From Bacteroidales bacterium (GTDB lineage Bacteria; Bacteroidota; Bacteroidia; Bacteroidales; UBA932), in NCBI GenBank assembly GCA_017617655.1, contig JAFZVU010000051.1, forward strand, positions 1 through 35,158: 35,158 nucleotides of DNA. Reading direction: 5' to 3'. Shown one piece after another: positions 1 through 35,158 of this stretch (the first letter of the stretch is position 1; every line of letters begins with the position of its first letter). The notes under the pieces were generated by a model, which saw only the letters and a list, made by a program, of their open reading frames with translations, was not told the origin of the DNA and ran no database searches. Made by a program: the position numbers and the translations under genes.

Positions 1-177
1 CAAATCGCGCAAACTTTCGCGTCTGGCCAGTTGACCGAACATAAGCACTTTCAACTGATTCCAGCACGAAAATGTTTTTATGTAGCTGTCGCCCTGATAC
101 TTACGGACGAGATAGTTGAACTTGTTTCGGTCAAGGTGCGATGCTAATTGAGCGAAAACGTATGATTGGTTATGCAT
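1..177 (-). CDS. IS4-family transposase, N-terminal part (runs off the window edge)
   Basis: Reading leftward from the ATG at 175-177 gives 59 uninterrupted codons up to the first base of the window. The product begins MHNQSYVFAQLASHL and contains FSCWNQLKVLMFGQLARRES. This is the N-terminal (DUF4372-like) region typical of a group of IS4-family DDE transposases common in Bacteroidales; the catalytic DDE residues would lie outside the window. A TAnnTTTG promoter lies just upstream, and the presumed element end is near 283-300. The reading frame seen here is intact, so the element may be complete. The family call rests on pattern memory of this conserved N-terminus and not on a search. Confidence 0.75.
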   Translation of the reverse strand, partial: MHNQSYVFAQLASHLDRNKFNYLVRKYQGDSYIKTFSCWNQLKVLMFGQLARRESLRDL

Positions 178-195
178 AACTGCCTGATTTACAGA

Positions 196-203
196 CAAAG
201 TTA
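196..203 (-). promoter_or_regulatory. -7 box of the transposase promoter
   Basis: On the minus strand this reads TAACTTTG, a full match to the Bacteroidetes -7 consensus TAnnTTTG. It lies 18 nt upstream of the transposase ATG. A TTTG lies about 22 bp further upstream, slightly beyond the usual -33 spacing. Confidence 0.5.
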
Positions 204-280
204 CGATTCAAAACCGTTTACTCCTCAAACACCTCCTAACTATCTAACTATCAATATTTTCAAAGAACTATATATAAATT

Positions 281-300
281 TTTAGTGGACACTAATGATA
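281..300. repeat. Probable left terminus of the IS4-family element
   Basis: A short imperfect palindrome (TAGTGGACACTA, 283-294) sits between the AT-rich leader of the transposase and the unrelated sequence upstream of yccF. Its position about 105-120 bp before the transposase start fits an element end. The other end is outside the window, so the inverted repeat and any target duplication cannot be confirmed. Confidence 0.3.
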
Positions 301-374
301 GCAATTTACGGCCTGAGAAGGCGCTGCTTTCCCATATTATTTGCTATTTTCGCACAGATTAATTCTCGATTGAC

Positions 375-743
375 ATGAATACCTTCGGCAATATTGCCTG
401 GTTCCTGCTGGGCGGTTTCATTGTGGGATTGTTGTACTACATAGTGGGAGTGGGGCTGTGCCTTACCATTATCGGTATTCCCTTCGGAGTGCAGCTGTTC
501 AAGTTCGGCACGTACAGCATGTGGCCCTTCGGTCATGAGATTGTCGACAAACCGGATGAGCCCAGTTGTCTGTCTACAGTGATGAATGTCATCTGGATCC
601 TCACCGGCTGGTGGGAGATCTCTCTGATACATCTCATCTTCGGCGTCGTGCTCTGCATCACCATCGTCGGCATCCCCTTCGGCATGCAGCACTTCAAGAT
701 GATAATCCCCGCCCTTCTGCCCTTCGGCAAGACAGTGAAGTAA
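375..743 (+). CDS. yccF: YccF-family (DUF307) inner-membrane protein
   Basis: This 122-residue protein contains two copies of the YccF domain. The first runs through GVGLCLTIIGIPFGVQLFKF (about residues 26-45) and the second through GVVLCITIVGIPFGMQHFKM (about 89-108). Each is a hydrophobic hairpin ending in the conserved IGIPFG/VGIPFG motif, so the protein is probably an integral inner-membrane protein with four membrane segments. No biochemical function is established for the family. The ATG at 375 is the first in frame and the length is normal. The gene stands alone between the IS element and a repeat-filled gap. A weak promoter-like box (TATTTTCG, 345-352) lies 22 nt upstream. Confidence 0.85.
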   Translation: MNTFGNIAWFLLGGFIVGLLYYIVGVGLCLTIIGIPFGVQLFKFGTYSMWPFGHEIVDKPDEPSCLSTVMNVIWILTGWWEISLIHLIFGVVLCITIVGIPFGMQHFKMIIPALLPFGKTVK

Positions 744-759
744 GAGTAGCTATAGTTGC

Positions 760-945
760 TCCAGAAAAGCAAGCGGCTTCCGAGGGTTCGAGAGTGTTAT
801 TGGACAGTCCAATAACACTCTCTCGGACCCTTCCATTGTCTGCTTCGTCATCGCTTACGCGATAACTCGCATCCAACGGACACCTCCCCGCTCTGCTAGG
901 CCGCGGGGGGCCAGCCTCTCCAGCCATCTTGCTTTCCTTGCATCT
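760..945 (-). repeat. Type B structured repeat, copy 3 (divergent, with an enlarged terminal hairpin)
   Basis: Read on the minus strand, this region aligns with the two ~170-bp copies at 4413 and 24815. It has the same order: AGATGC-type flank, a GGAAAG outer-stem arm, GAGGCTGG, a CCCGC/GCGGG hairpin (887-907), ATGCGAGTTAT, a small hairpin with loop GTAA (850-863), then GACGAAGCAGAC. The outer arms, at 928-937 and 764-773, pair with each other. In place of the GGAGT...ACTCC hairpin of the other copies it carries a perfect 16-bp stem (790-822). The sequence differs in many stem positions, but pairing is kept. Confidence 0.7.
790..822. repeat. Perfect 16-bp inverted repeat with a 1-nt centre
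   Basis: GAGAGTGTTATTGGAC (790-805) is followed by one base and its exact reverse complement (807-822). Pairing resumes outside a 2-nt bulge (GGGTTCG against CGGACCC), so the whole hairpin is about 50 nt. No run of T follows on either side, so it is not an ordinary terminator. It occupies the place of the last hairpin of the type B repeat. Confidence 0.85.
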
Positions 946-1134
946 GCCCACTTCTATCACGAAGGTGTTTGCAGTCGATGCTGCCGGCAGAATGCCGCAA
1001 GGCAACATTGTGCCCCACTTTGCGAGGCCGGCCTTTTTGCCGAGCAAAGAAGGGGGTCTGGAGGGGCGCGAATTTGTGGAATAAATTCGCGGTTGCCCTA
1101 GGCATTGCTGCCGACAGCATTTGTTTGCTCCTAT
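946..1134. other. Non-coding spacer with several hairpins
   Basis: No convincing gene is visible here on either strand. The spacer contains a perfect 9-bp stem (CGCGAATTT at 1067-1075, complement at 1083-1091) and a short TGCC-GCAA-GGCA hairpin near 992-1003. It lies between a type B and a type A repeat, downstream of the convergent genes yccF and tcdA. Confidence 0.5.
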
Positions 1135-1255
1135 GTACAAGGTCTGCTAAATAGCGACAGATCTTGTACGTGTGAATTTTGCAAATCGCTGAATCTGAGT
1201 AAGTTGCTGTTTTGGGGTGCGCAAGGTCTGCGGTAGTTTTGCAGACCTTGTGCGC
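1135..1255. repeat. Type A paired-hairpin repeat, copy 1
   Basis: Two hairpins are separated by about 50 bp. The first (1135-1169) has arms around ACAAGGTCTG with wobble pairs. The second (1219-1255) is a near-perfect stem, GCGCAAGGTCTGC against GCAGACCTTGTGCGC. A CTAAGG motif follows the outer end. It lies immediately downstream of the tcdA stop codon and may act as a transcription-terminating or mRNA-protecting structure. The same architecture recurs at 4280, 19568 and 31130. Confidence 0.85.
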
Positions 1256-1260
1256 TAAGG

Positions 1261-1983
1261 CTACTTTCCGGTGATGTGGCGGATGGCGGCCTGGGCGCAG
1301 ACGCAGCCGAAGACTGCCGGGAGATAGGAGACTGTGCCGACCTGAGATTTCTTGTTGGTCTCGCCACGGGTCTCGACTATGGCATTCTCGTCTGGCAGCT
1401 CTTCCGAGAAGACTACGGGGAAGCCTTTCTCGATGCCCATCTTGCGGAGTTTCTTGCGGACTATGTAAGCCAGAGGGCAGTTATATGACTTGGAGAGGTC
1501 GGTGATGCGGACCTTGGTGGCGTCGTATTTGGCGCCTGAGCCCATCGAGCTCACCAGCGGGATGCCGGCGTTCACGCAGTAGTGGATCAGCGAGAGCTTC
1601 GGGGTGAGAGTGTCTATGGCATCCACCAGGAAATCAAGCTTGTAAGGCCCGAGCAGCGCAGCCACATTCTCCTGAGTAAGATACTCGTCAATAAGGGTAA
1701 TATCCAGCGAAGGATTGATGTCATGCAGCCGGGTGGCCATCACCTCGGTCTTCTTGCGGCCCATGTTGGAGTCCAGGGCGAGCAGCTGGCGGTTCTTGTT
1801 GCTTTCGGCCACGCAGTCGCTGTCCAGAAGGATCAGCTTTCCCACTCCGGCGCGGGCAAGCATCTCCGCAGCGTATGCACCCACTCCGCCGAGGCCTATC
1901 ACGGCCACCACGGATTCAGCAAGCTTCTGCAGGGCTTCTTCGCCCATCAGAAGAAGGGTCCTTTCCTGCCAGGGTTGGGTCAT
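1261..1983 (-). CDS. tcdA: tRNA threonylcarbamoyladenosine dehydratase (TcdA/CsdL family)
   Basis: The 240-residue product belongs to the E1/ThiF-like ATP-dependent dehydratases that cyclise t6A37 to ct6A in tRNAs reading ANN codons. The nucleotide-binding loop GLGGVG is at residues 30-35, followed by GVGKLILLDSDCV, NKNRQLLAL and the long VDAIDTLTPKLSLI stretch typical of TcdA rather than MoeB or ThiF. There is no rhodanese domain. The C-terminal SYLPAVFGCVCAQAAI is the usual hydrophobic tail helix. The start at 1983 gives the expected N-terminus (MTQPWQERTLLLMGEE). The gene follows mazG by 15 nt on the same strand and is probably co-transcribed. Confidence 0.92.
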   Translation of the reverse strand: MTQPWQERTLLLMGEEALQKLAESVVAVIGLGGVGAYAAEMLARAGVGKLILLDSDCVAESNKNRQLLALDSNMGRKKTEVMATRLHDINPSLDITLIDEYLTQENVAALLGPYKLDFLVDAIDTLTPKLSLIHYCVNAGIPLVSSMGSGAKYDATKVRITDLSKSYNCPLAYIVRKKLRKMGIEKGFPVVFSEELPDENAIVETRGETNKKSQVGTVSYLPAVFGCVCAQAAIRHITGK

Positions 1984-1998
1984 CTTATGCCTTTTGAA

Positions 1999-2802
1999 TT
2001 ACTTGATGCCTTTGGCTTTAGCTTCTTCCCAGAGCTCGTCCATCTCGCCCAGGGTCATATCCTTGAGCTTGCGGCCTTTCTTCGCAGCCTCCGCCTCGAC
2101 GTAGTTGAAGCGAGCGCGGAACTTCCGGCAGGTCATCTCAAGGGCAGTGTCGGGGTTGAGGTCATATAGGCGGGAAGCGTTCACCAGAGAGAACAGCAGG
2201 TCGCCCAGCTCGTTCTGAGTCCTGTCGCGGTTGCTCTCATCATTTTCCATGTACATCAGTTCGGCACGGAACTCGGCAATTTCTTCGGTTACCTTGTCCC
2301 ACACGTCCTGCTTGTCTTCCCAGTCGAACCCCACGGCGCGGGCCTTGTCCTGCATGCGGTAGGCCTTCAGCAGCGGGGGCAGGCTCTCCGGCACGCCGCC
2401 GAGCACGGTCTTGTTGCCGTCCTTCTCGGTCTGTTTCAGCTGCTCCCAGTTCTTCACCACCTGGCCGGCAGTCTCGGCAGCCACGTCGCCATAGACGTGC
2501 GGATGACGATAGATGAGCTTGTCGCAAAGCTTGTTGCATACGTCAGCGATGTCGAAGTCGCCGGTCTCGGAGCCTATCTTGGCGTAGAACACCACATGCA
2601 GCAGCACGTCGCCCAGCTCCTTGGCCATGTTAGCCTTGTCTCCGCGAAGGATGGTGTCGCTCAGTTCGTATACTTCCTCTATGGTGTTGGGTCGCAGGCT
2701 CTCGTTGGTCTGCTTGCGGTCCCAGGGGCATTTTTCCCTCAGGTCGTCCATAACGTCCAGAAGGCGGTTGAAAGCTTTGAGTTGTTCTTCGCGGTTGTTC
2801 AT
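1999..2802 (-). CDS. mazG: Nucleoside triphosphate pyrophosphohydrolase MazG
   Basis: This 267-residue, two-domain MazG hydrolyses NTPs and dNTPs to monophosphates plus pyrophosphate (house-cleaning; in E. coli it also influences ppGpp levels). Domain 1 has LREKCPWDRKQTNESLRPN, then the metal-binding pair EEVYE (42-46) and KELGD (61-65). Domain 2 repeats the pattern with EEIAEFRAEL and NELGDLLFSLVN. The C-terminal KFRARFNYVEAEA is characteristic of full-length MazG. The ATG at 2802 follows a TAnnTTTG promoter by 22 nt. It is first gene of a two-gene unit with tcdA and is divergent from the CoA-transferase gene. Confidence 0.95.
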   Translation of the reverse strand: MNNREEQLKAFNRLLDVMDDLREKCPWDRKQTNESLRPNTIEEVYELSDTILRGDKANMAKELGDVLLHVVFYAKIGSETGDFDIADVCNKLCDKLIYRHPHVYGDVAAETAGQVVKNWEQLKQTEKDGNKTVLGGVPESLPPLLKAYRMQDKARAVGFDWEDKQDVWDKVTEEIAEFRAELMYMENDESNRDRTQNELGDLLFSLVNASRLYDLNPDTALEMTCRKFRARFNYVEAEAAKKGRKLKDMTLGEMDELWEEAKAKGIK

Positions 2803-2824
2803 CGTACGTATGCTTTTATTGCCG

Positions 2825-2832
2825 CAAAGTTA
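2825..2832 (-). promoter_or_regulatory. -7 box of the mazG-tcdA promoter
   Basis: The minus strand reads TAACTTTG, a full match to TAnnTTTG, 22 nt before the mazG ATG. It lies back to back with the plus-strand promoter at 2845-2852, so the two transcription units diverge from a very short control region. No clear -33 TTTG is present. Confidence 0.7.
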
Positions 2833-2844
2833 TCATTTTTTTCA

Positions 2845-2852
2845 TATCTTTG
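2845..2852 (+). promoter_or_regulatory. -7 box of the acetyl-CoA hydrolase/transferase promoter
   Basis: TATCTTTG matches TAnnTTTG exactly. Transcription would begin near 2859, leaving a leader of about 33 nt before the ATG at 2892. This also argues against the in-frame ATG at 2850, which would overlap the box. Confidence 0.7.
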
Positions 2853-2891
2853 TTGATTGCGTTTTGGACTCATATCAAACAACTAACATAC

Positions 2892-4199
2892 ATGAAAAAT
2901 ATCAAATTCATAAGCGCCGATGAAGCTGTGAAGGTTGTCAAAAGTGGCGACCACATCCACTTCAGCAGCGTAGCAAGCGCACCCCAGGTGCTCATCCAGG
3001 CCCTTTGCCGCCGCGGCGATGCAGGAGAGCTGAAGAACGTCTTCATCCACCACCTTCACACCGAGGGTCCCGCCCCCTACACCGAGGCGAAATATGAAGG
3101 CATCTTCTTCCACCAGGCATTCTTCGTAGGAGGCAACGTCCGCAAGAACGTCCAGGCCGGATATGCCGACTACATTCCCATCTTCCTGAGCGAGACCCAG
3201 AAGCTCTACAGAGCCGGCGTTCTGCCTTGCGATGTGGCAATGATCCAGGTGTGCCCTCCGGACAAGCACGGTTTCGTATCGCTCGGCACCTCAGTGGACG
3301 CCACCCTCGCAGCAATCGAGTGCGCTAAGACAGTGATCGCCGTCATCAACAAGCACGTTCCGCGCAGCTGGGGCGAGGCCATCATCCCGGTAGACAAGAT
3401 CGACCTCTTCGTCGAGGACAACACTCCGCTGGAGCCCGCCACCTTCACTGCTCCTAACGAGACCGAGACAAAGATCGGTATCAACTGCGCCAACCTGATC
3501 GAGGACGGAGCCTGCCTGCAGATGGGTATCGGCGCCATCCCGAACGCAGTGCTCGCACAGCTCGGCAATCACAAGAACCTTGGTATCCACACTGAGATGT
3601 TTGCCGACGGCGTGCTGCCGCTCGTGGAGAAAGGCGTCATCAACGGTGCCAACAAGAAAATCGATAAATACAAGATGGTCTCTACCTTCCTCATGGGAAG
3701 CCAGGAGGTATACAACTTCATCGACGACAACCCGATGGTTGCAATGATGGACGTAGGATACACCAATGACCCGTATATAATCGCAAAGAACCCGAAGGTG
3801 ACTGCCATCAACAGTGCGCTTCAGGTGGACATCACCGGCCAGGTCTGCGCTGACAGCCTCGGCACCAAGTTCTACAGCGGCGTCGGCGGCCAGATCGACT
3901 TCACTTACGGCGCAAGTCTGAGCGAGGGCGGCAAGGCCATCATCGCCATGCCTTCTGTCACCAACAAGGGTATCAGCAAGATTGCGCCCGTGCTCACCAC
4001 CGGAGCCGGTGTCGTTACTACCCGCAACCACATGCACTGGCTCGTTACCGAGTTCGGCGCCGTGGATCTCTATGGCAAGAGCCTCCAGGAGCGCGCCAAG
4101 GCTATCATCAGCATCGCGCATCCGGACCACCGCGAGGAGCTCGACCGCGCAGCCTTCGAGCGCTTCGGTCCTCACTACCATTTCGTCCCGGCCGAATAG
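2892..4199 (+). CDS. Acetyl-CoA hydrolase/transferase family CoA-transferase
   Basis: The 435-residue product is a complete class I CoA-transferase of the Ach1/Cat1/4-hydroxybutyrate CoA-transferase family, which moves CoA between acetyl-CoA and another carboxylate (acetate, succinate, butyrate or 4-hydroxybutyrate). Visible motifs are MGIGAIPNAVL (211-221), GIHTEMFADG (231-240), where Glu235 is the predicted CoA-thioester-forming residue, and YSGVGGQIDF (328-337). The ATG at 2892 is preferred over the in-frame ATG at 2850 because the earlier one overlaps the promoter. The gene is monocistronic with a strong terminator at 4216. In anaerobic Bacteroidales such enzymes serve fermentation to acetate, propionate or butyrate; the acceptor cannot be decided from sequence. 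Confidence 0.88.
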   Translation: MKNIKFISADEAVKVVKSGDHIHFSSVASAPQVLIQALCRRGDAGELKNVFIHHLHTEGPAPYTEAKYEGIFFHQAFFVGGNVRKNVQAGYADYIPIFLSETQKLYRAGVLPCDVAMIQVCPPDKHGFVSLGTSVDATLAAIECAKTVIAVINKHVPRSWGEAIIPVDKIDLFVEDNTPLEPATFTAPNETETKIGINCANLIEDGACLQMGIGAIPNAVLAQLGNHKNLGIHTEMFADGVLPLVEKGVINGANKKIDKYKMVSTFLMGSQEVYNFIDDNPMVAMMDVGYTNDPYIIAKNPKVTAINSALQVDITGQVCADSLGTKFYSGVGGQIDFTYGASLSEGGKAIIAMPSVTNKGISKIAPVLTTGAGVVTTRNHMHWLVTEFGAVDLYGKSLQERAKAIISIAHPDHREELDRAAFERFGPHYHFVPAE

Positions 4200-4215
4200 G
4201 CCTTGTGCGTAAGCG

Positions 4216-4251
4216 ACAAAAAAAGGGAGCCTTGAGGTTCCCTTTTTTGTT
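4216..4251 (+). terminator. Rho-independent terminator after the CoA-transferase gene
   Basis: GGGAGCC (4225-4231), loop TTGA and GGTTCCC (4236-4242) form the stem, flanked by an A-run before and T6 after. The structure starts 17 nt after the stop codon. The A-run on one side and T-run on the other would also let it work in the reverse direction. Confidence 0.9.
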
Positions 4252-4279
4252 AGCGTCACATCATTGGAAAGTAACCTTA

Positions 4280-4404
4280 GTGCACAAGGTCTGCTAAAAT
4301 GCTGCAGACCTTGTGCATCTCAAAATCGCAATTTGCTAAATATCAGGTATTTGCTAAAAATTCGCGCACAAGGTCTGAACTTTTTTAGCAGACCTTGTAC
4401 ACTA
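4280..4404. repeat. Type A paired-hairpin repeat, copy 2
   Basis: TGCACAAGGTCTGC (4281-4294) pairs perfectly with 4304-4317. A second hairpin follows at 4364-4400 (ACAAGGTCTG against CAGACCTTGT). The spacer is AT-rich. The CCTTAG end motif is present at 4275-4280. The copy directly abuts a type B repeat (from 4413). Confidence 0.88.
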
Positions 4405-4412
4405 GGAGCAGA

Positions 4413-4582
4413 AGATGCTTAGAAAGAAGGCATTCGGGGAGGCTGGTCACCCGTGACTTGCAAAACGGGAGGGGCCCGACGAATGCGAGTTCTGCGTAAG
4501 CAGGACGATGCAGACGTTGGGAGGGTTGGAGTGAGCGTTAAGCGAACGGAACTCCCAGAATGCCTTGCTTTCTAAAGCATCT
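4413..4582 (+). repeat. Type B structured repeat, copy 1 (170 bp)
   Basis: The outer arms AGATGCTTAGAAAG and AAGGCATTC at the left (4413-4435) pair with GAATGCCTTGCTTTCT and AAGCATCT at the right (about 4558-4582). Inside are a CCCGT/ACGGG hairpin (4450-4469), a CTGC-GTAA-GCAG tetraloop hairpin (4492-4503) and a GGAGT/ACTCC hairpin. It shares long identical blocks with the copy at 24815-24984, including ACTTGCAAAACGGGAGGGG. Its right end overlaps a spurious upstream extension of the prfA frame. It could be transcribed as a small structured RNA or be a mobile palindromic element. Confidence 0.85.
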
Positions 4583-4659
4583 AATCTTCATAAGATTCAT
4601 TATGGCGTGTCATCCGACACATCACAGGAAGGTAATTAGGAAAATCGCTGGAAAATTGC

Positions 4660-4667
4660 TACTTTTG
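4660..4667 (+). promoter_or_regulatory. -7 box of the prfA-uvrB-rsh-uvrA promoter
   Basis: TACTTTTG is a full match to TAnnTTTG, 18 nt before the prfA ATG at 4686. This supports the shorter prfA start and indicates that the four-gene operon has its own promoter downstream of the repeats. Confidence 0.7.
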
Positions 4668-4685
4668 CGGGCTAATCTTGATAAT

Positions 4686-5771
4686 ATGGCGGAGAATACC
4701 TTACTGACGAAGCTGGCCGACCTTGAGGCCAAATACAATTCCCTGGAGCAACAGATTTCAAGCCCCGAAGTTATCGCTGACATGAAGAAATTCGTGCAGC
4801 TGAATAAAGAGTACAAGGAGCTTGAGCCGATCGTGGCTGCCGGAAAGAACTATTCCAGGCTGCTCAACGACCTGCAGGCCGCGAAAGACATCCTCATGAA
4901 CGAGAAAGACGAGGAGCTCAAGGAGATTGCCCGCGAGGAGGTCAACGACATCGAGCCGCAGCTGCCGAAGCTCGAGGAAGAGATCAAGGTGCTGCTTATC
5001 CCCGCCGATCCCCAGGACTCCAAGAACGCCATGATCGAGATCCGCGGCGGTACCGGCGGCGACGAAGCTGCCATCTTTGCCGGCGACCTTTTCCGCATGT
5101 ACAGCAAGTTCTGCGAGAAGAAAGGCTGGAAGATAGAGGTGAATAGCCAGTCGGAAGGCGCCATGGGAGGTTTCAAGGAGATAGTTGCGAAGATTTCCGG
5201 CGACAAGGTATACGGCACCATGAAATACGAGAGCGGCGTGCACCGCGTCCAGAGGGTTCCCCAGACCGAGACCCAGGGCCGCGTCCACACCTCTGCAGCC
5301 TCAGTGGTAGTTCTGCCCGAGGCCGACGAATTCGACATCGAGCTCAACATGGCCGACATCCGCAAGGATACGTTCTGCTCATCAGGTCCCGGCGGACAAG
5401 GAGTGAACACCACATACTCCGCAATCCGTCTGACACATATCCCTACAGGTATCGTAGTACAGTGCCAGGACGAGCGTTCACAGCTCAAGAACCTCGACAA
5501 GGCAATGGCCGAGCTGCGAACCAGACTCTACAACCTCGAATATGAGAAGTATCTCAACGAGGTGTCATCTACCCGTAAGACCATGGTCTCTACCGGAGAC
5601 CGCTCAGCAAAGATCAGGACATACAACTATCCCCAGTCTCGCGTGACAGACCACCGCATAGGTTACACTATGTACAATCTTCCTGTATTCATGGATGGAG
5701 ATATCCAGGAGCTGATAGACCAGCTGCAGATCGCAGAGAATGCAGAAAGACTGAAGGCTGCAGGCGAGTAA
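4686..5771 (+). CDS. prfA: Peptide chain release factor 1
   Basis: The 361-residue protein is class I release factor RF1, which recognises UAA/UAG and triggers peptidyl-tRNA hydrolysis. The catalytic GGQ is in [20 protein letters not shown]. The stop-codon recognition loop reads [14 protein letters not shown], whose PxT marks it as RF1 (RF2 has SPF). The C-terminal [24 protein letters not shown] is also typical of RF1. The frame stays open upstream to 4560, but that part overlaps a repeat. [18 protein letters not shown] from 4686 matches the family N-terminus and length, and lies just after a promoter box. First gene of a tight operon; uvrB starts 13 nt later. Confidence 0.95.
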
Positions 5772-5784
5772 GCCGCTGCCCCTA

Positions 5785-7788
5785 ATGCAATTCAAGATAC
5801 AATCTCCTTACAAGCCCACTGGCGACCAGCCGGAGGCTATCGAGCAGATATGCAGTGCATTCCGCTCCGGGGTCGATTGTGCCACTCTGCTGGGAGTCAC
5901 CGGCAGCGGCAAGACATTCACCATGGCCAACGTCATTGAGCGGATGCAGCGGCCGGCGCTGATCCTGAGCCATAACAAGACCCTGGCCGCCCAGCTCTAC
6001 GGCGAGTTCAAGTCGTTCTTCCCAGACAATGCCGTGGAGTATTTCGTAAGCTATTACGACTATTACCAGCCGGAAGCCTACATCCCTACCACTGACACTT
6101 ACATAGAGAAGGACCTAAGCATAAACGACGAGATCGACAAGCTGCGCCTGAGGGCTACTTCGGCCCTGCTGTCAGGACGCCGCGACGTGGTGGTGATATC
6201 TTCGGTGTCATGCCTCTACGGCATCGGCAACCCGGAGGACTTCCACGACAGCACGGTGACAGTGACCCGCGGCCAGACCATCAGCCGCAACAAGTTCCTG
6301 TACGCCCTGGTGGACGCCCTCTACAACCGCAACGAAACTGAGTTCAAAAGGGGTACTTTCCGCGTCAAGGGTGACAGCATCGACATATATCTGGCATACG
6401 GGGAGATGGCCTGCAGGGTGGTGTTCTTCGGCGACGAGATCGAGTCGCTGGAGTTGATCGACCCCATCAGCGGAGCCACGGTGGAATACCTGAACGAAAT
6501 CACGATATATCCGGCCAACAACTTCGTCACGACGAAGGAGCGCACCCGCGACGCCATCACCCAGATCCAGGACGATATGATGGAGAGGGTGTCTTATTTC
6601 AACGAAATAGGCCGCGGCCTCGAGGCCAAGAGGCTGAAGCAGAGGGTTGAGTATGACATCGAGATGATCAAGGAGATAGGCTATTGCCCGGGCATAGAGA
6701 ACTACTCCCGCTACTTCGACCGCCGCAAGCCGGGGCAGAGACCTTTCTGTCTGATTGATTATTTTCCGGACGATTTCATTACCTTTATAGACGAAAGCCA
6801 CGTGACCATCCCGCAGGTGCGCGCGATGTACGGCGGCGACCGCGCCCGCAAGGAGACCCTTATAGAATACGGCTTCCGCCTTCCGGCCGCTGCGGACAAC
6901 CGCCCCCTGAAGTTCGACGAGTTCGAGAACATTCTGGGACAGAAGCTTTATGTGAGCGCAACGCCGGGAGATTACGAGCTGCAGCAGTGCGGAGGTCTGG
7001 TGGTGGAGCAGGTGGTAAGACCTACGGGTCTGCTGGACCCTCCGATAGAGGTGAGGCCCACGAAGAACCAGATCGACGACCTGCTGGAAGAGATAGAGAT
7101 ACGCAGCGAGAAGGACGAACGGGTGCTGGTGACTACGCTGACCAAGCGCATGGCGGAGGAACTGGAGAAGTATCTGACGAAGATGGACGTGCGCAGCCGC
7201 TACATCCACTCAGACGTGGACACTCTCGAGAGGGTGGAGATAATAGAAGACTTCAAGGCCGGCCGTTTCGACGTGCTGGTGGGAGTGAACCTGCTGCGTG
7301 AAGGGCTTGACCTGCCGACAGTGAGCCTGGTGGCCATACTGGACGCTGACAAGGAGGGCTTCCTGCGCAGCGAGAGGTCGCTGACCCAGACCGCGGGCCG
7401 CGCCGCGAGGAACATAAACGGCAAGGTGATAATGTATGCCGACACAGTCACCGAGTCGATGCAGCGCACGATAGACGAGACGGAGAGGCGCCGCGCAAAA
7501 CAGCAGCGCTACAACGAGGAGCACGGCATTACGCCGCAGCAGGTCGGCATCAAGGCCTACAACGCGCTCGTGAGGGCAGACGGCTATGACCGTGAGAACG
7601 AGATGCAGCGCCAGGCAAGATATCTGGAGGAGGATCCCGTCATCAGCAAGATGGATCCCGCCCAGCTCAAGACAGCCATCGCAGCTGCCCGCAAGAGGAT
7701 GGAAGACGCTGCAGCTCAGCTCGACTTCCTCGCGGCAGCCAAGGCAAGGGACGAAATGAACGCACTCAAGATACTGCTCGAGAAATGA
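5785..7788 (+). CDS. uvrB: Excinuclease ABC subunit B
   Basis: UvrB (667 residues, normal length) is the damage-verifying helicase-like subunit of nucleotide excision repair; it receives DNA from UvrA and recruits UvrC. Walker A GVTGSGKT is at residues 37-44, and the beta-hairpin region [20 protein letters not shown] clamps the damaged strand. [11 protein letters not shown] is the Walker B/DEAD-type motif, and [20 protein letters not shown] with QTAGRAARN are helicase motifs V and VI. The C-terminal UVR domain ([12 protein letters not shown]) binds UvrC. The last four bases (ATGA) overlap the start of rsh. uvrA follows in the same operon, so two of the three excinuclease subunits are co-transcribed. 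Confidence 0.97.
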
Positions 7789-9905
7789 AGGATGCGATAG
7801 ACAGGATATGCGGATACTACTCCGAGTCTGACGCCGCGGCTATCCGCCGTGCGTACGACCTTGCATGCACATCCCTCGAGGGTATGTTCCGCAGCAACAA
7901 TCACCCCTTCATCGAGCATCCCCTGGCAGTGGCTGAGATAGTGGCGGGCGAACTGGGACTCGGCGCCGACGCTGTTTCTGCAGTGTTCCTGCACGAGGCC
8001 AGCCGCCAGGACAACACTCGCCTCGACGCAGTGCGCGATTCCTTTGACAAGGCTGTCATAGACATGGCAGTCAGCCTCAACAAGATTTCCGAGATCAAGC
8101 CGAAGGACACCCGCCTGGAGGCCGACCGCTACCGCAAGCTGATTGCCTCTTATTCCAGCGATCCCAAGGTGTTCCTCATCAAGCTGGCCGACCGTCTGGA
8201 GATAATGCGCAACCTGAGCATGCTCAGCAAGTCCGACCAGATGCGAAAGAACGCCGAGACCATCCTGCTCTACGTGCCGCTGGCCCACCAGACCGGTGTC
8301 TACAACGTAAAGAGCGAGCTGGAAGACCTCTGGCTGAAATACGCCGACCCCGTGCAGTACAGGGCCATCTCCAATCAGCTCAAGGCCGGCGAGAAGGAGC
8401 GCGAAGCCCTCGTGAGGGAGTTCGTGCGCCCGCTCGAGGACAAGCTGAAGGCCAAGGGAATCAAATACACCCTGAAGGCCCGCACCAAGAGCGCCTATTC
8501 CATCTGGCGCAAGATGCAGGTGCAGGACATCCCGTTCAGCAAGGTTTACGACGTCTTCGCCATAAGGTTCATAATAGACGCACCCCTCGACAAGGAGAAA
8601 GACCTCTGCTGGGAGGTGTATTCCCTCGTGACTGAAGAGTACGAGCCGGACACCAGCCGCCTGCGCGACTGGATCACGGTGCCCAAGCCCAACGGCTACC
8701 AGTCTCTCCAGATCACTGTCAAGAACTCCCGCGGCCAGTTCCTGGAAGTTCAGATCCGCACAGAAAGGATGGATTACGAGGCTGAACTCGGCAGTGCAGC
8801 ACACTGGTCGTACAAAGGCGTGAAGAAGGAGGAGAGTCTGCGCAAATGGCTGGACATGGTTCACAGCCTCATCAGCGGCGCACCTCAGGAAAGCTACGAG
8901 CAGATAGACTCGGTCATCAACCAGGATGTGTTCGTCTTCACCCCCAACGGCGAGCTGCGTCAGCTCAAGGCCGGAGCTTCGGTGCTTGACTTCGCATTCG
9001 ACATCCACTCGAACATAGGCCTGCGCTGCGCCGGAGCCAAGATCGGCGGCAAGATGGTTCCCATCAAGGAAAAACTCAAGACCGGCGATGTAGTGGAGAT
9101 TCTCACCAACAAGAACCAGAAGCCGAGCCCCGGCTGGCTGGACTTCGTGGTGACTTCCAAGGCCCGCAACAAGATCAAGCAGCGCCTGAAGGAAGAGGAA
9201 AACAAGATGGCCCGCGAGGGCAAGCAGCTGCTGGAACGCAGGCTCAAGAACTGGAAGATGGAGCTTGCCGACGACGACCTGACTTATCTTGTCAAGAAAT
9301 ACAAATACAGGACTGCCAACGAGCTGTTTTCGGCGCTGGGTTCCGGTGCTGTCGACATCGCCGACATAAAGGCCTTCCTGCAGGACAAGGCGTCCCGCAT
9401 CCAGGAGGCTGTGGAGAGCCGCGTGACCCACACCCTGCGCAAGACCGATTCTTCCGACTATCTTGTGATCGGCGGTAACAAGTCTCTCAAGAACGTGGAC
9501 TACAAGATGGCCCGCTGCTGCAACCCGGTGTTCGGCGACGAGGTATTTGGCTTCGTGACCATCAATGACGGCATCAAGATCCACCGCATGTCATGCCCCA
9601 ACGCCGCAAGGCTGCTGACGCTCTATCCCCACAGGGTGCAGAAGGTGCGCTGGAAAGAAGACGCCAGCACCAACAGTTTCCAGACCACCCTGCGAGTCAT
9701 AGTTGAGTCGGATGCCGCTGTAAACGAAGTGATCTCGACTATAAGCAATTTCAAGGCTTCGATAAGGTCTTTCTTCGTGAAGGACGCCAAGGACGGCGAC
9801 AAGGAAGTCAGTGCGACCATATTCGTGCCGGGCAACCTCGAGCTCGACAAGATCATGGCTTCACTGAAGAAGCTAAAAGACCTGAGGCAGGTGACCAGAT
9901 TGTAG
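7785..9905 (+). CDS. RelA/SpoT-family (p)ppGpp synthetase with a degenerate hydrolase domain
   Basis: The 706-residue long RSH protein has the order HD-type domain (about 25-170), synthetase (about 220-345), TGS (about 381-443), zinc-finger/RIS region (MARCCNPVFGDEVFGF) and C-terminal ACT domain. The synthetase motifs are largely intact: TKSAYSIWRKM, VYDVFAIRF and EVQIRT (321-326). GYQSLH reads GYQSLQ (Gln309). In the HD domain the usual HDxxED reads HEASRQ (70-75) and LADRLHNMR reads LADRLEIMR, losing the Asp, Glu-Asp and Asn of hydrolase-active RSH enzymes. It is therefore predicted to make but not degrade (p)ppGpp, like RelA. ATGA overlap with uvrB and direct abutment with uvrA show translational coupling. 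Confidence 0.9.
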   Translation: MKDAIDRICGYYSESDAAAIRRAYDLACTSLEGMFRSNNHPFIEHPLAVAEIVAGELGLGADAVSAVFLHEASRQDNTRLDAVRDSFDKAVIDMAVSLNKISEIKPKDTRLEADRYRKLIASYSSDPKVFLIKLADRLEIMRNLSMLSKSDQMRKNAETILLYVPLAHQTGVYNVKSELEDLWLKYADPVQYRAISNQLKAGEKEREALVREFVRPLEDKLKAKGIKYTLKARTKSAYSIWRKMQVQDIPFSKVYDVFAIRFIIDAPLDKEKDLCWEVYSLVTEEYEPDTSRLRDWITVPKPNGYQSLQITVKNSRGQFLEVQIRTERMDYEAELGSAAHWSYKGVKKEESLRKWLDMVHSLISGAPQESYEQIDSVINQDVFVFTPNGELRQLKAGASVLDFAFDIHSNIGLRCAGAKIGGKMVPIKEKLKTGDVVEILTNKNQKPSPGWLDFVVTSKARNKIKQRLKEEENKMAREGKQLLERRLKNWKMELADDDLTYLVKKYKYRTANELFSALGSGAVDIADIKAFLQDKASRIQEAVESRVTHTLRKTDSSDYLVIGGNKSLKNVDYKMARCCNPVFGDEVFGFVTINDGIKIHRMSCPNAARLLTLYPHRVQKVRWKEDASTNSFQTTLRVIVESDAAVNEVISTISNFKASIRSFFVKDAKDGDKEVSATIFVPGNLELDKIMASLKKLKDLRQVTRL

Positions 9906-12692
9906 ATGGAGCAGCCGGGCAACATATTCATCAAAGGAGCAAGGGCCAATAACCTCAAGAACTTCGACCTCGCGATACCGCGAGGCAAGTTCATAGTGAT
10001 TACAGGCATCTCGGGCTCCGGCAAGTCATCGATTGCTTTCGACACCATATATGCCGAGGGTCACAGGCGCTTCGCGGAGAGCCTCTCTTCGTTCGCCCGC
10101 CAGTTCCTCGGCAGGATGACCAAGCCCGCCGTGGACTACATCACCGGAATTCCCCCTGCAATAGCAGTGGAGCAGAAGGTTAACACCACAAACCCCCGCA
10201 GTACCATAGCCACTACCACAGAGGTGTATGACTACCTGCGTCTGCTCTTCGTAAATGCCGGCCGCACCTATTCGCCCGTCAGCGGAAGGGAAGTGGTCTG
10301 CGACACTGCCAAGAGCGTGCTGGACTATCTGCTGACGCTGGGAGAAGGCGCCGTGGCTCTGATAGCTTCCAGGATAGACTGCGATGCTTCCGGAGCCGTG
10401 GAGATGCTGCTCTCCCTCAAGGAAGAGGGCTTCTCAAGGCTTGTGAATGTGGCCGACGGCTCGTTCTTCAAGATTGACGAGCTGCTGTCCTCAGGGCAGA
10501 AAAACGGCCTGGAAGGCACCGCTCTGCTCATCGACAGGGTGACGGTGGCCGACGATGACGATTTCCGCTCCAGGGTGCTCGATTCCGTGCAGACGGCGTT
10601 CGCGAAGGGCAAGGGTTACATATACGCAGGAACTGCAGCCCAGATGCGCTCCTTCTCCAATATTTTCGAGGCCGACGGCATAGTGTTCGAAGAGCCTACC
10701 GAGAATTTCTTCAGCTACAACAGCCCGCTGGGCGCCTGCCCGGTCTGCGGCGGTTATGGCAAGATACTCGGCATCGACGAGAATCTGGTGGTGCCGAATC
10801 CCACCCTGAGCGTCTACGAAGGGGCGATAGCGTGCTGGAGGGGAGACGTTATGGGACACTGCCTCGACCAGCTGGTGGAGAATGCCTACATCTTCGACTT
10901 TCCGATCCACAAGCCTTATAAAGACCTCACCCGCGAGCAGAAAGACCTCCTGTGGGAGGGCAACGAGTATTTCGACGGCATCAACACCTTCTTCGAGTGG
11001 GTGCGCAAGAACCGCTACAAGATACAGTTCAACTACATGCTGAGCCGCTACACCGGCAAGACTGTCTGCCGTGCCTGCGGAGGTACCCGCCTGCGCAAGG
11101 AAGCCCTCTACGTCCGCGTAGGCGGCAAGAACATCGCCGAGGTGATGGACATGCAGATAAGCGACCTGAAGGAATACCTCGACTCTCTCGACAGCCTGCT
11201 GACAGACTATGAGAAGGCCAAGGTCGCAGTGCCGCTGAAAGAGCTGAAGATGAGGGTAGGCTATATGCTGGAAGTGGGGCTGGGCTATCTGACCATGTCC
11301 CGCCCGTCCAACACCCTGAGCGGCGGCGAAAGCCAGCGCATCAACCTTGTCAGCTCGCTGGGCAACAATCTCGTTGGCTCCCTCTACATCCTCGACGAGC
11401 CGAGCATCGGCCTGCATTCGCGCGACACGGAGAGGCTGATCGGCGTCCTCAAGAGGCTCCGCGACCTGGGGAATACAGTGATAGTGGTGGAGCATGACGA
11501 GCAGATAATCAGGGCGGCCGACATGCTGATAGACGTCGGGCCTTACGCCGGCCTCTACGGAGGACAGATTGTGTACCAGGGCCTTCCGGACGGCAGCGGC
11601 AGCTACAACGGCGATTCTATTACAATCGACTATCTGCAGGGCCGCAGGACCAAATATATGCCTGCCGCCAAGAGGCCTTGGAAACATTATATAGAGATCT
11701 GCGGAGCTGCCGAGAACAATCTGAAAAACATATCTGTCCGCTTCCCCCTCAACTGCCTGGCCGTGGTGACCGGAGTGAGCGGCAGCGGCAAGTCGTCGCT
11801 GGTGGGGGATATCCTCTATCCGGCCGTCTACCGCCATATCAACCAGATAGGAGGCAGACCCGGGGCGTACCGTGAACTTAAGGGCGACCTGGGCAGGATC
11901 ACATCGATAGAATATGTCGACCAAAACCCCATAGGCAAGAGCAGCCGCTCCAACCCCGTGACCTATCTGAAGGTCTACGATGATATCCGTAAGTTGTTCT
12001 CCGAGCAGCCGTACGCCAAGATGAACGGCTTCGGCCACTCCCATTTCTCGTTCAACATCGACGGAGGCCGCTGCCCCGACTGCCAGGGAGAGGGCGTGAT
12101 CCGCATACAGATGCAGTTCATGGCCGACGTCACCATGGTGTGCGAGAGCTGCGGCGGACACCGCTTCATGCCCGAGATCCTCGAAGTCCGCTACAAGGAC
12201 AAGAACATCGACGACGTGCTGAACATGAGCGTGCGAGAGGCGGTCGAGTTCTTCTCGGCCCAGGAAGATGCCGCCGCCAAGAGGATAGCCGAGAAGTTGC
12301 AGCCCCTGGTAGACGTCGGGCTGGCTTATCTCAAACTGGGACAGAGCAGCAGCACGCTGAGCGGCGGTGAGAGCCAGCGCATCAAACTGGCTTCATTCCT
12401 TGGCAAGGATGCATCGGCAAAGGAGCATATCCTTTTCATCTTCGACGAGCCCACCACAGGCCTTCATTTCTATGACATAGAGAAGCTGCTAAAGTCGTTC
12501 GACGCCCTCATAGCGAAAGGCCACTCGATAATAGTGGTAGAGCACAATTTGGATGTCATCAGGGCTGCGGACTGGATCATAGAACTGGGTCCGGATGCGG
12601 GAGACAAGGGTGGAGAGCTTATTTTCGAGGGAACGCCCGAAGATCTGGCGAAGCATCCTGAATTCCCTACCGGCAAGGCCCTGCAGGGATAA
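9906..12692 (+). CDS. uvrA: Excinuclease ABC subunit A (UvrA)
   Basis: This 928-residue tandem ABC ATPase loads UvrB at DNA damage. Walker A motifs are GISGSGKSS (near residue 36) and GVSGSGKSS; the signature motifs are NTLSGGESQRINL and STLSGGESQRIKL, each followed by a Walker B (YILDEPSIGLH, FIFDEPTTGLH). The second zinc module is complete (CPDC and CESC). The first keeps CPVC after FFSYNSPLGA but lacks the upstream CxxC: the position reads IFEADGIVFEEP. I recall this variant in one of two UvrA types found in Bacteroidetes. The UvrB-binding insert (about 120-250) is present. Its ATG directly follows the rsh stop. It converges with the SirB1-like gene, with four bases between the stops. Confidence 0.93.
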   Translation: MEQPGNIFIKGARANNLKNFDLAIPRGKFIVITGISGSGKSSIAFDTIYAEGHRRFAESLSSFARQFLGRMTKPAVDYITGIPPAIAVEQKVNTTNPRSTIATTTEVYDYLRLLFVNAGRTYSPVSGREVVCDTAKSVLDYLLTLGEGAVALIASRIDCDASGAVEMLLSLKEEGFSRLVNVADGSFFKIDELLSSGQKNGLEGTALLIDRVTVADDDDFRSRVLDSVQTAFAKGKGYIYAGTAAQMRSFSNIFEADGIVFEEPTENFFSYNSPLGACPVCGGYGKILGIDENLVVPNPTLSVYEGAIACWRGDVMGHCLDQLVENAYIFDFPIHKPYKDLTREQKDLLWEGNEYFDGINTFFEWVRKNRYKIQFNYMLSRYTGKTVCRACGGTRLRKEALYVRVGGKNIAEVMDMQISDLKEYLDSLDSLLTDYEKAKVAVPLKELKMRVGYMLEVGLGYLTMSRPSNTLSGGESQRINLVSSLGNNLVGSLYILDEPSIGLHSRDTERLIGVLKRLRDLGNTVIVVEHDEQIIRAADMLIDVGPYAGLYGGQIVYQGLPDGSGSYNGDSITIDYLQGRRTKYMPAAKRPWKHYIEICGAAENNLKNISVRFPLNCLAVVTGVSGSGKSSLVGDILYPAVYRHINQIGGRPGAYRELKGDLGRITSIEYVDQNPIGKSSRSNPVTYLKVYDDIRKLFSEQPYAKMNGFGHSHFSFNIDGGRCPDCQGEGVIRIQMQFMADVTMVCESCGGHRFMPEILEVRYKDKNIDDVLNMSVREAVEFFSAQEDAAAKRIAEKLQPLVDVGLAYLKLGQSSSTLSGGESQRIKLASFLGKDASAKEHILFIFDEPTTGLHFYDIEKLLKSFDALIAKGHSIIVVEHNLDVIRAADWIIELGPDAGDKGGELIFEGTPEDLAKHPEFPTGKALQG

Positions 12693-12696
12693 CGCG

Positions 12697-13581
12697 CTAT
12701 TCGTCGTCTTCGTCTATGACCATGTAGCGCTGGTTGCCGAAATATCCCATGGCTTTGCCCAGCAGTTCCACCATATCTTTATTCCCCTTCTGGTCGTAAT
12801 AGAACGCGATGAGCTCCATGTACATGGTCAGGATGGTGGCGTCTTTCTTTATGACCATGGTCGAAGGGTCGAGGTCCAGTCCCTGCACCGACATCATGGT
12901 GGTCAGGCTGTCCTGCAGGAAGATTTCTCCCTTGTGGAAGACGTTGAGGTAGAAGAGAATCTTGCCGTTTTCTACGTATACCGGTACGAATCCGCCCTTG
13001 AAGCAGAGCGGGTAGACGGGCAGCCCGGCTGCGTGGGCCACTGCGAAGTAGAGCACGGAGATGGCGACAGGGTTGCCCTTGCGCTTTTCTATGACATTAG
13101 TGAAGAGGGAGTTGTCTTCCGAGAAAGAGAAGGGGTCGGTGGTGGCGAAATGGTATCTGTTGTAGAAGATATGGTTCAGTATGCGGGCGTTCTCCACGGC
13201 GGTCTTGTCTTCCGAGGTCTCGCTCATGATTTCGCCGATCAGGGGGATAAGGTCGTCATAGAACGCGGCCCTCTTGTAACCCGGCGTCAGCAGGGCGCTG
13301 ATAAGGTAGGCCCCTTCCAGCAGGGTGGCCTCTTCCTTCTTCGCGAGAGCGGCGTACTGCTCCAGCTGGTCCAGCACCGAAGCGGCACTGTAATATATGA
13401 ACTTGCGGTTGATGGCATCCCTGCGGGCCTCGTCCTTTGTGTCGACCGCCATGTTGCGGAGCGCGTCGAGGAGTTCAGGGCCGCCCTGCCGGAGCTTCTT
13501 GTCCAGCGCGGAGGCAACCTGTACGTCCGGGTCGTCGAACAGGTCGACAAGGTATTCGAGGTCTTTGGTGTCTGTCGTCAT
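12697..13581 (-). CDS. SirB1-family transglutaminase-like protein
   Basis: The 294-residue protein matches the SirB1/transglutaminase-like 9 family. The N-terminal half is helical (residues about 5-140). The core reads NSLFTNVIEKRKGNPVAISV, followed by LYFAVAHAAGLPVYPLCFKG, corresponding to the family pattern of a long helix then a strand. The catalytic cysteine of true transglutaminases is not evident at this position, so activity is doubtful; members have no settled function. No signal peptide is seen, so it should be cytoplasmic. The ATG overlaps the stop of the phosphorylase gene (ATGA at 13578-13581), which shows translational coupling. The acidic tail ends IDEDDE. Confidence 0.8.
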   Translation of the reverse strand: MTTDTKDLEYLVDLFDDPDVQVASALDKKLRQGGPELLDALRNMAVDTKDEARRDAINRKFIYYSAASVLDQLEQYAALAKKEEATLLEGAYLISALLTPGYKRAAFYDDLIPLIGEIMSETSEDKTAVENARILNHIFYNRYHFATTDPFSFSEDNSLFTNVIEKRKGNPVAISVLYFAVAHAAGLPVYPLCFKGGFVPVYVENGKILFYLNVFHKGEIFLQDSLTTMMSVQGLDLDPSTMVIKKDATILTMYMELIAFYYDQKGNKDMVELLGKAMGYFGNQRYMVIDEDDE

Positions 13582-14453
13582 GCGGTGAGTGAATCCAGTG
13601 CGTAAACTATGAGATTTTCGATGTACGGCTTGTAGTCGGGAATGCTTTCGAGGCGGAAGCGGTTGGCAATGGCGCAGCAGATTGTGGCTGCATGGTGGCC
13701 CAGCAGGGAGGCGATGCCGACTATGGCGGAGTTCTCCATCTCGATGTTGGTCATCTTGACACCATTGTATTCGAACGTCTCGAGTTTTGCTATGAAATCG
13801 GGGATGGTGAGGCCCATGCGGACAGAGCGGCCCTGGGGACCGTAGAAGCCCGGAGCGGACATCGTTATGCCTCTGGCGCAGCCGGGGAACTTGTCAAGGA
13901 TGTCCTTGCTTGACCATACGCAGTAGGGGGTGGCAAGACGGGGAGCCCAGCCCATGTGCTCCATGAAGGCTTTCTCCATGCCGCTGTCGCTGACCTTGTC
14001 GCCGCCTTCATACCAGTTGAGTAGGCCGTCGATGCCCAGGCCGACTTCCGAGAGGACGAAACCTCCGAGCGGGATGTCGGGGCGGACACAGCCGCAGGTG
14101 CCGATGCGGAGGATCTGCAGGGCCTTGTGGCTTTCCTTCTGCTGCCTGGTTGCAAAATCTATGTTGGCCAGGGCGTCCAGCTCGTTCATCACTATGTCGA
14201 TGTTGTCGGTGCCGATGCCAGTCGACATCACGGTGATTGCTTTGCCGTGGTATCTGCCGGTGATAGTATGGAATTCCCTCGAAGCTTTGTCGCAGACTAT
14301 GCTGCCTTCGTCGAAGTATTTGGCTATGGCAGGGACGCGGTTCTGGTCGCCCACCAGTATTACGGTGTCGGCCAGGTCTTCCGGCAGGATGTGGAGGTGG
14401 AATACAGAGCCGTCGGAATTGATTATAAGTTCAGATTCAGGAATTCTTCTCAT
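13578..14453 (-). CDS. Nucleoside phosphorylase, probably uridine phosphorylase
   Basis: The 291-residue protein is a member of the NP-I family, which cleaves nucleosides with phosphate to base plus ribose 1-phosphate. Motifs are VILVGDQNRVPAIAKYFD (phosphate-binding N-terminal loop), STGIGTDNIDIVMNEL, RIGTCGCVRPDIPLGGFVLS and NIEMENSAIVGIASLLGHHA, the ribose-binding EMExS motif. It is longer than E. coli Udp (about 253 residues). The pyrimidine preference is inferred from overall resemblance to Bacteroidetes uridine phosphorylases and is not certain. It overlaps the upstream DUF4293 gene by 17 bp and the downstream SirB1-like gene by 4 bp, so the three form one operon. Confidence 0.82.
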   Translation of the reverse strand: MRRIPESELIINSDGSVFHLHILPEDLADTVILVGDQNRVPAIAKYFDEGSIVCDKASREFHTITGRYHGKAITVMSTGIGTDNIDIVMNELDALANIDFATRQQKESHKALQILRIGTCGCVRPDIPLGGFVLSEVGLGIDGLLNWYEGGDKVSDSGMEKAFMEHMGWAPRLATPYCVWSSKDILDKFPGCARGITMSAPGFYGPQGRSVRMGLTIPDFIAKLETFEYNGVKMTNIEMENSAIVGIASLLGHHAATICCAIANRFRLESIPDYKPYIENLIVYALDSLTA

Positions 14454-14922
14454 GTTCTTGCTGGTATTTTTTAATCTTGCCGTTTTTCTTGCTCTTGCGC
14501 AGGATGTGGTACGCTATCACTTCCGACTCGTCGCGCCAGATGTATCTGATGGCGATCAGCAGCAGTATCACGCAGACGATGGGGAATAGAGTGGGGACGG
14601 TGAACTTGTACACGCTCTTGAACTGGAAGTAATACACCAGGATCCAGGCCTGATATGCGATCAGCAGCAGTATGTTTATTATGCAGATGCGTATCTGCAG
14701 TATCCTCGCCTTGTAGTAGAAGATCGCAATCACGCTCAGCACCATAGTCACGAAGGTGAAGATTATGAACTGCGAGCGGTTCACGAACTTGATGGCATAG
14801 CGGGTGAGTTCCTGGCCCCCGTCTGCGTCAGGCACCATGACATAGCACATGTCAGCGCAGAACATCGATATCAGAAGTCCCGCGCAGATGAGCAGAAGCA
14901 GGGTCTGGAAACGTTGCCACAT
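14437..14922 (-). CDS. DUF4293 membrane protein
   Basis: The 161-residue integral membrane protein has four hydrophobic segments (about 5-25, 50-68, 75-97 and 108-126). It opens with MWQRFQTLLLLICAGLLISM, the characteristic start of Bacteroidetes DUF4293 proteins (M-x-QR-x-Q-T). The C-terminal part is lysine-rich (KSKKNGKIKKYQQEHEKNS) and probably cytoplasmic. The family is confined to Bacteroidetes as far as I know and has no assigned function. First gene of an operon with the nucleoside phosphorylase; its promoter box is at 14945-14952. Confidence 0.8.
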   Translation of the reverse strand: MWQRFQTLLLLICAGLLISMFCADMCYVMVPDADGGQELTRYAIKFVNRSQFIIFTFVTMVLSVIAIFYYKARILQIRICIINILLLIAYQAWILVYYFQFKSVYKFTVPTLFPIVCVILLLIAIRYIWRDESEVIAYHILRKSKKNGKIKKYQQEHEKNS

Positions 14923-14944
14923 ACAGTATATCCGCTAATTCGTA

Positions 14945-14952
14945 CAAATTTA
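14945..14952 (-). promoter_or_regulatory. -7 box upstream of the DUF4293 operon
   Basis: The minus strand reads TAAATTTG, a full match to TAnnTTTG, 22 nt before the ATG at 14922. Confidence 0.65.
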
Positions 14953-14973
14953 ATAAAAAAACCTTGAAGGGTG

Positions 14974-16974
14974 CTACTGCTGCTCGGTGCAGTACTTCTT
15001 GATGACGCTGTAGGCGTCAGCTATGCCGAGTTCGCCGGCCTTGCTCATGTCGAGACAGCCCTTCTCCTTGTCCTTGAGGAATATCAGCACCAGTCCGCGG
15101 TTGTAGTATGCTTCCGGCAGGTAAGGGTAGAGGTCGAGAGCTTTGGTGTACTGGCTGATGGCAGTCAGCATGTCTTCGCTGAGGCAGAACAGGTTGCCGA
15201 GGTTATAGTAGGTGTAGGGGAAGTCGGGGGCCACCTCGGCGGCCTTCATGAAATCGCTTATGGCTGCGGAGTAGTCGTAGGTCCTGATGGTGCTGTTGTC
15301 GGAAACCGTCACCCTGGTGGAAGCCGAGTTGTCGAGCGACAGCACGCGGATGTTGTTGTCCATAGACGATATGAAATCGGTCATGTCGGCCTGCAGGACT
15401 CCGCGGTTGATGTAGAGGAATTCATTGTCAGGCTCCTTACCTACAGCTTCGTTGTAGCAGGCCATGGCGGTGTTGAACTGGCTCTGCCCGGTTTCGAGCA
15501 GGGCTTTCGCGAACAGGTTTCCGACCGTCTTGCCTGTCAGCACTTCATGGTTCACCGCAGCTAGCTTTGCGGGAATGTTATCGACGGTGATATCCTTGTC
15601 AGTTGTCAGGACGACATCGAGGGGCACTTCGGCATAGAAGCCGTCGAGCTTCTCGTACTGGAGCTTGCGGGCCAGCGCCGTAAGGTCGGTGATGACCTTC
15701 TCGCCTGAGACTGCGAATCTGTACAGAGGCTTGAGCCCTATGTCGACGTCGCGATACTGCAGCAGTTCGTTGTCGAAATTCTTCTTGGCGAAGTCGGCGT
15801 CGAAATCGATCAGGTGGCTGTAGCTCTGGGTGGTATCGGCGAAGGCTTCATATCCTTCCTTGGTGGAAGTGTTCTGCTGGTATTCCCTTATCTTGGCCCT
15901 GGCGGTCTCGTAGTCTCTCTCCGATGCGGCCCACTGTCCGAGCATGTTCCTCGCGTAAGCCCGGTTCATATAGGCCTTGGCGAAGTCGGGATAGAGTTCG
16001 ATGGCCTTGGTGTAATCGTTTATGGCACTCTCGTAACGGCGCATCTCGAGGAAGACCGAAGCTCTGTTGAAATAGGCCAGCACGTTCTCGGAGTTTATGT
16101 TGATGACGCGGTCGTAGTCGTCCAGCGCCTTCTGGAAATCTCCGATCTGGGAATAGATCAAGGCCCTGTTGTATAGGGTAAGTGCGTTGCCCGGGTCGTC
16201 CCTCAGCACTTTATCGAGGTCGTCCAGCGCTCCCTGGATGTCCTTGTTGTCATATTTCATCAGGCCGCGGTTGAAGTAAGCCAGTGTGTTGGTGCTGTCG
16301 AGCTGGATGGCGGTGTTGAGGTCGTCTATGGCATCGTCGTACTGCTCGCGGAGGGCGTAGATGCGGGCGCGGCGGACATACGATTCAGCATCATAACGGT
16401 CAAGCTTGATGGCCATGTTGTAGTTGTCGAGGGCTTTAGTGGTGTCGCCCATGAAGAGGTAGCTGGCTCCGCGGTTGAGGTAGGCGGCGCCGTCCTCGGG
16501 TTCGTTGCGGATGTAGCGGTCGAAATCTTCCACCGCCTTCTCGAACTGTTGCGACATGAAATACACTACTCCGCGGCTGAAGTAAAGGCCGGTGTAGCCC
16601 GGACGCAGGCTCACTGCGGTGGCCAGGTCTTGCAGGGCCTCGACATATTTGCCGCTCTGGCTGCGGGCGATGGCGCGGTAGTGATATCCGAGGGTGTATA
16701 TGGGGTTTTTCTGAAGCGTCAGGTCGAAGTCCTTTTCAGCTCCCGTGAAATCGCCGAGGTCGTACTTGGCGACTCCGCGGAAGAAAAACGCCTCGTAGTC
16801 TGTAGTGTCGAGTCTCGAGAGCACGTTGAAGCTCGCGATGGCGTCGGCGTACTTGCCGTCGGCCAGGGCTCTGCGGCCACGCATGTAGAAGTGGTCGGGG
16901 TTGTACTGCGCCGAGGCCGTGAAGCAGGCCGCGAGGCAGCACAGGGTGAGCATTATGTGTCTTCTCAAGGACAT
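14974..16974 (-). CDS. Exported tetratricopeptide-repeat protein
   Basis: The 666-residue protein begins with a signal sequence (MSLRRHIMLTLCCLAACFTASAQ). Cleavage after SA|Q by signal peptidase I, or a lipobox LAAC at Cys17, are both possible. From about residue 25 to 345 there are consecutive TPR units with the A-x-x-x-Y/F...A-x-x-D pattern (for example YLNRGASYLFMGDTTKALDN and AYFNRGLMKYDNKDIQGALD). A non-TPR segment (about 350-490) follows, then further TPRs to the C-terminus. TPR arrays bind partner proteins; this one probably acts in the periplasm or at the outer membrane. It overlaps the M28 peptidase stop by one base (TAATG), so the two are coupled and may work together on exported substrates. 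Confidence 0.85.
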   Translation of the reverse strand: MSLRRHIMLTLCCLAACFTASAQYNPDHFYMRGRRALADGKYADAIASFNVLSRLDTTDYEAFFFRGVAKYDLGDFTGAEKDFDLTLQKNPIYTLGYHYRAIARSQSGKYVEALQDLATAVSLRPGYTGLYFSRGVVYFMSQQFEKAVEDFDRYIRNEPEDGAAYLNRGASYLFMGDTTKALDNYNMAIKLDRYDAESYVRRARIYALREQYDDAIDDLNTAIQLDSTNTLAYFNRGLMKYDNKDIQGALDDLDKVLRDDPGNALTLYNRALIYSQIGDFQKALDDYDRVININSENVLAYFNRASVFLEMRRYESAINDYTKAIELYPDFAKAYMNRAYARNMLGQWAASERDYETARAKIREYQQNTSTKEGYEAFADTTQSYSHLIDFDADFAKKNFDNELLQYRDVDIGLKPLYRFAVSGEKVITDLTALARKLQYEKLDGFYAEVPLDVVLTTDKDITVDNIPAKLAAVNHEVLTGKTVGNLFAKALLETGQSQFNTAMACYNEAVGKEPDNEFLYINRGVLQADMTDFISSMDNNIRVLSLDNSASTRVTVSDNSTIRTYDYSAAISDFMKAAEVAPDFPYTYYNLGNLFCLSEDMLTAISQYTKALDLYPYLPEAYYNRGLVLIFLKDKEKGCLDMSKAGELGIADAYSVIKKYCTEQQ

Positions 16975-17918
16975 TACAAGTTCGAATATCTGTAAATTAC
17001 GTCAAAAATCAATGTGGTCCGCTTGTGCAGCATCCCGAAATCGATTATGTCAATCCTGTCGGTTGGTTTGTATGTGTGGTCGTGGAAAGCGGAGGTGAAG
17101 AGCAGGGAGGGAATCCTTTTCTGTCTGAACGAGTACTGGTCGCCTGTGCGGTACACCATGTCCGTGAAATTTTCACTGCCGTAGAACGAGTAGTCAATAT
17201 CCATGCCGAAGCGTGAGTTGCTGTTGCTGCGGCGGATTATTCCCTGCATATCCCTGGGCAGGGTGCCCTCGCCAAGGACTATCAGGTAGTCGGGGCGGTT
17301 GCGGTGAATGGGGGCCAGCGTGGTACCCAGCATGTCCATGTTGATGGCGCAGACTATCTTGCCGGCGGGGAAGGGGAGATGTTTCACGAAATACTCGCTC
17401 CCTGCCATGTCCAGCTCCTTGCCGTCGTATGCCACGAAGATCAGATTCTTTCCGGGCCCGGTGCCGTTAGCGCGCATTACTGAGAAAGAGCGGGCAAGGG
17501 CCAGGAGGGCAGCCACTCCGGAGGCATTGTCGTCGGCACCGCTGTAGATCCGGCCGCCGAGCTTGCCGAGGTGGTCGTAGTGGGCTCCTATAACTATGTA
17601 TTCGTCGCTCATGTGGTTGGCCGGGATAACTCCTACAACGTTACGCACTATCGTGGTGTCATCGTAGGGGAAGGACTGGGTGTAGTTCCAGTTGAAAGGC
17701 TTTAGGCCGTAGCTGCGGAAGCGCTCCCTGATGAACTGCTCCGCTTCCATCTTGCCTTCGCTGCCTGTCGCGCGGCCCTCGGTCAGCTCGTCGGCGAGGT
17801 AGTCCAGGCTCTGGCGAAGTTCTTCCGTTCCCATCAGATTCTCGTACGACACGTGGGTCTGCCCGCAGGCCAGAAGGGCCTGGATGAAGAACACCAGCGA
17901 GACGAGAAGTTTGCGCAT
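16974..17918 (-). CDS. Exported M28-family peptidase-like protein with altered catalytic base
   Basis: The 314-residue product starts MRKLLVSLVFFIQALLACGQ, a signal peptide or possible lipoprotein signal. I chose the ATG at 17918; the in-frame ATG at 17957 would add 13 non-signal residues. M28 zinc-site motifs are GAHYDHLG (His113), SGADDNASG (bridging Asp129), the Glu168 region, INMDMLG (Asp195) and AFHDHTYKPTDR (last His, about 279-281). The usual GEE reads GKE (166-168): the zinc-ligand Glu168 remains, but the preceding general-base Glu is Lys167. It is either a non-canonical aminopeptidase, an amidohydrolase-like variant (as in glutaminyl cyclases), or inactive. First gene of the operon with the TPR protein. 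Confidence 0.82.
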   Translation of the reverse strand: MRKLLVSLVFFIQALLACGQTHVSYENLMGTEELRQSLDYLADELTEGRATGSEGKMEAEQFIRERFRSYGLKPFNWNYTQSFPYDDTTIVRNVVGVIPANHMSDEYIVIGAHYDHLGKLGGRIYSGADDNASGVAALLALARSFSVMRANGTGPGKNLIFVAYDGKELDMAGSEYFVKHLPFPAGKIVCAINMDMLGTTLAPIHRNRPDYLIVLGEGTLPRDMQGIIRRSNSNSRFGMDIDYSFYGSENFTDMVYRTGDQYSFRQKRIPSLLFTSAFHDHTYKPTDRIDIIDFGMLHKRTTLIFDVIYRYSNL

Positions 17919-17995
17919 AAAATCGATTTTACCTCGTAAAAGTACGAAATTCGTCATTTTTATGCCTAAATTAGACGCCCGAATTTGTACTTTTT

Positions 17996-18943
17996 ATGAA
18001 ACCTAACCTCAAATTAGCATATATAGCGCTGTTTATCATACTGTCAAGCCTGGTTGCAAGGGCTCAGGACCTGCCTGCCGCTTCTGACAGCATCGCCCGC
18101 CTGAGGGCTCCGATGGACACCCTCGACACCCACGACAAATACACCCGCGTAATCCTTTTCGACGACAATACTTGGGCTTTCCTCGATCTCGGTCATCCTA
18201 AGATCGACACCGCCGCCCTCTACGACGAATACTGGACCACTTCAGAGATCCATGCCTACCGTCTTTATCCCGCCGATCTCATCCCGGACGAGATAGACCT
18301 CCTGCTGGCAGACTCCCTGAACCACTACTGTCCTCCCATCCAGGGCAAGGTCTACAGCGGCTACAAGGTACGCCGCGGCTCTTCACACCAGGGCACCGAC
18401 ATCCCTCTTGCCGTCGGCGACACTATACGCGCCGCTTTCGACGGTGTCGTACGCTATGTCGGCACTACCAAGCAGACCGGAGGTTATGGCAACCTCGTGG
18501 TAATCAGGCACTCAAACGGCCTTGAGACTTACTACGGCCATCTGTCCAAGACTCTCTGCGAGCCGAACGAGGCTGTCAAGGCCGGCGACGTGATAGGCCT
18601 CGGCGGCAGCACCGGCCGCAGCACCGGTCCTCACCTTCATTTCGAAACCAGGTACAAAGGCCAGACCTTCGATTCCGAGAGGGTAATCGATTTCGAGACG
18701 GGCGCTCTGCGTGATTCTGTCCTGACTCTGAAAAAGCATTACTACAGCATATATTCACATTACGGCCAGACTGAAGAAGAGTCTCAGGCAGCTTCTGACC
18801 GTATCGTCCATACCATCCGCTCCGGAGACACTCTCAGCGGCCTGGCCCGTAAATACGGCACCACCGTCTCTGCAATCTGCAAGCTGAACAATATCTCAGC
18901 CAACAAGACCCTCAGGATAGGGGAGCACATCATCGTCAGGTAA
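17996..18943 (+). CDS. Exported M23 peptidase with C-terminal LysM domain
   Basis: The 315-residue protein has a signal peptide (MKPNLKLAYIALFIILSSLVARAQ). The LytM/M23 zinc endopeptidase domain has HxxxD (HQGTD, His131/Asp135), YYGHL (His182) and PHLHFE (His213/His215), so the metal site and catalytic histidines are complete. It ends with one LysM motif (about 271-315, VHTIRSGDTLSGLARKYG...) that binds peptidoglycan. It should cleave cross-bridges or stem peptides in the cell wall, or activate amidases as an EnvC/NlpD-like factor if the enzyme is inert, though the complete site favours activity. It diverges from the M28 gene and is followed after 3 nt by pnuC. Confidence 0.93.
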   Translation: MKPNLKLAYIALFIILSSLVARAQDLPAASDSIARLRAPMDTLDTHDKYTRVILFDDNTWAFLDLGHPKIDTAALYDEYWTTSEIHAYRLYPADLIPDEIDLLLADSLNHYCPPIQGKVYSGYKVRRGSSHQGTDIPLAVGDTIRAAFDGVVRYVGTTKQTGGYGNLVVIRHSNGLETYYGHLSKTLCEPNEAVKAGDVIGLGGSTGRSTGPHLHFETRYKGQTFDSERVIDFETGALRDSVLTLKKHYYSIYSHYGQTEEESQAASDRIVHTIRSGDTLSGLARKYGTTVSAICKLNNISANKTLRIGEHIIVR

Positions 18944-18946
18944 TTT

Positions 18947-19561
18947 ATGGGGTTCCTGAACTTGTCTGATATCTGGGGATGGATAGAACTCGCGGCTACT
19001 ATCCTCGGAATCCTCTTTGTCATTTACGAGATACGTCAGAAGGTGGCGATGTGGTATTTCGACATCTTCTGCGCCGGGCTGTATGTGGCCATCGGGATAC
19101 ATCAGCATCTGTGGGGCTCGATGACGCTGAATATCTACTATGTGGCCGTATCTTTCCTGGGCATCTACCGTCTTACACGCGACAAGGCCCGACTGGCAGC
19201 GGACCCCGCCGCCGAGGCCGGCCATGACGTCGTGGTGAGGCGCATGTCGAAGCGCACCCTGCTGGTCTCGGCGCTGGCGTTCCTGGCCGGAGCCGCTGCG
19301 CTGTATTTCCTTCTCCGCGCCCTCGACGACCCTCAGCCCAATCTGGACGCAGTCACCATGACGCTTAGTTTCATAGGCACCTACTGGCTTACCAGTTCTT
19401 ACATAGAACAGTGGTTCGTCTGGATGTTTGCAGACACCATGCAGATAGTGATGTTCGCCCTCCAGGGCATGTACGCCCCCGCCTTCATGTTCGCCGTCTA
19501 CCTCGCCGCCAGCATCTGGGGCTACATCCACTGGCGCAAGCACATGACGGTTATAGAGTAG
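18947..19561 (+). CDS. pnuC: Nicotinamide riboside transporter PnuC
   Basis: The 204-residue integral membrane protein has about seven hydrophobic segments. The PnuC hallmark substrate-site sequence is EQWFVWMFADTMQI (about 160-173, equivalent to the WxxW region), and MWYFDIFCAGLYV lies near the N-terminus. It facilitates uptake of nicotinamide riboside for NAD synthesis. In Bacteroidetes some paralogues carry other substrates such as thiamine; there is no riboswitch upstream to suggest that here. It starts 3 nt after the M23 stop. Note that an NAD-biosynthesis gene (nadD part of the fusion at 32883) also lies in this window, though not linked in an operon. Confidence 0.9.
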   Translation: MGFLNLSDIWGWIELAATILGILFVIYEIRQKVAMWYFDIFCAGLYVAIGIHQHLWGSMTLNIYYVAVSFLGIYRLTRDKARLAADPAAEAGHDVVVRRMSKRTLLVSALAFLAGAAALYFLLRALDDPQPNLDAVTMTLSFIGTYWLTSSYIEQWFVWMFADTMQIVMFALQGMYAPAFMFAVYLAASIWGYIHWRKHMTVIE

Positions 19562-19567
19562 CCTTAG

Positions 19568-19690
19568 GTGTACAAGGTCTGCTAAAACATCGCAGGCCTT
19601 GCGCACCCAGAAATCGCAACAGGCTGATATCCAGGCTTTACCAAAAATAAAGTGCACAAGGTCTGCGACATTTTTGCAGACCTTGTGCGC
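19568..19690. repeat. Type A paired-hairpin repeat, copy 3
   Basis: This is the reverse complement of the copy at 31130-31253 with only scattered differences, including the whole spacer (for example CTGATATCCAGGC against GGATATCAGCC). The hairpin at 19653-19689 is near perfect (TGCACAAGGTCTGC). It lies just after pnuC, between convergent genes. Confidence 0.9.
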
Positions 19691-19723
19691 TTGTATACTA
19701 TATAAGGCTGGGGATGCTGGCCG

Positions 19724-19851
19724 TCAGTTTCGGATTTCCACGCCGCCGAAACCGACTTTGCCGATTATGGACAGGCAGGGAGTGCCGGAGTCCACCTTTG
19801 TGCGACGGCAATCAGTGCCACTCCGAAAATGATTTTAGAAGCCTTCTTCAT
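19724..19851 (-). pseudogene. Frame-disrupted micro-gene downstream of thrC
   Basis: An ATG at 19849-19851, two bases after the thrC stop, opens a 28-codon frame starting MKKASKIIFGVALIAVA, which looks like a signal or membrane anchor. It ends at 19765 after an atypical tail (QRWTPALPACP). In another frame the sequence continues plausibly as TKVDSGTPCLSIIGKVGF, then GGVEIRN and a stop at 19724, with codon use like the neighbours. A single indel near 19800 would join the two into a protein of about 42 residues. It may be a decayed small membrane protein, a sequencing error or a programmed shift. I do not recognise the family. Confidence 0.45.
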
Positions 19852-19853
19852 TT

Positions 19854-21155
19854 CTAATCTGTTAATGACTTTACTATATAATCTTCAAGATCATCCACAT
19901 TTACATCCATAGGGTGGAAGTGTTTCTGCTTACGCATGGCAATCTGGAGCCCTTCGGGGATGGGAAACTCGCGACCGAGGGTGTCCTTGATTACCTCGCG
20001 GAACTTGGCGTTATGGGCGGTGGAGAGCCAGAAGCCCTCGATGCCGTATGCCTTTGCGGCGTTGTAGCCCACGGCACTGTGCGGGTCGCTGACGTAGCCG
20101 TAGCGGTCGTACATCTCGCGGATGCCTTCCCTGATCTCGGCGTCAGTATTGCTGAAGCCCGACAGCTCGCTTGTCAGACGGCTGAAGTCTTCGCCGTAGA
20201 GGTACATCATGCGCTCGAAATTGCTGGGCGCTCCGACATCCATGGCGTTGGCTATGGTGCGCACGCTCTCCCTCGGGTTGTAGACGCCGCTGCGGAGGTA
20301 TTGCGGCACGACGTCATTGGCGTTGGAACCTGCTATGAAGCCCTTCACGGGTAGTCCCATCGCGTGAGCCAGCATGCCGGCCGTGATGTTGCCGTAATTG
20401 CCGCTGGGCACCACTATGGTGGGCAGTTCAGCTCCGGTAGCCTTCTTCCACTGGCACCAGCCGTAGAAATAATAGAATGACTGGGGAATCCAGCGAAGTA
20501 TGTTTATGGAATTTGCGGAAGTGACATTTACATCGGTGCGGAAGTCAGAGTCCGCGAATACCTTCTTCACGAGGGCCTGGCAGTCGTCGAAATTGCCGTT
20601 CACCCTCACCGGACGGATGTTGCCGCCCAGGGTGGTCATCTGGCTCTCCTGGAGATCGGACACCTTGCCGTTCGGGTAGAGCACCACCACCTTTATCCCC
20701 GGCACGTTGTAGAAACCGGCGGCCACTGCGCTTCCGGTATCGCCTGAAGTTGCGGTAAGCACCACCAGGTCGTCGGCCGACTGGTTCAGCAGGCCCAACA
20801 TGCCTCCCATGAAGCGCGCGCCGAAATCCTTGAATGCGAAGGTCGGTCCGTGGAACAGTTCCAGAGTATATTTGTCAGCACCCACCTTCACCAGCGGGCA
20901 GTCGAAGTTATAGGCCCGGCGGACCATCGCTTCCAGATCGGCCTGCGGCACGTCTTCTCCGAAGAACAGGCCGGCCAGATAGCAGGCCATGTCGGCATAA
21001 GACTTTTCTGCCGCGCTTTCTACAGCCGCCATGTCGACAGCCGGGATGCGCTCGGGCACGAACAGGCCTCCGTCCGGAGCAAGGCCCATGAACGCAGCAT
21101 CCTTCAGGGTGTGAGGAGCAAGCCTTCCCTTGTCTCTTGTGCTGTAATATTTCAT
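19854..21155 (-). CDS. thrC: Threonine synthase
   Basis: The 433-residue PLP enzyme converts O-phosphohomoserine to threonine. The N-terminus MKYYSTRDKGRLAPHTLKDA is typical. The PLP lysine lies in HGPTFAFKDFGARFMGG (Lys109), and LTATSGDTGSAVAAGF and IVVPSGNYGNITAGMLA form the cofactor phosphate site. Length and order match the short, S-adenosylmethionine-insensitive bacterial form. The ATG overlaps the thrB stop by one base (TGATG), so the two last steps of threonine synthesis are translationally coupled. No thrA is present in the window. Confidence 0.95.
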   Translation of the reverse strand: MKYYSTRDKGRLAPHTLKDAAFMGLAPDGGLFVPERIPAVDMAAVESAAEKSYADMACYLAGLFFGEDVPQADLEAMVRRAYNFDCPLVKVGADKYTLELFHGPTFAFKDFGARFMGGMLGLLNQSADDLVVLTATSGDTGSAVAAGFYNVPGIKVVVLYPNGKVSDLQESQMTTLGGNIRPVRVNGNFDDCQALVKKVFADSDFRTDVNVTSANSINILRWIPQSFYYFYGWCQWKKATGAELPTIVVPSGNYGNITAGMLAHAMGLPVKGFIAGSNANDVVPQYLRSGVYNPRESVRTIANAMDVGAPSNFERMMYLYGEDFSRLTSELSGFSNTDAEIREGIREMYDRYGYVSDPHSAVGYNAAKAYGIEGFWLSTAHNAKFREVIKDTLGREFPIPEGLQIAMRKQKHFHPMDVNVDDLEDYIVKSLTD

Positions 21156-22087
21156 CAGATGGAAACCCTTGTAAGTTTAGCTCCCTTGTTGGAAACTTTC
21201 ACGACGTACACTTCGTTCTTGATGCCGAGGGCGTCGAAATGCTCGCCCATTATCTTGCCGGCAGCATCGGCCTTGTCCTTATGGTTGCACAGGGCGAATA
21301 CTGAAGGGCCGGAACCGGAGATGTTCATGGCCAGGGCGCCTGCGGCAAGCACTTTCTCGCGAAGCTCGTCGAAGCCGGGGATGAACTGCTTGCGGTAAGG
21401 CTCGGCTATGACGTCCTTCATAGAACGGCCTACCAGCTCGATGTCGGAAGTAAAGAGGCCGGCCACCAGACCGCCCACGTTGCCCCACTGGGTGATGGCG
21501 GTGTGCAGAGGAACCTGCTTGGGCAGGATCTCGCGGGCTTCCTTGGTGGTGACCACGATGCGGGGGTGGATCACGGCGCAGTAGAAGTTGCCGGGTACAG
21601 AGATCTTCACCACATCCAGCGGCTCGTATCCGCGGATGAGGATGATGCCGCCCATCACAGCGGGAGCGGCGTTGTCGGCATGGTAACCGCCAGAGGCGAG
21701 GTTCTCACCTTCCATTGCGACCTCCACCACTTCTTCCTCGGTGAGGGGACAGCCGTAGAGCTCGTTCATGCCGTATGCTGCAGCAGCGCTGGATGCGGCG
21801 CTGGAGCCGATACCGCTGCCGGGATATATCTTCTCGCAGATAGTTACGTCGATCTGGGCCTTCTTGCCGATCCTCTTGAGAAATGTGCGCACCACCGGTG
21901 TTATCACGTTCTTCTCGATGTCGTCGGGAAGCGGGACGTCGGTCTTGTTTGTTATGGTCAGGCCGTCTCCTTCACTCTGAACTATTTCAATGATGTCTCC
22001 AACCTCATCAAGGGCCAGACCGATGATGTCAAAACCGCAGCCCATATTGGCGATGGACGCCGGTGCAAAAACGCGTACTTTTCTCAT
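21155..22087 (-). CDS. thrB: Homoserine kinase
   Basis: The 310-residue GHMP kinase phosphorylates homoserine. Motifs are VFAPASIANMGCGFDIIGLA near the N-terminus, the ATP-binding YPGSGIGSSAASSAAAAYG, and ALAMNISGSGPSVFALC near the C-terminus. The ATG at 22087 is chosen: an in-frame ATG at 22111 adds only MQLNCFKG and would sit on the -7 promoter box. It has its own promoter after the galM terminator, so thrBC is a separate unit from galKM. Confidence 0.94.
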   Translation of the reverse strand: MRKVRVFAPASIANMGCGFDIIGLALDEVGDIIEIVQSEGDGLTITNKTDVPLPDDIEKNVITPVVRTFLKRIGKKAQIDVTICEKIYPGSGIGSSAASSAAAAYGMNELYGCPLTEEEVVEVAMEGENLASGGYHADNAAPAVMGGIILIRGYEPLDVVKISVPGNFYCAVIHPRIVVTTKEAREILPKQVPLHTAITQWGNVGGLVAGLFTSDIELVGRSMKDVIAEPYRKQFIPGFDELREKVLAAGALAMNISGSGPSVFALCNHKDKADAAGKIMGEHFDALGIKNEVYVVKVSNKGAKLTRVSI

Positions 22088-22108
22088 GCCTTTGAAACAA
22101 TTTAGCTG

Positions 22109-22116
22109 CAAAAATA
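22109..22116 (-). promoter_or_regulatory. -7 box of the thrB-thrC promoter
   Basis: The minus strand reads TATTTTTG, a full match to TAnnTTTG. The predicted start of transcription is near 22102, about 15 nt before the ATG at 22087. This decides the thrB start. Confidence 0.7.
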
Positions 22117-22129
22117 GAAACTCATGGGC

Positions 22130-22176
22130 AAAAAAACAATCGAGAGTATCATTTGTGACAATGATACCCTCGATTT
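22130..22176 (-). terminator. Rho-independent terminator after galK-galM
   Basis: On the minus strand a 16-bp stem (arms 22160-22175 and 22138-22153, one G-U pair) with a 6-nt loop is followed by a G and seven T. It separates galM from the thrB promoter. Confidence 0.9.
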
Positions 22177-22203
22177 TGCGTACAATGTGTCAGCTGTGGC
22201 GGC

Positions 22204-23229
22204 TTAGAATGTGCCAAATTGCCACTTGAGGACATTGTGGTAGAGCTCGCCGGGCTCCAGCGGCTTGTAGCCGAATGAAGGCTGGTTGGGAGCATCGGGG
22301 AAGTCCTGGCACTCCAGTGCGAAGCCGTCGTAGTCCTTGTAGACATAGCCTTCCGGACCGTCCGGGCAGCCGCTGAGCCAGTTGCCGGTGTAGAGCTGGA
22401 CTCCGGGCTTGTTGGTGCTCAGAGTCATCTTGCGGCCGGTCTCGGGTTCGCAGGCCTCGGCTATAGGCTTCACGTCGCCGTCGCAGTCGTCCACCACGAA
22501 GCAGGCGTCATAGCCCTTGCCGTGGTGGATTGCCGGGAAGTCGGCGTGAAGGTCGCGCCCGATCTCCTTGGGAACTCTGAAGTCCATCGGAGTGCCTTCC
22601 ACAGGGTCCATCCTGCCGATGGGGATCAGATCCGGTCCGGTGGGCAGATACTTGCTGCAGTTCAGCATGAGGATATGCTTTGTGATGCCGAAGGGGGCCT
22701 TGTTGTGGGCACCGCGCAGGTCGAAGTATACGTGGTTGGTAAGATTAACGACTGTTCTCCTGTCAGTCTCTGCGAAGAGGTCAAGGGTGAGGCAGCTGTC
22801 GTCAGTCCATGTGTATACGGCCTTGACATTCACGTTGCCGGGATAGTTTGCGTCACCGTCCGGGCTGAACAGAGTGAAGGTCACCTTGTTGCCAACCTGC
22901 TCTGCATCCCAGATGCGGTTGGCGTAGCTGTCAGTGCCTTTGCCGCCGTGCAGATGGTCTTCGCCGCAGTTGATGGAAAGCTGGTAATCGATTCCGTCGA
23001 GGGTGAAGCGGCCGCGGGCGATACGATTGGAATAGCGGCCCGGAGTCTTGCCCAGATACGGACCGTCGTCGAAGTAGTCTTCTTTCCTGGCGTATGCCAG
23101 AGACACGTTGTCGATCTTGCCGGCGCGGTCAGCTACGTTGATCTCGATGATGCCTGCGCCGAAGTTGCTGAGAACTACGCTCTCGCCTTTCTTGTTGACG
23201 AGCTTGAAGTATTTGATTTCCTGTGCCAT
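22204..23229 (-). CDS. galM: Aldose 1-epimerase (galactose mutarotase)
   Basis: The 341-residue enzyme interconverts alpha and beta anomers of galactose, supplying alpha-galactose to GalK. Motifs are GKTPGRYSNRIARGRFTLDG, NCGEDHLHGG (catalytic His region), NLTNHVYFDL and the C-terminal ALECQDFPDAPNQPSFG, whose Glu is the catalytic base. No signal peptide is seen, so it is cytoplasmic. It follows galK by two bases; both are read toward the terminator at 22130. Confidence 0.95.
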   Translation of the reverse strand: MAQEIKYFKLVNKKGESVVLSNFGAGIIEINVADRAGKIDNVSLAYARKEDYFDDGPYLGKTPGRYSNRIARGRFTLDGIDYQLSINCGEDHLHGGKGTDSYANRIWDAEQVGNKVTFTLFSPDGDANYPGNVNVKAVYTWTDDSCLTLDLFAETDRRTVVNLTNHVYFDLRGAHNKAPFGITKHILMLNCSKYLPTGPDLIPIGRMDPVEGTPMDFRVPKEIGRDLHADFPAIHHGKGYDACFVVDDCDGDVKPIAEACEPETGRKMTLSTNKPGVQLYTGNWLSGCPDGPEGYVYKDYDGFALECQDFPDAPNQPSFGYKPLEPGELYHNVLKWQFGTF

Positions 23230-23231
23230 GG

Positions 23232-24401
23232 TTATTTGATCTTTCTAAGGTTCCACTTCTTGACTCCGTCGCTGATGACTACGTTGATCACGCGCGGATC
23301 CTTGCCGAATTTCTTGATGTAGGCTTTCTTGACATCCTCGATGTAGCCTTTGTAAGCGCCGGTCTTGACGATGCTGATGACGCAGCCGCCGAAGCCGCCG
23401 CCCATCATGCGGGCGCCGATTACACCTTCGTTCTTGCGGGCGATGTCGACTATGAAGTCAAGCTCTTCGCAGCTTACGCCGTAGTCTTTGCTCAGGCCGT
23501 CATGGGTGGCGAACATCTTCTTGCCGAAAGCTTTGAGGTCACCCTTGTTGAGGTCGCGGCAGCCGTCGAGCAAACGTTTGTCCTCATATACTACATAAGA
23601 GCATCTCTTGAACACCATCGGGTCGAGTTTGTCGCGGTAGCTCTCGAGCATCTTGGGAGTAACGTCGCGGAGGAGTTCAACGCCGGGATGGTCCTTGGCG
23701 ATGGTCGCTACGCCTTCTTCGCACTGTGCGCGACGTACGTTGTACTCAGATGAGGCGAGGGTGTGTTTCACCATGGTGTCGATGAGAACGACTTTATAGC
23801 CGCGGGGATTGAAGGGGAATCTCTTGTATTTGAGGCTGCGGCAGTCGAGACGGATAACGTGGCCGTCCTTGCCGAAGAGTGATGCGAACTGGTCCATGAT
23901 GCCGCAACGTACGCCTACGTAGTTGTGCTCAGTCATCTGGCCGATCTTGGCGAGGTCTTCGCGTTTGAAGCCGAGTTTGAACTGGTCGTTGATGGCATAG
24001 CCGAAGACTGACTCGAGGGCTGCGGACGATGACATGCCGGCTCCGAGGGGAACGTCGCCTCCGAACACGCAGTCGAAGCCGCCGGGCTGTGCGCCGCGCT
24101 TTTTCATCTCAGATACTACGCCGAAGATGTAGCATGCCCACTGCTCTTCGGGCTTGGGACCGTCGATGGGGATGGCAAGCCTTTGCTTGAAGTCCATTGA
24201 ATAGACGTTGATGGTGTCGGTGCCGTTCTTGCAGATGGCTACTGACATGCATTTGTCAATGGCTGCGGGAAGCACGAAGCCGCCGTTGTAGTCAGTGTGT
24301 TCTCCGATTAGGTTGATGCGGCCGGGAGAGGTGTAGAGGCTGCATTTCTTGTGTCCGAACTGCTTTTCGAAGCATCTCAGGACTAATTTGTGATTGAGCA
24401 T
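23232..24401 (-). CDS. galK: Galactokinase
   Basis: The 389-residue GHMP kinase catalyses the first committed step of the Leloir pathway (galactose to galactose 1-phosphate). Motifs are SPGRINLIGEHTDYNGGF (about 25-42), the phosphate loop DVPLGAGMSSSAALESVFGY, and MMGGGFGGCVISIV near the C-terminus. galT and galE are not in the window. The upstream region (24402-24466) shows no full TAnnTTTG on the minus strand; TAATTTTA is the best partial match. Confidence 0.96.
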   Translation of the reverse strand: MLNHKLVLRCFEKQFGHKKCSLYTSPGRINLIGEHTDYNGGFVLPAAIDKCMSVAICKNGTDTINVYSMDFKQRLAIPIDGPKPEEQWACYIFGVVSEMKKRGAQPGGFDCVFGGDVPLGAGMSSSAALESVFGYAINDQFKLGFKREDLAKIGQMTEHNYVGVRCGIMDQFASLFGKDGHVIRLDCRSLKYKRFPFNPRGYKVVLIDTMVKHTLASSEYNVRRAQCEEGVATIAKDHPGVELLRDVTPKMLESYRDKLDPMVFKRCSYVVYEDKRLLDGCRDLNKGDLKAFGKKMFATHDGLSKDYGVSCEELDFIVDIARKNEGVIGARMMGGGFGGCVISIVKTGAYKGYIEDVKKAYIKKFGKDPRVINVVISDGVKKWNLRKIK

Positions 24402-24466
24402 TTGGTTCTATATATTAATAGGTTTGTATCTTTCAGTCGTATCTTGTAAAATTACATCAAAAAGAG

Positions 24467-24474
24467 TACATTTG
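24467..24474 (+). promoter_or_regulatory. -7 box of the tRNA-Gly promoter
   Basis: TACATTTG is a full match to TAnnTTTG, 13 nt before the first base of the tRNA. Confidence 0.7.
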
Positions 24475-24486
24475 CAACACAACAAC

Positions 24487-24559
24487 GCGGAAGTAGCTCA
24501 GTCGGTAGAGCGTCGGCTTCCCAAGCCGAAGGTCGCGGGTTCGAAACCCGTTTTCCGCT
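24487..24559 (+). tRNA. tRNA-Gly (anticodon CCC)
   Basis: The full cloverleaf is visible. The acceptor GCGGAAG (24487-24493) pairs with TTTCCGC (24552-24558; last pair G-U), with discriminator T. The D arm is GCTC...GAGC. The anticodon stem is TCGGC/GCCGA with loop TTCCCAA, giving anticodon CCC. The T arm is GCGGG-TTCGAAA-CCCGT. CCA is not encoded. It reads GGG glycine codons. Confidence 0.96.
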
Positions 24560-24560
24560 C

Positions 24561-24589
24561 AAAGAGGTCGGCTCGCTCCGGCCTCTTTT
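24561..24589 (+). terminator. Terminator after tRNA-Gly
   Basis: AAAGAGGTCGG and CCGGCCTCTTT form an 11-bp stem (one G-U) around a CTCGCT loop, ending in TTTT, directly after the tRNA. Confidence 0.8.
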
Positions 24590-24590
24590 C

Positions 24591-24628
24591 GCGGAAAACC
24601 GCCCTTCGGGCGTTCCGCTCCCTTTTTT
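24591..24628 (+). terminator. Second terminator-like hairpin after tRNA-Gly
   Basis: GCGGAA...TTCCGC encloses CGCCC-TTC-GGGCG, followed by TCCC and T6. It is probably a back-up terminator. Its outer stem GCGGAA/TTCCGC also copies the tRNA acceptor arms. Confidence 0.6.
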
Positions 24629-24814
24629 ACTGGGGCGCTGCCCCAAACCCTGCCGCTCCGGCCTGCTATCAGCACAAGCCGCCCTCACGGCCTCCGCTAG
24701 CGCCTGCAGGCGCCTTTCCTGTCCTTCGGACACTCGCACACTCCGCCACGGCGCTGATGCGCCCTGTTATCCCACCGCACAGATTTGATTTGTCCATTCC
24801 GTGCAGAAGAGGAC
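24629..24814. other. Non-coding, hairpin-dense GC-rich spacer
   Basis: No gene is supported on either strand. The stretch is a series of short GC hairpins with small loops: TGGGGC-GCT-GCCCCA (24630-24644), GCCG-CTC-CGGC, AGCGCCTGCAGGCGCC, GTCC-TTC-GGAC and GGCGC-TGAT-GCGCC. Open frames crossing it are by-products of its composition. It leads straight into the type B repeat at 24815. Confidence 0.5.
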
Positions 24815-24984
24815 TGATGCGGCGGAAAGAAAGCCTGTAGGGAGGCTGGTCACCCGTGACTTGCAAAACGGGAGGGGCCCGCCGAATGCGAGTTATGCGT
24901 CAGCATGACGAAGCAGACGGTGGGAGGGTTGGAGTGAGCGTCAGCGAACGGAACTCCCCTAAGGCTTTGCTTTCCATAGCATCA
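24815..24984 (+). repeat. Type B structured repeat, copy 2 (170 bp)
   Basis: This copy has the same length and order as the one at 4413-4582. The outer arms TGATGC, GGAAAG and AAAGCCTGTAGGGA pair with the right-hand CCCCTAAGGCTTTGCTTTCC and GCATCA. These differ in sequence from copy 1 yet still pair. The internal hairpins are CCCGT/ACGGG, ATGC-GTCA-GCAT (24895-24906) and GGAGT/ACTCC. It lies between tRNA-Gly and the rpiB operon and is followed by a type A variant. Confidence 0.85.
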
Positions 24985-25007
24985 GCTACAGTTTCTATTA
25001 TTCAAGT

Positions 25008-25093
25008 GCGGTAGGTCTGCTTTATTATGGAGGACCTACCGCAAAATCGGCCTTTTTCGCGGTAGGTCGGACATTTTTTGGAGGACCTACCGC
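25008..25093. repeat. Type A-variant paired-hairpin repeat with different arms
   Basis: Two hairpins each have the perfect 10-bp stem GCGGTAGGTC/GACCTACCGC (25008-25042 and 25059-25093), joined by a 16-bp spacer. The architecture equals that of type A, but the arm sequence is new and fully self-complementary. It lies next to a type B copy, as type A copies do. Confidence 0.85.
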
Positions 25094-25189
25094 AGTGACT
25101 GCCCGAAATTGTTGTTTTTCGTCTATGGCAGACAGGCCGCTCGCCCGCATCAAAGACGTCCTTCTATGGCGAAAGTGCGGAGAAAATCT

Positions 25190-25197
25190 TATATTTG
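25190..25197 (+). promoter_or_regulatory. -7 box of the rpiB-dhaKL-gntP operon
   Basis: TATATTTG matches TAnnTTTG exactly, 26 nt before the rpiB ATG. No clear -33 TTTG or operator repeat is visible. Confidence 0.7.
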
Positions 25198-25223
25198 TAG
25201 GAAACCCTGAAACCTGAACTGCA

Positions 25224-25682
25224 ATGAAAGTTGTTATCGACTGTGACGATGCGGCGATCGACCTCAAGAAGGTGATCGTCGGGCATCTCGAGAAGAAAGG
25301 CGTCGAGGTTGCCGACCTCGACTATCTCGGTTCCCATCCCGGAGCATATTATCCAGAAATAGGCTACAATCTAGCCCTGAAGATCCAGGACGGCAGCTTC
25401 GAGCGCGGCATCCTGATATGCGGCACCGGCCTTGGAATGGCGATGATCGCCAACAAGGTGCGCGGCGTGTACGCCGGAGTATGCCACGACGTATTCTCGG
25501 CAGAGAGGCTTCGCAAGAGCAACGACGCCCAGGTGCTCACCATGGGCGCCCGCGTCATAGGTCCAGAGCTCGCCAAGACCATAGTCAGCGCATGGCTCGA
25601 GTCAGAGTTCCAGGGAGGCGGCTCACAGCCCAAGGTAGACCAGATGCGCGCATTGGAAAAGAAATCATTCGAATCAAAATAA
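25224..25682 (+). CDS. RpiB/LacA/LacB-family sugar-phosphate isomerase with altered active site
   Basis: The 152-residue protein has the RpiB fold: MKVVIDCDDAAIDLKK at the N-terminus, GAYYPEIGY, and ICGTGLGMAMIANKVRG, whose Cys66 is the catalytic base position of RpiB. Two residues usual in ribose 5-phosphate isomerase B are changed. The DH of the first loop is DD (Asp9), and the histidine of the HNxANVL motif is Ser99 (KSNDAQVLTMGAR). This suggests a substrate other than ribose 5-phosphate. Placed 7 nt before a DhaK gene, it is likely to isomerise the kinase product, for example a tetrulose phosphate as in known erythritol/threitol routes, but this is inference. First gene of the operon. Confidence 0.85.
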   Translation: MKVVIDCDDAAIDLKKVIVGHLEKKGVEVADLDYLGSHPGAYYPEIGYNLALKIQDGSFERGILICGTGLGMAMIANKVRGVYAGVCHDVFSAERLRKSNDAQVLTMGARVIGPELAKTIVSAWLESEFQGGGSQPKVDQMRALEKKSFESK

Positions 25683-25689
25683 TCATACT

Positions 25690-26697
25690 ATGCAGAAGAT
25701 CATCAACGACCCGTCATGCGTCGTAGACGAAATGCTCGTCGGCTACGTCAAGGCGCACCAGGACCTCGTATCCCCGACCGAAAACGAACGCGTATTGAAA
25801 TACAAGGCAGCTCCCATCGAGGGCAAGGTCGGCATCGTCACCGGCGGAGGCTCCGGCCACAAGCCCGCCTTCATCGGCTATATAGGCAAGAACATGGTAG
25901 ACGCAGTCGCCGTCGGAGAACTCTTCTCATCTCCGCCTGCACAGATGTTCTACGACGCCATTCACGAAGCTGACGCCGGCAAAGGCGTAGCAATCCTCTA
26001 CGGCAACTATGCCGGCGACAACATGAATGTCGCAATGGCGATGGAACTGGCCGAGGAAGACGGCATCAAGGTCGGCAAGGTAGTCGCCAACGACGACGTA
26101 CCCTCGTCTCCGAAAGAAACCCGTGAGAAAAGACGCGGAGTGGCCGGCGAAATCCTGATGTGGAAAGTCGGCGGAGCCAAGGCCGCCATGGGCGCAAGTC
26201 TCGAGGAAGTCCTCGCAGCCGCCCAGAAAGCTATCGACAACACCCGCAGCATGGGCGTAGGACTGAGCCCCTGCACCATCCCGGAAGTAGGACACCCCAA
26301 CTTCACCATAGAGCCCGGCAACATGGAAGTCGGCATCGGCCACCATGGCGAGCCCGGCATCGAAGTCGCCAAGCTTGAGACCGCAGCGCAGATTGCAAAA
26401 CGCATGTGCGATGTGATAATTCCCGACCTGCCTTTCGCAGCGGGCGACGAAGTCGTAGTCCTCATCTCCGGACTCGGCTCAACCCCTCTGCTCGAGCAGT
26501 ACATCCTCTACGGCGAAGTCGAGAAGATCCTCACCGAGAAAGGAATCAAGGTGCACCAGGCCCTCGTAGGCAACTACTTCACATCTCTCGAGATGGCCGG
26601 CGTCACCCTGACCCTCATGAAACTCGACGACGAACTGAAAGAGTGCTTCGACATGGAATGCAACTCAGTCGGCCTCACACAATACCCTAAGGACTAG
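25690..26697 (+). CDS. dhaK: DhaK-type dihydroxyacetone kinase subunit (substrate-binding)
   Basis: The 335-residue protein has the DhaK domain, which binds a small ketose as a covalent hemiaminal on histidine. GGGSGHKPAFIGY (52-64; His57) and VGIGHHGEPG (214-223; His219, the covalent-binding position) are conserved, with NTRSMGVGLSPCTIP between them. It forms a complex with the DhaL protein encoded 4 nt downstream. No DhaM or PTS phosphotransferase gene is in the window, so whether ATP or PTS phosphate is used cannot be told. The natural substrate may be dihydroxyacetone or a larger ketose such as erythrulose. Confidence 0.9.
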   Translation: MQKIINDPSCVVDEMLVGYVKAHQDLVSPTENERVLKYKAAPIEGKVGIVTGGGSGHKPAFIGYIGKNMVDAVAVGELFSSPPAQMFYDAIHEADAGKGVAILYGNYAGDNMNVAMAMELAEEDGIKVGKVVANDDVPSSPKETREKRRGVAGEILMWKVGGAKAAMGASLEEVLAAAQKAIDNTRSMGVGLSPCTIPEVGHPNFTIEPGNMEVGIGHHGEPGIEVAKLETAAQIAKRMCDVIIPDLPFAAGDEVVVLISGLGSTPLLEQYILYGEVEKILTEKGIKVHQALVGNYFTSLEMAGVTLTLMKLDDELKECFDMECNSVGLTQYPKD

Positions 26698-26701
26698 CGC
26701 T

Positions 26702-27346
26702 ATGGAAAAGTTCACGCAGGAAGCCGGCAGCCTCGTCATAGACAGGCTCATAACAGCCATCCAGGAGAACAAACAATACCTGAGCGACATAGACGGCGCC
26801 ATCGGCGACGGCGACCACGGCATCAACATGAACAAAGGCTTCACGCTCTGCCGCGAAGCCCTCGACAAGCAGCCCGGAGACTTTACCTACGGACTCAAGA
26901 TTCTCGGGAAGATTCTTATGATGAAGATCGGCGGGTCTATGGGTCCGCTTTACGGCAAGTTCTTCCTGTCGATGGGGAAAGCCTTCGAAGGCCAGCCCGA
27001 AATCGGCAAAGAAGAGTTCGGAGCAGGCCTGAAAGCCGCACTGGACGCCATCCATGCGATATCTCCTGCCCAGGTGGGCGACAAGACCCTGATGGACGTA
27101 CTCATTCCGGCCGAAGAAGCCTACGGCAGCGCCGCAGCAGAAGGCCGCAGCTTCCCTGAAGCCCTTGACGCAATGGATGCCGCAGCCCTCAAAGGCCTCG
27201 ACAGCACCGTCGACATGGTAGCAAAGCTCGGCCGCTCCAGCAGGCTCGGCGAGCGCTCCAGAGGCGTGATGGATGCAGGATCGGCATCATGCTATCTCAT
27301 CCTCCATACCATGGCGGCCACAATAAAGGAACTCCTTGCCCCATAG
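26702..27346 (+). CDS. dhaL: DhaL-type kinase subunit (nucleotide-binding)
   Basis: The 214-residue all-helical DhaL domain holds ADP/ATP and two Mg ions for phosphorylating the ketose bound to DhaK. The metal-binding aspartates are in DIDGAIGDGDHGINM (Asp31, Asp36, Asp38). GGSMGPLYGKFF and VGDKTLMDVLIPA are conserved. The loop usually written YLGERSxGHxDPGA reads RLGERSRGVMDAGS: the His and Pro are replaced, as in some DAK paralogues with non-dihydroxyacetone substrates. It lies 4 nt after dhaK and 3 nt before the permease gene. Confidence 0.9.
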   Translation: MEKFTQEAGSLVIDRLITAIQENKQYLSDIDGAIGDGDHGINMNKGFTLCREALDKQPGDFTYGLKILGKILMMKIGGSMGPLYGKFFLSMGKAFEGQPEIGKEEFGAGLKAALDAIHAISPAQVGDKTLMDVLIPAEEAYGSAAAEGRSFPEALDAMDAAALKGLDSTVDMVAKLGRSSRLGERSRGVMDAGSASCYLILHTMAATIKELLAP

Positions 27347-27349
27347 GCC

Positions 27350-28684
27350 ATGCTGATAGTCCTGCTCATCCTCGCAATAGCATTCATCGTCGTCTCCACG
27401 ACGAAGTTCAAGCTGCATCCCTTCCTGGCCCTGATCATAGCAGCCATAGGGTACGGCCTGTGCTCCGGTATTCCGCTAAGCGAGATAATCCAGTCCGTCA
27501 ATAACGGCTTCGGCAGCACCGTCAGCTCCATAGGCATAGTAATCGTCATCGGCTGCATAATCGGCACCTTCCTCGAAGAGTCCGGCGGAGCCTACGTAAT
27601 GGCCCGCAGCGTGCTCGGCCTGGTCGGCGAGAAGCGCGTGCCGCTGGCAATGCTGCTGCTGGGCTACTTCATCTCCATCCCGGTATATGCAGACTCAGGC
27701 TTCGTGATCCTTACCCCGCTGAACCGCGCCATGTCCAAGAAGGCCGGCATCACCCTGGCGGCCTCCGCCTGCGCCCTGGGTCTCGGCCTCACCATATCCC
27801 ACTGCCTCGTGCCGCCCACCCCGGGTCCCATAGCCGCTGCAGGCATAATGGGAGCCGACCTCGGCCTGGTCATAATGACCGGCCTGATCGCAAGCATCCT
27901 GCCCGTGCTGCTTACATGGCTCTACGTCTCCAAATGGGCTTCCCGCGTTTACATCGACCCGGCCCCGAACGAGACTGACGCCGAGATTGCAGAAAAAGTA
28001 AAGCAGGCCCCGTCAGCCTTCAAGTCATTCCTGCCGGTTGTGATCCCCCTAGTGCTTATAGTGCTCAGGTCAGTATCCCAGTTCCCTTCAGAACCATTTG
28101 GCAGCGGCACCTTCGCCACCATCATAGGATTCATCGGCGAGCCCGTCATGGCCCTTCTGATAGGAATGGTCCTGGCCTTCACCCTGCCAAAGAAATTCGA
28201 CAAGCAGATGCTCTCATCCACCGGATGGGTGGGCAAAGGACTCAAGTCAGCAGCTATCATCATAATGATAACGGCTGCCGGAGGCTCCTTCGGCATGATA
28301 CTCCGCGACTCCGGTATCGCCGACGTGCTGGGCAGCTCGCTCTCCCAGCTCAGGCTCGGCATCTGGCTGCCCTTCCTGATCGCAGCTGCACTCAAGACCG
28401 CCCAGGGCTCGTCCACCGTCGCCATAATCACCACAGCTTCGATAATCGCTCCGCTGATGGATGTGATGGGTTTTGTCGCCCCGCTCGAGAAGGCCATCCT
28501 CGTTACAGCGCTCTGCTCAGGCGCCATGGTTGTGGCCCACGTCAACGACAGTTTCTTCTGGGTAGTCACCCAGATGTCCGGTATGAGCATCAAGACCGGC
28601 TACAGGCTCCACACCCTCGGCACCCTTATGTGCGGTCTGGCCGCCATGCTCACTATGGTCCTTATGTACGCAATATTCTGTTAA
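27350..28684 (+). CDS. GntP-family gluconate/sugar-acid:H+ symporter
   Basis: The 444-residue, very hydrophobic protein has about 12 membrane segments. GntP features are FKLHPFLALIIAAIGYGL near the start, GTFLEESGGAYVMARSVL, ISIPVYADSGFVILTPL, HCLVPPTPGPIAAAGIMGAD and the C-terminal VNDSFFWVVTQMSGMSIKTG. Family members import gluconate, idonate, glycerate or related hydroxy-acids with protons. Its place in the middle of the kinase/isomerase operon makes it the likely uptake system for the pathway substrate, which would then be a sugar acid rather than a neutral sugar. Confidence 0.9.
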   Translation: MLIVLLILAIAFIVVSTTKFKLHPFLALIIAAIGYGLCSGIPLSEIIQSVNNGFGSTVSSIGIVIVIGCIIGTFLEESGGAYVMARSVLGLVGEKRVPLAMLLLGYFISIPVYADSGFVILTPLNRAMSKKAGITLAASACALGLGLTISHCLVPPTPGPIAAAGIMGADLGLVIMTGLIASILPVLLTWLYVSKWASRVYIDPAPNETDAEIAEKVKQAPSAFKSFLPVVIPLVLIVLRSVSQFPSEPFGSGTFATIIGFIGEPVMALLIGMVLAFTLPKKFDKQMLSSTGWVGKGLKSAAIIIMITAAGGSFGMILRDSGIADVLGSSLSQLRLGIWLPFLIAAALKTAQGSSTVAIITTASIIAPLMDVMGFVAPLEKAILVTALCSGAMVVAHVNDSFFWVVTQMSGMSIKTGYRLHTLGTLMCGLAAMLTMVLMYAIFC

Positions 28685-28693
28685 CAGCATACT

Positions 28694-29692
28694 ATGAAAA
28701 AGAAATCGATACTTGAAATCAAGTCCGTCTACACTGCCAATGCGTTCATGATAGACGGAGTTCCTCACGTCGGAGCCGGTTCTGAGACTACTCCGGCCGT
28801 ATACCTCATGAATCTGACAAGCGGCAAGTCCAGCCTGGTGGACGGCTGCCCAGGCGGAGTTATGAGCTTCGTCCCTGCACCGGGCCACCCCGACCTGTTC
28901 TATTCAGTTATGGGCCTTTTCCCGCCTTTCGTCGGAGCTGACGCCGGCATCTACATGCACCGCCGCACCGCCTCGGGCTGGGAGACCAAGAAGGCTATGC
29001 ACCTGCCTTTCGCCCACCGTTGCGACATCCTCGAAAAGGACGGTCGCAGCTATATCTTCGCCGCATCCTGCAGCAAGTTCAAGAAAGACCCGCTGGACTG
29101 GGAGCAGAGCGGAGAGCTCTACGTCATCCCTCTCGATGAGGCTACCGGCCTGCCGGGCGAGCCCGAGCTGGTCTACAACCGCATCTGGCGCCATCACGGC
29201 ATGCTGAAAGCCAAGGTGGACGGCGTGGACACCCTGCTGTTCTCCGGCGCCGAAGGCATATTCTACATGGAGCTGGCCGGTGACAACTGGATTGTCAATC
29301 AGCTCTTCGACCACGAAGTCAGCGAGTTCGGTCTGATTGACATGGACGGTGACGGACAGGACGAACTGGTGACCATCGAGCCTTTCCACGGCAACACCCT
29401 CAATGTCTATAAGTTCGTTGACGGGGCTTGGACAAAACTCTACACTGACGAGCTCTGGTTCGGGCACGGCCTGAGCTGCGGCATGTTCAAGGGTGAGCCC
29501 ATTATCGTTGTCGGAAACCGACGCGGTCCGCTGACCCTCTGCCTCTACAAACGCAAGGTCGACGGAACTTTCGAGCGCCAGACACTTGAAGAGGAGGCCG
29601 GCCCGACCCAGACCCAGGTGTTCACTGCAGGGGGCACCGACTACATCCTCAGCGCCAACCAGCTGAAAAACGAAGTTGCATTATATTATTAA
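28694..29692 (+). CDS. Cytoplasmic VCBS/FG-GAP-like beta-propeller protein of unknown function
   Basis: The 332-residue protein is rich in predicted strands with recurring blade-like units. One blade carries a calcium-loop pattern DMDGDGQDELV (216-226), as in FG-GAP/VCBS propellers. No signal peptide is seen (MKKKSILEIKSVYTANAFM), unlike most such proteins. Several His-containing motifs fall at similar blade positions: FAHRCD (107-111), WRHHGM (166-170), PFHGN (231-234), FGHGL (257-260). They could form a metal or substrate site in the central funnel. It is encoded between the permease and dehydrogenase genes (9 and 10 nt gaps), so it is probably an enzyme of the pathway, perhaps a lyase or epimerase acting on a sugar acid. 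I cannot assign a reaction. Confidence 0.6.
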   Translation: MKKKSILEIKSVYTANAFMIDGVPHVGAGSETTPAVYLMNLTSGKSSLVDGCPGGVMSFVPAPGHPDLFYSVMGLFPPFVGADAGIYMHRRTASGWETKKAMHLPFAHRCDILEKDGRSYIFAASCSKFKKDPLDWEQSGELYVIPLDEATGLPGEPELVYNRIWRHHGMLKAKVDGVDTLLFSGAEGIFYMELAGDNWIVNQLFDHEVSEFGLIDMDGDGQDELVTIEPFHGNTLNVYKFVDGAWTKLYTDELWFGHGLSCGMFKGEPIIVVGNRRGPLTLCLYKRKVDGTFERQTLEEEAGPTQTQVFTAGGTDYILSANQLKNEVALYY

Positions 29693-29702
29693 TAACTATA
29701 CC

Positions 29703-30608
29703 ATGGACAACAAATCAAAACAGATAGGCCTCGTCGGACTTGGCGTAATGGGAAAGCCGATGGCCAAGAACCTCCTCAAGGGAGGCTTCAACCTCACAGT
29801 ATTCGACATCAAGCCTGAACCCGTGCAGGAACTCGTGGCGCTCGGAGCCAAGGCAGCCGCCAGCCCCGCCGATCTGGCTGCGAAATGCGACATAATAATC
29901 ACCATGCTGCCGAACTCTCCTCACGTAGAGGCAGTAGTCTGCGGACCGAAAGGCATCCTGGAGGGCGTGCGTCCCGGCACCATATATATCGACATGAGCT
30001 CCATCTCGCCGGTAGTGGCCCAGAAGCTCTGCGGCATAGTGGCTGAGAAAGGTGTGGAGATGCTCGACGCCCCCGTCAGCGGTGGCGAACCGAAGGCAAT
30101 CGACGGCACCATGTCGATCATGGTCGGCGGCAAGGAAGAAGTCTTCAATGCCGTTCAGGACGTGCTCCACGCAATGGGTGGAACTGTCACCCTGCTGGGC
30201 GCCATCGGCAGCGGCAACACCTGCAAGCTAGCCAACCAGATCATGGTGGCGCTGCACCTGGCAGCCGTATCTGAGGCTATGGTCTTCGCAGAGAAGGCCG
30301 GAGTAGACCCGGAGAAGGTATATCAGGCCATCCGCGGCGGCCTTGCAGGCAGCACAGTCCTCGATGCCAAGATGAACATGATCCTCGACCGCAACTTCAA
30401 GCCCGGCGGCCCGATCTGGATGCACACCAAGGACATGCTGAACGTCCGTGACGCGGCGCTGGCCATCGACGCTCCGATTCCGCTGTCGACAATGGTTCTG
30501 GAAGCCTTCAAGGCCTGCAAGTGTGACGGTCATGTGAACGACGACCATTGCGGCGTCATCCAGTACTGGGAGAAGCTCGCCAACGTTACCGTTAAGCGCA
30601 GGAAATAG
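29703..30608 (+). CDS. 3-hydroxyisobutyrate/tartronate-semialdehyde reductase-family dehydrogenase
   Basis: The 301-residue NAD(P)-dependent beta-hydroxyacid dehydrogenase has GLVGLGVMGKPMAKNLL (9-25, Rossmann loop), DAPVSGGEPKAIDGTMSIM (substrate-binding signature) and GNTCKLANQ, with catalytic Lys175. GGLAGSTVLDAKMNMILDR is closest to GarR/GlxR tartronate-semialdehyde reductases and to LtnD-type threonate dehydrogenases. The ATG at 29703 is chosen over 29676, which lies within the previous gene. In this operon it probably oxidises a sugar acid or reduces a 3-carbon semialdehyde; sequence does not distinguish the two. Sixth gene of the operon. Confidence 0.88.
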   Translation: MDNKSKQIGLVGLGVMGKPMAKNLLKGGFNLTVFDIKPEPVQELVALGAKAAASPADLAAKCDIIITMLPNSPHVEAVVCGPKGILEGVRPGTIYIDMSSISPVVAQKLCGIVAEKGVEMLDAPVSGGEPKAIDGTMSIMVGGKEEVFNAVQDVLHAMGGTVTLLGAIGSGNTCKLANQIMVALHLAAVSEAMVFAEKAGVDPEKVYQAIRGGLAGSTVLDAKMNMILDRNFKPGGPIWMHTKDMLNVRDAALAIDAPIPLSTMVLEAFKACKCDGHVNDDHCGVIQYWEKLANVTVKRRK

Positions 30609-31081
30609 TGAAACAGATTCTCGGATATTTTCTGGGCTTTGCCATATTTATAGCAGGGGTCCCGGCGCTTATGTGGTGGGTGTCAGGAATGCCCGCGCTG
30701 GCAGAGATTCCTGTGTGGCGGTGGTGTCTGGCCGGCGTTATCGCTCTGGCCGGACTCGCACTCAGCATCTGGAGTATAGTGTATATGAAGAACGTGGGAA
30801 AGGGAAATCCTTTCGACGCCATGGGGCACGAAGTGGCTCCACGCACGAAGCATCTGATGACCGAAGGCCCGTACCGCCGTAGCCGCAACCCCATGCTCTC
30901 CGGCACATATCTTTATTATCTGGGCGTAGTGCTCGCCCTCTGGCGCTGGCCGGCAGCTGTGGTATTCATAGCGGTCGCCGTGCTGATGAGTCTGCAGGTC
31001 CGCTCTGAAGAGAAGCGCCTGGAAGCCGACTTCGGTCAGGAGTATCTGGACTATAAGAAAAGGACGGGACGGTTCTGGTAG
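30608..31081 (+). CDS. Isoprenylcysteine methyltransferase-like (ICMT/PEMT) membrane protein
   Basis: The 157-residue membrane protein uses GTG as start, overlapping the dehydrogenase stop by one base (TAGTG). It has three or four hydrophobic segments, then LMTEGPYRRSRNPMLSGTYL and the C-terminal EEKRLEADFGQEYLDYKKRTGRFW. The RNPM/GxY and EEKxLxxxFGxEYxxYxxxxxR patterns define the ICMT/phospholipid methyltransferase family, which uses S-adenosylmethionine. The substrate is unknown; bacterial members are rarely characterised. The overlap shows co-translation with the catabolic operon, but a role in the pathway is not obvious. Last gene before a type A repeat. Confidence 0.82.
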   Translation: MKQILGYFLGFAIFIAGVPALMWWVSGMPALAEIPVWRWCLAGVIALAGLALSIWSIVYMKNVGKGNPFDAMGHEVAPRTKHLMTEGPYRRSRNPMLSGTYLYYLGVVLALWRWPAAVVFIAVAVLMSLQVRSEEKRLEADFGQEYLDYKKRTGRFW

Positions 31082-31129
31082 CGCGGAAGGGCGGCTTATC
31101 CCGGTCTTGGAAGGCTGGAAGGTATAATA

Positions 31130-31253
31130 GTGCACAAGGTCTGCAAAAATGTCGCAGACCTTGTGCGCTTTGTTTTTGGTAAGGCTTGGATATCAGCCTG
31201 TTGCGATTTCTGGGTGCGCAAGGCCTGCGGTGTTTTTGCAGACCTTGTACACC
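31130..31253. repeat. Type A paired-hairpin repeat, copy 4
   Basis: TGCACAAGGTCTGC (31131-31144) pairs with 31154-31167. The second hairpin is GTGCGCAAGGCCTGC (31214-31228) against 31238-31252. Its reverse complement closely matches the copy at 19568, spacer included. It lies between convergent stops of the ICMT-like gene and trpB2, with the CTAAGG end motif at 31254-31258. Confidence 0.9.
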
Positions 31254-31267
31254 TAAGGCGGAAACCG

Positions 31268-32629
31268 TTACAGTATCGGATCCAGTTCGGCGACGTTCTT
31301 GGCAATCTGCTCGTCGCTGACAGAGTAATTCACGAGGTCGCCGTTGATGAACTGCTCGTAGCTGGGCATGTCGATAAGACCGTGGCCTGAGAGGTTGAAG
31401 AGGATTACTTTCTCTTCGCCGGTTTCCTTGCACTTGAGGGCCTCGCGGATTGTAGCTGCGATGGCGTGGCTGCTCTCGGGAGCGGGGATGATGCCCTCGG
31501 TGCGGGCGAAGAGCATTCCGGCTTCGAATGATTCCAGCTGAGGGATATCAACACCATGCATGTAGCCGTCCTTTATGAGCTGGCTGACAATCATGCCGGC
31601 TCCGTGGTAGCGCAGACCTCCTGCGTGGATGTTAGACGGCTTGAACTGGTGGCCAAGGGTGAACATGGGCAGCAGCGGAGTGTAGCCGGCTTCGTCACCG
31701 AAGTCATACTGGAACTTACCGCGTGTAAGTTTCGGGCAGCTTTCGGGCTCGGCAGCGATGAACTCTGTTTTCTTTCCATCCTTGATGGTATGGCGCATGA
31801 AGGGGAAGGCCAGGCCGCCGAAGTTGGAACCGCCGCCGAAGCAGGCAATCACCATGTCAGGGTACTCGCCGGCCATAGCCATCTGTTTCTCAGCCTCAAG
31901 ACCGATGATACTCTGGTGCAGGGCGACGTGGTTGAGCACGGAACCGAGGGTGTATTTGCAGCCCGGAGTGGTGGTGGCGAGCTCTACAGCCTCAGAGATG
32001 GCTGTGCCGAGTGAACCGGGATGGGTCGGGTCCTTTGTGATGATGTCCTTGCCGGCACGGGTGGACATTGAAGGCGAACCGGTAACTGCGGCGCCGAAGG
32101 TCCTCATGATGCTTGAGCGGTAGGGCTTCTGCTGCATCGTGATCTTTACCTGATAGACAGCGCATTCAAGACCATAAATCTTGGCGGCATAGGCGAGGGC
32201 TGCTCCCCACTGGCCGGCACCTGTCTCGGTGGTGACATTGGTCGTGCCTTCCTGCTTTGCATAGTAGCACTGGGGCAGGGCAGAGTTGATCTTGTGTGAT
32301 CCCAAGGGGTTGGTGCTCTCATTCTTGAAATAGATGTGAGCCGGTGTTCCGAGAGCCTTCTCCAGTTCGTAGGCACGAACCAGCGGGGTGCTGCGGTAGA
32401 ACTTGTACTTCTCGAGAACCTCTTCAGGAATGTCGATGAATGCGTGCTCGGTGTCCAGCTCCTGGATACAACATTCGCGGGGGAAGATATGTGCCAGGTC
32501 GTCTACGCCCAGAGGCTGATGTGTTGCCGGATGGATGGGAGGCAGCGGCTTGTTGGGCATGTCGGCCTGAATGTTATACCATTGCTTGGGAATTTCGCTT
32601 TCTTGGAGGATGAATTTTTTCTGTTTCAT
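31268..32629 (-). CDS. trpB: Tryptophan synthase beta chain, TrpB2 type
   Basis: The 453-residue PLP enzyme makes tryptophan from indole and serine. The PLP lysine is in NPLGSHKINSA (Lys113), with TTETGAGQWGAALA and the phosphate loop CFGGGSNFGGLAFPF. The long N-terminus (KPLPPIHPATHQPL) and overall sequence place it in the TrpB2 subfamily, which is longer than classical TrpB (about 400) and does not need TrpA. It stands alone, with no other trp genes nearby. Control is by attenuation: promoter, leader peptide with three Trp codons and terminator precede it (32671-32860). It may salvage indole or back up a complete trp operon elsewhere. Confidence 0.94.
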   Translation of the reverse strand: MKQKKFILQESEIPKQWYNIQADMPNKPLPPIHPATHQPLGVDDLAHIFPRECCIQELDTEHAFIDIPEEVLEKYKFYRSTPLVRAYELEKALGTPAHIYFKNESTNPLGSHKINSALPQCYYAKQEGTTNVTTETGAGQWGAALAYAAKIYGLECAVYQVKITMQQKPYRSSIMRTFGAAVTGSPSMSTRAGKDIITKDPTHPGSLGTAISEAVELATTTPGCKYTLGSVLNHVALHQSIIGLEAEKQMAMAGEYPDMVIACFGGGSNFGGLAFPFMRHTIKDGKKTEFIAAEPESCPKLTRGKFQYDFGDEAGYTPLLPMFTLGHQFKPSNIHAGGLRYHGAGMIVSQLIKDGYMHGVDIPQLESFEAGMLFARTEGIIPAPESSHAIAATIREALKCKETGEEKVILFNLSGHGLIDMPSYEQFINGDLVNYSVSDEQIAKNVAELDPIL

Positions 32630-32670
32630 GGCGTTTGAATTTTTTATTTGTTGAATAATAATTTCTGGTT

Positions 32671-32707
32671 AAAAAGAAGAAGGCCTGTCGTGATCGACAG
32701 GCCTTCT
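32671..32707 (-). terminator. trp attenuator terminator
   Basis: On the minus strand a perfect 13-bp stem (arms 32695-32707 and 32678-32690; AGAAGGCCTGTCG) with loop ATCA is followed by TCTTTTT. It lies 46 nt after the leader-peptide stop and 41 nt before the trpB ATG. An alternative antiterminator helix was not resolved; CTTCTG in the Phe-Trp codons could pair with CAGAAG of the first arm. Confidence 0.92.
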
Positions 32708-32753
32708 GATATTTCTTTTACAAACTTACAGGTAAGCAGCTATCTTCTCACGA

Positions 32754-32804
32754 TTATTTGAATCTTGAGTCGCGCCACCACCAGAAGTTTGCAGTTCTAA
32801 TCAT
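32754..32804 (-). CDS. trpL: trp operon leader peptide (WWW)
   Basis: The ATG at 32802-32804 opens a 16-codon frame, MIRTANFWWWRDSRFK, ending in TAA at 32754-32756. Three consecutive TGG codons mid-peptide, a good promoter 25 nt upstream and a strong terminator just downstream are the layout of a ribosome-mediated attenuator. When charged tRNA-Trp is scarce the ribosome stalls at the Trp codons and trpB2 should be transcribed. It probably corresponds to the trp leader motif described in Bacteroidetes; the exact Rfam match was not checked. Confidence 0.92.
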   Translation of the reverse strand: MIRTANFWWWRDSRFK

Positions 32805-32828
32805 AACGGTTGTTTGTGTTTCTGGGTG

Positions 32829-32860
32829 CAAAGCTAAATCATATTGTCGGAAAAAACAAA
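32829..32860 (-). promoter_or_regulatory. trp leader promoter (-33 TTTG and -7 TAGCTTTG)
   Basis: On the minus strand TTTG (32857-32860) is separated by 20 bp from TAGCTTTG (32829-32836). Both boxes and the spacing fit the Bacteroidetes consensus exactly. Transcription should start near 32822, about 18 nt before the leader ATG. Confidence 0.85.
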
Positions 32861-32882
32861 TAATTTTTGATTTTTATCGCTA

Positions 32883-33956
32883 CTAATCCAAACCGCTGGT
32901 CTTTTTGCCGTTCCGGATATCTGTAGAGCTGATATCTGTCAGAGGGGCGTCAAGGAGTCTGGCCTGCAGGTCTTTGCAGAGTTCTGCGGCGTTCTCTACG
33001 CCGGGGCGGGGGTATACCCAGATTTCATAGTCTGTGACTATCTCCTGCCAGCACTTCCAGCGCTTGAAACCTTCGAGATTGTCGGCGCCCATAACTAAAA
33101 TGAAGTGTGTGTCGGGCTCGGCGGCCTGGAGATGGCACAGGGTGTTGATGGTGTAGGAGGGACGCTCCAGATGATATTCCACGTCGCTCACTGTGACATC
33201 CAGACCCAGCTGTGCAATCTGGGAGCGCACGGCAGCCAGCCTTTGAGCATCGCTGGTGGAAACCTCCTCCTTGAAGGGGCTCTGCGGCGACACTATCATG
33301 CGGACCTCGTCGAGACCGCAGCCGCACAGATAGCGAAGGATGTTGACGTGGCCGATGTGGAGCGGATTGAAGGTGCCGAAATACAGCGCCACGGTCTTGT
33401 CGTTGAAAATGGGAAGATGTTCCGCCTTGCGAAGGCACATGTCCAGGTCGTCATTTATCAGCACGATATCGAACTTGTCAGCATATTCCATCTCCTCGGC
33501 AGCCTTGGCGACACGTTTTTCTATGGCTTCGGGGCTGTCGGTGCCGCGCTTTACCAGACGGCGGCGCAACTCTTCGGGAGAGGGGGCCTGGATGAATACG
33601 GACAGGGCGTCGTCGCCGAAATATTTCTTCAAACTCACTCCGCCTTTTACGTCTACGTCGAAGAGGATTATGTTACCCTTGGCCCAGATGCGCTCCACCT
33701 CGCTCTTCAGCGTGCCGTAGTATGAACCTTTATATACCTGCTCGTATTCCACAAACTCTCCGGCATCGACCCTGGCAAGGAACTCCTCCTCGCTGAGGAA
33801 GTAATAGTCGCGCCCGTCGACCTCCTGCCCGCGGGGCTGGCGAGTTGTTGCGGATACCGAAAATTCAAGGCACGGATATTTGGAAATCAGGTGTTTGACG
33901 ACAGTGGTCTTGCCTGATCCTGAAGGGGCTGAAAAAATGGCGACTTTCTTTTTCAT
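32883..33956 (-). CDS. gmk-nadD: Guanylate kinase - nicotinate-nucleotide adenylyltransferase fusion
   Basis: The 357-residue protein joins two normally separate enzymes. Residues 1-183 are guanylate kinase (GMP to GDP): P-loop SAPSGSGKTT (9-18), SATTRQPRGQEVDGRDYYFL and DVDVKGG. Residues 187-357 are NadD (nicotinate mononucleotide to deamido-NAD): GTFNPLHIGH (194-203), SPQSPFKEE, MGADNLEGFKRWKCW and ISSTDIR (342-348). Only a few residues (LPIFND) separate the domains, and no stop or frameshift is seen. All key motifs are present, so both activities are expected. In related Bacteroidales the two genes are usually neighbours, as I recall, so the fusion probably arose by loss of the intervening stop. 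The promoter box lies 5 nt before the ATG. Confidence 0.93.
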   Translation of the reverse strand: MKKKVAIFSAPSGSGKTTVVKHLISKYPCLEFSVSATTRQPRGQEVDGRDYYFLSEEEFLARVDAGEFVEYEQVYKGSYYGTLKSEVERIWAKGNIILFDVDVKGGVSLKKYFGDDALSVFIQAPSPEELRRRLVKRGTDSPEAIEKRVAKAAEEMEYADKFDIVLINDDLDMCLRKAEHLPIFNDKTVALYFGTFNPLHIGHVNILRYLCGCGLDEVRMIVSPQSPFKEEVSTSDAQRLAAVRSQIAQLGLDVTVSDVEYHLERPSYTINTLCHLQAAEPDTHFILVMGADNLEGFKRWKCWQEIVTDYEIWVYPRPGVENAAELCKDLQARLLDAPLTDISSTDIRNGKKTSGLD

Positions 33957-33961
33957 ATCTG

Positions 33962-33969
33962 CAAATTTA
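33962..33969 (-). promoter_or_regulatory. -7 box of the gmk-nadD promoter, very close to the ATG
   Basis: The minus strand reads TAAATTTG (full match to TAnnTTTG), ending 5 nt before the ATG at 33956. Transcription from it would start at or next to the start codon, implying a leaderless or nearly leaderless mRNA. Confidence 0.55.
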
Positions 33970-33982
33970 CCATTTTATTTAA

Positions 33983-33990
33983 TATCTTTG
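33983..33990 (+). promoter_or_regulatory. -7 box of the fba promoter
   Basis: TATCTTTG is a full match to TAnnTTTG, giving a leader of about 40 nt before the fba ATG at 34039. It is divergent from the gmk-nadD promoter 13 bp away. Confidence 0.7.
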
Positions 33991-34038
33991 CGTCGCCCCG
34001 GAAAGGACAGTTATTAAATTCATTTTTTACACAATAAT

Positions 34039-35037
34039 ATGGTTTCATACAAAGAATTAGGCCTTGTCAACACTCGCGAAATGTTCGCTAAGGCCATCAA
34101 CGGCGGTTACGCCATCCCCGCTTTCAACTTTAACAACATGGAGCAGCTCCAGGCTATCGTTCAGGCAGCAGCCGAGACCAAGAGTCCGGTTATCCTGCAG
34201 GTCAGCAAAGGAGCCCGCAACTATGCTAACCAGACCCTTCTTCGCTACATGGCCCAGGGTGCTGTAGAATATGCAAAAGAACTTGGTTGGGAGAATCCCC
34301 AGATCGTTCTCCATCTTGACCACGGCGACAGCTTCGAGACTTGCAAGAGCTGCATCGAGTTCGGTTTCTCATCAGTTATGATCGACGGCAGCCACCTGCC
34401 TTATGACGAGAACGTAGCTCTGACCAGGAAGGTCGTTGACTATGCACACCAGTATGACGTTACAGTCGAGGGTGAGCTCGGTGTTCTCGCAGGTGTTGAG
34501 GATGAGGTTAGCTCAGACCACCACACATATACCCGTCCCGAGGAGGTTGTTGACTTCGTTACCAAGACTGGTTGCGACTCTCTCGCCATCTCTATCGGTA
34601 CTTCACACGGCGCTTACAAGTTCAAACCCGAGCAGTGCCACAAAGATCCTGAGACCGGCCGTCTCGTTCCCCCGCCGCTGGCATTCGACGTTCTCGACGG
34701 TGTAATGAAAGAGCTCCCCGGCTTCCCGATCGTTCTCCACGGTTCATCTTCAGTTCCGCAGGAAGAAGTTGACGTTATCAACGCATACGGCGGTCAGCTT
34801 GAGGCTGCTATCGGTATTCCCGAGGATCAGCTCCGCAAGGCTGCAAAGAGCGCTGTCTGCAAGATCAACATCGACTCTGACTCTCGTCTGGCTATGACTG
34901 CTGCTGTCCGCAAGGTGCTTGCTGAGAAGAAGGGCGAATTCGACCCTCGTAAATATCTCGGCCCTGCCCGCGACAACATGAAGAAGCTTTACATCCACAA
35001 GATCATCAATGTTCTTGGCAGCGACGGCAAGGCCTAA
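34039..35037 (+). CDS. fba: Class II fructose-bisphosphate aldolase
   Basis: The 332-residue zinc aldolase cleaves fructose 1,6-bisphosphate to dihydroxyacetone phosphate and glyceraldehyde 3-phosphate. Motifs are GYAIPAFNFNNMEQLQAIV at the N-terminus, IVLHLDHGDSFETCK (metal and catalytic Asp), VEGELGVLAGVED, SIGTSHGAYKF (zinc His) and FPIVLHGSSSVP. Codon use differs from the neighbours: more GTT, CGT and CTT where others prefer GTC, CGC and CTC, as expected for a highly expressed glycolytic gene. Monocistronic, with its own promoter and terminator. Confidence 0.96.
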   Translation: MVSYKELGLVNTREMFAKAINGGYAIPAFNFNNMEQLQAIVQAAAETKSPVILQVSKGARNYANQTLLRYMAQGAVEYAKELGWENPQIVLHLDHGDSFETCKSCIEFGFSSVMIDGSHLPYDENVALTRKVVDYAHQYDVTVEGELGVLAGVEDEVSSDHHTYTRPEEVVDFVTKTGCDSLAISIGTSHGAYKFKPEQCHKDPETGRLVPPPLAFDVLDGVMKELPGFPIVLHGSSSVPQEEVDVINAYGGQLEAAIGIPEDQLRKAAKSAVCKINIDSDSRLAMTAAVRKVLAEKKGEFDPRKYLGPARDNMKKLYIHKIINVLGSDGKA

Positions 35038-35060
35038 TCGTCATACAGTAATAATAGATA

Positions 35061-35095
35061 AGCCCTGTATCATCATGATGCAGGGCTTTTTCTTT
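35061..35095 (+). terminator. Rho-independent terminator after fba
   Basis: AGCCCTG(T)ATCAT and ATGAT(G)CAGGGCT form a 13-bp stem (one G-U), followed by TTTTTCTTT, 23 nt after the stop codon. Confidence 0.92.
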
Positions 35096-35158
35096 ACGGT
35101 ACCAGCACCATCTCGTCGAAGAGGTAGGAGGCTCCGCCTATGCGGTCGATGATGAACA
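35094..35158 (-). CDS. C-terminal fragment of an unidentified protein (continues past the window)
   Basis: On the minus strand the last 65 bases read, in one frame, FIIDRIGGASYLFDEMVLVP followed by TAA (35094-35096). Codon use (ATC, GAC, GGC, CTG) fits the genome, and the gene would converge on fba. The ending resembles C-termini of secreted beta-rich proteins, but 20 residues are too few to assign a family. Confidence 0.5.
   Translation of the reverse strand, partial: FIIDRIGGASYLFDEMVLVP

Follow-up and report, generated by a model that had tools for sequence, protein, structure and literature searches.

A repeat of about 150-230 bp in gut Bacteroidales, here called Type B, is probably a small mobile element whose fold is under selection. 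It occurs between genes in many copies, keeps its fold from copy to copy, is present at some sites and missing from the same sites in relatives (with one clean insertion), and lies inverted at orthologous sites. The interpretation we favour, and consider reasonably probable, is that of a non-autonomous, intergenic, interspersed family that spreads within the genomes of one Bacteroidales genus, is selected for its fold and would depend on an enzyme supplied in trans.

Type B copies in the window and their parts

The window, a stretch of 35,158 nucleotides, is contig C6 of a 2.2-Mb, 84%-complete assembly of a Bacteroidales bacterium. The first-pass annotation had placed three copies of the repeat in it, the third on the minus strand, and these placements are confirmed by the cores that a covariance model assigns (Table 1); the hairpins and stems it quoted are all present in the sequence as given. 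An ungapped stretch of 117 nt aligns copies 1 and 2 at 91% identity.

Table 1. Type B copies, their parts and adjoining palindromes in the window
Feature	Position	Strand	Basis or remark
Copy 3, whole with arms	753..946	-	core 768-933 by covariance model
Near-perfect palindrome/hairpin in place of P4 in copy 3	790..822	.	
Paired palindrome, REPIN-like family D1	4280..4403	.	directly left of copy 1, outside the element
Copy 1, whole with arms	4409..4582	+	ends are the extent of a 99% match to a G001 copy at another locus
Copy 1, modelled core (P0 to P4)	4421..4573	+	covariance model, E 4.8e-36, copy 1 itself being in the model's alignment
Copy 1, hairpin P2 (CCCGT/ACGGG)	4450..4469	+	alignment and covariation
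Copy 1, arm P3 with apical hairpin P3a (4489-4506)	4475..4521	+	conserved G.U in P3 and U.G in P3a
Copy 1, hairpin P4 with tandem G.A motif and G..A loop	4531..4547	+	
Copy 2	24814..24985	+	core 24824-24975 by covariance model
Paired palindrome, GCGGTAGGTC...GACCTACCGC family	25008..25094	.	right of copy 2, outside the element

Other repeats adjoin these copies. The D1 family (GCACAAGGTCTGC...GCAGACCTTGTGC) has four copies in the window (1133-1256, 19568-19691 and 31130-31253 besides the one in Table 1) and also occurs near a RAYT-like gene (L029; contig C37 of the own genome), and the GCGGTAGGTC family is likewise found beside the RAYT gene of L028 / L296 (contig C88). A tRNA gene (24487-24559) is found some 250 bp from copy 2, and positions 1-180 are presumably the end of an IS4-type transposase gene.

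Distribution and gene context of the family

A DNA search of the own genome, one of the checks that the first-pass annotation had proposed along with a search of relatives and a covariation test, found further copies, and a covariance model (R1) built from 18 copies gave 22 matches there. The same model found at least one match in 22 of the 26 genomes of the genus, with 1 to 24 per genome (E up to 0.001). All of these are draft assemblies in which repeats break contigs, so that the copy numbers are probably lower bounds. A 393-genome sample of the order, searched with stricter filters that lose weak matches, yielded 4 genomes with a match: the own genome, one from another genus of the same family, and two from other families. 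Inspected by eye, the distant relatives retain P2, P3 and the outer stem but have no P3a, and P4 is not clear in one of them (L240); those in a genome of another Bacteroidales family (L237, L242) occur in inverted pairs with a spacing of about 20-60 bp.

An exact 22-base core pattern was found in 49 stretches of named genomes, chiefly Bacteroidales assemblies from rumen, omasum, reticulum and horse faeces. Presence of the element in a termite-gut Spirochaete was rejected, for its two loci (L254, L277) match the 22-base pattern and do not match the covariance model. These Spirochaetaceae loci carry a different repeat, CATTGCGAGTTCTGCG.AGCAGGACGAAGCAAT, with the P3a motif and its GA-flanked hairpin, a sharing that is possibly convergent. 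Plasmid and phage collections gave no blastn match to window copy 1 and IMG/VR no exact match to the 22-base core pattern, and on these searches a plasmid or phage origin was rejected. A known RNA family was rejected as well: at gathering threshold the 4227 families of Rfam matched only tRNA, both in the whole window and in 12 loci with diverse copies, while two matches below threshold had E-values of 1.5 and 7.8. This agrees with the first-pass annotation, which had recognised no named Rfam family, and within the open-licence literature we recognised no published description of Type B. Several copies (L009, L018, L019 and L152, with parts in L010 and L013) carry in a hairpin loop or arm a nested insert of the TACTGGGGC...CCCAAACCC type, which looks like a further repeat family.

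None of 107 copies is spanned by an ORF of at least 90 aa, and a protein-coding repeat was rejected on this count. For the 76 copies with neighbours called on both sides, simple ORF calls, with no genome baseline behind the numbers, placed 32 between convergent genes, 18 in sense, 15 in antisense and 11 between divergent genes, a context in keeping with an element that is tolerated where genes end and has no set orientation. In 7 of 60 loci a tRNA gene lies no more than about 1 kb from the element, which is perhaps above expectation.

A conserved inner fold

The consensus fold consists of an outer stem (P0/P1), the hairpin P2, the arm P3 with its apical hairpin P3a, and finally P4. Our fairer test of this fold was a MAFFT alignment of 18 copies, though the structure was drawn from the same 18 copies; here 90.2% of cells pair and the covariation score is 0.273, against 0.115 for shuffled alignments and at most 0.086 when the structure is slid. 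By a weaker measure, 16 of the 45 pairs change on both sides, a number reached by 7 of 500 shuffles, and further pair types are not above the shuffles at all (452 of 500 reach 28). In an alignment of 107 matches, which was fitted to the model and therefore leans towards the structure, 37 of 45 pairs show changes in both partners (972 cells), and the score is 0.533 against 0.163 shuffled (sd 0.005) and at most 0.089 slid. The aligned copies are related sequences with a shared ancestry. Covariation is strong, exceeding both controls on most measures, and the view of the first-pass annotation that the stems vary while their pairing is kept is borne out in the 18- and 107-copy alignments alike.

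From such compensatory change the annotation had concluded that the fold is under selection, a step that has to be qualified, since coordinated change in the long outer arms can also come from template-directed palindrome correction. The internal domain, which is the best conserved part of the element, is another matter. In the 107-match alignment a U.G wobble is kept in 100 of 102 copies and a G.U wobble in 84 of 103, the tandem G.A motif of P4 is kept in 81 of 107, and the unpaired junction blocks are conserved as well. Because these wobble and G.A pairs are conserved and not made perfect, selection is the better reading for the inner domain, and the inner fold itself appears, as far as sequence comparison can tell, to be under selection on the G-rich strand.

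The folding strand is indicated by the non-standard cells of the alignment, where G.U (259) exceeds A.C (42; 75 against 42 without the two constant wobbles, with 27 of the 42 A.C in two pairs), which points to the plus strand. Folding energies agree: with RNA parameters the inner 138-139 nt of copies 1 and 2, the two copies folded, gave z-scores against dinucleotide shuffles of -5.3 and -4.2 on the plus strand and of -3.2 and -2.1 on the minus strand. DNA parameters gave weaker values of -3.8 and -1.9. As to the loops, P3a is tipped by C-GNA-G in 74 of 107 copies, and P4 by C-GNA-G in 32, by four-base GNNA loops with a pyrimidine in third place (GNYA) in 45 and by GNRA in 7. GNA loops form very stable DNA mini-hairpins (Yoshizawa 1997, cited in PMC6479982). 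The loop types are thus hints of single-stranded DNA; RNA parameters, by contrast, give the better z-scores. The first-pass annotation had offered a structured RNA or a hairpin mobile element, and this reading is supported, the folded form being either RNA or single-stranded DNA. The checks run gave none of the outcomes that it had named as refuting: there are more copies, they covary strongly, and Rfam holds no match.

Filled and unfilled sites

The sister genome G001 carries, at a different locus (L052) and between two convergent stop codons as read by eye, a copy 99% identical to window copy 1. The same flanks are found in G000 and G014 with 3 bp and 1 bp between them and without about 190 bp, the identity to G001 being 95% on the left and 89% on the right for G000, and 90% and 86% for G014. 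The window copy and the G001 copy are therefore more alike than the neighbouring DNA of G001 and G000. Taken together, the 99% copy at another locus and the insertion missing in two relatives are good evidence from comparison of genomes that Type B is mobile; losses from G000 and G014 could be invoked instead, but they would need to have brought back a spacer of 1 to 3 bp. In this same spacer the G022 genome has an element whose identity is 97% to window copy 3 (over 132 nt) but only 73% to that of G001, which indicates an independent insertion (L052/L149); the G022 flanks match those of G001 at 84% and 83%.

No convincing target-site duplication was seen at the clean L052 insertion or at the other sites inspected. 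At the locus of window copy 1, G014 has an empty site, G022 a D1-like palindrome and nothing else, and G001 an insert interpreted by eye as a toxin-antitoxin-like pair; around the block of D1 and element at this site there is, also by eye, an imperfect 18-bp duplication. Unfilled sites were sought for 11 own-genome copies, whose spacers were mostly too diverged; the one contiguous unfilled site came from comparing L006 with G004, and its ends were not clear.

Inversion and exchangeable outer arms

At three sites the orthologous element is inverted (L016 versus L150 and L197; L169 versus L189; L134 versus L159), the element pieces being 92-98% identical and the flanks 81-92%, and several other orthologous sites have it in the same orientation. 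The inversion claim rests on these three sites, the other inverted pairings having been discarded, since the 33 raw pairings (22 same, 11 inverted) include some with two elements per locus, flank repeats or loci of one genome. Compensated changes are visible by eye in P3 and the arms of L169 against L189.

Outside the conserved stem, the two arms of a copy often complement each other and yet are site-specific (L035, L189, L196, L016), many own-genome copies have part of their arms in common (GATGC...GGAAAG / CTTTCC...GCATC), and arm ends agree within subfamilies and differ between them. At least 11 of the next 14 arm bases pair in 25 of 104 copies, against 2.7% when arms are swapped between copies. 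The idea that the arms derive from palindromes already present at the insertion site is unsupported at the L016/L150/L197 site, where the eight genomes that match the flank comprise three filled sites, three unfilled (G004, G019 and G007, without a palindrome by eye), one whose contig starts inside the gene (G001) and one too diverged (G012). Template switching or recombination between arms would explain both the complementarity and the inversion. Neither process would conserve the inner wobbles and G.A pairs, and these therefore point to selection on the fold. In one case near a contig start (L051:16-267, G014 C88), an element lies in a palindrome that reaches some 50 bases further out to either side, which is either an assembly artefact or a real long palindrome.

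RAYT-like transposases as candidate enzymes

Y1 (RAYT-like) transposases gave 122 matches in 23 of the 26 genomes of the genus, including a few genes matched in two pieces. Among the matches listed, and counted by eye from two lists, at least five have a Type B element downstream in the same orientation at 58 to about 190 bp (in G016, at two genes in G019, and in G007 and G004), and a sixth (G013 C50) has a piece of one upstream. Three of the five arrangements look orthologous, with REPIN-like hairpins in between, so that the adjacency falls short of a direct link. It may indeed be indirect, given that other hairpin families lie beside RAYT loci: in a check of 26 loci, 20 showed a palindrome no further away than about 450 bp, and at 13 there were at least two hairpins of one kind, unlike Type B. 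Four RAYT loci of the own genome were tested and lacked a Type B element, and of the nine own-genome RAYT matches none shares a contig with one, among the 19 of 22 own elements listed. Element and RAYT counts correlate over the 26 genomes (rho 0.49, p 0.012, with relatedness and assembly fragmentation not corrected for). RAYT transposases are thus candidates only for the mobilising enzyme.

Explanations weighed

Under the interpretation we favour, each copy is a long hairpin in which an outer stem of weakly constrained sequence carries the conserved branched domain of P2, P3/P3a and P4. A trans-acting enzyme, possibly an HUH/Y1 transposase of the RAYT type acting on single-stranded DNA, would recognise the folded domain and then move or copy the element, and template switching or arm recombination would keep the arms complementary and flip the element. 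A more specific version, in which the transposition signal would be the internal branched domain folded as single-stranded DNA (G-rich strand, GNA/GNNA loops, presumably sheared tandem G.A), and not the ends, with arms that could be freely replaced, restored as complements through copying and flipped in place, and with a RAYT-like HUH nuclease in trans, is speculative, and we think it unlikely as it stands. Weighing against a mobile element selected for its fold are the want of a convincing target-site duplication, the shared arms of the own genome, which are closer to an ordinary terminal repeat, the empty sites, which could be losses, and the better z-scores of RNA over DNA.

The last of these suits a dispersed structured RNA family, transcribed from neighbour genes, that acts as RNA in the role of a terminator, a regulator or a stabiliser of 3' UTRs and owes its spread to its usefulness. 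Strong covariation, G.U pairs conserved on one strand and the convergent-gene spacer as the commonest position (32 of 76, again with no baseline) are also what such a family could show, but the element has no clear orientation bias to neighbour genes, is inverted at orthologous sites, has P4 tetraloops that are mostly GNYA and not GNRA, and matches nothing in Rfam; we regard this explanation as rather unlikely, though it deserves to be kept in view. Were the pairing instead a product of mutation bias alone, by template-switch palindrome correction and without selection on the fold, then the long and site-specific outer arms (L189, L196, L035), their excess of pairing over swapped arms and the inversions would all be accounted for. 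The inner wobbles and tandem G.A pairs are however conserved and not corrected, as are the unpaired junction blocks, which makes such an origin for the whole element quite improbable. An ordinary MITE, a deletion derivative of an IS moved via terminal inverted repeats, we hold to be the least likely of these readings: size, inverted ends, intergenic copies, presence and absence, and the arms common to many own-genome copies would all fit, but terminal sequences differ between subfamilies, target sites are not convincingly duplicated, and it is the internal domain and not the ends that is best conserved.

Relation to known systems and significance

Type B is closest in kind to bcr1 of the Bacillus cereus group, described as a group-specific, mostly chromosomal repeat of 147-167 bp in tens of copies per genome, with a conserved predicted fold and mobile-element features (PMC6542083, PMC2267715). 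The likeness is one of description and not of sequence: the two are similar in length and copy number, both are chromosomal, and both have a conserved fold and features of mobile elements; with its dispersed intergenic copies, conserved fold and presence or absence between relatives, Type B is of the same kind, a statement about kind and not about family. Its hosts are of a different phylum, and the TTTAT motif reported for BCR repeats was not seen at the clean L052 insertion. REPs are 20-40 bp hairpins (PMC3733652) and REPINs doublets of such hairpins (PMC3116915). Type B resembles them as a family of intergenic hairpins in genomes where RAYT-like genes are abundant and some elements stand next to such genes, but its size (about 150-230 bp) and its branched architecture with a conserved inner domain make it neither of the two, and the RAYT genes of its genomes have other hairpin families beside them. 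The TnpA-REP subclass 2.6 of Bacteroidetes, a phylum that includes the Type B hosts, is described as having 'atypical secondary structures' close to Y1 genes, these structures having further copies in other parts of the genome (PMC6006769), and the likeness is drawn from that description and not from a comparison of the structures themselves.

By its ends Type B appears not to be a typical MITE. In general form it also resembles the ERIC/IRU repeats of enterobacteria, which are intergenic palindromes of about 130 bp. We call it a fold-selected, non-autonomous interspersed element with exchangeable arms.

For most mobile repeats of bacteria, recognition depends on the end sequences. In Type B it is the internal fold that is best conserved, the ends drift, and elements turn at orthologous sites. 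RAYT-like genes, with their own hairpin families, are numerous in these genomes, so that it is directly testable whether an HUH nuclease recognises the fold, and the abundance of these genes and the hairpin families of the genus (loci L296-L325) merit separate study. Type B offers a natural experiment in how single-strand folding, palindrome correction and selection shape repeats.
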